Source: Ectocarpus siliculosus (Eukaryota; Sar; Phaeophyceae; Ectocarpales; Ectocarpaceae). From it: DNA of 64,000 nt. The notes below the pieces were generated by a model. That model was not told where the DNA came from, made no database searches, and saw only the letters and a list, made by a program, of their open reading frames with translations. Below, in pieces: positions 1-64,000 of this stretch. The position numbers were made by a program, and so were the translations under genes. How positions within the stretch are numbered: position 1 is the first letter of the stretch; every line of letters begins with the position of its first letter. Where the stretch lies: contig FN649738.1 of NCBI GenBank assembly GCA_000310025.1, forward strand, positions 2,506,034-2,570,033. The letters are read 5' to 3'.

Positions 1-3000
1 CAGCAAAACCGGGGCGGGAAAAGCGGTCAGCCGCGGGGGCGGGGGCGGGGGAGGCTCAACAACAACGGCGGCAGCGGCGTCTGCGGGGAGGCGCTCTCCG
101 GCGGTGCTTGGCGCGGAGGCAGTGGCGGCGGCTGCCGCCGCCGCCGCCGCCGCCGAACTGCCGCCCCCGTGCTTCATCTGCAAGGACGACATAACGCACT
201 GGGGCCCGAACGCGGGGAACGGGGAGGCCATAAGCTGCGCCCGCGACGGGTGCGGGAGGGTGTTCCACGTGACCTGCGTGGCCTACCTGCTCCAGGACGC
301 GGCGGCGCGCACGCCGGGGGGCTGCGGCGCCGAGGCGGGCACGTGGGAGTGCCCGTTGCACCGGTGCGCTTGCTGCGGCGCCGACGAGAACGGCCTGCAG
401 CTAGGGGAGAAGAAGGACAGCAGCAACGCGGGGCTTGTGGTGTTGGCGTCGCCCTTGTCGGGCAGGAGTGGCGTGAGCGGCGTCGGCGGTTGGAGGAAAT
501 CCGGGGGAGGGGGCCAAGACGGGGGGAAGGGGGGGGGAGGGGGGGCAGGGTCGAGGCGGCTGTGGCAGTGCACGTGGTGCTCGGTGGCGTTCTGCATGAA
601 GCACCTGCCGCCGCAGCTCGCGACGGCGGGGAGGAAGGCGCGCGTCGCGGATGCGAATCAGTGCGTGCACTGCAGGTCACCGTCGCCAAGGTACGCTCAT
701 TTTGTATTGCGTTGCGGTGGTGCTACTATAATAGTGTGGTGTACACATGTGCGATGCTCGTTGCTTTGCAGGCGTCCTTGGGTGTGCGCGTGAGTGCTGT
801 GTAGGGTAGTGCGGTTTATATACGTATGCGATGTTTTGTGCTCTGCAGACGTCTGTGGGTGTGCACGTGAGTGCCGTGTGTATTGTCCGTTTTCGCCCCT
901 CTCCAACGTTTTTTGCTGTCAATGCATCTCTCTGGCTACATGTCCCAACCCGTCTTCTCCAAACGCGCCTCTTCCTCTGTGTCTTGCTTCCACACCTGAC
1001 CCTTGCTTTTTGTTGTCTCTCTTCTTTCGTTGGCGTGCTTGTTTGCCTTTCCTTCGTCCCCGCCAGAGTAAAGCTAGCGATTCTCTTGGAGGGCATGTGC
1101 TCGCGAATCGCTAACCACCACCTGGCGATCCCCTTCTTGAGGCCGTTCATGCCCGGCATCGCGTCGCCCTTCGGCGACGACAACGACGCCAACGACTACA
1201 AGGAAGAGGAGGAGGAGGAGGAGGAAGACGGTCGTAACGCGCCTAGTGCCGGGGCCACGCTTCCCGTACAAGGAGCGTCGGTGGGGGGGGGGGGCGAGGT
1301 GCGGAGTAGTAGTGGTGGTCCCGTCGCCAACGGTCAGCCCTTCCCCTCAAGGCCGGCGGCGGCGGCGGCGGCAGGGCCCGGTAGCTCAGCTGGTGCGGGC
1401 GCCAACCTGAATAGTTCGTGTGCTGCTGCCACAGGGGTGGCTGTGGCAGCGAAGTCTTCCAAAAAGAGGGCAACTAGTGGCGGCGGCGGCAGCAGCCGGA
1501 GTAGCAGGGCCAATGGTGTGGTTGAAGTCGGTGTGGCGGACGCCCCCGTAGAAGGTAATACCAAAGTTTTTGCGTGGTTGGAGATCAGTCAATGGGCGGG
1601 AAATGTTTTTATTTTGTTTTCGCTGCTGTTGTAGAGTGGTCGGGAACGAGGGGGGGCGTTAGGTTTGGATGACGCAAAGGCAAGTTGGGGTTTTGGTATT
1701 TGTGTTCGTTTGGCTGGCTGCATGTTGTTGTGCTGATGAACCAATGACCCAAGCACGGGCGAGCTTTGACCGTCTACGGTTTTCAAGAGAGGAAAGCGGA
1801 TTTATGAGAGCGTTTGTGTAATGTCCCGACCCCCCTTTTTTCGAGGTCCACGACGACGGCATGCGTGGCTATGAATACCCCCTGAAACCGTCGCATCTGC
1901 TACACCGCTGTATCTAACACCCTCCCCTACCCCCCCCCCCCTTCAGACATCATGGGCCTCCTAGACAAGACGCGGGCGCTGGGTTACTCCCGGTCGGCCG
2001 AGCTGATGGCGGACGTGAGGACCCTGCAGGGGAAGTGCAGGAAGGCGATCACGGACTGGGGGGGGGATCCCGTGACAGGCGGGGGTTTCGGCGAGGGTTC
2101 CGGGAGGATGATAGTTAGAGCGATGGACACGCTGGCGGCGATGTTGGAGGGCTTGCTGGGGCGCTCCCGCGAGGAGGTGAGGGGGGGGGTAGTTCGCGGC
2201 TAGGAAAGGGTTATATACACGAAAAAGAAGTGGGGTACTGGTGTAAACGCATGCCGTAGTCGTTAGACCATTGACCTCGCATCCCTTCAATGCCGGGACG
2301 GAGCGATGTTTAGGGGGGGTACGGGAAGGACAAGGGTACATGAACGCGGCGAAGAAGTAGGGTGAGGGGTTGGGTTGGTGGAAGGCTTTTCAAGAAATGA
2401 TAACTACTACCGAGAGATGGTTGAGGGCGATGGCTTGTGAAGGATGAGCAAGTCAAGGAGAACGCAGAGGTTAAGGATGAAGGAGGTGAGAATGACGGTG
2501 AGGTTTGCGGGCGGATGTAATGGAGGGTTGAGGGGGGGGTCAGAGTCTCGTCTGCATGCCGCTAGACTCGCTTCTCTATGGACATCTGGTGTTATGCATA
2601 TGTATATGTACACTCTGTGGTTTTCATCTTGCGGTAGCCGGCGAAAGTGTGTTGGGGGGGGTGAAACGAATTCTCCATGGGGTGGCATTACGGAAAAAGC
2701 ACCGACCCGTGAACACGTGTTTTTGAGGGTAGAGTGTTCTCCGGCGAATGGTGGTTTTTCAGCGTGGTGGAAACGGTGGACTTTTGCCGTTATGGTACAA
2801 GCGTTTCGGCGTGCACCCCGCAGCAGCTGGCTGAGACGGCGTGTATTTTTGCTGTCTGGAATCAGTCGTCGTGAAGAAGGGCGAGGGGTTTGTTGTGAAA
2901 ACAACTTCTGTAATCCTTCCGCACCGTCTGTACATCGCCCACCCATTCGTCAAGCCCGATGGGAGACGCTCTAGAATTTAGGCGTCGGCGCTGTTGTCGC

Positions 3001-5515
3001 GGTTTGGCTGTCCACTGCTGCAGTTGGCGGATGGCGCTTTTCTCAAAGGTGTCTCCCCCCCCCCCCCCCCCGTGGCCGTCTCTCACCATGCTCGCTTGCC
3101 CGTCTGCCCTCCTCCCCGCACCTTCGCACTCGCATTGATCGGTCCCGCTACCGTCTTCTGTTCTTCGTGGGTGGGTGCCTTTTCATGACCGGATGATGAT
3201 GGGGCTGTTTTCTCGTTTTCTGCCGGATGTGTGTTTGGTGTGGGGGCACGGCAGCTGACGAATGTGGAGGGCGACATCGCCAAGAAAACCGAGAGGGAGC
3301 ATAGGAGACAAACAGACAGGTACCGTGTTTTTTTTTCACATTTTATGTACCCCGTCTCCCTTGGTGTGTAGGGAGAATCGGGTTAGGTAGAAGCTTACGT
3401 TCACGTGCTTTGCATGTCGTCCCCTCTGGTACGTACTGTGGGTTGAATCTTCCTTTTGTTCTCGAACACATCTCGTCCTGTCTCATGTGTGCTTCGTGCT
3501 GTCTTTTGCCGGGTCCAGGCCTGCGGCCGGTCTGCTCTTTTGGGGCTTTTGTCGAGTGTGACTACCCTTACCCGCGCTGTTGTTTGGCTCCTGTTCGTCT
3601 TTTTTTTTCAGGCTGGCTGTTTAACAATGTGTTTTGTTGTTCCTGCTGGGTAACAGCAGTAGCAGCCGTTTTTTTTTGGTGTTTTAGACCAACCTTGCCG
3701 ACCGCGTATAATCTTCGATGGTACCATTGTAGCCCATCGCGTGTCATGCTAAACTTATCCACGGAACGGAACGACGGTATGCATCGACGATGCATATCAT
3801 GCACGGCGGCGTCAACAGGGGCGTGGGCGACGGCTCGGCAGACGGGGGCTTCCCCTGGAGAGGGGAGTGCCTCCCGCCTAGGGCACGCCCGGCGCCGACG
3901 TCGCCGGCGGCAGCGGCGGCGGCGGCGGCGGCAACAGCGGCGGCGGAGGCGTTGGTAGCGAACGGGCGGAGATCGCGAGGAGCAGGGGGGCGGGGAAGCG
4001 CGAAAGCAGAGGTCTGCGCTGCTGTTGCTGGTGACGGGGCTAGTGCTGGGGCTGGGGTTGGTGTTGGTGTTGGTGCCGCCGTGAAGAGGCTTCCGCCGCT
4101 GCGGATGACGCGCCGTTGGTCCCTGGCGAGCTGGGCGGAGTTCCTGCAGAACGCACCGGTGTTGAGGTAGGTGTGTTGATGACGGCAAGAAATTCGTTGT
4201 ATGCAAGATCGACAAGCGATTCATGGTACATCCATGTGCCCAAGACGACAAGAACTTTATCGTGGTACGTATGTAATCTGTGTAGATGTCATGGATGGGT
4301 TTTACTTGCTGTGTTCTCGCCCTTGCTGCATTTTGTAGCCTGGAAACGGCGGTAGGGCTGTCGACGGGTGTAGACAAGAAGAGATGAAAGGTGAAAATAC
4401 AAAAAATATTGTGTACAGGCGGTTGCCGTTTCCTAGCCGCAATCTCCAGTCGGAAGGCATCTACGTACGAGCGCTGACTTGCTCGTTACCCTTTCGTGTT
4501 GTCAGTATTACAGACAACCAACAGCAGGAATTTTCGTAGGCGCGAGCGCGTGCGTAGTTAATACTGGTCAGCCGGTTTGCTAGTCGCCGCTATTAGTATA
4601 CACACACGCACACTACTGCGCCCCAGCTGTCGGTAAAACCCTTAAAAATTCCTTGACTCTACCGTGTACGACACAAGATGGCACACACACCGAGACCGAT
4701 TTTCAAAGCTCGATTTCTTAACAGTAGAAAGAGTCACAGCGCTTGAAACGGCGGCGTTGAAGCTGTCTCGTCAAGAGCTTATCGAAAATGTATCGTTTCA
4801 TTTATGCATCCTCTTCGTCGTGGCGTATTCGGGCTCTGAAAATCGATCCAGGGAGCGTGTTATCTTTGTCATGCCGTAGACGCTGTTGGTGTTTGTGTCC
4901 CGCTACATACGAGACCGACATTTTTTCGTTAGTCAACCGGTTGCCGCGGTAAGTGCTACGTGTAGAAGTGGTGGAGAACACACGCTCTCGCGCGCACATG
5001 ACGCCCCCTCACGGGGTCCCAGATAAAGGGCTTTTTCAAGCGTTTTTCTGTTTTCAGCCACACTGAGACTGACGACCGTCTCTTCATTTGGTCAGCAGGT
5101 TGGCGCTGTCGATGCTACTGGTAAACACACACACACACACACACACACTTCTCTTGCTGCTGTTTCTGTCTTTGATCCGAAGGATAGTTTTGCCTCCCCC
5201 CATGCTGCCCCCTCACGGGGTCCCAGTTCATTCATGGCAGAAATAAGTGTTTTGTGTTTTCAACCGCACTAAGACTGACGTCTTTTCATTGGTCAGCCGG
5301 GTTGCGCGGTCGATGCTAATAATAAAAACACACACACACACACACACCGCCCCGTCGTTTTTTGGCGTCTGCAGACGCTCAACTGGGCACGCGGTGCCGG
5401 GAGAGCGGATCACGGTCAATGGAACGGAGGTCCTCGGCACGCAGCAGCTGGTGAGTCAGGACGACTCACCTCTTCAGTTTTTTTGTTTTGTTTTTTTGCA
5501 CCCATTGTTGTGTTG

Positions 5516-5554
<39 letters not shown>

Positions 5555-8009
5555 TCCCTGTGTTGTGTTTATTGATCAGCCGGTTGTTGTAGCCTTGCCG
5601 ATGCTAGTAGTAAAGACGCACACGTGCGCACCGCATATATCTAGGGATTAACTTTACACACCGTTTCGGTACGGCACACACGTTTGAGGGGTACCAGCGG
5701 AGATCACATGGAACACCTTCTTTCGCGGTGCCGTGCTTCTTTTGGTTTCTTTTTTCTTGCGCGAGATGTTGAGGTGTTGACAATGCTTGACTTCCAGTCG
5801 TTGAATGGGAAAACTTGTGCAAAACGAGCAAGTGTAATTTAGCACAAGGTTTTTTGTGACTTCGCAGCAATGCTGCTGTGTCGAACACAACAATAGCTTG
5901 ATCGGCCAGCTTTTGGGTATGGTGTTGTCTTCATTTTTTTTTTTCTTTTTCCACGAGCTTGTTTTGAAAGGCTTTCACCGCTTCCCCCCCCTTTTTCGCC
6001 CTCCCTTCCCCCTCTTTTTTATCGCCCCGCGTCGCCCTCCACCCCCCCCCGATCATCGCAGCGAGAGTCTTTGGCAGAAGGCATGCGATCCCCGGCCGTC
6101 CTTCCGAACCCCGAAGACTCGGACGACAGCGATGGTTACATGTTTTCCGACTCGGATTGCCCCGTCTCCGCCGCCGCGGCCGCCCCCGGCGGTGGCTACG
6201 GTTACGGAAGTAGGGGGGGGGGCGCGGCGGGGGCAGGGGGGGGTGATGGGATGGCGCCTGTGCCGGAATGGTCGGAGCTTGAGACGGCGGTACAGGCGTT
6301 GATGGGGATGGAGGGCGGGGAGGAGAGGGAGTGCGAGGACTTGTGGGATGCCACGGAGTCGAGACGGTGAGAACGAGAGAGACAGAGATATGGAAGGGCA
6401 GAGGCAAAGAGAGGGAGAGAGAGGGAGAGAGGACAAACTCTAAAAAGAGGGAAATTATATGTCTAGAAGAGAACAATACAAGAGGTTGAGTTGATAGGGA
6501 GGAAAGATTCTGGGGGTTGGGAGCGGGAGCGCAAAGCAACAAGATATTTGGTGTTACATAAATGCTGGGGGCTTCTTTCTTGTACAAATGTAACCCTGAC
6601 AGTTCGCACCCCAACATCGTCATAAAGAATTCAGGACTGCAACCCCGTACGTGTATGGTGTTAGGTTTCTCGCCCCCAGAGTCGTGTTGTTTGTTTTTGA
6701 TGCGGCAAGTACGGGCAAGAAGAGTCTTCTCTCACACCCTTGCTGCTGCTGCTGCTGCTGTCCTCTTTTTGTTGGCTCAGGCTGGTACAAATGGAGTCTG
6801 TACTCGAAGAGCAACGACGATTGATGCGCCGGGTGATGAGGCACAACGGCAACCTTCGTGCGCTGTGGAGGAAGTACGCAGCATCCCCCCTGGAGGACCG
6901 GTACGACTAGCAAAAGTTTGTCGGCGGTGGTGTTGCTGCTGTCGTTTCTTCATCCGTGAGAAAAGAGAAAATGACGAAACGATCCCGTGTACTTGGATGA
7001 AGCAAACAGTTGCATTAAAGGTATCCATACTGCGGAGCCCCGAGTTTTGGGTAGGCGTTCTACAGTATACAGATGACCACTACCGCATCTCCCGATCGTT
7101 GTAGGTCCGAAGAACCCGACTAATAATCAACCGTCGCTCATGATTCCACCTGCGCATTGATTCGTCTGTTGTTTTGTCTGCTATGCATTTGCGTGTTGCT
7201 GCATACATATGTCTCGTGTCTTCCTCCGTTGTACCCTGCAACGTCGCCCCCAACCAAATCAAACCTTTCTTTTTTTCTGTCAATTGTCGCCTTCTCTCTC
7301 GTTGAACCCACAGGGGAAGCCAGGGGGCCGAGGGAGTGGTTACCCTGGGAGAAACACGCGTCCTGACGGAGTTCCAGATATCCAACGACCTTCTCAGAAA
7401 AAGGTGCACAAAAAGGAGGTTGATGGGTTTTTTGGCCTCATGCGTACCGTCCGTAAGACCGTGGTGTCAGTGTCGTCCAGTGCGCGTACAATGCGCTGGT
7501 TTGTGTATTTCTCATGCCGTTTGTTCAGCCCGCCCGCCATGTATTAGCGATGAAGCTCGGCGTGCGTGACTCTTTCAACGCGCGTCCGTTGTCTTGATTC
7601 GTCGTTTTTCTGGCGGCGTGTGTGTGTGGCCCAGGGTGCAAGATCTCGAGGAACAACTCCGGGCCAAGTCGGCGCTAGAGGAGGGCTCGTTCCCCGCAGC
7701 GCCCGCCACCGCTCCCCTTTTCCACGGCGTCCCGGGCCAAATCGGCAACGGCACGTCCGAACCTCCTGCTGCTGGGGCGTATGGCGGAAGCGGCGCCGGT
7801 CACGCCGCACACGTTAGAGTTGGTAGAGGAGGTGCTCCCGGTCCCACCTTTCAGGGGGCAGGCGGCGGTGGGGGCGGCAGCCAGTACTTAGCCGTCCGGA
7901 GAAGCAGTAGCGCGCAAGATATCAAGGAGAACGGCGGTGGTTTCAAGGCCACCGCCGCCGCAGCAGCAGCAGCAGCAGCCGCGCCCCCTCCTTCGGGTGT
8001 GGTGGGCGG

Positions 8010-8042
<33 letters not shown>

Positions 8043-8892
8043 AGCGGCAGCGGTAGAGAACGACGCCGAAGAGGGGCCGGTCGTGGACGTCGGCGGCGAA
8101 TGCGTCGTCGTCGCTTCCTCTCCGTCGCACCACGGCAGCGCGAGCGAGTCGCTCCCCAAGGTTTTGGCGGCGGCCGCTAGTGCTCCACCTGCTGCTCCAC
8201 CTGCTGCTGCTGCTGCTGCCGCTGGCAAGGGTTCTGACGCGCCTGGGCCATCCGCCGTGCCCCCCGTTGCTGCTGCTGCTGCTGCCGCCAGGGCGGTGGT
8301 TGCGTCGCCGGTGGTCATGCTGCCAGCGGTCAAGCCGAACACTCCGAAAGTGGCTATACCTGCGACGGCAGTGTCGAAGCCAGCGGCGGTGTCGAAGCCA
8401 ACGGCGGCGGCCTCTGACGCGGCTCTCACGCCACCCCTCGCAGGCGGCGCAGGTCCGTCGCCCGAAGAGACGTCGACGACCAGCTCGGCGGCAAAGGGAG
8501 GAGGAGCGGCGGAGCCGATAGTGGTCTCCGACGCTTGCCCCGCAGCTGCAGAGGCAAAGGCTGACACTGCCACTACCGGCGGCGACGGGTCTGTTGTGGA
8601 GAAGACGGAGTCGGCGAGCGAAGAAAAGGTGGCGGCCCGGGATCGGAAGGAACACAAGGGAGACAAGACGGCATCCTCCCTGGGATCGAAGGCCGTCGAC
8701 GGCGCTGAAGCTGAGGCGAGTCCGGAGGAGGGAGGCGTTGCTTCTGGGGCGGTGGCGGCGGCGGCGGCGGCGGCGGCTCCCTCTGCCACCGCGGAAGTTA
8801 GCAGCATGAACGTAGAGGGGGATGGAGATGGCCCGGGAGGGGACGATGACGACGACGATGACGACGACGATGACGGTGGGGTTCTCCTGTGA
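1..8892 (+). CDS. PHD/C5HCH zinc-finger protein, 5' partial, multi-exon
   Basis: Exons joined in phase: 1-690 (open to the left edge), 1067-1554, 1947-2176, 3255-3319, about 3819-4166, 5375-5450, 6062-6366, 6781-6900, 7314-7403 and 7635-8892, with TGA at 8890. The first exon holds a Cys/His-rich zinc-binding block: CFIC, then a C-x4-C, FHVTC, CPLHRCACC, CTWC, AFCMKH and CVHC. This resembles the paired PHD and C5HCH fingers of NSD- or EDM2-type chromatin proteins, so a nuclear histone-reading role is likely but inferred. Exon 2 has a Glu run. The exons at 6781-7403 and the start of the last exon look coiled-coil. The last exon is long and low in complexity, with Ala runs near 7955-8060 and 8750, ending in an Asp run near 8845. 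The start of the exon at 3819 is the weakest boundary (poor pyrimidine tract). No catalytic domain is visible in the part present. The N-terminus lies outside the window. Confidence 0.8.
740..893 (+). repeat. Tandem duplication carrying two 18-nt microexon-like cassettes
   Basis: Two copies of a unit of about 77 bp lie side by side in intron 1 of the PHD gene. Each contains a CTTTGCAG or CTCTGCAG acceptor, then exactly 18 nt (772-789 and 849-866), then a GTGAGT donor. Insertion of either 18-mer between the exon ending at 690 and the one starting at 1067 keeps the reading frame and would add RPWVCA or RLWVCT right after the last zinc-finger cysteines. Whether either is spliced into mRNA is unknown. 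Confidence 0.55.
4660..4878 (+). mobile_element. MITE-like element, copy A
   Basis: A stretch of about 215 bp is bounded by imperfect terminal inverted repeats. The left arm runs CCGTGTACGACACAAGATG and on to CGATTTTCAAAGCTC; the right arm reads in reverse complement CGGCATGACAAAGATAACA and on to CGATTTTCAGAGCCC. Both ends abut TA, which would fit a TA target-site duplication of the Tc1/mariner type. There is no coding capacity. The interior matches copy C near 20.5 kb (shared GAAAC.GGCG and ATCCT.TTCGTCGTG). It sits in an intron of the PHD gene. Confidence 0.6.
5513..5554 (+). repeat. TGCC tetranucleotide microsatellite
   Basis: About nine perfect copies of TGCC lie in the intron between the exons ending at 5450 and starting at 6062 of the PHD gene. 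Confidence 0.95.
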
Positions 8893-11447
8893 CGCCTCTC
8901 GGCGTCGTTGGTGGTGGAATGCCGTTTGTCACGGTCGTTGCCACCCCCAAAGCCACGACGATACCGATAGCAGGTCGCCAGCGGGTTCCAGCATCTGTGG
9001 AGCGGGTATATACCAGTGTCACGCGGTCGAGGTCTGTTCCTCATCGTTGCCCTTTGTTTCCTCTTGGCGGCCTGTTGTTGGCAAAGACCGGACCCGCCGC
9101 GGGCACGAACACGAAAGCCTTTCACAGCGGTGGTGGAAAACCCCCTGCTCGCGCGACGGGCCCGCACGCGGTAGCCGACGGTACCTGTGTTCGGCTGCGA
9201 TGTTCCCCCACAGCTGCCGTCGCCCTATTCCTGTCCTTCCTGTCTCTCCGCCGCCTGTGTTCGGCATCACTACTGTCGGTGGTCCGCTCGACGGCAGATG
9301 GGGAAATGGGGGGTATGTTGAGGCGGCGGGTGCTGGAAATCGTAGGGCCTGTTGCGAGGTTGTGCTGTTGGGGGGTTGTTCCGACAATGCCAGCCGAGCC
9401 ACACCGAGAGTTTAACGTGCTGTAGGTCCCCAGCAGGCAGGCGGGAGAACGAAAGCAGGGGGGGGGGTATTTTCCTTTGTCGCGGCATCGGGCCGATCGT
9501 CGTAATAGTGGCAACTGTCATGCGGGCACCGGAGACGCCGCTGAAGAAAAGGGAACGCCGCCTGAAAGAACAGACCAAATATTTCTTCGACCGGGGAATG
9601 GATGACCCGGCGACGTAGCATCATATACACATCTGTTCACTGTCGGGAAGGGAGTGATTGATCGTGGGGATAGAGGCTGGGGCGGGAAATCTGTGTCGTG
9701 GTCTTTATTACCGAAGCAAGTCTAGTTTCGCCAAGTGAAGATTCGTTTCTACACTTCCGCGCGCGTACTTTGCCCGGAACATGCGAGACCACCGGTGTGA
9801 AATAGTTACGTTTGTGGGATGAAGCCCCTCTGAAACCGTGGCGTATTTTGGAGCGAAACACGGTACGTCGGTGGTGCACGCCGTGCTCCCCCCAAAGGTG
9901 GAAAGCCGCTTGGCGTGTAAACTTTGAGAGCGAGACAAGGAAAGAAGAGGGAAAAAGAAGAGACTTTGGGCGCTGATTTCCCCCCCGCGTGTTTTGCTTG
10001 CTCCCCCCCCCCCCCTCAACACCCGTCAGTCTACGGTGCTTGTTGCCTGTTTACGCGATTTCAATAGTCTTGTGACAAGCCTTGAAGTCGCGACGGTGGT
10101 ACGCTGGTCTGTTTTGTTACTTTTCTGTGTTTTTGGAGGCAATTTATGGCATCCGTGCTGTTGATGGCTGGACTGTTGACCGCTGGTGTCTTTTGTGTCA
10201 CGCGAACACGCTAGCTGCGTATTCGTGGCGGCGGGTGTTTGTTGTTGCTGGTGGTGATGATCGTGGTGGGTAGGAGAAAGTGTGGTGTTGCAGAGGATTT
10301 GGGTGACAAGTTGTTTAGTTTTGTTTCTAGGGCAAAAGGGCGGGAGGCGGTTTCGGATGTACTATGAGCAGTAAGCACGGACGGACGAGGTAAAAAGACT
10401 GATGCTGTAATTGAATACACATGTATTGTGCAGTATGCACGGATCCCGCGTGCGTCCAAAAATCGTCTAATTTATGATTTACACAACTCCGAGTTGGAGA
10501 AAACTTCTTGCGTCAGCGTAAGTTGACAACACATGCAACGTACAACTACCTGACTCCCCATGGACGTTGTCCTTTCGTGCAAGAAATCTTGTCTCCCCAC
10601 CCGGTTCTTCGAGCGTCGACGAAGCTGTTACTAGCCCGATAAAACACGCAAGTCTCGGAGTACAAGAGAAAAAAACAGTCACGCTCGGTGCATGCCTCCG
10701 CCCAACCAATCAAGGGGTCCAAATGACTCCAGATTCCCGTGTGAAAGGGTGGATTTCGGCATCTGTCACATCACATCTTTTGACTTTTTTGCTTCCATCG
10801 TGTGGTACCTCTCCGGCGTATGTCTCGCTGAGCAATCACAGAAAAGACCTTCCGCAACTTAAGAAACCTGCCTACCCCACTGAAATCCACCGGCACGATA
10901 CCGGACAGGCACTGTTCAAAGTTTTGACAGACAATGACTTGGAAATTCAGTGTTTGTCGGCCCAAAACACCGGCACTATATCGGTCATTGGCACTATTCA
11001 ACCGACACTAAACATGGGCCCCCACTACTGTAATTGCTGTAGAGGCTAAATGTCGCGAAACCAGAAAAATCAACACATCATCAGCTGGGGGTCTCACACT
11101 AAACTCGAAATAATAATAACCTGTGTTCGATGATGGGGCGACGAAACCTAGTGAGGGCTTTATCCTCGACCCGAACGTTCGGCGCTGCTTGGTTGCGGGC
11201 CCGTTCTGAAAGGACATAATGCCCGTCCCGTTTGCTCTGTCTATTTGCTACTGTACAGTCCCATGGTATATTTTTTCCGCTACTAAACGCGATAGGTACT
11301 TACTTACGCCTGCCGTTCAAGACACCGCCGAGGAACCCACATTACCCCCGCCCGCTGACTTTTACCACCTCACTATCTATGTACATTTCCGTGCGAATCA
11401 CGCTAAGCTATATCGACTTCCGCATCACCCACAACAAGCTACGTAAG
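8893..11447. other. Convergent intergenic region, 3' flanks of the PHD and MRS2 genes
   Basis: About 2.5 kb between the stop of the PHD gene and the inverted-repeat element next to the MRS2 stop. Several open frames cross it on both strands but none shows conserved-looking protein sequence or matching splice signals, apart from the weak candidate at 10567-11049. Much of it is probably 3' untranslated sequence, since the flanking genes converge here. No structural RNA was seen. Confidence 0.5.
10567..11049 (+). CDS. Unsupported open reading frame of about 160 codons
   Basis: An uninterrupted frame in the intergenic region. The first codon counted here is a CTG; no ATG begins it. Composition is less repetitive than most random frames in the window, with moderately balanced Ser, Thr, Leu and Pro, but no domain, membrane segment or signal peptide stands out and no splice-site partner could be joined to it. 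It may be chance, a relic of a mobile element, or 3' untranslated sequence. Listed only so that it is not lost. Confidence 0.12.
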   Translation: MSFRARNLVSPPGSSSVDEAVTSPIKHASLGVQEKKTVTLGACLRPTNQGVQMTPDSRVKGWISASVTSHLLTFLLPSCGTSPAYVSLSNHRKDLPQLKKPAYPTEIHRHDTGQALFKVLTDNDLEIQCLSAQNTGTISVIGTIQPTLNMGPHYCNCCRG

Positions 11448-11676
11448 TACCGTGGGTGACACAAGATACCAAACACCCTGGATCGATTTTCAAAGCTCGA
11501 CTACTTCCACAAACAAGGGGGCGCAGATCTCAATCGATTCGTTTTTGGCAAGATGTCGACAGCATGGTTCCGACTCCGCCATTTTCGGCACCGCCACTCT
11601 CTCTGTATGTGGAGCAACCGAGCTTTGACAACCGGCTCAGGGGGTGTGGTATCTTGTGTAATGTCACCTACGGTAC
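11448..11676 (-). mobile_element. MITE-like element, copy B, abutting the MRS2 stop codon
   Basis: About 225 bp with long imperfect inverted repeats. The left end reads TACCGTGGGTGACACAAGA and the right end in reverse complement TACCGTAGGTGACATTACAC; both continue to GATACCA.ACCCCCTG and end near CAAAGCTCG. Each end starts with TA, consistent with a TA target duplication. The interior (GGTGCCGAAA.TGGCGG in reverse complement) matches copy C in the opposite orientation. The right end lies one base from the stop codon of the minus-strand MRS2-like gene, so the element forms the start of its 3' untranslated region. Confidence 0.65.
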
Positions 11677-11677
11677 C

Positions 11678-11848
11678 CTAATTTCTGCCGTCACGGGAAG
11701 GGAGAATCGTGCCGGCCGCTGCTCCGCTACTACTGCCGAGGGAGCCGGCGGGGTCGGACACAAGCTTCCCGTACTCCTTGGTGTCGATGGAGCCATCGCC
11801 GGAGGTGTCGAACACCGCGAAGATGAGGTCCAGCTCTTCCTCGGAGAC
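11678..11848 (-). other. EF-hand exon at the end of the MRS2-like gene
   Basis: This terminal exon encodes SEEELDLIFAVF, the 12-residue loop DTSGDGSIDTKE, then EYGKLV and a short Ser/Ala tail. Loop positions 1, 3, 5, 9 and 12 are D, S, D, D and E with Gly at 6 and Ile at 8, so calcium binding is expected. Its frame continues directly from the exon at 12597-12737 (donor AAAGAG/GTGAGA). The acceptor (CCGTAAG) has a modest pyrimidine tract. Confidence 0.8.
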
Positions 11849-14667
11849 CTTACGGCAGTAGGCGGCGTACGGCAGTTGGACGTGTGTAGCAGAAGAAACG
11901 AAAAGGGCGGCAGTCGGCAGAGGCGGCAGCGCAAGAAGCAGCAGTACAAGCAGTCAGCAAAAGCAGTCAGCAAAGGCAGTCAGCAGTCTAGAAACAGCGA
12001 GGAAGGTAAGATTTGCGAGGAGAAGGGGGACAGGACCGAACGGAATGGGGAGAGACCAGCAAAACAATCGTTGCTTTAGATTGATAGCACACAAGCAGGT
12101 ACACCCCCAAACGGACGCCGTCTTCATTGAACAAAAAAGCAAGTAATTCCACTGAAAAAACAAAAAAAGACCTGTCGATATCTCTATCGATATACTGTTG
12201 CGGCTCGTGTGCGCAGACGCAGGTGGATGGGTGAGTGCACAGGACAGTCAAGTTTTCAGCGACGGCTTTCGTGCACGACGTCTGTCACGCACACACTTTC
12301 ACTACAGGTGGGAGGGAGGAGGAACTACGAGTGACGGCTTAATGCGAGGGCATCCTCCCGCAAGTCTTGAACATGGCACACCAAACGAGCACCGAAACAT
12401 GAACAAGGCTGCGATAAGGAGCCCCGAGGTCCAATGCTGTACACACATTATAAAAAAAAAAACACAGCGCAATATCGGTTTTTAATTTACCTCAAGCACG
12501 GACATGGCGTGCATTCCCCGCAAAAACGATTGCGTGGTCAGCTTTCGAATCACTCGAAGGTTAAGCAACAGGCGATTTCTCTACCCCCCTTCTCACCTCT
12601 TTCCCCCTAGTTCGTGCCAGCTTTCTGGCCATCGCATCTCTCTTGATGGCGCCTGCCGCGGTCTTGTGGCCGAACTCCAGCTCTGTCCTCAGCACGCTCT
12701 CGATGTCGTCCACGTGGTCGCAAATGGTGTTCAGGGCCTGAACGTGAGGTTGTTTGGCGGAGTGATGGATAGGTTGGGAAGCCGTCTACAGAATGGAACG
12801 AGCCCGCGTCCGGAAAAACAAAAAGTGATTCTTGCGGGACATGTAGTGCCAGATAGATGCCGAAGAGCCAATTGCTGATTGTACCGTAAAATGCACGTGT
12901 CGTTGGTAGTGCGATCCCGGCGCCCTTCTGCCGCCGGTGCGCCACCGCTACACGGTATTACCGTATCATAAAATAACCGCATAAATGTCAAGAGTGCACA
13001 CGCTTCTTGAGCAAAAATGGTTGTCCCTGCACTCCCACCTAGCCCACGCCCTGACTTTAATTTTCTTAGCTGGTCCCACGCAACACGAGCTGTAAAAGTC
13101 ACCGCCAACCTTGGCTCTCCTTAGTGCCCAGCAAATGCTGCTGATGCGGCAAACCAAGACACCTATGGACTAACAGTGCGCGCAAAACAACCGCCTTGAA
13201 ATCAGAGCCGTTGGGCTGGGTCACTCGAAAACGCTTGGGCGCTGAAAGCCTCCGATTGAGTGCGGAATGGAAGATTTAAGATTCCGTCAAAATCGACAAT
13301 TATCCGAGTGAGAACGTCTGCTCACCATGAGTTTGCCCTGCTGGGAGTCTCCAGCGCGCACCACCGACCTGCGGCATTCGCCCATTTCCAAGCCAATCAG
13401 GATTCGGGAGCACAGCACCATCATCAGGAGCAGGAGGACGAGGAGTGGGGGACCAGGCATCAACGGAGGATAAACGCACGCCAGTGTGAGATAGGGGGGG
13501 GGGGGGGGGGGGCGTAGTTGCTTGTGTCTTGCACTCGTTGGACTGTATTCGTTTGAGAGAATTCGTTTCTTGGCTACGCCCCTCTTTTTTGGATACAGCA
13601 CCGTTCCTACCCCTAACAAAAACACCACCGAGTCGCAGGCACTCTGAACTCGTTTCTGCCACAGCAGTCTACATAGGCAATGCTTGTTATACGTGCCGGC
13701 ATGTGAGCGTCATGTATCTGCGCATCCAAAATAAAACACAGCCTATTCGGGCAATGGGCATCATCATGTACTTAGTCTTGCGTCGCCCGCGGGAGGCTTG
13801 ACACCCACGTCCCGAAGGGAGACCTTGTGCCATGATATGAGATTCGAAGCAGCAAAGTACCAACACATGAAAGTTCGCCAGCGCGCTGACGGGAAACTTC
13901 GGCCGCCAGACTTTTCGCGTTAGATGGTCAAAGTACTACGCTAATCGTTTGTTGACCCTTGATAGGTCTTGGAGCTGCACTGTTTGCTGTGGTACGTGAT
14001 CGAGGGGTCGTGTCGGAGACATGCATCATTGCTGGATACCAGCGTACCTACCAGAAGCATCATGAGTCACGCATTTCCCTCTGTAGGCGATTGCAGCAAC
14101 ACAACAAGACGTCTCTGTCTGTGTGATGCGCATGTATGTGCTAATAATACACTTTTGTGTGGTGTGCACGTGTAGTCTAGGGATTATAGGTTGAGAGTTG
14201 AGGACGCCTTGTCCTAGATACACAGCAGTAGAAGCTTGCCTGTAGAAGTCGAGCAGGGAGACTGAGTACGTCAGAGAGACTGTCGGGATATTCTCCATGC
14301 GTAAGTACATCGGCGAGATTGTCGGAATACTTGCGGTGAAACTTTTGGGCTTGTCCGAACGGTCCGAACAGACCCCGAAAGAACAGTATAGCGAGTAGAT
14401 CTCGGGGGAACCCTGCGTTGACGGTTTGTGTGATTTTGTTTTTGGATTTCGAGATGAGACACAAGCGCGCACTCGCCCCTTGTGTTCACTCCACTTAAGC
14501 ACCATCGAAGCCTGACCCGGGAGTCAGCCAGTAATCAAACATCTTTCTTTGCTTCTTCGTTCCGAGGCACACATCTAGTTGCACCCGCGCTCGAAGTGTA
14601 ACCTCTCTCTGTGTAGGCTGCTGTACAACCACAGCCTACGAAGCGACCGCGGCACACAGCACACACC

Positions 14668-14699
<32 letters not shown>

Positions 14700-17600
14700 A
14701 GACGCTTATCGCCGACACAACTCATAACGACGGTAGCACGGAACAACCTCTCAGCACAGAACGAAGAGTGCCCTAGGGTTGCCTGTCCCTCACCTCTATG
14801 TCTAAAAGGAAAGGGTGGGTGGGTGAATGTACGCGACAGTTCGCACCAAAAACAAACACTAGCGTTTGCTCCAAGGACGTTACGCGCCCAACCGAAAGTG
14901 GTGTGTTTCGTCAGGCTGTAAAACCACACGAGTTCCACTCACCGCAGGTGCCTCATGACACCTCCCAGAGCCATTGCCGAGGCGGCCGCGCTGCCGCCGA
15001 GAAGGCAATAAAAGGCCACGTGAGACGACTCCAGCCCGTTGATCGTGTTCATCCCTGGCAGAAAGAAACACAAAATAGGATCGGGATGGACGCTGTTGAC
15101 TGGTCTTCCGAAAACAAAAAACACGTACAGGTAGAGATACAGAATTTTGTAAGGGGGAGATATTTCTAAAAAAACAAACAGACAAATAAAAGGCATGCCG
15201 ATGCTATCTTCAAGTCAAATCTAGAACGCATTGTCGTCAGGACCGGGATGGAGCCTGTCGATTTAGAACGCAGCTTCGCACCTGTGGAAACAACACCAAG
15301 CTTGTCGTGAAGTCGTCCCATTCAGAATCGTCACCCTCACAAAGGGCTACATGGCTACCTATTCCTCCATTTACGGCCTCAACTTTGTCCGTTGACGAGT
15401 TCCGATTCGGGACCACAGGCCGAGAAATTCCGTGGAGGATTTCTCTGTGACGCAAGCCAAACATTTTGTCGTCGTAGTCCGGACGACATGCGCACACGCC
15501 TCGCATGGTTTCATGAAAACTCATGCAAACCGGTCTACGCTTACTGTAGGCCGGTATCCTCTGTTGTGAGGTAACTAGGCGCGCTTGGCGGTGCCACTGT
15601 AATGGCGGCTTGTGTGCGTAGATACACTCAAATGCGATTACGTGTTTAGCCAGCTAACTCACCCGGCGGTGCCACTGTAATGGCGGCTTGTGTGCGTGGA
15701 TACGCTCAAATGCGACCATGTACTTAAGCCAGCTAGCTCACCCATGGCGCCGAAGATGCAGGCTGACGTGGCCACCCCTAGGTTGAGCATGGCCAGGCGG
15801 ACGTCCACCGCGATCATGCTGTTGAGGCTCACGTCGAGGCTGATGGCGGACAGCTCCTGGAGCGACTCCATCTCCTGCTTCATCGCGGCCACGTCGTGCC
15901 CCACCAGCACCAGCTGCCTGTGGTAGTTCTCCAGGAGCAGCTCCACCACCGAGTGGCGGTGTGCGTCCAACATCTGTCCCGCGCGTTGTTCAGATTAAGA
16001 GAAAGACGACAAAAGACCGTTGGATGAGCTGGCTGTCAAAACTATAATTCTAGAAACAATTCACTCGTGAGAAAATTGGCGTTGGTACTATTCTAGCAGC
16101 AGGCCTAAATACCGGTTGGGTGCGTCCAAACAATACCAGCCTCGACCTCATTCGTTCAAACTACGATTGGGGGTATGTCAAACGCGAACCAGAAAAAATG
16201 CAAACCTGCATTGGCTTCACTACTATCATTCCTGTCTAGCCCCAAATAAAAAAACAGAGGATACATGGAGAAAAGCTGCACAAGAGGATAAAAAAACATG
16301 GAGAAGAGGTACATGCTATCATTCGCGCTTGAAACTTCGTTCTTCCAGGTTGTCGTAGCAGAGTCTGGGAAAAAGCACCAGAAAGAGCAGAGAAAATTCA
16401 CAATTCAGCGGTCTAGGTTTGAGTGCGGTATCGGCTTGCATGCGCATATTGTTGCCGCCGAGTGGTGCCGCTGTGCGTGTTTTCTGCATCACCTCCCCGT
16501 TTCGCAGTTCCTTGGCCTCTGTCAGCAGCAGACCTAGCATGTCCTCGTCGCTCTGCATCAGCTCCTCCAGGCAAGCCCTCGTCTGCAACAATTAGCAAAA
16601 AAAAAAAAAGGGTTTTCCCATCGAGAGCTAGTCGCCGACGTTGCCAAGCATCGGGGCTGCATCCATCCATGCTTCTTGGTGGTCCCCTCCAGTGGTGATA
16701 AGTACGTCGTGTTTAAACACGTGTTTAAGTACGTGTTCAAATATGTGGTTGTTCCAACACACATGAATAGGAAAATACCCGGGGAATGTCAATGCAGCAA
16801 GATACCATCAATAGTTGAAGGTTGGCCGCAAGTGAATACGGCTGGTGTGGGTAGCCTTTTCATTTTCGAGTCGTGCGTACCCCTTGCTGCCTGAGGTCTC
16901 GTGCGAATTTAGGCTGTCATCAAAGGGGCCTGTTAACTCCATTGGCCACGGCTCTGCAAAATTGAGCTCATGTGTACTGAGGACGGAAATCAGGTAAGAC
17001 ACTGGAATAACAATAACAACAACAACAACAACAACAACAACAGCAACGACAACGACAGATTGCGCTCACCTGGGAGAGCTTCAGCTCCAGCTGCTTGAGC
17101 GCCAGCTTAAGCGGCACGAGCCGGTAGTGCTCTATTCTACTCGGCGCGAAGAACGACGTAGTCTCGCTTGGCTTGAGCCCCTGCTCCATGAGCCTCCTCA
17201 CGACGTGCGCTCGTCGGTGGTAGCTAGTGCACACCTAAATGTGTCGTTGGGTTAGGTTACGGTCACGTACGTGGCAGGCCTTTCTCAGAAAAAAACAAAG
17301 GTGTCTCTCGTCTATCTACACATATCGTTCCTGAACAAACGGTACATGCTACACCCCGTTCCGTTAGGACAAAGCACACCCAGTCTAGCAAGAAAGACAA
17401 TATCTCGCGCTCTCGGGCTCGTTGAGGGTGTGCGGCCCTTCCCCACCCGCCAATCTCAAGGACTACCCGACAGCAACCTTCCCGTGTGCATCCCAATCCT
17501 GCTGATCACCCAAGCTGCTACAAACGTGATGCTGCTCCTATCGCTCTCCATGTTAGTGGTTGAAAATTGCTGCCGTTTCCCGATGAGACCGTCTCACTCA

Positions 17601-18519
17601 CCTCTTGTAGCATAACCTCGAGCATCGCCAGCTCGAACGGCATCGGCAGCTGCTCCCTAAGCATGACCTTCATCTGGTGGTGTTCTTCCTCCTCCTCCTC
17701 CTCCTCCTCCTTCCCTTCCTTCTGCAGCGCGGCGGCGTCTTTATCTCGGTTCTTCCCCCACAGCTCTTTGCTCGACGCCACCCCCGCTCCGAACCGAAAC
17801 GCCTCCTGAACGTAGTCCCCGACCTTGGCCGCGAGCTTGTCGGCAGCGGACTCGCCCCCCTCTTCTCTTGTTCTCGCTGTGGCCGTCGATGGCCGAGGAG
17901 CTCCTGCCGACGGCCGGAGCCCCGACCTCGGCTCAGGCGAGCCTGGATCGTTCCCCTCGCCCCCGGCTGCTGCTGCTGCTGGTCTCCTGCTGCCGACGGC
18001 CGCAGCAGCAGCAGCGCCGTCTTCTTCGCCCCTCACGTTCGGGCCGTCGCCACCAAGAGCCGCTTTGCTGCCGTCTCCATTTTCCCCGTCACCGGCTGCT
18101 GCTGCCGATGACGGTGGCCATGGTGGTGTTGACTTCGCGGGATCCCAAACGCCTTCCGACGGCGGAACCTGCATCGATGGCAACCGATTGCTGTGTTAGT
18201 GAAGCACGGTCCGCCAAGAGCGAGCGCGCAAACCCAATTACTAGTAAAAACATTCCGCACAACCTGTGTCGGGAGCTCGCGCTTGCACTGTTCGTCGCGG
18301 GGGTGAGTGTTGATTCACGCAGACTTGCCTCCGAACATAGATAGCTACCCTGCCTAGCCACTCGCACCGGGAAGAACACTCAAGAGCCACAGTCGTCTCC
18401 ACAAGCCAATCGCAAGCGCGCCGGTGTGTGGAGAAAACGATGTTGATGTTGTGGATGGCAAAGACGACGGCATCAGCAACAACAATCACACATCGCAACC
18501 GACAACACCAACAACAACA

Positions 18520-18554
<35 letters not shown>

Positions 18555-19937
18555 AAACAACAACAGTCGCAGATCACAACAACAATCGCAGATCACAAAC
18601 CACCACAACAACAGTCGCAGATCACAAACCACCACAACAACAGCAACGACAAAGAACAACAGCCGCAGATCACTAGCCACAAAACAGCGGCATCATCGCT
18701 CCCGCCGCCAACACCACGCTACGCCGATGCTGCTCTCGCCTCGTTGTTCGCCCGGACCAGGTCCGCGAGGATGGGCGCGATGTACGACACGTCTATCTTC
18801 TCCGCCTCGAACAGCACGCACGCCTCCGTGTGCACCAGCGCCTTGAAGGGGCCCAGCGCTATCACCACCACCCCTTCGCGAGGTAGCACCGCCGGCGGCG
18901 GGTGATACCTCTCGTCCTGCGGACGGGTGGGCGGGCCAAATGGTGAGAGCGGAGAAATCGCAGAGAAAAAAAAAACGGGCGGAGGGGGGCAAGAAGGAAA
19001 CACGATCAAATGGAATTGGCCGGTCGGTCGGGTGGTCGGTCGGTCGGGTTGGGGTTGGGTTGTGTTTGGGATTTGGCTGGGTTGGGTACGGATCCGTACG
19101 CTCACGAAAAAAGACGGAGTGAGACTCAACAAAGAGTTTAGATAGAGCGAGAGTGAGTGTGAGACTCAGAAACGGTTATAGATACGACGAGAGCGCGGGC
19201 TGATCGTAAAATGGTGCTCCTAACGAGAAAACACCCGGAACTTGAGTTTCGAACATTTTTTAGTCGGCTGATTTCGGTCTGCGTCGCATAAACCGCTCTC
19301 AACCAATGTTTAGGGGCTGGGGGGCGTTCACCAGTGCTTGCAGATGGGTAAGCAGAACTCAGCAAATCGCAGAAAACACGCGCCCTTCGAATGCGTAAAC
19401 CCCCTCCAGCCTCCCAAAACCCTCCTCCTCCTCCTCCTCCTCCTCCCCCTCCTCCTGCTAGTCTTTCTCCCCCTCCTCCTGCTCCTCCTCCTCCTCCTCC
19501 TTACCTGCAGCCCAAGAGACAGCACGTCGCGGGCGTGGACGCCGAAGTTACGAAGCACGTCCGCCAAGGTGATGCTCGTGCGCTTCAGACCGCCGGCCTT
19601 GCTCACCTCGAAAACCTCGAACTTTGAAGTATACCAACGTTTTGATTTTTCGTCGACGGAAAGAAAAACGATGCAGAACACGACAAAAAACAGCAGCAAT
19701 AGCGGCACCAATGTCCACGACAACACCGGCAACATCAGACAAGGGCAGTGGCCGTGATCAGTTCCAGGGGACTCAGAACGATTGGTACGTACAGTCGTCG
19801 TGCCGCGAGACCGAATCAAATTCAGTAGTATCTCCAGACGCTTTCATGTCTTCAATTTATTTCCCGTCAGATACGGTGCTCGTGCACTTCCTATGAAAGG
19901 CCGGGCCGCCGAAGTCGGCGGCGGTCGCCTGCCACAT
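11678..19937 (-). CDS. MRS2: MRS2/CorA-type magnesium channel with C-terminal EF-hand
   Basis: Exons on the minus strand: 19937-19875 (tentative start), 19621-19505, 18916-18723, 18190-17602, 17234-17070, 16582-16493, 15973-15742, 15054-14943, optional 14620-14603, 13368-13326, 12737-12597 and 11848-11678. Every junction keeps codon phase, and the sum is 639 codons without the 18-nt optional exon. Family hallmarks in order: an LPRE strand (ILPRE-like, exon at 18.8 kb), MPFELAMLEVMLQE (about residues 308-321), LEELMQSDEDM, LLLENYHRQL, then TM1, the signature GMN at about 484-486 and TM2 ending in RHLR. MRS2 proteins are pentameric Mg2+ channels, usually of the inner mitochondrial membrane. An acidic, Ala-rich insert with a Glu run lies in the 17.6-18.2 kb exon. 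After TM2 about 117 residues follow, including a canonical EF-hand loop (DTSGDGSIDTKE). The first exon is the least certain part. Confidence 0.85.
14943..15973 (-). other. Pore exons of the MRS2-like channel: TM1, GMN, TM2
   Basis: The exon 15973-15742 ends CIFGAMG with a split glycine codon, and the exon 15054-14943 continues with MNTINGLESSH. The intron therefore interrupts the diagnostic GMN triplet inside the glycine codon. A hydrophobic segment precedes GMN, and HVAFYCLLGGSAAASAMALG follows as TM2, then basic residues. GMN forms the selectivity loop in the CorA/MRS2 family. Confidence 0.9.
15587..15743 (-). repeat. 78-bp tandem duplication covering a splice donor
   Basis: Copies 15587-15664 and 15665-15743 differ at only a few bases. 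On the minus strand each begins with GGGTGAG(C/T)TAGCTGGCT, which is the donor of the exon 15973-15742. The intron therefore carries a second potential donor 78-79 bases downstream of the real one. The insert between them is not a multiple of three in total. Confidence 0.85.
17008..17056 (+). repeat. AAC trinucleotide microsatellite
   Basis: An AAC run, partly degenerated to CAACGA, lies just downstream (minus-strand sense) of the donor at 17069 in an intron of the MRS2-like gene. Confidence 0.9.
18500..18671 (+). repeat. ACG microsatellite followed by a CAACAGTCGCAGATCACAA minisatellite
   Basis: A perfect ACG run at about 18520-18554 passes into four imperfect copies of a unit of about 20-27 bp containing GTCGCAGATCACAA. 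The block lies in the intron between the exons 18916-18723 and 18190-17602 of the MRS2-like gene. Confidence 0.9.
19421..19503 (+). repeat. CTC-rich microsatellite next to a splice donor
   Basis: An impure run of CTC/CCT triplets starts immediately after the donor of the MRS2-like exon 19621-19505. On the transcribed strand it is a GAG-rich purine tract at the very start of the intron. Confidence 0.9.
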
Positions 19938-20406
19938 GGTCGACGGCTACAATAGAGAGTATACCAGAGTAAGCCATTGGCGTCCTGAAGTGCATGCTCG
20001 AATGTCCATCTGTAATAATGCTTGATGTGACTTCCAGCGCCCACGGCGGGACCGCCCAAGGCGCCGCACGCGCTAGAGTTGGCCATCTGTCGGCGTCTAA
20101 ACCAAGGCTTCAGAAAAGGAAGTTGTATTTTCGCTTGAAATCGCTGGTAATGAAAGACGAACAAGTTGCGACAAGCTGGCAGAACAACTCTGACGGAATG
20201 ACGAAGGGCAGAGGTAACTTCCAGTTGAAGACTCTCTTTGATAATAGGTGAACCAACATTCCGGAGATGAACAGATCGCTAGGCACGTACTTCGAGCTGA
20301 TTTATTTTTCTTCTTACAGAATCAAACCAAGTAGCGTGTTCCCTACGTACCCGTGAGGTAACAGCAGCGTCGTGTCTCCCTTTGCCTCGACACTGGATGA
20401 TCTCAG

Positions 20407-20634
20407 AGTGCGTTGCGTAAGATACCACACCCCCTGGATCGATTTTCAAAGCTCCAGAAGTTATACGTACAGCTAAACAATTTCGGTGCCGAAACTGGCG
20501 GGGTTGGAAGCGTTTTGTAGAGAGCTTTCCGAGAAGGTATAACTTGGTTGTGGCATCCTATTCGTCGTGCAGTAGTAGAGCTTTGAAAATCGGTCCAGAG
20601 GGTCCAGGGGGTGTGGTATCGTGTGCAACCTGTC
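20407..20634 (+). mobile_element. MITE-like element, copy C
   Basis: About 225 bp with inverted ends. The left end reads GTAAGATACCACACCCCCTG through CGATTTTCAAAGCTC; the right end in reverse complement reads CACACGATACCACACCCCCT and then CCGATTTTCAAAGCTC, with one extra GGACCCT-like block. The interior contains GGTGCCGAAACTGGCGGGG, shared with copy B in inverted form, and ATCCTATTCGTCGTG, shared with copy A. There is no coding capacity. It lies between the divergent MRS2-like and NEK genes. Confidence 0.65.
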
Positions 20635-20660
20635 GCATATGCGGCGTAACTACTAGCTCC

Positions 20661-21377
20661 TTACCGTACAGCACCATGTGTGCACCACAGGCACAACTCT
20701 GGTTGCTGCTTTGCGGCGGCAGAAATAGAATTAACCACAACATGTGGGCGTAAAGTTCTGGCAACATCGTATATGGCGGCGGGAATACGGCTCCCGGCTT
20801 CCGCCAGCAACCATGTGTCGGTGACATGCACCCCGTGTCCGTACGTCTGCTCCAGGAAATCCCCGCAATACATTCCATTCCAGAGTGTTCCAAGAGCGTA
20901 ATAACACCAACACAACTCACACAGCAACTCTACACCGATCACCACGTAATACCCAGCCAAGGTGGGCCGTTCTCTTTCAACGAATCAGTGGGTGAGTGGG
21001 GATAATAGGATCACGGGAACACTCACGCTCCGGTCGAAGCGTGTGAACGCGCCGCTTAGCTTCCATGCTCTTGCGTTGATGTCCTTCTGAGCAGAGCTAT
21101 CTCGCACGACATGAGAGCGATGGGTGATGTCGAACCTGCTGCCCTTCTCCACGGAAGACAATGCTCGGCGGGCCACGAGATGTGTGTACAGCTTTGTCTT
21201 TGCTTGGAAGAGTCGCATGGCGTATCGTGTATCGTGTGCATGCACGTTGTATACATATTCGTCCAAGCCAACGCGGCGGTGGGCGGTGGGGCCGTCGGAG
21301 ATCTCTAATTGCGCCGCATTATTTGTAAAACTGCCAAGAAAGATCCGATCTCCAACGAAACACGGGCTGCTAAACAC
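20661..21377 (-). CDS. Possible small minus-strand gene, unsupported
   Basis: Two minus-strand frames look moderately protein-like: 21377-21028, ending FTRFDRS before a good donor GTGAGT, and about 20960-20661, with a hydrophobic start, then WNGMYCGDF and VVVNSISAAAK, and a TAA stop. No acceptor that keeps codon phase between them was found, no family was recognised, and the upstream frame overlaps the region just before the NEK start on the other strand. It may be chance open sequence. Confidence 0.13.
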
Positions 21378-21618
21378 GCGGCCCTACACCTGCCTCGACT
21401 CCCTTTGGAGCACAAAAGCATCGTGCATAAGTGGCGAGGGAAAGGCTCTTGCTGGGTCTCTCCGAGGAGCCCAGGGACATTGCGAGTTGGACATACGCCA
21501 GCGCGACGCAACAACCACGAACACGCACATCGGTGACAGGCCGGCTGAAGATCTACTGTATAGTTTGCTGACTGCCAATAATAGACGCAACAGCTTGCAC
21601 GGCTGCAGCTTAGAAGAG

Positions 21619-23664
21619 ATGGAGAAGTACGAGAGGATTAAGGTACTAGGGGTTGGGTCATTTGGAAAGGTGTATCTCATGCGGCATCGGCAGCAGCGAA
21701 GACTCGTGTGCGCGAAGATAATCAAGATCAAGAACATTCCCCGCAAGGAACGAGAAGCTTGCCGCACGGAGGTATTTTCATGTATTCAATGGTCACATCG
21801 CAGAGGTGTCGAGTGTTTCTGCTGTGTGCTGTAGCAATTTCAAACCCGTCATGTTTATAGGCAGCATCAACGTGCTCCATTGTATCCACATATCCATAGC
21901 ATCCTACGTGACGGTACCCCACGGGGTGATTGGGTCGACTTACATATAGCACATGCCTCCCCGTTCAATTCTCTCAGGTGAGAGTTTTTCATTTTGTTTT
22001 CTTCGCTTGATTGCCTGCGTCGTGGTTGTCGCCGGTCTCGAATCCACGACTTTAGTCCAACCGACTATCTGCAACATTCCGATGCCAGTTTGATGGAATT
22101 TGGCGCTGTTGTCGTTCACATATGGCAATTCGAGAGCAAAACAAGTCAATTTCTTCTCGACGATGGAGCAACCAATTGCAACCCATGTCGAAACTCAAGA
22201 TCAACACCGACAACGATGATCCGCTGACACAATGCTCGCCATTCAACGTCACTCGCTGAGTGTTTGTACATTACATTGAACAACCTTCGTGAAGCGTCCA
22301 ATTGGCCACAACAAGATGTTCTAACCCTACTACGATAATGAGTTATTCCGTCTTTTTTTGGGGCCTCCTCCTCGAGAAGCGGCTCTTGGAAGACAAATGC
22401 TCCAAATCTTACATGTGTGCACACAATCGCGAAGGTACACACACGAATGAATCACGGCGGCAAGGATCATACAGCAGGAAGAGGGCGCCCGTGTGTGTAT
22501 GCCATATTTCTGCTGACGAAGTAATCGAAATTGCAATCGGAACTGTAGCTAAAAGGGTTAAAGTTGTGGCGCATTCTGTATATAGGGTGGGTGCCCTGTG
22601 TTCTTGTTTTAAGTCTTTCTTTTCAGTTTTGGGGATGCGATACTGCTGTATGAAGCAAGCAATACGCAAAAAAAGAGATCGAACAGCTACGAAAACATAG
22701 CCTTGAGGATGAACTCAGCTCCACATCATGCGTTGTTGGTGCGGTCATACGTTCGACGTAGTACTTCACGCACGCTCAGCATGGCTGATGTTTTGTCACG
22801 GGCAGCGGATCACTACTGAGCTGTAGTAGCGCATGTACACAGTGCAACTTGGAACGAAACCGCCTGCCGCACCCGCAGGTGGATCTCATGCGGAGGCTGC
22901 ACCACCCGAACATTGTGGGGTATAAGGACTCTTTTCTCACCCCGCGAAAGGACCACCTGTGCATCGTTATGGAATACTGCGACGGGGGCGACCTCAGCAC
23001 GCAAATCAAGAACGCGCGGTGAGGTTTGAACGTGTGGTCTAGTCTTAGCCGTGGGACTGTTGTAAATCACGATCGAAGCAAGATGTATAACCTAGGCCCT
23101 CTGTTCTTTGCTTGAGGTGGTGGTTGAGAGTGTGAGGGGAGCCTTCTGGTATAAGCTTGATGCTGCATCCCTTCCCTGGGTCGCGCTCGTTTTCATTTGA
23201 AGGGGAGCACGTGCGTTGGTGGCGTTTAGTTTGTTTCGCAGCATTTGCTTACTGGTCAATACGTTGGAGCCAGAGCAAAACGACACGCCAGGACATCAAC
23301 CGTCTTGGCAAGCGCACTTTTGACTCCAATACTGATGTTTTCAAGCGTCATGCTACTGCTACGCTTGTGAAGACTACTTTGGAACAGCCAGGTGCTCAAC
23401 GGAAAGGCACGTTGGCGGGTATCATAGCAATACCACACCTTATTTCTTCCGCGCATTATCCTTGACCGTGTTTGCGTAGGAAGCGGCTCTTTCCCGAAAG
23501 CAAGATCCTTCATTGGTTCGTTCAGATCGCGCTTGGTCTGCACTACATGCACAGCCGCCTGGTCCTCCACAGAGACCTCAAGACGCAGAACATTTTCCTC
23601 CTAGGGAATGGCCGGCTGGTGCTAGGCGACCTTGGAATATCAAAGGTGTGTTGAATTACTACCG

Positions 23665-23741
<77 letters not shown>

Positions 23742-25113
23742 GCTGTTGCTGTTGTTGTTATGGTCGTGGTCAAATCGTCGTAGTCTAAAGGCTCGTGAAC
23801 CTCTACATGGTGTCCACCGTGAATACCATGCATTCGACCGAAACCAGTCCCATCACGAAGAGGCAATAAGAAACGTGCGTGATACTTCGTTATCATCTAG
23901 AAGCGCGTACATTTGTTGCCGCTCACCTCCACTCTCACTAGCATGTGGGTATGGACACGGCCCAATGGTATGGCACGCTCGGATATTGATATAGAGGGGT
24001 GGGGGGCGCGAGAATACAGAACAGTTCGGTTACATCTCAATACTCCGTGTCTAATAGCAAAAGACACACGTACCACTCGGAGCAAGAAATAAAAATCTCA
24101 ACCTCGCAGAAACTAACGAAACAGAGCAACATACGCCCGTACGCATGACAACCGTTCGGGGGTGCGGAAGGTGTTGGAGGGTACGATGGACTTTGCCAGC
24201 ACACGGATTGGAACGCCATACTACATGTCCCCTGAGCTCTTCAACAACAAGCCCTACAACCACAAGTCTGACATCTGGGCCCTCGGGTGCGTCCTGTACG
24301 AGATGTCGGCGCTCAGCCACGCCTTCGACGCAACTAGGTGAGGCATGGGAGCGACGGGGGGCAATAGACAGGCGAGGAGACTAGGACAGGAAGAGGACAG
24401 TGGTAGATGTCGCAGGTCATATTCTAGTGAAGTGGTCAGGGGTTTTTTGGTTCTTCCCGGCAATTCGATCTCATTGTGATTGGATGTTATTGGACTAGTG
24501 TGTGGCAGCTGTGCCACTAGAGAATTCAGTATCATTCTTGTTTTCTTCTTGATATCAAACGTCCTGGCTTGTTGCCACAGCGCTTGAACGGGCTGGGCAA
24601 TGTATCTTTGAGCTGTACGGCGTATCTACAACACTCGTGGGAACATCTTTCAGTGACTACAGCACATCCAACACGAGGTTGCTCTCTTTCGTATTCCCCT
24701 CACGTCTCCCCTTACTTACGGACGGGAAAATCAAATCGTGCGACAGCCTCCACGGCCTCGCCCAGCGCGTGGCAAAGGGGCGGTACCCGTCGATTCACGT
24801 CAAGTACAGCCGAAACCTGCGCGACCTGATCAGCCGGATGCTTGCCACTTCGCCCTCCCAGCGGCCAGATCTCGACCAGGTACACCAGCGTGTGTTGAAT
24901 GGGTCGGGGTTAAGGATGGTCTCAATCAGATCCCCTACGTCAGGGAAAGGATCTCTGTTCGGCACGGCTGATTATCATGGTTTGATGAATCTGTCGATTT
25001 TGGGAGGCCCAGTATCGGCCAGGTTAGAAGGGTTGTTCCTGTCGTAACCCAAGTAGGATGATCTACATCGTGTTGATACGGGCGAGGGGTGCACGGCGTA
25101 TCGACCAAAGCTT

Positions 25114-25172
<59 letters not shown>

Positions 25173-28100
25173 CTTCACATTAAAAACCGTTCCGATCTCT
25201 CTCTACCCAGTACCTTCGTATGTCCGTACTGATCCAACACTCGACGCGGCCGATTCCCGTGGTCACAGGGTAACTTACCCTAAAAAGGTACACTCAAATA
25301 AACTGATTGGCCAGACGGGGAAGCCGCGCCGAGCTGTCCCTATCATTGCACTGTTGACATGGCCTTGCCTGAAAAGGTCTCACCTTGGTACGCCTCTGTC
25401 TCGGTGTCTTGTCGTCTCGGTGTGGCTGTCACCCGCCTGTAGATCCTTCAGCTAGGGTTCATAAAGAAGCACATACACAATTTCCTGGCGGACATCGTGT
25501 CGAGGGAGTCCCATAAGATGGGAGAGGGGACCATGGTGCTCAAGGCCGCGGCCGTCAACATGCTTGCAGATGCCGAGGTGAGAATCCCCCCCTCCAGACA
25601 AATCCGATGCCTTGCTTCGATGCTTTGAGTGAATTGGGTCCCTGTTTGTGAAGACGCCAAATGCGTAGGAGTCCGGTTGTCCGTGGTCCGTCAGGCAGGT
25701 GGCATCGAGTTCGTGTCACAAGCTAACCCGATGCGTTCAATGTTGAATGAAAATATCGGCACGTCGGAGATCTCCTCCATGAATGGACAAGCAAGCGTAA
25801 AACTTGTATGTTGTTAGCGTGTTTGTCTTCGGGGGGCAAGGGCCTACCTAGCTCTGACACCAGAGCCGGGGTGTCCCGTCCTTGTTAACGGGTCAGTGCG
25901 TTTGAGGACTCCGCCATGACCTAGCTCGCAGGGGTGTTAGGCATTCATCGGTAGACTGAGTTCACATTCCACATCCAGCAGGCAAATCCGTTGCGGGATT
26001 GGGGGGTTGGAGGGTGGTAGAGAAAATTCAGTTCGTCTGTTTCCGAGGCATTTCCAAGCGGACCGTTGCGCTTGGCGATACAATGTTTCAACCGGAATAG
26101 AGGCACCGCGTAGAGAAAATACAAGTTCTGAAGCATATATTTACGCTGCTGTCGTGTATACGGCGACCCAGCCTTCTATCAACGCTCGCTAGTGCCGAAA
26201 CACTTTACCCTTTTGAGCGTGTCGCTTTTCTTGGGGGGTGTAATACGGTTTGGTGCGGGGTGACGGAACGTCTTAGGGTCCATCGAGCGCGCCTGGCTAC
26301 GACGACAGCGGCGACATCGCGGGGTTGGGATCGAACCAAGACATGCTGGCTCTCAAGAGGCAGATGGAAGAGCTAGGACTGCAGGTAAAAGACGAGATAC
26401 TATAGACTCATTCGTTCTCTGCGATTGCCCCCTCTCATGTAGGTCCCCATCTTTCGCAGTGATTTCGGAAATAAGTAGAGCGTCTCTTCCGGGTTGTCAG
26501 ACCCTGTCATTGATAGTGCGGTGGTCGTTCTCCCGCCTACCTTAGCTCACCCTCAAATATGTGTTAGTCACACTCACTCCCCAGCAAGGCGATGGAAAGC
26601 CTATCATTCGAACGCAGGACTCCAACATGCAGTTAGTAGGTCGAGGGCGAGTTATTGAACCAATGGTCGCCATTCGGCGTATATATGAACGCGTTCAGAG
26701 TGGCAACACTGCCTGCACCCGATAGCCAAAGAGTGTCTGAGTGTTTCATGGCACTCACGGCTCTCGAAGGTAAGCTACTCTTGGTGCTCAAACTGAGGCA
26801 CGTAGCAAGGGCATACATCCAGCGGGGCACAGACCACCAATCCTAGTGAATCAGAACGATGTCGGGCAAATATCAGCTGAGGGCACGGCGGGTGTGACTA
26901 ATTCCGTTATGGTTTGATGACGAGACCATCACCATACATATTCCACGCGTTTTATAGCTAACCTGGAGAACAGACCCAATTGGGACCGTTCAGCACACGC
27001 TTCCTTGGAATTTCACGAGGCTTGGGGAACATGTTTTCCATCTTAAGGTCGAAACGGCACACGCCCTCCCCTGGCGTAGGGACGAGAGCCAACGTCTCTC
27101 GCTTTTGCAACTCACGTCCCGGTCCATGATCCTCGAGTATTCCCCCTTCACCACAGGCCGCACCGCATGTATGTGTACCCGACATTACAGGAGGAGGTGA
27201 AGAGTGCCCTCAACCCGCCAGAAACAGTCCGGCCGACCGATGCCCGTACAGTGGCCAAGGTATGCGACGGGAACAGGGTACGACGGTCGATAGGTCGCTT
27301 GCGAAAAAGAATACGAGGGGGCAGCGTGCAGGATAAAGCTAAGGAGCATGTTGTGTAGGGTGACATGGCCCGGTATACGTTGGAATCAATCAGATGGAAC
27401 CAGTTCTGGCAAGAAACACTACTGCAGGGCCACCCACGTGAATTCAAATGTAGGCCTGGTCCAGGGTCAATAGATTAACTGTCTAACCAGCATTTCAACA
27501 CAACAAGCTGCTGCCATTCAAGGATGGTGGGAGCAAATCTCTCCTTTTGCCCACCCGCGTCATTCCTTTTGGTCATTGACCGATTTCTGCTTGGAGAAGC
27601 TCCAGGTCAAGACGCCAAGTTTGGTAATTGCTGTGGTTTTAAAGTCGGGAGTTGCTAGCCTGACTAGGGTTTTTAGAAAACTTTCTCACGGCGATTAACA
27701 CACACAAACAGTACAACGTGTGAGTTTGTAGCCTGTTTCAAATACTTGTTCTGGGGTGTGTTCCCCCGTTCAAATCGGGAGACCGGGCGAAGCGTAGACT
27801 TCGAGGCGGTGGAATCAATCATCCGACGGTATCACAAGGACAGTCATGACCTATTTTGTCGACAAGATCTTCAGGCAACCACAGTCTCGACGCTACCGCC
27901 AAGAGAACAACCTAGAAACCGTATCAATAACTACGCCGAACGACTGCCACCAAGACCACAATTAATGTTACATAGGCGCGAACTTGTCGCTGTTCGCTCT
28001 GGCCCACGGAACACTACACAGGTCGTGAAGGAGCAGAGGGGCGCTCTTCGTCGGGAGGAGGACCGCCGGAAGGCCGTCGAGTCGGCCCTGGCGCGCCTCC

Positions 28101-29819
28101 GCAAAGAGAGGCGAGCTACCTGTATCTACTGAATAACGCTGCCCCAGAACCAGTGATGATGTTGTTTTTGCTGAAGGGAAGATCGTACACGGCTAGAGTG
28201 TCTTCGCCCAATCGGACGGCCGGAAACTTGGTTTGAGACATCGGTACAATGTTACTGTCCGCCAGGAGAGGCGAGTGCCTACCAATCAGTAAAAGGCGTA
28301 TGTATACCCTCTACCAAAAGACGCGGCCATGGTGATACTGCGTAACTGTACCTTTGTGGAAAGTCCCCTCACCTCCGCAACTGAGGCGTATTCACTACAG
28401 CGCATATATTAAAAAGCCAGAACTCTCGGCACGCGTTCCAACATGTTGACGGTTGTCTATTACTCTCCTAATTTCTCAAAGGCATGACTGACTACCTTGA
28501 CAAGAACGGTACGAAAAGAAATATGTATTGGCAAGCAAAACGTGTGTTTAATTCGCTCCGTCCCTCCCGTCCTTTCCCCCTCTCCCCACTCGTCCTCCGA
28601 CCCTCTAGGGAAGAGCGCCTGCGACTACGGCACGCCAGCGAGAGCAGAAATCTGCCACCAGTAGCGCCTCCTCCTCCTCCCCCCCCTCCGTCAGCACCAA
28701 CACCAGCAAGACCAAGCGGTGGCGGGCCCGACAACGTTCCAAGCTGGGTCGGTGGGGCGTGGCAAGCAGGAGTTGTGGGGGTTGGGGTAGCCGCTGCTGC
28801 CGCCGAGAACAGCGGGGTTTCCATTGTAAACGAGGGAAGGGGCAGGAGGGGGTCAGGTGGTGCTGGGGCGGCGGCTGCGCAACAGCTCGAGGTAAGTTGG
28901 GTCTATGCGGTGGTTGATATTGACGAGAATGTGGTTAGATTCTGGATTGGGACTGCCTGGTTCTTGATTGTCTCTTGCACTTTGTATGGCGGATACTATC
29001 GAACATGAGGGGGGTGTTCTTATTGCACATACCGCAACATCGTAGTCCAAGGCCCTCTTCGAGCGAACGGGGGAGGTTCGCCGTTCGTGTCTTGTAGTGC
29101 GGCGAGGGCTGCTTAACTCAAGATCATGTCGTTGTGCAGGTTCGGAGTTGGATGCCGGGGATCTTCGTGCTACGCAACGCTTCCGTGATAGGTTGTTAGG
29201 CTCCACCCATCGTGGATGGTGTTGTATTCAAGCGAGAGAAACAGGACAAGAGGAAGAGTAGGCATGGTCCCGACCAACTGGGCCCGATGGTAGAGCAGCA
29301 AATTTGTTCGGAAGAATGAATAAGGATACGTGGACGATTGTGTTTTCATTAGCAAGCTCGAACCAAAATGGATGAACTTTTCGAATATGTAGATATCCGG
29401 TGCTTGAAAATCTGCGAAACGTTCATCGCAGCACACCGTATCCCGAAGTTCGTACATGAACCGCGGTCTCCTTGTTCTGGATTCCCGTTCAGTCCATTGG
29501 TTCCCCTTGTCTTTACGTCCGTCCGCCCCGAAGGCTGCCGCGGCCCGGAGAGTCGGAGGTTTGCTTGTAGCTGGGGGGGAATCGAAGGAGCCGAGACAAA
29601 GGTGTGCGGGAGCAAGCCCCGACGCTCACGGGCAGGCCACCCCTCGCAGCAGGGAAGGCCGTCGATCATTAGAGCCCCGGTAAGAGCGGTTATTGTCGAT
29701 TATGCTTTCCACTCTTGCAGAAGGCAACGAAACGCCCTACGCCCTTGTTCGTGTTCTCGTTCTTCTCTTGTTCGTCGCCGCCCTCGTTGTTGATGGTAAT
29801 AGTTTTGTAGGTTGCCGGT

Positions 29820-29869
<50 letters not shown>

Positions 29870-32800
29870 TGTCGTCGTTGTTATTTTTGTGGTAGTTGAT
29901 GCTGCTGCTGTGGCCGTAACTCGTGTTCCATCTCCACCCACCACTCCACAGTACATCGTGAACTGCATATTTGCGTTATAAACCGTTCAGCAGCGCTCAT
30001 CTTTCTCCCACCTCGTAACTTACGCACGGAAAATAATATCCCGGTACGATCCTTTCTGCCTATCGTTTTGAATGCTTGAACCATGCTCTCCGGTCTTTGG
30101 TGCGGACAGCAAGGACCGCCGAGAGATTCTCGATAGACAAGTCCCGGCCCGGATCCAGGTGTGTTGTCGTCGTCGTCGTTCCTGGTTTCGGCCGATGTTT
30201 GTTATTGTTGCCATCGTTGTTTAGGTTGAAGCGTTAACCTCAACATCTTGCTAAATAAAATTATGACTTCCTCCCCACACATGCTACGGAACACACGTGC
30301 TGGGCCACAGATGCATCACAAGGGAACATTTTTGTCACCCCGCCAAAACAGTCCTAGACCAGAAATTCCCGTCAAATAAACATGCAATTCGAAGTCATCA
30401 GTTGTTGCCCAGAACGGAAACGTCGGTGATACATGGCGCAAGCGAAAAAGTGAGCAATCAACTTGTTGTTGAGAGCTTCGACACAGACGACACTGTTTTC
30501 GTACTACGTGTCTCGCGTATACCCGTAAATCAACCAGAGCCGTCGCCGAAGCTTCGGGGGAGGCGAGGGTCGCAGCAAGGCTGCTTCTCCCGGGATGGGC
30601 GGGGCGGCGGCAGCCGGGGGTGGGGGAGGGGGTAGGCCGCGCAGCGTCGCGGCCGACCAATCCGACGTGGCTCGGGTGAAGGATCTCGACAAGTTCGGCA
30701 GGGCAAGGGAGGCTGAACGGCTCGCTGCAGCGGCCATGATCAGGGTAGGGAGGGACTGTGTGTGTATGCATGTCGCGTAGAGGACGCTGCGGACGTCATC
30801 GCAGATTGCTCGCTTATCGGTAGGGCATTTTCCTGCCCAAACGCTGTGAAGGGCCACGCTTTGCTCGCCACTGCGGTCGCGGTCCCTGTCATTCCTGCGC
30901 GTCTGAATTCTGCCATTCCAGAATTCCATCCTGTACGTATTCCATGCGAACAAAGGAGTTACCGTCCATGCTACTACTTCGCTGCCCCCCGTCCTACCTC
31001 GAAAAGACGCTGGTGGGTCGATTTTATTCTCTGTCGGCTGGTTGCACACAGGTTTCGATGTGAGAGGTCATCTGTGTCGCCATTCCGTATTCAAGAACGT
31101 TCGGCACGGAAATGTAGATGCCTGGCTCTGAAACGTACATGTAGTCGGTCCACCTATCTCGCATTGAAAACGACGAGTTGTTTTCCCCGCGGTCGCTGTT
31201 ATCGCCGGTGTCACTGTTGCCGTTGTCGTCGTTGTCCATTTGTCCACTTCGGCACGATTTTCAGCGAGACGAGGCGTCGTTGCGAGAGGAAGCACGCAAG
31301 CGGGAAGAGGCCCTCCAGAGGGAAAGGGAAAGGGATCGCCTTCGGCAGGACAAGGTCAGCAAGACAGAACGCCACACGACGTTGATGGCTGAATGTTCGT
31401 CCAGTGTCTAGACCCCTTCCTTTAGCAAGGGGCATTGCCGTCAACGTGGGGCGAATAGTTTGCGGTGGATGCAAAGGCTGCACAACAGTTTCAAGTCTTT
31501 GTTGCATGTCAACCGTTGTTTTAAACGTGAAACGTATACGGCACATAGGTATGTGTATTGCGTTTCCGGGTGTGCTTACCAGGGTACCGTAGAGCTCCAT
31601 CCCAGGTGTTTGAGTGGAACTCTGAGCTGCGTTGTGTAATTTTTGTGTTGGAAGATGGAACTACTGACGGTCCTGTTCTTTTTACTTCAATCACACTTTG
31701 TGGGGCTCACTGAGTTTCGATATTGTCACCTAACAAGCGAAGCTTGAAGCTGCAACATTGAATGATCGTTATTGTGTGTCGGCTGCAAAATGTTTGGCCT
31801 GCCAAAGGTGGAGCTCGATCGCAAAATGTTCGACAGGGAGCAGCAGCGCCGTCAACGGGCTGCGGCGGCGGCATCAAAGGTGCGCAGGTCGGCGTGGTAG
31901 TCGATGCGTGTTTCATAGCGCTGTTTTCGGCTGGCGTTACTTCATTCGTTGGGGCCGATGTAGGCTAGACCGCAATGAAACATAACATTGAGCATAAAAC
32001 AACATAAAGGGTGTTTGCTGCACCACCAGCGAGTGATACGACTTGTTCAGAGGTCCTTTATTTTGTAACACTTCAGCTTTCCCTTACTGGGGTGCCGATA
32101 CGCGTCAAACCCGTTTCTTAGCCTCGAAGAGTTGGAACAAGAGGACTGGATAGAGTTTACAATAGGTTTTGATATGAAGACAATACTACCACCGCCAACA
32201 ACATAAACTTTTCACGGGCTTTCCCCATATCCGTTGGTTCCGGGTGCCCGCGAACCCCGTGCAATACATTCGTCGTAGATGGTTCTACAAGCTGAAGACC
32301 CAACAAGACGTCGGGTTATTTTCCTCTTGGGATGGCGGTTGCACCGGTTGACCGCCCCATGTTCTCCGGAAGCAAGCCGCCCTTGACTCTAAATCGCGCC
32401 ATTGTCGCCGATGAAACGTTTTCAATCAGGCCGCCGCAGCGAAGGCGAAAGAGGCGCGAGAGGCGCTTCAGTCAATACAAAACTCGCGCCAGCACCAACA
32501 ACAGCAGCAACAACAGCAACAAAAAACGCGGCAAGAAGCGACGACAGCCACCACCGTCGCTACCCCCCCTTCCGTCTCGCCGGTCGTCACGACCGCCGCT
32601 TCTGTTGGCAATCCGATGGCCGAAGTGCCAGCGACCGTTGCAGATCCACCCCTCGTGGCGGCAGAATCAACTCCTGCCACGGTCGCAGAAACAACACCCG
32701 TGCCACCGCCTGCGCCCGCGTCACCACCGGCGCCGGCACCAGCGCAAGCACCAGGGCCAACACCAGAAGCAGAAGCAGGTCAACCGCCTGTATATCCGGC

Positions 32801-35800
32801 AGCAGCAGAAGTTGCGGTGGCGCTGCCTCAGCCCCCAGCGCCTCGCGTTCGCGCGCGATGGGCCCACCCAGCAGCAGCTGAAGCATCACCTCCGGACCCT
32901 TCGGGAAAGGGAAATGGTTCACCGTCTCACGCGGTGAGCTTTGTTCTTGTGGACCGTAGACAAGTCAACATTCCAACGTCGGACCCAGCGTACGCTACGT
33001 CTACTCAACTCTTACGTGAACGCCTCCACATAATGTTCCTTTCTCCTTGAGAGAGGATCATTTTTCCAGCAAAATATATCACCCGGCGCAGCAACTCAAG
33101 GCATATGAATTCTCACGTTATTACACGGGTTGCCCCATACACAAATTGTGATGATGATCGCAATGCCACTAAATGACCTCGAAGGACGAAGGGCTACGAT
33201 ACGGTGCGCATTCCTATCGAAATTCTTTGCTTTTTGACAGCCGTCCTGCGTTGGCATTTACTTGGTGAAACGAACGGACGAAGGTTGTTGTGCCGGCACC
33301 GACGGTGGTGACATCTGGGGTGTGGGAGGTCATCGAGAGGCGGAAAAGGGAGAGGGCAGAGCTCGAGCAAGCCGTGGAGCGGAAGGAGATGGCGGCAGCT
33401 CGGGAGGGGGTGGAGGTGAGCGCGGCCGAGAGAGCGAGAGTGAGAGCTAGAGAGAAAGCTAGAGAGAAAGAAAGCGAGAGAGAGAAAGCAAAAACTAGAG
33501 AGAAAGAGGAACGCGAAGAAAGGTTAAGAGGGAAGCGAACTGTCTGAAGTTTTGTGAGTCGTCGCGAGCTGTTTTAAGATCAGAATAGAAACCTTGTGCC
33601 AATAGTTCGGCAATCGGAATCTTCACTTGCTAGTTTCGTTGGGTAACACCATATGCATTGTGTGCTACGAGCAAGCACTGTCTGTTGTCGATGTTTTGTC
33701 GTTTCCCTCGGCTAGACGTTCTCGCGAGAAGGTGCCGCACAAAACATATATGGTGTACGTTTGCTGTACGGCGTAAAACTTCTAGAAACATTTGCCAAGG
33801 TTTGGGGGCGTTGCTGTGACACTTGTTGTCGCATTTCTTTCCCTCGCGATCTTATGCCCGAGAAGAGCCCCAATCGAAGAGCAGCGGAGGTTGTACTCAA
33901 ACCCCAGCTCACCCCTTGCCTTTCGCCGAAACCCCAACGCCGTTTTCCTCGGAAAAACCCAGGGCGCAGCCTGGGGGCGTGCGAACGACCTCCCCCCGGC
34001 GCCGCCCCGACCTCCGGCAACCGTATCCAGCGGGAACGACTTCCCCGTTCAGGACTCCGGCTTCCACCGACCGGCAGGTACCGGCAAGCCCCCATCGGTG
34101 CTGGCCGCCGCCAAGCGCGGCGACAACACCAAGAGCAACAAGAGCAACGTCGGTTGGTCCCCTTACGTGTCGGATTCTGAAGAAGGAAGCGAGGACTCAG
34201 AGAGCCTGCCGTGGGGGGTGGGAAAGTTGGGAGGCGGCGGTGGCAGAGGAGGTCAAACGGCGGGCGGAAAGATGGCGAAGAGGGACGGCGTGGCGGTAGC
34301 TGCTGCGGGGAGCGGGTACGGGAGCGGCAGTAAACGAGAAGGAAACGTCGGCGGTGGTGTAGGAAGAATAGCGCAGGAAGCGAGGGGATCCGACCGGGGG
34401 GGAGAAGAGGGCTCTGACAACGACAGCGATGAAGACGAGGCCGACGAAGACATTCACGCTCGGTGAGAGAGTAGACTACCACGCTGGTGGTTTCTTCGAC
34501 ACCCTACTTATAGTCCGAAAGCATTGCATTGGTCAGGAGTGGAATACGTCGTTCAGGTTGGTACGGCATGGCACAGAATCGTTTGTACTCTACCCAGTTA
34601 CTGGTGTCCATATTCAACCAGGCGTGTTGTACTACGCGTGAAAACGATCTGCAAATTTGTGGGAGGGATAGGACAGTCGAAAGCCACAGCCAACATGTTC
34701 CGAAAGCAGTGTGGAATCAAACTCTTGGGCAATAATGTGCCGGAAGGGGTGGGTGGAAGCGGGGAACGCAGTTAAACATTTCGCGTCGGGGTTGCATAGC
34801 AATTCCCGACCGTAATTAGTGTGGTGTAGCGTGACATAATCTCTATGGAAGAGCATAGTGCCAACCATATTCACTGGCACACACCTCGTGATAAGGCAAC
34901 AATGTTAACATTTGGTACGGCACCTGCCACTCCGTGCCCCACGCCTTCATCCACTGGGTAGTTCCCTCGTCTTCGACATCCTTTTCCCCAGACGTTGGAT
35001 GGTCACATTGCTGAATGATGGTGCATCGACTTAATCATCTAAGACTATGCACAACACACCGCACGTGGTACTAGTGTAGGCCTCATCTTCGTAAAATGAT
35101 CCGCCCGGCTCTTTCCATCTGTCTGTGAACGTACGCGCAGAGAGGAGTTGCTCGAGGTCGAGCTTCAAGCGGCGAAAACGCGGTGCGAGGAGCTGAGACA
35201 CCACCTACAGGTCCGGGAACAAGTACAGCTGCTGTCAAGAAAACATGAAGCAAACAACAACAAATGACCCGGCTGGAACAAAAAATGAGCTGTGAAGTGT
35301 AGCGGCCTATCGGTAACAGGCTCAGCAAGGCTCCATTGGAGTCGTCTTGAGTGACTCACTTCCCAATGACCTACGCCTCGGCCAATACGGATGCGATTTC
35401 TCGGCCATTTCCAACCTCAGGGCACAATCGGGGATGGCTAACTTGGTAAAGATAGGTTGTTGGGCCCAGAGTTTCATTGGAAAAGTCATTGGTAGGCGGC
35501 GCAAGACGATCGGAATGAACACGGGTGGGGAGCCCATGAAGTTGCAGTGCAGCATAGGAGTATTGAGAGCGTGTCCTGTTTGACACAAGGGCCGACATGT
35601 TCGTCGAGACAACACGAACAATACACCCCGAGAGGTGACCGACAAGCTGAAACGGGCTCGTAACAAAACGTCGTAGACAGACCTACCGTTCCGAGTAGGC
35701 TGGGCCGGATGCATTTCGATGCCAGCTGACTGGAAAGACAGCTGCGGATCACACCAATCTTATCTCTCTGCCCGAAATATCCTCTCTCAGGAGACGAAGT

Positions 35801-38800
35801 CCATGATCCCGGCGACGGCCCTGGTGGTCGTGGAGGGCGGCGGTGGCGAAGGCGGGGGTGGCGGTAGAGACGGCGGGCGCGGCGGGAACCGAGGCGTGGC
35901 CAGTGTTCGTTCCGGCGGTGGTCACGGCCACCTCGAAGCCGGCGCGGCAGACGACAACGACGCAGCAAAACGTCTCTCTGCCGTGGCTTCCGGTGCACCC
36001 CTTGGGCGGGAAGAGAACGGGGGCCAGGAGGAAGAAGAGGACGACGAAGAGGAGGACGACGAGGAGGAGGACGAGGAGGAGGAGGAGGACGAGGATGGGG
36101 AAGGAGATGCCGGGGGTATACAAGGGAGAAGAAGCGATGCCGAGCCCGGTGGCGGCAGCAACAGCAGAGGAAGCTTCCGGGATAGCGAGCACGACCGGGA
36201 ACAGAGACGGCCAGGCACCAGGGTTCGCCGAGCGTGGGGTCAGGCCGCCGACACCTCCGAGACTGCCGACGTTGTACTGCCACTGCCACTAGGCGCGGCA
36301 GTGGCGGCAGCGGCGGCAGAGGCGAAGGGGCGACGAGATTTGGGAGTTGGTGGTGGCGGTCGCGGCGGCGGCGGCGGCGGGACTCAGGGGACAACAGCCC
36401 AAACCTCCAGGGGAGAAGCGGGATTGGAATCCTCGGAGGAGAGCCGGAATAGCTATTACCCGTACGACCAAAGCCAGCTTGAGGTGAGAGGGGCAGTGGC
36501 CATCAACCCCTCCACCCCCGGAAACTCGAGCCCCGAGCACGAACCCCTGAACTGCTCCTCCGAATCATCCGCGCCGCAAATGAAACACTTGCTGCGAGTA
36601 TCATATCGCCGAAGGCATCGAAATCAGCTGTGATCACCCATGTTCGAACTGGGAAAGTGCTACAACGGTGCTGCAGTTGCTATCAACCTTGTTCTTGTTG
36701 AATTACGCATGCTGCAAGTTAAAATTGGACACAGGTGGCAACACCATGAAAATCCCCAAGGAATATATAATTTTCAAGCCCTCCCGTCTACCCGGGCCGC
36801 CCTCTCTCCGGTGTTGTCCTTGTATCCATTCGTTCCCGCCCGCACGGTCGGATCGGCCCGCTCAATGCGCGACATGCACGCCAACGCTCACAGAGCGAGG
36901 CCAAAGCCTTGGACGGTCTCAGTGGAATGCGCTACGACGACAACAGCACCAACAAGAACGACAACGACGTCGGAAAACCGGAGAAGCTTTTTCAACGCCG
37001 CTATCCACCACCGGCAAGCCAAACCTACGCCTCCCCCTGCCCGGCGTCCGCTTCTTCTGCTCCCGATCCTGCTCATACCGCTGAGAGCACTACTGCGCAC
37101 TCTGTTGCAGCCGGGAAGAACAGCCAAAGAAGTGGCAGGCGAGAGAGCAAGCGCTCCTCGCGCCTCACGCCCCCGCGCGCTGATAGCAGCGGTGAACCCC
37201 CCGCTCCTCGCCTTCCGCATCATGGAGCTGCGTCCGGCACCAGCGACACTGATACGCGTGGGAGGTCAGAAACGCGTACGGTCGGCACGGTTTCTGCGGC
37301 GGTAGCGGCGGTGGAAAGGCCGCCGAGGGCTGAGTCTTCCCCGTCGCCGCCACCCACGGCACCCGCGGGGAGGCTAGCCGATCGAATCCGGACGCTCAGG
37401 GAGAGGTGTTGCCTAGGGCTTGGAGCCGATGCGTTCGAGAGGGCATACGGTTACTTGAAGGTGAGGCGAGAGAGGTGTCGAGACAGCAGTATCCCCGTTT
37501 TGCAGTCGTTCCTGTGGCCCTCTTGTCTATACACCTCTTCAGGGAAGATAGTGTTGTTTCCAGGTCCATCCGGGGCGAACGTCTCGGAAACCCTCTTCAT
37601 AAAGGTGTACTTCACTCACGGTGTGGAATTGGGTGCTGCGCACCAGCGTCATATCTCGGGGTTGTTCAGTTTTCTGTAGAAACAACTTTTTGTGTTTCGC
37701 TCCAATCTGCTGAAAAAGTTGGACAACCTGTGTATACATGATGTCATGACCAGTGAGCTCACGAAGTGCGTCATTCTCGGATGTACGGCCGAGCCTCGCG
37801 TTCTCGATAAATCGAGCGTAGTTGCAGCAGCTGGTTGGTCGACGTCGTGGACACAAGGTCGAGAATTAGTGAGTGTTGTTAAGGGGTGCATACGCTTCGG
37901 CCCCGGAAGCAGAGTCGGTGACCACGGCAGTTGACGAAAGAGAGTGTCCAACACAAACGACGTGTCTGCAGTGAACATCAAAGGAAACGAGCGCACCTTC
38001 CGCTTGCGTTTCATGCCAACCAATTACACGCCTTTAAGATGATGGCAGTGGTGTTTGATGGGAAATCCGACTCTCGCTTGTACCACGTAATGTCCATTGT
38101 TGTATCGGCAGGCACAAGAGGAACTGGAAGAGCTGGATGGGGGATGCAGTTCTTCTTTAGACGTCGATCGTGAAGAGCGGCTTGTTAGGGGCCTCACTGA
38201 TATCATTGGACAAAACAAGGTACGCTTCATGGAACGTATCTGCTGCTGTGATTAGACTTGATAGAATCGTCTGGACACTTGCGCTGCTGTACCGCTGAAG
38301 AACGAGTGAGTAATCGTTGCAGCATCTCAACAGATTCGAGATGGATTCACCGACGAAACAGTCCCCTTTTTACTGTGGTTGGTGAGTCAGTATCAAGTGC
38401 AAATTATCGAACAGTTCCCCATCGATCCTAGATCATGTGGGACCAGTGTAACTTTTCAAACGCCCTCGAGGCAAGGCCCTTGTTGACATGTCTTGATGGG
38501 TGAGAACCCGCCGCTCCTGCCCGTTCTAGTCAAACGCATTAGATACAGGGAACCCTGGTTACGGGTACGCACGTACATATTAGAGCCCTGTAGGGCACGG
38601 TCCGTCAGAATCAAGGTTGGCGCCCCGTTCCAACGAAGTGAGCTGCGAATGGAACGGTCTCAAGACTGGAAGACTATCTACATTCGAGCACACACCCCTT
38701 TCCCCGCCGACCATTCACCTCACTCTCGGCTGTGCCAGGTCCACTACTACAGCCTGATCGACCAACTCATCTTCATCGAGAACACCCACTTCGGGTACAA

Positions 38801-38807
38801 TTTATGA
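21619..38807 (+). CDS. NEK: NIMA-related (NEK) serine/threonine kinase, long form
   Basis: ATG at 21619 begins [16 protein letters not shown], the usual NEK start. Exons: 21619-21771, 22879-23018, 23480-23645, 24171-24337, 24747-24879, 25443-25577, 26277-26384, 27157-27259 (frame uncertain), 28022-28110, 28609-28891, 29534-29679, 30110-30158, 30538-30744, 31265-31354, 31808-31879, 32430-32933, 33284-33415, 33882-34462, 35141-35210, 35791-36483, 36894-37460, 38112-38219 and 38739-38807. All junctions agree in phase except around 26385-28021, where an exon is probably missing. The kinase domain occupies about residues 1-270. It is followed by charged coiled coil, low-complexity stretches with Gln, Glu/Asp and Gly runs, and a C-terminal end. 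NEK kinases act on cilia, centrosomes and mitotic spindles; the length and tail recall NEK1/NEK5-like proteins. Total is roughly 1590 residues. An open frame continues upstream of the ATG. Confidence 0.88.
23664..23759 (+). repeat. GTT trinucleotide microsatellite in NEK intron 3
   Basis: About 30 copies of TTG/GTT with minor CTG interruptions start some 20 bases after the donor of the HRD/DLG exon. The read in the sense direction is U-rich. Confidence 0.97.
25115..25172 (+). repeat. GTT trinucleotide microsatellite in a NEK intron
   Basis: About 19 perfect TTG copies lie in the intron before the exon at 25443, the same motif and orientation as the run at 23664. Confidence 0.97.
29820..29880 (+). 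repeat. GTC trinucleotide microsatellite
   Basis: About 20 copies of CGT/GTC with two interruptions lie in the NEK intron between the exons 29534-29679 and 30110-30158. Confidence 0.95.
33427..33525 (+). repeat. Purine-rich GAGA tract after a NEK donor
   Basis: An almost pure purine stretch of GAGA and GAAA units begins directly after the donor at 33416 (TGGAG/GTGAGC). The frame stays open through it for 42 more codons as Lys/Glu/Arg-rich coiled coil before a TGA at 33545, so intron retention would give a short alternative C-terminus. Confidence 0.7.
36894..38807 (+). other. C-terminal end of the NEK protein
   Basis: The last three exons encode a Ser/Pro-rich linker, then [20 protein letters not shown] and AYGYLK, a Glu-rich segment [21 protein letters not shown], and finally [20 protein letters not shown] before TGA at 38805. 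A pattern of a short helix ending AY..LK followed by a hydrophobic L..LI.IE segment is familiar from the ends of long NEK1/4/5-type kinases. That comparison is from memory of the family and has not been aligned. Confidence 0.55.
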
Positions 38808-39404
38808 CCTGGCTTGGGAATGCGCCAGGAAATCAGTGCAGGCGGGGTATGCCACACTGCGGACGACGGCGCGAGATCACCTTTTGTCCCTAGACGGCAG
38901 GAATGGCTACTGTCCGACCTCCGGATGAGGAAAAAGCTACGTTTGTTGTCGGAGACGGAATAAACTGACGTTCGTCACAACACTATTGGAAAAACGGGGC
39001 TAAATGTATGTAGAGCACATTTCGCGTGCCCCCCCGGAGGACACCAGCGGAGAGAGCACGGTACGCCGTACAGCACGCGTGCGCCGTAGTCGTCAGCTGT
39101 TGCGCTCGTGAGCGCGAGAGAGGACCACGGAGTACGTGAGCACGCCGAAGGATTGAGACATTGGCCAACATCGACAAATGGCCAAGACGTAGTGTCTTTT
39201 TCCCTCCCACCCACCCCTTTTCTTTCGAAGATTGGGGAACGGAAATGGTGCGAAGTCCTTTATTTCCTTTGGCTGGTTTTCTAGAATTTATCAGTTGGGT
39301 GTAGTTGAATGGTCGATTACCATTTGGGGACTTGGTCATTCCAGACCCCTCGTTCAGTAGCAGTAGTTGGATTTCCCCCGGCTGGATATTGCTCACTTGC
39401 GAGC

Positions 39405-39471
<67 letters not shown>

Positions 39472-41051
39472 ATGAGGGGGAAGCAGGCGCGAGGCTTGTG
39501 TGTTTCGAGCGCCGCTTCCTAGCCCCTTCTCTCTCTCTCTATCCCTGATGATCTAGAAACCGACAAAATGATGAAGCAACTCGAAAGAAAAACAACAAAC
39601 CTCTCACCGACGAAGCATGCCCGTACCCACTAAAGCTGTCTGTCGTGCTCCGAGAGATGTATATAGGGTTGGGGACACTCATCTATTTATTGAGGGCACA
39701 TGAGGTTGGGGGCATGTTCTCACCATGCGCAAGAGGCACCGTGGAAAATCGTCAAACAAGACACGTAGCGTAGTTTGCAGAAAACACATGACGTCCGGCT
39801 GCTAGGATTGGAAAACGTGACTTCTTCGATTGACGGCAACAACGAGGAGTATGAGACCCTCGTACGCTCGATGTGGTTCTTCCCAAGAAGGAAAACAAAG
39901 GGATTTAGCGAAGAGGTTTAGGTTTGAAGTCAAACCTTGGGAAGGAGATTTGAACTCATCGTAAGGGCCGTTTCTGAGGCCTCAAAACTTTCACTTGAAT
40001 GGCGGGAGGCAAACGGATGTGGTGAGGAATTGTGTGCCAGAAAATCTCCCTGGCGTCGCGAAGTCTTGAATACAAGACAGTGGGGTGAAGGTTGACTCCG
40101 TCGTGAAGGCATATCTTCGTAGAACCTTTACAATTAACCACGCGGGAATTAGAGTGTGACTCCACCATTTCTTGGGAAGTGTGTTGGGCCACCGAGTCTC
40201 TCAGAGACCAACCGAACAAGGGTTGAATTTTGCTGCAGCCATGTCAACCGGATGCCCGGCTCACAGGTCGGTGTGGGCCATCTCTTCCCTACTCGCGAAG
40301 ACCAATCCTTTGGGCTTTCATAGAAAGAAGCAGTTTTTCGACGTGCGTGCGGGTTGAGGATCTGTCTGCCTTTCGTCAGAAATTGCGCATCGTCTTCCCG
40401 CCTTCATGCGTTCCTCACTTTCTCACGATTTGGCGTTAAGTGTTCTGTTTCAGTCACCATCCCTTGCTGCATTTCCGCCTTTTACTACGCCTCGACAAAT
40501 GAGGGCATTCCATGGGCAAACCCAACTCTATTTGGTGAATATAGGATACGTCAATGCTAGCCATCAGGCATGGTTGCGTGAAAAATATGCACTTCGTCTG
40601 TCAACCATGAAACCTTCCAGTGAGTACAAAGCGGGGTAAAGTCCTGGCCTGAAACTCGTTGGACACTGAAACGACTGGGGGGCTATACCGTGGATCGGAG
40701 AAGATGATTCTGCGCCGTAGCCACCAAAACCAGACACTGCGGTTACAACGCGCGAGGAGCTTTGGTGGCCGCGGTCGTGCTTTCTTCGGCGTCAAAAGCA
40801 AACGCGCGATTCACCAGAACTGACTTTTTTTTCGTCAATCGTACGAAGACACAATGCTGGGAACTACGCCCCACTCGCATTCAATTCACAACGCACAACC
40901 AGTTTGACTTTGGACGCATGAGCGTAAAGGATTGGTTGGGTGCTGTATTCCTGTTGCATTCGAAGAGAATGCACCCCCCGCTCGGATTGCCACCTTCAGA
41001 TGCAATAACGCGACGGTGACCATATCCCGACATCACGAACGTGGGTTTCTT
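38808..41051. other. Convergent intergenic region between NEK and the ankyrin gene
   Basis: About 2.2 kb between the two stop codons. It holds an AG microsatellite and short open frames on both strands. Minus-strand sequence around 39956-40219 stays open and somewhat protein-like for 87 codons without a recognised domain; it may be a decayed element. No RNA gene or complete mobile element was seen. Confidence 0.5.
39405..39468 (+). repeat. AG dinucleotide microsatellite
   Basis: About 30 AG copies, with one AAAG interruption, lie 600 bp downstream of the NEK stop. Confidence 0.98.
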
Positions 41052-42359
41052 TTATATATTCGCAACTCGATCCGCTTGGAGACCCTCATAACACGTCAGA
41101 CCCTCGCTGTTAAGCAAGGAATCGTCCGCGCCCTTGGTCTTCAGGTAATTCGCAAGGTCCTGGTGTGCCACAAAAGTAGACGCAGCAAAAGAGAGGCGAA
41201 ACTAACGTTGATACATGCATGAAACTGAGCTGGGCGATTATAGTTGAATCAAGAACGGCAGTTTTGTCACCGGTGACGAATAAAGTGGCAGTCGAATACA
41301 ATAGAGGGACGCGCCTGATGGCGCTTTTTGTCTGTGCATTGTACACAAGATTCAGGTCGGTTACGAGACGCGTGCGAGATCGCTGAGTATTACGCAGTAA
41401 AATTCAGACGCATATACACGCGGGGAGTCAGCAGGGGAATCTTTGGACATATAAATGCGTTCATTTACTATAATTTCGAGACATATCGAAGAAAGTGTCG
41501 CGGGTTTGATGCATGGTTGCGTGCGTGAGCTCCATCTCTCCGGCACGGCAGCAGCAGCAGCAGCTTTGCCATTCTTTCTTGCCTGGTGGCCGTGACTGTA
41601 GCAGAAGTGGAGCACCGTGTGGCCGTCCATGTTTTGAAGGTTCATCGTCGCGCCCTTCCTCAGCAGGAACTTGGCGATGCGCTTGTTCCCCTGTGGCGAG
41701 TGGGCAAGTGAGCCGTGACCGTTCGAGGAAGGCAGTCAGAGCCAGAAAAGCCTGGGTACAGTGTACATCTTATATTTCGTTGCCTTGGACGCGTAACAAA
41801 AGGTACCCCACACCACGGTCCGGGTCGAAAATGCTAACGTTACGACCTCCGTACAATGATGGTGAAAAAAGGCGACTTCAATCAAATCGCATTTTTGTCC
41901 AAACGGGGAAGCTACTTATACAAACATCGATTCATCGACGGACTTTGATGGGGGTATGAAGTGAAGGGCAAAACCGCATGTGGGGGAGGAAATCCTTGGT
42001 CACTAAACATGAGGATTGTACACACGAACTACGCAGATCGGGGCGATTGCCTATAGCGGGAGAAGGTACTGTTGTAGATGGGCAAAGATTGTGGAGGCCC
42101 TTTTGGCACCAACAGCTGCTATCGAAGGCGTTACTCGCTACTTTATCGGGCGGTCTGGCGTGTGCCGAGGAAGAGACCTTTGCATGTACGTTCGAGGCGA
42201 GCGGAGAAAGCTCAGGGCTACGACAAAGAGAAAAAATCTTCCAGCACCGCGCGAAATCGACGTAGCACCAACCTGCTGAGCAGCCAGGAGCAGCAGCGTG
42301 TTGCCGTTGGAGTCCTTCGTGTCCGGCGGCACGTTCTCGTACAGAAGCCCCTCCAGTTC
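41052..42359 (-). other. Ankyrin repeats at the C-terminus
   Basis: Three exons encode DSNGNTLLLLAAQQGNKRIA, KFLLRKGATMNLQNMDGHTV, LHFCYSHGHQDLANYLKTKG and ADDSLLNSEGLTCYEGL in sequence. G-x-T-x-L-x-x-A/C, a helical pair and KGA/D are the ankyrin consensus. Exon boundaries fall between helix pairs. The intron 41582-41160 has the donor CAG/GCAAGA and acceptor ACACCAG, so it is of the GC-AG class. Confidence 0.85.
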
Positions 42360-44207
42360 CTACAACAGCAGGAGGTGGACATCAACGAAATGATCTGTTC
42401 TTGCGGGAGTCAAGTTCAATCAACGGAATCGTGTTCTTCCCAATGTTTCAGGAGAAAATCCACGTTTGAAAGTGCTTTCACACGACAAGTGCAAATAATT
42501 CCTTCCAACAACCGAAAACGGGAACGCGCATTCTTAACAGCTACCCACTAGGTCGAAATTGCCAATCAATCGACATTCAAGTTGGTCCGCAGGTCCGATG
42601 AGGCATGTTTTTTCTTTCTCGCGCTCAACCGGTTGAAACTTTACGGTGTCATTGGATCGTGCGTTGGTTGTATCTCAGATTCCTAGTCGATGCAACACAG
42701 CCAGGTCCGCTTTTGATCTTGGAAACCTACGGAAAAAGTGACCCATATGCCTCACCGAAAGATTTCCTGTCTTCGCAGCGATGACAGCCTTGGCCTTGTT
42801 CTCCTCTTCCTCAATCTCCTCCTTGTTACGACCGTCGTCTTCGGCTAGCGCCATTAGTCGTCTCTCGATCGTGGTGAACTCCTGCTCGTTGCGTTTTTTT
42901 TTTTCGCGACGACGAAAGGACGACCCGAGGGACAGGCAACAAACAAGCGAGAGGCAGAACATAACACAACTTACACAAGACGTCGACACGAGTCAAGGGC
43001 AAAGGCCGATGCAAGCGGCTGCCACTTGATTCGAGAACTCAGGCGTTCCAAGGTTCAAAACGGCGCACGTACACCGAAGAACTGTTTCTCGCCGGTTGGA
43101 CCCGGGCAGAGGATGGAGCGCTTTGTGGAGGTTGGGACGAATTGTGACCTTAAGTTGACACAACAACAAGCAGCAACATTATACATCAAGACCGTCCAAG
43201 AATACCAAGGCGCCTACCTGTGGTCCATTGGCGGCGAATTTCGCCGCGTCGAACGCCGCCGAGGAGCTGTCGTCAACCAGCTCCTCCTTCTTCATGCGCC
43301 TCTCTGCCTCATGCAAGATCCTGGCGTGTTCCGCCACGACATCCCCAACGAACATTGCCTCCACCGGCACGGACCAGTCCTCGGAACGTTTTGTGGCGTT
43401 CGAAGGGTCGGTTGTAGACGAGGGCCGCGGCTTTGGGCTGGTGTTAACGGCCTCTGGACTCGGTCCTTCCATCCTATTTGTTGGAGTTGGAGTTGGTGTT
43501 GGTGATTGTGTGCTGGCGGTGTCCGTTTGCTGTTTTAGGCGCTGGAACACAAGAAATACGTACGAACCTCTACCGCGGGTACTCAAGAGGACTCGTGCCC
43601 GCTGCTGTTGTCCGGGTGGTGTTTGAATTGTTGATTAACCTTTGCTTGTTGTCGTGTTTTTTTTTTTGTTTGGTGCCGCTAATCCTTGCTGCAAGAGAAC
43701 CCCTTGTTTAGCCGAACACAATCCCGTTTTCGAGTGAAAACACCGGTTAATCCTTGTACAAAATCATTTAGCTAACTAGGAGTTGTACTGAAGAGGATAA
43801 GAAAGTTGTCCCGCTGGTGTTCGATAAACCTTCTCCTGACCTCGGGTTCACGACCCTCTCCAAGAACTTTTGCCCGAGGTCAGCCCTAGCCAAACGCCTC
43901 CATCCAAGTCCCCCGATCTCGCCCTCCAGGCCTACGGCTCTACCGCCTTGCGACTCGTCGGTGAGTGGCAGACGCGGTACGATGGAATGCTTGGGCTGTT
44001 TGTGGCCGTGTCCCCTGTCCGCCTGCAAGTGAGACGAATCGATGGATTGAACGCATGTCGGCAAACAGGGGGATGAGCAGGATGGAGCGGAGTCGGGGGA
44101 AACTGGAACCGGGCGAATGGAACGACGGTGCATGCTCAAGGTGGAAGTTGAGCCGCTCCCTACTCTAAACCTGCTCTCTTCTTCTCTCTCCCTCCCTCTC
44201 TCTTTCG

Positions 44208-44269
<62 letters not shown>

Positions 44270-47200
44270 GCCGCTTTCTTTCCCAACTCATGTTTAAACT
44301 GTCTCTGCCCTCTAGTTCCCACCTTCTCTCTCTCTCTCTGTCTCTCATCCACGGGCTAACAATTGTGAAATACTTGACACTCGGTAAAGATTGAAAAAAT
44401 ACCTGACCTGGGCCTTTCTTCTTCGCTCTGCCACCCGCATCCGGCGAAGGTCGGTGTGATCTTGAGGAAGTGGCCCCGGTGATTCTCTCGTGTCGCCCCG
44501 CTCGCCTTCACTATCCGAAGCATCGTCGTGTTCTCCGAGCTGCATGGTATTCCCCGCGTACGCGAAAGCCGCACACATGCGGTGCGCCAAGCCAGAGAGG
44601 ATAGTATGTGTTTAGGGAGCGCGAGTCGAACAACGAACGGGGGATCATTGCGGGCGGTGGAAGGATTAGCGCTTGGACAACAATCGAAACAATGCTGACA
44701 ACAGAGACATTTAAACTCATATATCCATATCGAATATACAACAGAGAGCTGAAACTTGCCTTTTCCGAGTTTTTGTTTGGGGGGGTACAAGTCACGCATG
44801 GCCCCACGGATTACTTCACACGGCCTTTCTCACACATCCTACAAAGCCAGGACGGGGCATGCATGGTTTCGCCGACCAAGCAAGCACTACACCAGGTGCG
44901 AAACATCGTTCAGTCTCGCAGCGCGGGCACCGGTACGAGTGCTTCACCTCATTGTTAAATCTGAACATAGCCGTTGAGGGAAAGGAGTGTACCCCGTCGT
45001 AACGTTCGGCCGTCGTGCTGAGACCATCGAGCTTCGCACCCTTGCAGAGCCTAAAGGAGCGAGTGGAACGTTCTTGTGAAAGCGTGCTTCGTGTGCAGAC
45101 GCACCTCAATTTGCTCCCTGTTCTCGTCCAGTTCTTCCTCGTCTTCTTGGTCGTCTCGGGCGAGAGGTGGCTCTCGGCCATCAGGCCTCACGTCGGCCAG
45201 CGGTATCCCCAGCCGCCAGGCCAGCGCCTCCAGCAGCTTCTCGTTCCCGGCCAGGCGGGTAACCGCCAGGGAGAGCTGCTCTTCTTCGGTGAGCTGTCGA
45301 GGAGTTGCGTCGCCGTCATGCCCTCCTCCGTTGTTGGTGTAACCGCCACCTGATTGGTCTGGGTCAAACCCTAGTGTGCGCAAGCTGCTGCGTGCGTGTT
45401 GGGACGAAAGTTTTCAAGAGGAACAAGAAGATGCCGAAGAGGTATCGGATGTTGAGTTCAGGGTTGATCAGCCACGGAGTTCTCGCTCCTGATTATTGCG
45501 ATCATGTCGTGTTCTGTGTAAGCTTTGGTCATTACTAAGCCCTAGGGGATTGGGTCTAGATAGAGCAGGAACGCGTGGGGGGGGGAAATTGATGCTCACA
45601 CCTTCGCTATTGGAACACGTCACGCTGTGTTTGGAATGTGACAAACACTAGGGGAGAGCCAGCTGTCAAATCCATCGGAAGCGACCAGGAAAACAGGAAA
45701 ACGGGCTAGGGATGCGTAAACACTTAATAACGTTTTTCCCAAACCCTCATATTTTCGAGGCCCCAAACAAGCTGGGCAGGTTCACGCGTGCACATAACAA
45801 GCAGCATGTACCACATGGAATCTAGCGCGCTTTGGCGTTTGACACATTCTCTTCCTGGGAGTGGATTATTTCCAAGTGCTGGGCATGGTGAAGCCTCCCG
45901 CGAAGGCCGGAAGACCCCTCGGAACGAAACTCCCCCGCCGGTACCGAGGGGGCATTTCTAGAGTATACTTGTATACTCTTCGTCGGTGACATTCACTTAG
46001 CAATACTGTATTGGATGGGATAAGACCTCTTACGGCATGGTATTGGATATGAAGAGACCTTGCGGCGGCCAGTGGTCCCGCCCAATCATCGTGTCGTCGA
46101 ATTTGGTTTTGTCGATTGTGCTAGGCCCTCGTTGGGCCACGAATCACCCAAGCCTTACGTTTTATTGCTGAACCTTTTAGGAGCATGCAAAATCAAGCCG
46201 CAAGAGTCGGCGGTCTGAAGCACAGACAAAACTTACCTCGACAGTTGCTCCGCGAGAGGACCTTCGGGTGCAAGACTACCCCCAGGTCCAGTTGAGCTCT
46301 CCCCTCCCAACGATGATTCCCCTTCTGCGGCTGCGGCTCCCTCCAATGCCAACACTGACGGGTCTGACTCACCCCAGCACTCGGGAGGGTCCCAGCTAAC
46401 ATGGCGGTTGGGTACGTGTTGGAAGAGAGGTGACGGGGTATAGCGGCGGTATTGGAAAGAGTGGTGGGGGGGTGGCAGTGGATAACCTAGAGATAGTTTT
46501 TTCGAGGGAGGAGGGTGATCGTGCTCGGATAAACCTAGCATTTGCCACGTGGCGCTTGTCTTTGGCATGCTCAAGCGACGTTTGCGGGGAGGGGTTAAAC
46601 CGCTCGCTATTGAAACAGACCCTTCCAAAGAGGCAAAAGTAACCAGTGTGTGCGGGCACACTGATTGAAGCGAGACCCGTGCTTTCAACGTACATAGCTC
46701 ACCACGAAAACCTGGGCTCGTGGTTGGCGCACGGGTGATCTCCCGCACGGAGAAATTCGCATGAAAAAAGAAAACTTTGGCACCAGTTCGTTCCCTGCCG
46801 TAACGTGCGTTTTTCACGCTCCAACCCCCCTCCGCGGTCGAGAGCCGTCAGTACTTACGTCGGGGGCATGCCAAAAACGTGTCACACAACTCACCCTCTC
46901 GCTGTTCCACGCTCGTTACTGTTCTGTCGCGGCCGCACAGCACACGCGTGCTCGCGATCACACACGTCCCGACGTAAAAGTCCCACCTGAATGGCTCCGG
47001 GAGGCCCTCTTCAGACTTGCAGAAGTAAAACACGCTGCCCCCTAAGTCCTTGCGCTGCTCCCAAGACCCCCGAGTTTCCACGATGTGCGAGTCTTGCATC
47101 CGCAGCTCCCACTTGTGGCGGCTTCGATCCGCCCCGGCGGATATTTTAAGGTGTTGGGCGTCCGTCTGATGTGTGCACAGTATACATGTTTGATTAAGAG

Positions 47201-50200
47201 ATTAGAGATCGGCTTGAACCATCGAGGCACTCAGTGGAGTTCAATACGTTTCACTTATCATGTGGAATGGGGGTCGGATTGCATTTATAAACAGCAGCTA
47301 TCACCACCATTGCTATCATCACCGTCGCCACCAGCAGAACAACCGTAACAGCAGCAGTAGCACCAGGCAACAACAGCGACCAAGTTACAAACACAACCCA
47401 AGGACGCGCACCTTTCGCGCCAACGAGCGAGTGGCGGCATCCTCCCTAGCTCTCCGGTCCGCCAGCCGTGCCTTGCCAATTTCCACCTTGGCCTGTTGTT
47501 AATGTTTCACAAGCGAACCGCCGCGAAGACAAGTGTGTCGAGACAATCGCGTATGAATAACACTAAATCCTTTCGACTCCCTGGAGAGCACCAAGATAAT
47601 GTTGACTACAAAAGGGCCCGGTTAGTTCTGGAGCGCCAAACGGTTCTCGGCAAGAAACGACGTGCAGTTGGAAAACCGGCACCTAGATCCATCCTAAACC
47701 GTGAACAGATAAAACATTCACCACCTAGCAGTGATTCTAGAGCCGTTCGCCGCAAACAAGACACAACCGACGACCTTGGAGCCTGATACCTCAGGTTAGA
47801 AGGGGTATGCGAACAGTGAGGGATGCCGGGTGCAAGTGGGAAGCATGTTGGTGGCCTATACCTGTAGGGCGGCATCTTTGGCCTGCCGCTCCCTCTCCAC
47901 AGCCACCCTGGCCATCTCGGCGTTGTAGCGCTCCAGGCCCGTGCGCAGCAGGGCGGCCATCCGCTCGTGCTTGCACGACACGGAGTAGCTTCCGGGATCG
48001 CTCGGGCCGCGGTGTTGGTCATTCGCAGAAACGTACGCGTAGTCCTTGGCGGTCCTCTATCCTCCACGACACACGACGATGAGAATAAGTTGCGGCATTC
48101 ATGAGCGTGAGAACGATAAGGGACACAGTGGGTTTATTCAACACCTGCTTGATATGTTGGTGCCATGGGTCACCGTTGGAAAAGCACTCCAACAAGACCA
48201 TATTGTGTGTGCAAAGGCATTCATAGAAAAGTGAGTGGCGACTGTGTTCATTGACAGACGACAGAATGAATATGCACCACGAAACCATTCTGCTTTTTTT
48301 TTCAATTCGTAGAAGCCGTTCGTGTTGTCTTGCGCAATCGCCACCCTCATTTCCCAGAACTTAACAAAGTAAGTGCTGTGCGTTCGGTTCCATTCTACCT
48401 GTCTGCAGAGCTGCTCCGTGCACCGCTGCTCAGAGTGAAAGGTGCTGCGCCCGCACACCGCCGCGGTGTTGGGCAAGGCCGCCCGCTTCGTGACCCCGAA
48501 TCCCAGGGTCTGCATGTACCCGTCGGGCTCCAAAAGTTGATAGACAGCATACCTGTCGTGTTGGAAAACCGTTTTTTTTGGAGCGGGTGGAATGAAAGAG
48601 CGCCGGGGGGCTCAACCGTTGGAGTCTCAAGCATGGTACAGAAAGAAGGGACGTCTGAACGGCGGGTTGAAGGTATGTTTCCGACGATCGCCCACCCCAT
48701 TATTCGCACCTTCTAAACCCCTTCTCGTCCACCTCTTCCCAGTCTCTGCGATGTCGGACCCATTCCTGCTCTTTCCTGGCCTTGCGGCTACGCTTCACTG
48801 CCGCCCCGCCCCCACCCCTCCTGTCCCCCGCCAAGGCCTCCGGCGGAGAAAAATCGACCTTCTTTTCCGCTTTGGTGAGGATGATGGCGTCCGGCGCGAT
48901 GTGGCCGCCGAGGTCGGAAACGACCCCTTCCTCAAGAACCACTCCCGGCGGGATCATGACTCGGGGCACGACATCCAGGGCGTCCTATTGTCGAAAGGAT
49001 GCGGGCGGCGGGCGAGTAGCTAGATATGTTGTACATTCACGTATGTGGCGCTGGATAGCGTTCATGGTTCGAATGGTGTTGTGAGGTGCCATTGCGTGGG
49101 TATAGACACCTTGTTGCCTGTGGATCGAGCGCATTCTTTTGTGGTACTCTGAAATATTTACATCACCCGTGGCACGTTATCGAGAGCTTTGATTTAAGAT
49201 GGGAAACTAGCTGACTGAGACGATATACCAAACATCTATTTACTTAATTGCTTGTGCTTTCTTTTGCGGAAGCATCCATCGAAGGTCCAGAAAACGATGA
49301 CAGTCACCCCGCCACTCCCAACAACTTGTTGCGCGTTATGAGGAGAAAGCTTGTACGTTCAGCGTGAAAACGGGATATTGACAGAACAAACTTATTCATT
49401 TGTTTGCGATGACACACACACGTCATGACGCACGACAACTAGACCCCAGTTGTTGAACCGCGTTTTTTCTTCGGTACCTCGTCGGGAGCGGGTTCCGGCT
49501 CGAACGGCTCTCGCTCCCACGCGATCACCAGAGGAGTGAGCTTCGGCGTGTCCAGGGCGAGCGCGACCACCACCATAACCGAGTCGCTCGAGGACTTGGA
49601 CGCGTCGCGAAAAAACGATGCGACAGCTCTTGTGCGCTCGGACGCCTGCGAAGAGAGTTCCGATTACAATAAGTGAATAATATTCTTGGTAATATAGTTT
49701 ACAACGTACACCAGCTGCGTTCTCGAGAGAAACAATCACACTTGCAATGCGACAGGGTGTTGGGCCTTGTGTGTGGGAGGAGGAAGGAGGAGGGAGGAGG
49801 AGGGAGGAGGAGGGGAAATGAGGGGGGGGGGAGAGGGTAGGAGGGGGAGGGAGGGGGGGGGCTAGCTTTTGGAATAACTCTCACGCTTGGTGAAGGCCGC
49901 CGCCGCCAAGCTCGAATCTCTCAAAAACTTCGGTGAACGTCGCCACTAATCATGTGGGCTCTGACGCCTATAGTAGGCAGAGTCTACCCTGCAGAGAACC
50001 AAAACTTCAAGCCATACGTGTCCGGCGGGGAGGACGTGAATTTTAGGAAAGGAAAAGGGTCAAGCGCTTGGCGGACAAAAACCGAACCACGGTAAACACG
50101 CATGCGAGTCACAAATGGTGCGCCGGGACGGAGAGTTACTCATGGTGACAAAGCACGGTTTCCCTCACCTGAGGATAGTGGAAGGTAACCCCCATTTTCC

Positions 50201-53200
50201 CGATATTGCAGGTGCCGGGTACCTCTCGACTGTGACCTCTTCGCCCGCTGACTCGCATAGAAAGCGGCTCTACCCTGCCGGCATCGAGCAGTCAAAACAG
50301 TTCGGAAACAATATATAACTGTAGAACAAAGTTTTCCACACACCAAACACCTGTTTTTGGCTCCGGCGACACCTTTCCGGCTTACATGAACAGTTGCTGC
50401 GCAGAGAAAGCTAACTAATCCTCCTGTTCTTCCTACGGAAGATCTACTTCACGCCTTGAAATCAATCACAGCGGTTTCAAATCACGCGCAGTAGTTCAGA
50501 CTGTAGGAATGGAAACCACTGCATTAGTTCGTAAATGATGTTATGAGTGTAACCTGTCGGCTTCTTCTTCCCACGTTTCAGCCAGGCTTTGCTCCGCGTT
50601 GTCGGGAGTGATGGACGTGCTAGGAATGCCTTCCACTGATATGGCGGAAGATCGCCTAACATAGTGCACGAGACGGGCCGCATGGAGTCAGGTTGATAGT
50701 CAAGCAGTTGCTGTTGGTGGAGGTAGCGTTGGTGTTAGTGTGGTGGTGGCAATGGTGGATGCATGGTGGGGGTGGTTCCGCGTTGTTTGCGTTACCGAAA
50801 AAGTTGAAGTGCGATGTCCTCATCGGCAAGTCAAAAACCTTCCTATGGTCATGGCTGAACGCCGCGAGCAAACGATACGCGCATAGGGCACAACTCCGGC
50901 AAGAGGCAGCGACATGAGCACACTAAGCGACCGCATGGCACGACTTTTGTATGCCGTTGTTTGCAAGCCATGCATCACACCGCCGAGTCTTGCTGACAAA
51001 CATGTGTTCGCACTTGCTCATGCTCCGCGCCCTCCCAGATCACTCACCCCCGCCCGCCGCTGCTCCCCAGGCGCACGAGAGACAGCAGAATTTCCGCCCT
51101 GCTTTCCTGCGCCAACAAAGCCACCGCCAACCCATCCACCGCCATAGACGTAGCAGAGCAACCTGGAGCTGATTCTCTTCCAGGTACTACCACCGCTTCT
51201 CTTTGCCCCTCGGGCCCAAAACTTTGCGCTGGCACCAGAACAAGTGGCATGGCCATAGAAGACAGGCCTGTCATACAGGAGGAGAACAGGGCGTTCGCGC
51301 AGCGCGGGGGGGTTAGGGGTGTCCGTTTACTCTAACTCGGGAGAAAAACAACTCAGGCGGAGACGATTCATGCTCCTCTCAGTCGATTGAGATCTTTTGC
51401 GGGGACACACGACTTTGGTACCCAGCTGTGGAACAAAGTTAATTGTGATCAAGCATAATGTCGCAAGGCGCTACGCTTTAACGATAGGGGGAACTGATGA
51501 TCACACACTTGTTCACGGAAAAGTGATACTGTAGCGTATAAAAGTGAATGCGTTCGCGGTTGGTTTGGGGCCAGACCCTGACAAATTCCACGCCCATGTA
51601 CTACGGGCCATTGGGAGGCGTCCGAGGATTGACGTTCGTTTTGTCTTTCACGAACTGCGCTGGACGACGGGGGTAACCAGAAAGCCCATTGTGGTGGGCT
51701 CGTTTTGGCGAGTGATAAAAGGCATTGTGCCGACATTCAACGGAAGTGCGTCACTTCAAACGTTGTACAGCACACGACCTTTGACACGGCACCAGCCCGA
51801 CTTCACCTAATATAGACACACCTTGGCACTCGTCAGTCTTCTCCGGATGTGGTCCAAACGCAACCATGTCCACAAGATCATCAAGAGCCTGCTGGTGTGC
51901 ACTTTTCTCCCTCACCGCGTCGCCGTCCCCTCCTTCACTCGCGGTTGCCCCCTCTCCTCCTTGAATCGACTCCGGCACAGGCCACCTTTCCTCCTCTCCT
52001 TCCCGCTCAGCCTGCTGACGGGCGGCATTTCGTCTTTCTTCGATCGGAGGAGAACCGTCATCGTCATGCTTACCAGGTCGTGGCAACCAGCTGGTAGGTC
52101 TCCCCTCAGGCGGAGGCTCGTCCCACGGCAAGGCAGCGCCCGGGCGCAGCGACCGTCGCCATCGTCGCCGCTGCCACAAGCTCTCCGCCGTCAGGATCAC
52201 GCGCCGCCTGCCCTCGCGCCGAAGGCTTTCTCGCCCCTCCTGTCGACCATCCATCTCCGGGGCAGCAGAGAGGCCCGCTGGGTACGCGATGACCTCTAGC
52301 AGGACGTTGCCCGCGGTCATGGCTGCTACCTTCGCGCCGTCTTCGATGGGGGTGTCGGCAACGCTGGGAGGCGTTTTTCCTCCTTCCGAGGAAGCCGACG
52401 AGGCAAACACCTGAGTTTTGTTTTTTGTGTTCGACCGGATTCTGAGCATCGAAGGGACATGCCTGTCATGCGCGTGGTGACGAGCCAGTTGTGTATTGAG
52501 AATATAGCAGTGCATTTATTTTTGGCGGCTATTATGCTGTGGACGGGTGAATGTGAAATAAATCAGGACATATAGCGCCAACACCAGACCAAACATGAAA
52601 AGAAAAACAACGTCTTGGGGAAATACGCACACAAGACGGCGCTGAAGCAACACCTCCCAAACTAAGCTTCAAATGCGTCTGCCCTTGTAACGTTTCCTTC
52701 TATCTTCTTGCGTTGCAACGAGACGCACACATCGTCGCTGTAGACCTGATTCTCAAGCGAACAAGCAAACACTTACAAACGTGTTCGCAGTTGCGGCGGA
52801 ACTCTGTACCTGTCTGTTGGACTAGGACAGAAGCTGATCGTGTCGCGTAGCGACGCCAGAATGGACTGTAAGTGTGACGATAACAACATCGATGACACCG
52901 ACCCAAGCCGTAACCGCAACTGCAGGGGCAGGAGCGACAGCAGGACGGTGGCAGCAACACCGACAACAACAGGGACAAAAAAGAGCGACAACGGCAGCCA
53001 GCGACGACGAGCTCACCTCTACTATCGATAACACTTTCCGGGTGACTCCACCATGGTCATCCAGCACGGGGACCCGAACACCCTTCCGCAGCACCAGCAA
53101 CCTTCCTAGCCCTCCTTTCTCCGCGGATTCGATTCCTGATGGAATGGTTGCTCGTCCGCTTTCTACCTCCCCTCTCTTCTGCTTTGACGACGCTGAGGCA

Positions 53201-55723
53201 GCGTCCACAGCCCCCGGCGACGAAAGGGACATTCCCGCCGTCGACAAAGGGCCGTGCGCGGAGAGTGCGTCTCCTACAACCTTTGCCACCGCCACGTCCC
53301 CGACCATCACTCGGGTTTCCGACCCGTCGTATGGATGATAACTCGAAATCATCCATGTAGCTTCTGGCGGCGGCGGCGGCCGCGACGGCTGCCCCTGTGA
53401 TGCAAGTCCCGCTTGGTCTATCAGTCCAGTTTTGTCCCCTCTGTGGTCTTCCCGTGCTGTAGCGACTAACGTTCCATCGCTCTTGTCTGGAGGCTCTAGA
53501 TCGGTATAGTCAGCGGGGCCGCCATCCTCGCCTGGTGTGAATTCCATGCCTGGTGGCGGTAGAGGCGGCGGTGGAGGTGCAAACCGAAGCACACGGAGCA
53601 CTCTCGTGGACATGTCGAGCCAGGAACCTGCATCCCCCCCGCCGCCTGTGGCACTCCTGCGTCTCGAGGCGCCACCTCCACCGCCACCAACGCTTCGCCG
53701 TCTAGTACTGCCAGCGCCACCGGTTGAAACGGTGGCAAGGCGCCGTCTCTCCGAGGCTAGGACGGCCAGCGCCGGTGACGCATGCGGCGCGGGCGGAAGC
53801 TCGGGCGAATCCCCACCCTCTGCGCCGTCGTCGGTCAGAGAGTTATGTGCCGCTAATTGAGTCGCCCCCCCTCGAGTCCCTGCCGACTGTTGTCCCTCTA
53901 GCTGGTTTGAGCTTGTGGCGGTTTCAGAAGTTAGCTGTCCTGGCCATGACGAGGAGTCCTGAGCAGCGCCAGAGTAGAAAAATGCTCCTCGGAAAGCGCG
54001 CTTGGGCTGGACGGACTGGATTTGCGACTGTGACGCGGCGATAGCGACGCTATCCCGTCCGCCATCCAGCCCCCTGCGTGACGGGTTTGCGCCCGGAGTC
54101 GTCGCCTCTAGTTGGTCGATTTCGTTGCCGTAACTATGACCCCCGCCGCCGCCGCCACCGCCACCATCGCCGCCACCGCTAAGAACACCGCCACCATCAA
54201 CGGCACCGATACCGCCCTCTTCTTGGCTGACGGCGGCTCCGCGAACCATCCGACGAAACTCCGGGTGGTGGGCGAGGTTGGTGAGCCACACCGTGTGCAC
54301 GTCGGTGATGAAGCGCTTCATCTTGTTGCGAGCGCTCGCGCGGAGCAGGCAGCGGGTGTTCTCTCGCTCCAGCTGGTTGTAGTAGGCGACGTAGAGGGGG
54401 TGCCGGTCCACCTCTGGCACCGCGACGACCTTGGCACCCGAAAAAGCGCACATAGATGTAGTGATAGATAAGCGCCAGAACTAACGGTACGTACCCACGT
54501 CCACGTTGTTGGGGGGGTGAGGATAGCTTCTTCTGATATGGTGCAAGGAGGTTCTGTTTCTTTTTGCTTGAATTCCCTCTTGGGGGTTTTCGTACGATCT
54601 ACCCCGTATTCACCTCTCCCGGCTCCCTAGAAATAGTTCTTCTCAGCGGGTTTTTGTATTAACTTGCCGCTTTTGATCGGTTGTGACAACAGAATTCCAT
54701 TTATTTTCGACTGGATCAAGAAACACGAAATCTACAGACACCATTGATCAACACACATAAAAACACAACGAATCACACCCGAGCGAAGCAAACCCTTACC
54801 CGCGGGTAATAAAGTCTCTTCGTTGGTGGGCGACTGGATTCTTGCTTCAGAATCACACTAGTTGTCACTCACTTGGCCGTAGTCCTTCTCGAGCGCTTCC
54901 GAAACCTGCTCCTCGAGGCGGAACGCCTGGTACGCCTCCTCCCTCTCCCGCTCGGCCCTGTACTTGACCCTTAGGTCATCCGAGGACCATGACGTCACTC
55001 CCTGACCCTCCGTCTCTGCCGCGCCCTTGACCCTCTTCGGCTTCCTGGTGGCGTGGGGGCTTTTCCCGGCTGATCGGCCTTTTCCGATCACCTTGGGTTT
55101 CATTCGGATAGGGTAAGGGAACCACACGAAGCGAGTAGAGAGGTGGTAGATAGAGGCTGATTCTCAGGAGTAAAACTAGGGGGGGTTCGTTTGCCGTGGC
55201 AACTCAAGGATAGGTGAGAGGGTTTTGAAAGTAGGCTGACGTGAAAACCACCAATGGCTGATAGGAAGCATCTACATGCATATCATAGACAACGCCCCAA
55301 GAGCCTTCAGCAACAGCTTGAAAAGGAGTTGATCGCCTTTGTGGTAGCAGACAGGCTTCGTTTGTGTCCGTGTGAAAACAAATATGCTCGAATTTCCCTC
55401 ACTATGCCCCGACTTTCGCCTGAAATCTATTTGCATGAGTCACGGGGAATCAGCAATCAAGTTCTCCGTAGCAGGATGATGGACACATAAAACCAGGTAT
55501 GGCGGCAATATGTTTGTCCGTGTGCCTTGTGCATGCCGTTGCAGAGGCAAAGAAACAAAGCACGCACGCCACGGTTGCCGCCGCGCACCTTCGAGGCGTT
55601 GACAACTCGCATGTTGGCAATGCCCCCGGCCTCCTCCTCATCTTCCCCACCGCCTCCGGCACCGGCGAGCGGATCATCATCCTGATTGGAAGCTCTTCTC
55701 GGCGGCTTCGTGAGCTCCGCCAT
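41052..55723 (-). CDS. Coiled-coil, WW-like and ankyrin-repeat protein
   Basis: Minus-strand exons: 55723-55589 (ATG, MAELTKPP), 55091-54873, 54429-53017, 52410-51822, 51228-51048, 50655-50554, 50247-50223, 49645-49478, 48984-48733, 48527-48399, 48044-47862, 47492-47412, 47111-46987, 46395-46237, 45384-45105, 44539-44408, 43541-43218, 42881-42756, 42359-42273, 41690-41583 and 41159-41052. All phases agree and the sum is 4926 nt, 1641 residues plus TAA. Order: acidic N-terminus, charged helix with RAEREREEAYQAFRLEEQ, a long Gly/Ser-rich exon, unknown middle, a WW-like motif near residues 1176-1208, more charged helix and three ankyrin-type units at 1541-1641. Ankyrin and WW modules bind other proteins, so a scaffold role is likely; partners are unknown. 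It may resemble IQ-and-ankyrin proteins of protists, but no clear IQ motif was found. One intron uses a GC donor. Confidence 0.82.
44213..44266 (+). repeat. CT dinucleotide microsatellite
   Basis: About 26 CT copies lie in the intron between the ankyrin-gene exons at 44408 and 43541. Confidence 0.97.
45915..45979. other. Hairpin and perfect palindrome in an intron
   Basis: CCCCTCGGAAC (45915-45925) pairs with GTACCGAGGGG (45941-45951) with one mismatch. Directly after it AGAGTATAC-TT-GTATACTCT (45960-45979) is a perfect inverted repeat. Both lie in an intron of the ankyrin gene. They could be the relic of a small element or a structured RNA segment; no function is visible. Confidence 0.6.
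46237..47111 (-). other. WW-domain-like motif split by an intron
   Basis: Joined across the intron, GSWEQRKDLGGSVFYFC, then LPEPF and SWDPPECW give W - about 26 residues - W-x-PP with a central FYF. This is the spacing and core of a WW domain, which binds proline-rich ligands. The usual N-terminal LP pair is absent, so the match is partial. Confidence 0.5.
49779..49861 (+). repeat. G-rich tract with quadruplex potential
   Basis: A run of GGAGG, GGGAGG and poly-G blocks lies in the intron between ankyrin-gene exons 50247-50223 and 49645-49478. On the transcribed minus strand it is C/T-rich and lies some 130 bases before the acceptor at 49646. Confidence 0.85.
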
Positions 55724-55947
55724 TGAAACCGAAAATAAAGGACTGAGTGGGTTGTGAACAGCCGGAAACGAAATTGGTCAACATCCACCATAGGAACAGA
55801 ACTGTTTCACGGGAACCGTTAACTCGCGAGTGCCAGCATTACTTTGACCTCTTCTTTGGCATGTGCTCTGATCTACACGCAGCAAGGACTGATTCCTCAT
55901 GACGTGCCACAAGGTGAGGGAGTTAAAGCGATTCAAAATTGAAGGCT

Positions 55948-57989
55948 TCAAGATCTCCCGACACTGCAACAACAATGACAACCTCATTTCCAACGACATG
56001 ACCGACAACCACATCAACATCAACAACAACAGCAACAAACGGCAACAACAATAACAACTACTCCGACCAACCTGACTGTCAAGCGACCATCTATCTTGGC
56101 CACGGGGACAACTGTCCGGGTCATTCCTTTGGCCCCATTTGCCGCCGACCCTTCGCCGCCGTCTCCAGTCCCGCTGCGTGCTTGGCCGGCACCAGGAGCG
56201 CTATCAGCGGTTGGGGGTACAGAACGAGAGGTGGCAAGAGAAAATAACCTCGCAAGCGAAATTCCTGTAGACATGAGCGAAGACGTGCATGTTTCCAACA
56301 TTTTGCGCCCTGAGTGACAACCTCGGCACTCAGCTATGGGATGAATAAAACCACAAGGATAGCGTAGATCCATGAGAAACCTGATGGTCACACCAAGCCA
56401 CTGCGACTCTCAAGACACCACGGTTGGTGAAGATGCGCTACCGCTCACTGGTTTCTCACCTAAGCGTCAGACCACCGGCGCGGCGGCTTATTTGTGGTAA
56501 CCTCCGGCCTGCCATTCCGGCCCTGCCTCCCGCATCACTCCCTTCGGCGGCATTTGTCCCACCCTCGCTCAGCGCTGGAAAACTCGAGCCTGCATCAGAC
56601 GAGTATAGGCGCACAATTGACCGTCAGCGCGTTTTGTTCGCGACGCTGGTAGTCAGGGCTTTGGGCTGGAGCGGAAGGTTGCCGAGTTTCCGCATCTCTG
56701 GACACAAGCCCGTTAGGTTTGGCGGTGAAGACGAAAGTGATCGAGGCTTAGAGCGCCGCGAAAGATGTTTGCTGCTACTTATTAGGGTTTAACCTTTGCT
56801 GTCCTATCCACCATGAACGTAGTACATCAATCTTAACCCTAAGCCAAGTACCGCCACCCGAAAAGGTCAGAGAGTCGTGGGTGTCGCGGTACCGACACGT
56901 ACCAGCTGCTTCTGAGCCGTCGAGCCGGCGATGTCGCGAAGGTCGCCGTGTCGCCCTGACCCCAACCACCATTCCACTGGGGGCTATTTCCATTGTTTTG
57001 GAGGCCAGTTGGTCGCCCCATTCCTCGGTCTCAGGTGGAACCTTCGCAAGGACGGACAAAACGTTAGGGGCAGGATAGACTCTCCCAATCTCCAACTTGA
57101 GCGGGGCGCCATAGGACTCCAACACCTCATGCGAAAACGCCTTTCGTGACCTCGCGTGGATCTCTAGATTTACTTTCCTGTTGCGGTTTGGGGGAGTCCG
57201 TCTGGGTCCTGATACACGTTGCTAGCCAAGGTTTACGTTATGATTAGCACGGTCATACCTGTCGGCCATGTTATGGCTGAATCCGCCCGTACTGGTGGTA
57301 CGAACTACCTTGCTGCGTGCGCTACTTCGTGTTGACTGTAGGCAATAAGCTCAATGGACAATAGATGTCCTAGCCGGGCATACACCTATCGAGATGCCGG
57401 TCTAGTTTAAGCAAGCATGCACAAACCAAGACGACGAACGATGTATAAGACTAAATAGTTGGCGAGATGTCATGCACATCGTACAAATGTCGGCCCTGAC
57501 TGAAGTTCGTTGTATATCCACAATGCTGCTGTTCATACATACCTCGATCACGAACTTTTTTGGCGGATCGACATCCGCGTTAGTCCCAAGCCTCCTTGCC
57601 AAGTTCTGCTGGCGCTGAAGCTCTTGCATGCGTTTTTTGTTGGCGTTCGTGAGAACCTGCGTTGCACGCACATACGACAGTTTGGTAGATGCTGTTAGAA
57701 ATAGCGAGCGCCCATTAGTGAAGCGTATGCATTGAACTATGTACTGTACAACACGTTGTATACGGCATCCCGCACCGTCCGCCGCGATCTCCTTTGCGCG
57801 CAAACGTCATTTGGACGGTACATCATGTTACGTACGACGGCCGAAACGAGAGCTGGCACCCCCTACAGTGAAGCGTATGCCTACAACTAATGGGTACCGT
57901 ACCTTCCGTGCCGTCATCTCCAGCCCACGGATAAACTCCCTCGTATCATCATGCGCGGTGGTCGTCTTTGATCCCAAGACAGAAGTCAT
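55948..57989 (-). CDS. Small protein of unknown function
   Basis: Minus-strand exons 57989-57903 (ATG, MTSVLGSK), 57656-57543, 57125-56903, 56264-56072 and 55963-55948 join in phase to 633 nt, 210 residues plus TGA. The sequence has a helical, basic segment (NANKKRMQELQRQQNLARRL), a central FVIEVLESYGAPLKLEIGRV region with hydrophobic alternation, and a Gly/Ala-rich end. No family was recognised. The reading frame also runs upstream of 57989 to an acceptor near 58098 after a long CT-rich tract, so an earlier first exon is possible. The last exon is very short and could instead be skipped, joining this gene to the ankyrin gene only 225 bases further on; codon phase argues against that. Confidence 0.5.
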
Positions 57990-58369
57990 GGTATCCTCGT
58001 AAGAGTAGATTCTCAGCGGTAGCGAAACAGCAGTTCCACTGGGTGCTAGATTCACACCAGGCCCACAGATTGGCGAGCGAGCACCAACGCTTTCACCTCT
58101 TGAGCAAGAGGAGGAGGAGGAGAAAGGAGGAGAATACGGGGCGGGGGAAGCGGCGCAATTAGAAGGTTTTTGTGCCCGTTCGGGTGAAACGCAAAGAAAT
58201 GCGGCGAGATTCCGAAAAAATTCGACGGGCGCGGGCGTTAGCTTCCCTTCTTGCCCCCGCACACCCTGCCGTCCCGCTCCTATCTCTCTACCGATACCCC
58301 GACTGTGCTAAACTCAGCACACTTAGTTTCGCGGAATCGAGTAGCCTTAAGGTACCACGAAAGGGAGAA
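57990..58369. promoter_or_regulatory. Short divergent interval between two gene starts
   Basis: Only about 380 bp separate the proposed ATG codons of the minus-strand gene at 57989 and the plus-strand gene at 58370. If both starts are right, this is a compact bidirectional promoter. The interval contains a CT/GA-rich stretch near 58101-58140 that could equally be the polypyrimidine tract of a minus-strand acceptor. Confidence 0.35.
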
Positions 58370-61300
58370 ATGGTGACAACCCGCCGCAAAGTAAACGTTT
58401 CGCCCCGGTCACCGAAGACCGGACAGCAAGCGTCGCCGAGGCGGCGAAGTCGAGAGAATATCGGAGGACAATCCAGAAGCGTATCGGCGACCGCCGATGA
58501 TTCTTACGATTCGACGACTCAAGGCATCGGTAGTGAGCTTCGTCCGGTGGCGATGCGCAAACCCCCGTACATGGACGTGCAGACGGTAAAGACGAACCTC
58601 ACGGCCAACCAGGCGGCGAAACTCGAGGTGAATAATTAGTATTCGAGCCATTAGCTCTCTTCAGCAGGGCGCATGCCTGCCGTTGCCTGACCTTCTCAGC
58701 CTCTAAGAGACAGGATGCCATAGAAAGCTGCTGGTTGGGTCTGTTCTCCCATGCGCCCCAAGTTCTTCCTGTGGTGTAGGCTGGTATGCGGAGGTGGTAC
58801 ATGTACGTACTCTTGCCGTGTGGCACTTGCGTTGATGGAAACTTGTCGTCTACAGCAGTACATGTAACTCAGCCCGTCACGTGTATGTGCAATGTGATCA
58901 TTCTACATTGCAACGCAAATAGGAAAATACACAAATACGCTGGGAGCGCTGTGCACAGAGTATCATCGGCATATCTTGAACAATACATGGACTTCTTCCA
59001 TGTGCACATCTGCTAGATGCGGAGATGAGGAAGGGTGCATTCATGCAGGTGCAGAAACTAATTTACACGATTTACATAAAATAGCGAATGTGAGATGTGT
59101 GATAGATCATCCAACGATGGCTACAATACGCTCCTGCTTCTGTAGCGACTGCGACAACTGATTCTCTAGTGGCTGAGAATAGTTGATACAGCTTCGGGAG
59201 GTTGGGAAATTGAGTCCACGAAGGCCCGCCCAACTCTCCACTCCACCCTTGCTCGGCTGAGTTCCCGTGGTCCTGCTTGGCATTCCTCGCCACATTCGTA
59301 TTTCGAAAGTTAACAGCCAGTCCTCTGTTGGCAAGGTGGGGTGGTATGTCTTGCCACCAGAGGTTTGGCTATTTCTTTTCGTAATATGTGGCGACATTGT
59401 CTAGAGATTCTTCGTTTTTGAACACGTTCTACTTCTTGGTCGAGGCCGACAACAAACAAACAAAAATATCATGTAGCAGCCGGAATATTAATATTGCGTG
59501 TTCGTTTAGAATGGCTGCAGGGTACCCTACGCGTTTCCCGCATCTCCCATTCCTCCGTCTCTCCTGTCCATTCTATCCTTCCCCACCCTACCTTTCTTTC
59601 ATTCCTTTTGACTTTCCTCGTTGTCTCCGCTCACGGACAGGGTCAATCCCACTGCCTTCTTCTCGTGGATCCCGTACTCCTGCCGAACCTGGGCCACACG
59701 GGGGTAGTCAGAGAGACCTTACCCGGAGATCGCCCCCTTTTCTACCCCAACGGATTCAAGAACTGTACCCTTGGCTTCACCGTTCGTAATGCCTTGTACC
59801 AGTCGACAACAAACCCGTCTGGGGTGACGGCAACAGCAGGAGTCCGACCACAATACTACGGGCACCAGCAGCAACAGCATGCACAAAGTCCGCCTTCCGA
59901 CTGGGCCGGTAGCAGTGCATACTACAGCCTACCCTCGTCTGACAGCAGCTCCTGCTACGAAAGCCATAACCCGCGCTACAGTAGCAGGGAGAAACACAGG
60001 TAATTCCAGAACCTTGACATTGCGGCCTGTTATCCGTTCTCGATGTGTGAACACATACAGTGAGATATCTGGGATCGGCCCATTGCGTTGCAGGGTGGGA
60101 GGAGGAGGAGGAGGTATCATTGCTAGTTTGCTGGTTTCCTGCCGAAGGTACACAGAGAAGAGCCCGACAACAGCCGATGAAGTCCCAATCCTACCCGAAC
60201 TATCTGTGGTCGTGATGATGCAAATCAATAGAACAACATGTCACGGGTAAAGAATATTATATTTACCCACCTTCTCTATTACTCAGTACGCTTCTACATG
60301 TCGCATTCCGTGTTGTCCGTTTTCCACAGTGATGAGGCGTCCGCCTCGGCTGCGATCCCCGCGGGACAGGGAGGTCGATTCCCTACCGACGTCTGGGGCA
60401 CACCACCGGGTAGGGAGACAGGAGGCTCAAACAACGGCTCGAATAGACGTTGCGGAAGAACGCGAAGACTTGGAGCAGGAGTTCGAGGCACGGGAGAAGC
60501 GAGGACTGCGAGGCACCCGGACTCGGAGGGCACGGATTCTGGGAGCGTTGTCGATCGAAGATTGCCGAGGTACACGGGGAGAGAATTAGGCACAGCGGGG
60601 GTGGGTGGTTCATCGCAAGAGAGTTTACTCGCGGGGCGTACGGCGGAAGCTATTCGGGCTCAGCAACAGCAGCGGCGACGGCAGCAGCAGCAACAACAGC
60701 ATCCGCGAACCAGCGACAGCACCATCGTCGACGACGAGAACGTCATCACTGCTAACGATCGTCGACCTGCAGCAGCAGCTAGAGAACACGCACAAGAGAA
60801 CGCACCGCTAGCATCGGACCGTCAGTCACGAGAAACCCTCTCGGCAGCCTCCTCTACCGGCACACTGGAGACCAACTACAACAACTTGGCTGTTCCCACC
60901 GTTGGCAGCAGAGAGAAGACTTCAACAATCTCCGATTGGACCACTACCACGTCCGCTATAGGAGGCGTTTTCGTAGATGCGGCTGGCCGGGACTCGGAAT
61001 GGCTGGCGGAGCGACGGGCGGCGGACCGAGAGGCTAAAGACGTGCTGCGCGCCTTGAAGCACAACAGCTCCCGCTTGTCTTTCTTAGTAGGCAGCGGTTA
61101 CTGATGCCACCCGAATGCCTACAGTGAACGGGTCACAAGTTTGCGGCTTCCGCCATGGATGGGACGGATCTAGGTTTTCTTCCCGGTTTCTCCGGACTTG
61201 ATCGTGAAGCGTGTCACGTTTGATCCTTGCTGTAGGGATGTGTGCACTAAACGTTCGCTAAGCTTGGATGAAGAGCCGCGTGCGAGCCGCAACGTCGCCA

Positions 61301-61834
61301 TTCGCACCATCGACCCAGATCGATTCTCCTTGCCCGACCCCATCCGAAAGCGGACCATCGCTCGATCACTGGCGATCACTGGCCGTCTGCAACACCATCT
61401 CGACTACTTCCCGCCCGGAGGAACACGAGGTTTGCAAATTACTCGAATAATACGCACACGGTGATAATCCTAAGTCGGGATATCCTCGGTTATTGTCTGG
61501 GTGACACCACTACCGACCACCAAGCAAGACACCGAGGGGTTCAGAAAAATACAAGGTTTCACAATTGGAACCTTCATCATGACAACAACTTCTTGGGGAA
61601 ATTTCCTCTCCGGCTCCTTCTCCCCCTCCTGCACAATACTACAGCCTCCGAACACATGATTGGCTAGCTATTGCGGCAGGTTTCTACCCGCCCTCTACAT
61701 GTTCCACGAGATCTTGCAACGGGCGCTGGTTCCCGTGCGTGTACGTTTCCCGACACTTGCACTTGGAACCCCACATGTGTCTTCCAAACCCTTCCGTCCC
61801 TCAAATGAAGGCCGTTTCTAATCAGTCTAAATGA
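58370..61834 (+). CDS. Unrecognised Ser/Gln-rich protein
   Basis: Exons 58370-58627 (ATG, MVTTRRKVNVSPRSP), 59641-59999 and from 60330 onward agree in phase. The third exon may end at a TGA at 61102. Alternatively a weak donor at 61086 joins the exon 61210-61429 and then 61680-61834, with TGA at 61832. The last two exons look coding (DEEPRASRNVAIRTIDPDRF; WFPCVYVSRHLHLEPHM) and their phases match, so the longer model is preferred. The N-terminus is basic and Ser/Pro-rich. Exon 2 has a compact region, LLLVDPVLLPNLGHTG then FYPNGFKNCTLGFTV, followed by Gln and Ser runs. Exon 3 is disordered, with Arg/Gln runs and a helical RRAADREAKDVLRALK. No family was recognised. Confidence 0.6.
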
Positions 61835-61876
61835 AAACCAATACAACAACCTACCACGAAAAACTTGGCAACCACC

Positions 61877-64000
61877 CTAGTAATCCCCCGCCCCCTCTTC
61901 CTCCCCGAAGATTGAGTCCCCAAGCCCGACCTCCTCCGGCCCTGGATCCCTCAGCCGCTTTTCCGCCACCACCTCCGCCTGCGCCGCCCACAGCGCCTGC
62001 GGGGTCCCCCATTCGTCTGAGGTGTGCGGCATGGTGTGCCGTCTGTACCAGGTCTTCTCTTCGTCGAAGGATTCGGGGTCGGCCAGCCTTGCCTCTCTAA
62101 CCGCCAGCGCTAGCTCCTCCTGCGTTAGTGTGCGCGTGGAAGGATGGGTGTCGTTGTTGCTGCGGCGGCTGCTCTGTCAAGGGACGCTTGACTTTCATCG
62201 GAGTTTCGCTAGAGGCTTGAGAACCAAACCACTTTGTATTCCCCTTGTTTTCAGTGGAATCTTTCGTGTGGGATAGCGTGCCATACCCCTCTGTACCCTT
62301 TTTCACATCTGACTTGGACCCCAACCACAAGCGGGCCTCGCCTCATCGCCGTCAGAGCTGCGCACTGTAACCCCACCAAGCGCCACACATCTTCACAAGA
62401 CGGCTGGCGCTAACTCTCGCCCGCGTCGGGTCGCCACGAACACCATGATAGCACACTTGTCTCGGCGATAAAAAAAGAACGGGTTCCGCATACATGTCGC
62501 TTCTCAGCTATACACCCGCACCGTTGGCATTCCTACCGCAATTCCCGCCACATGTGTGTGCGGGTGTCAACTGCCGCGTGCAAGCCTATCTCCACCTCAC
62601 AACACCGCTTTTGCCGGGCATGGCACATTTTGTTCGGCTGGCGCCCCTCACCATTTCCTCCAGCGTCCGAGCCTTGGTGAGCCTCGCCCTCAGATCGGTC
62701 CTTACGGCTACGGCAGTGAAAAGGCACTTGAACATGTGCCCCCGGAGGCAGGGGACGCTCGTTCGGCCCCGGGAGTGCGGTGGCGACTGCTTCGCGAGGT
62801 CGATGTACTCGAGAACGATATCGTCCTACACGGTAGATACGTGGGGCGTTGTTTCGGTTGACATATGGCTGGATCGCTTGCTGTCGGTATTTTGGACACA
62901 GTTCAGTTCATTCCGCCGCCCAAGCCTCCATGTATGAGGGCGGAGAGAAACATCAACAACAAACAGACCGCGGACGTCTCGCACGTACGAAGAAGTATCT
63001 TTCCCTTGCGTTCAAGAGTGAAAAAAGGTCCATGATGTATCCGCCGGTCCAGCTCTTACACCGCCAGTATTAACACGCGGCAAACTAAGAGTTAATGCGA
63101 GGCAACAAAGAGAACGCCGCACCAACGGGAAAACTCCAACCAACGGCCCCGACAAGGATGAAAAACGTCAGTCAAAAACGAGCGCACGAGCAGAGAACTT
63201 CCTTTGTACTGCTGTCGGCCGAACTTCGACTACAACAAAATATGGGGAAAATATCCTAGAACAAGTGGATTGGTGTCAAAACACCAAAGAGCATCAGCAT
63301 CCTATGGATACGAACCTGGGACATCTTGAGCCCTGTAACCGTCGAAACGTTGTCCGAGAAGAGGCCCGGTCGCTCTAGCACGCCCTCCGATGACATCACC
63401 CCGTCGCAACCCGTTTCTCGCAGGCACCTGGCGCGCAACATCAAAATGAATGAAAAAAAACAACGAAAAAACATGAAAACAGCTTCCACAAATCATCGCG
63501 GGGTAAAACGGTACCCGCACGAACGCACACACATACACCTGTAGCCAATTTTTTAGACTATCGGCAGACGACTATGGTGGCGTTGAACGGCGTAAAAATA
63601 GCGGCATGACATGTCCTGTGTATGAATAGTAGTGTGTAGAGGGTGTGGTTTCTAAAATAGTTGGAACTGTTTATTGTGCAAGCCACGGTATAGGCAAGGC
63701 AAATAAATACCACGAGCACCACGACGACGACCACCAACAACGATAACAGCACCACCACCACCAACAACAACAACAACAACAACAACGATAACAGCACCAC
63801 CACCACCACCACAACACCATGACAACAACACCACCACAACACCATCACAACAACACCACAACACCACCACCACAACACCACCACCACAACACCATGACAA
63901 CAGCATCACCACAACCACCACCACCACCACCACAACACCATGGCAACAACGAACATGCTAGACGATACAGGGCGACTTCTCACTCACCGCTCCACGTCTT
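61877..64000 (-). CDS. Unrecognised protein, 5' partial at the right edge
   Basis: Minus-strand exons 64000-63988 (cut by the window end), 63427-63316, 62825-62652 and 62119-61877 with TAG at 61877-61879 agree in phase. Encoded features: RCLRETGCDGVMSSEG, FSDNVSTVTGLKMSQ, then a helical DDIVLEYIDLAKQ and LRARLTKARTLEEM, a helix EELALAVREARLADPESFDE, TWYRRHTMPHTSDEWGTPQA, and an acidic C-terminus. It looks like a soluble, mostly helical protein. No family was recognised and the N-terminal part lies outside the window. The stop codon is 42 bases from that of the convergent gene at 58370-61834 in its longer model. Confidence 0.6.
63705..63945 (+). repeat. CAC/AAC-rich minisatellite
   Basis: About 240 bp of CACCAC and AACAAC blocks with recurring ACAACACCATGACAAC-like units lie in the intron between the last two right-hand exons of the minus-strand gene at the window end. 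Confidence 0.95.

Follow-up and report, generated by a model that had tools for sequence, protein, structure and literature searches.

A fusion gene predicted from the DNA sequence of Ectocarpus siliculosus, joining an MRS2-type channel to EF-hands, could let calcium directly influence magnesium entry

Several mitochondrial transporters carry built-in EF-hands, including the ATP-Mg/Pi carriers (SCaMC), aralar, and LETM1, and in SCaMC and aralar these EF-hands lie at the N-terminus, on the intermembrane-space side. MICU1, the Ca2+ gatekeeper of the uniporter, is a separate protein of the intermembrane space in which a degenerate EF-hand is followed by a canonical one. The regulation of Mg2+ entry is still debated. 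MRS2 channels (Pfam: PF22099; structures 8q8p and, for the human protein, 8ip3) are composed of an N-domain, a long helix, a first transmembrane helix (TM1), a GMN motif, and a second transmembrane helix (TM2). The N-domain lies in the matrix and is followed by two transmembrane segments, according to a figure legend in PMC11919701 and part of the text of PMC10632456. The Ectocarpus siliculosus gene described here shares all of these MRS2 parts and, as in SCaMC, aralar, and LETM1, is predicted to unite a transporter with its own Ca2+ sensor, although the folds differ from those of these three proteins.

The gene is encoded on the minus strand of the window (the whole 64 kb stretch of DNA that was analyzed) and ends with a stop codon at 11678; it reaches upstream to 19621 or beyond, with a tentative ATG at 21218. 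Its exons are as follows:

21027 to 21218, minus strand: tentative first exon, with an ATG at 21218 and a basic presequence-like start (MRLFQAKTKLYTHLVARRALSSVEKG...), ending before GTGAGT in phase 0
19505 to 19621, minus strand: exon A, where the match to the MRS2 N-domain begins (FEVFEVSKAGG...)
18725 to 18916, minus strand: exon B, MRS2 N-domain, 3' boundary provisional
17602 to 18168, minus strand: exon C, ending LPMPFELAMLEVMLQE, with a long low-complexity insert, 5' boundary provisional
17070 to 17234, minus strand: exon D, MRS2 helical N-domain
16493 to 16582, minus strand: exon E, MRS2 helical N-domain
15742 to 15973 (232 nt), minus strand: exon F, encoding the long helix together with TM1 (around 15802-15746)
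14943 to 15054 (112 nt), minus strand: exon G, rest of the GMN motif (MN at 15052-15047) and TM2 (about 15022-14966)
13326 to 13368 (43 nt), minus strand: exon H, phase-restoring exon (SVVRAGDSQQGKLM)
12597 to 12737 (141 nt), minus strand: exon I, which would supply the first and degenerate EF-hand of a probable pair, with the loop HKTAAGAIKRDA spanning 12668-12633
11678 to 11848 (171 nt including TAG), minus strand: exon J, which carries the canonical EF-hand (loop DTSGDGSIDTKE, 11809-11774) and the stop codon TAG

The tentative first exon was read by eye and has no support from codon usage (score -1.9). Exon A has a codon P of 0.015 and an AG-free zone of 148 nt, equalled by 5 of 619 AGs. 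Exon B has a codon P of 0.017 and a boundary that shifts; the strict setting of our exon chaining omits or shortens exon B, and exons B and C were skipped or cut in this setting despite their MRS2 homology. From exon D to exon J, every junction has ag before the exon and gt after it and the joined frame, which encodes 317 residues, is open, so the coordinates and phases that a first-pass annotation had given for exons F, G, H, I, and J are correct.

The channel part matches the MRS2-like Pfam model (PF22099) with an E-value of 1.7e-21 and 77 bits, compared with a cut-off of 27, and the best solved-structure matches of the joined query are the Mrs2 chains 8q8p and 8q8q (E 1.2e-16). The MRS2 match covers residues 25-320 of this query and an EF-hand or MICU1-type match covers residues 333-419. 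A GMN motif follows TM1 in CIFGAMGMNTING, which spans the F/G junction, and 19-residue hydropathy across exons F to J rises above 1.3 at two places only (peaks of 1.59 and 1.55), corresponding to the two transmembrane helices; the coding score of exon F, in which hydropathy places TM1, was reached by none of 3000 controls. A profile score over the cut-off, the GMN motif, and two transmembrane helices together bear out the identification of this gene as an MRS2 channel. The proposal that the tail lies on the same side of the membrane as the N-domain would follow from the family topology, as given in the parts of PMC11919701 and PMC10632456 cited above, and for a mitochondrial protein this side would be the matrix, which the N-domain faces.

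Beyond TM2, the frame stays in phase across exons H (13368-13326), I (12737-12597), and J (11848-11678), with GTGAG donors at exons G, H, and I and phase-matched junctions. The claimed frame has the best codon usage of the six frames in each of exons H, I, and J (P of 0.030, 0.015, and 0.014, respectively), and their summed codon score was reached by 2 of 3000 controls. The acceptors of these exons are preceded by AG-free zones of 150, 46, and 137 nt, equalled by 4, 35, and 6 of 619 AGs, which places the H and J acceptors in the top 1%. The other acceptors measured (A, B, and D-G; n=6) have zones of 36-158 nt and obey the AG-free-zone rule used for chaining, which was chosen after the zones had been seen. 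When exons were chained from the TM2 donor without reference to the EF-hand, H-I-J came first in all four settings (range, 51.6-63.6 bits; the first setting gave 54.6 bits, and none of 100 shuffles exceeded 8.4), and exon H was present in all 20 chains listed and the start at 11848 in 19 of them. Chaining from the exon D donor ranked E-F-G-H-I-J first, and a control on an MRS2 paralog of the same genome (locus L019, contig C8) ranked the paralog's own stop first. Among 21 GTGAGT sites in other loci, two chain above 54.6 bits (59.7 and 56.2; median 15.5), a comparison that is no clean null because those loci contain real genes. A generic polypyrimidine acceptor model did not recover H-I-J because it gave the acceptor of exon H a score of -1.5 and that of exon J a score of -1.9, and we found no homology supporting the G-H join. 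Given that codon usage, AG-free zones, and chaining all ignore the EF-hand, they support the joins independently of it, and the in-frame fusion put forward by the first-pass annotation appears well supported from DNA alone.

The donor of exon G (CG/GTGAGT) overlaps an in-frame TGA that directly follows TM2 (CGG TGA GT if the donor is unused). The channel could thus end at this TGA (...GGVMRHLR, then stop), with H-I-J forming a separate small EF-hand gene from an ATG at 13460 whose product (MPGPPLLVLLLLMMVLCSRILIGLEMGECR before exon H) would look secreted or anchored. The C8 paralog stops at such a place, and there is no stop codon in the extension 13460-13371, whose coding score is 7.8 bits (P 0.041); however, we consider two genes improbable given that the TGA sits inside a consensus donor with the next acceptor in phase, that the extension falls within the 150-nt AG-free zone before the H acceptor, and that its leucines are a pyrimidine tract read as codons. 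The ATG at 13460 also has a weak start context, with T at position -3 and C at position +4. Because reading through the TM2 donor meets a stop at once, a short ordinary MRS2 is possible, and both ends may be used, with the intron 14942-13369 retained to give the short protein or removed to give the long one with the EF-hand pair. The shared bases of stop and donor would allow this; however, there is no sign of the retained form and stops near donors are common in introns, and we view the use of both ends as rather unlikely. We favor a single mRNA, in which the predicted protein runs 117 residues beyond ...MRHLR.

Exons I and J probably encode an EF-hand pair. The loop in exon J carries the canonical ligands D1, S3, D5, D9, and E12, and DTSGDGSIDTKEY fits the PROSITE EF-loop pattern. 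Across all six frames of the window, this pattern has one match, whereas frames with shuffled residues average 0.03 (6 of 200 runs contained any match), so the canonical EF-hand first noticed in the last exon is above chance. The degenerate loop in exon I is an addition to that earlier description, which had the canonical loop only; the order is degenerate HKTAAGAIKRDA, 25 residues, and then canonical DTSGDGSIDTKE. The EF-hand_8 model matches exons I and J with an E-value of 3.3e-6 and 27.2 bits, under its cut-off of 28, and none of the five Pfam EF-hand models reported for these exons reaches its cut-off (27.2/28, 26.9/30, 22.9/25.4, 21.0/25, and 20.8/25.9 bits). The EF-hand_8 match begins at the glycine of the degenerate loop and falls to 21.6 bits without exon I, a gain of 5.6 bits from this exon. 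The score of exon I on a home-made EF profile was equalled by 170 of 5000 shuffles, and exon I alone has no match among PDB sequences at E <= 10.

The best non-Mrs2 match of the whole query is the C-lobe of MICU1 (6lb7, E 1.9e-6), which, of the five tail alignments displayed, also contains the best single stretch (25.6 bits). MICU1 has its degenerate and canonical EF-hands in the same order as exons I and J. Only residues 294-375 of the 377 in this chain are matched, rather than the whole MICU domain set. We treat descent from MICU as no more than a lead, because the 6lb7 alignment is gapped through exon I and the tail has higher summed scores with calmodulins and troponin C than with 6lb7.

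Free Mg2+ at 0.5-1.5 mM fills many EF-hands at rest, and Glu at position 12 of an EF loop favors Ca2+. The fusion may be real and the EF-hand pair not a Ca2+ sensor, being Mg2+-filled, structural, or a docking site. One of the two loops is degenerate, and the matrix free Mg2+ of about 0.5-1.5 mM given in a portion of PMC9909464 would be sufficient for many EF-hands at rest; however, Glu occupies position 12 of the canonical loop, and we judge a nonsensor role unlikely.

The first-pass annotation had also stated that members of this family normally end soon after TM2. This holds for the C8 paralog, which has a GMN motif and a single exon scoring above the MRS2-like cut-off (38.6 bits), and which differs from the fusion gene by ending in ...CRRLSLL and a stop about 6 residues after TM2. 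It does not hold for 8q8p, whose chain runs 56 residues beyond the matched part (match to 369 of 425; tags not known). The matched MRS2 chains differ from the fusion in having no EF-hand and a shorter tail, so the EF-hand is unusual and a tail as such is not. The joined query has 11 matches at E <= 1 in its own genome; nine are in this gene, one (E 0.077) falls in the C8 paralog, and one (E 0.09) falls in a frame of 886 residues that contains an EF-hand, and therefore no second fusion copy was seen. Exon-by-exon searches of the genome found nothing with PF01544 and two C8 exons with PF22099; further MRS2 paralogs may be missed because these searches missed the fusion gene itself. The closest EF-hand elsewhere in the genome matches at 48% over 29 residues (E 0.083), and the genome also contains an MCU match (E 5.1e-24). 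In collections of viruses and prokaryotes, none of 5 pattern matches in viral_contigs and none of 48 in genome_contigs were confirmed as relatives. The titles and abstract beginnings listed by our searches of open-licence PMC papers include no report of MRS2 or CorA joined to an EF-hand.

On balance, we think it likely that the gene encodes one MRS2-type subunit with a C-terminal EF-hand pair on a predicted matrix-side tail, in which Ca2+ on the canonical loop would shift the gate. Subunits would form a pentamer as in known MRS2 proteins, and rising matrix Ca2+ would be bound by the canonical loop. The EF-hand pair would then change shape or dock on a neighbor, and this shift could pass via TM2 and the pore-proximal basic ring to the gate, which would otherwise be set by Mg2+ binding between N-domains. 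Direct Ca2+ control of Mg2+ entry, as suggested in the first-pass annotation, is plausible. For the N-domain of human MRS2, Ca2+ binding was seen only near 1 mM, and the authors of that study doubted a crucial role of Ca2+ (an excerpt of PMC9909464). In mammals, the calcium uniporter is tuned by Mrs2-driven matrix Mg2+, as outlined in part of a preprint (PMC10371168). We tentatively raise the less probable idea that, with a covalent Ca2+ sensor, Ca2+ from the uniporter directly opens or closes this MRS2 and the changed matrix Mg2+ tunes the uniporter in a feedback loop.

If the fusion is true, the EF-hand pair built into the channel would offer a natural experiment on Ca2+ gating of Mg2+ entry, with the ordinary C8 paralog of the same genome as a matched control without the sensor. 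Under the less probable feedback idea, a Ca2+-Mg2+ loop would be closed inside one organelle, beside a sensor-less MRS2 encoded in the same genome.

On the minus strand of the window, from at least 19621 down to 11678, lies a gene of several exons that belongs to the MRS2 family of magnesium channels. A query joined from exon A, most of exon B, the end of exon C, and exons D to J matches the Pfam MRS2-like model at 77 bits in a profile search (cut-off 27) and, over residues 25–320, the Mrs2 chains 8q8p and 8q8q (E 1.2e-16); a GMN motif and two hydrophobic stretches are found. The provisional features, and the exons past the second transmembrane helix (TM2), are as follows.

ATG 21218, minus strand: tentative first exon, with a basic, presequence-like start and a slightly negative codon score
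Exons B and C, minus strand: boundaries provisional
13368–13326, minus strand: exon H (43 nt)
12737–12597, minus strand: exon I (141 nt)
11848–11678, minus strand: exon J (171 nt including the stop)

At 17602–18168, where the N-domain region of MRS2 includes a long low-complexity stretch rich in acidic residues and alanine, exon boundaries are provisional. A tandem duplication of ~62 nt (15587–15726; 89% identical, 78-nt spacing) lies at the start of the intron after exon F. A divergent protein kinase gene of several exons on the plus strand (21115–24380), with Pkinase matched in three frames (29.1, 32.1, and 54.3 bits), bounds the channel gene on its 5′ side. A MITE-like element (11448–11662) starts within ~20 nt past the channel stop codon; its inverted ends (11459–11499 and 11619–11659) are 83% complementary, a relative lies at ~20408–20650, and the genome holds at least ~40 near full-length places, this one included, among the 40 of 1066 candidates scored.

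The first-pass annotation had proposed that the frame past TM2 reaches an EF-hand exon and a stop. This is borne out: the frame runs through exons H, I, and J, the D-to-J junctions are all ag|..|gt, and the joined frame is open throughout. Exon J encodes a canonical EF-hand loop, DTSGDGSIDTKE, the sole fit in six frames of the window to the PROSITE EF-hand pattern; its position 12 is Glu, the residue found there in Ca2+-binding loops. None of five EF-hand models passes its Pfam cut-off on the tail. EF-hand_8 scores 27.2 bits with exon I included and 21.6 without it, and EF-hand_7 26.9 and 20.1; two scrambles of exon I give 22.6 and 23.0 bits with EF-hand_8 and 20.2 and 24.4 with EF-hand_7, and reading through the intron instead gives 22.1 and 20.5. 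Given these gains, and because the EF-hand_8 match opens on the glycine of the exon I segment HKTAAGAIKRDA, 25 residues ahead of the canonical loop, exons I and J probably encode two paired EF-hands, one of them degenerate. Against a profile made from this genome's own EF-hand exons (14 of them), I+J scores 29.2 bits and J alone 25.4; 170 of 5000 exon I shuffles reach 29.2 bits, and the profile's support for the pair is therefore moderate.

Three tests blind to the EF-hand (codon usage, AG-free zones, and exon chaining) address whether channel and tail form one gene. Scored by codon usage trained on 3824 codons from 48 matched exons in this genome, H, I, and J each read best in the claimed frame out of six (P 0.030, 0.015, and 0.014), and their summed score is reached by 2 of 3000 random open window triplets, a conservative figure because null windows may hold real exons. 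AG-free zones ahead of the three acceptors span 150, 46, and 137 nt, lengths equaled at 4, 35, and 6 of 619 AGs, respectively; six other measured acceptors have zones of 36–158 nt. Chaining from the TM2 donor, the 5′ splice site ending exon G at 14943, ranks H-I-J top in all four settings (54.6 bits in the first, where 100 shuffles reach 8.4 at most). Started at the exon D donor, E-F-G-H-I-J is top, and H-I-J is terminal in all 16 listed chains begun further upstream. H-I-J did not emerge when acceptors were scored with a generic polypyrimidine model, and the strict setting of the chaining from further upstream passed over or truncated exons B and C. Among 21 GTGAGT sites at other loci, chosen for holding coding exons, two chain above 54.6 bits (59.7 and 56.2). 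An ordinary MRS2 paralog of this genome (contig C8; L019, 3301–3162 and upstream, minus strand; a run of N lies within the gene) ends shortly after TM2, its last exon reading GVFGMN...TVVLCRRLSLL before the stop; chaining there puts its own stop top, at 12.6 bits versus 5.0 for the runner-up.

The TM2 donor could instead be unused, the channel ending ...MRHLR at a TGA that overlaps it and H-I-J forming a gene of its own that starts with the ATG at 13460. The extension from that ATG scores as coding (7.8 bits, P 0.041), but its start context is weak and it sits within the AG-free zone ahead of H. Both ends, the ...MRHLR stop and the H-I-J tail, may also be used.

No fusion of MRS2 or CorA to an EF-hand was found in the titles and abstracts surveyed; this is the one eukaryotic genome in the sequence collections compared, and the combination may be present unremarked in protein databases. 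Known MRS2 proteins have a matrix N-domain, two transmembrane helices, and a basic ring of TM1 and C-terminus beside the pore (PMC11919701, PMC10632456), and an EF-hand tail joined to the channel would on this basis lie in the matrix, near the gate. Matrix Mg2+ on the N-domain closes human MRS2, which there binds Ca2+ only at ~1 mM (PMC9909464); a high-affinity EF-hand would add what the human protein is without. The Ectocarpus genome holds a match to the calcium uniporter MCU (E 5.1e-24, contig C17:273959–274480) and a second, weaker place at C17:322050. In mammals, according to a preprint (PMC10371168), Mrs2-driven Mg2+ entry tunes the uniporter; given this and the MCU match, a Ca2+–Mg2+ loop is possible in this alga, its sign and existence both being inferred.
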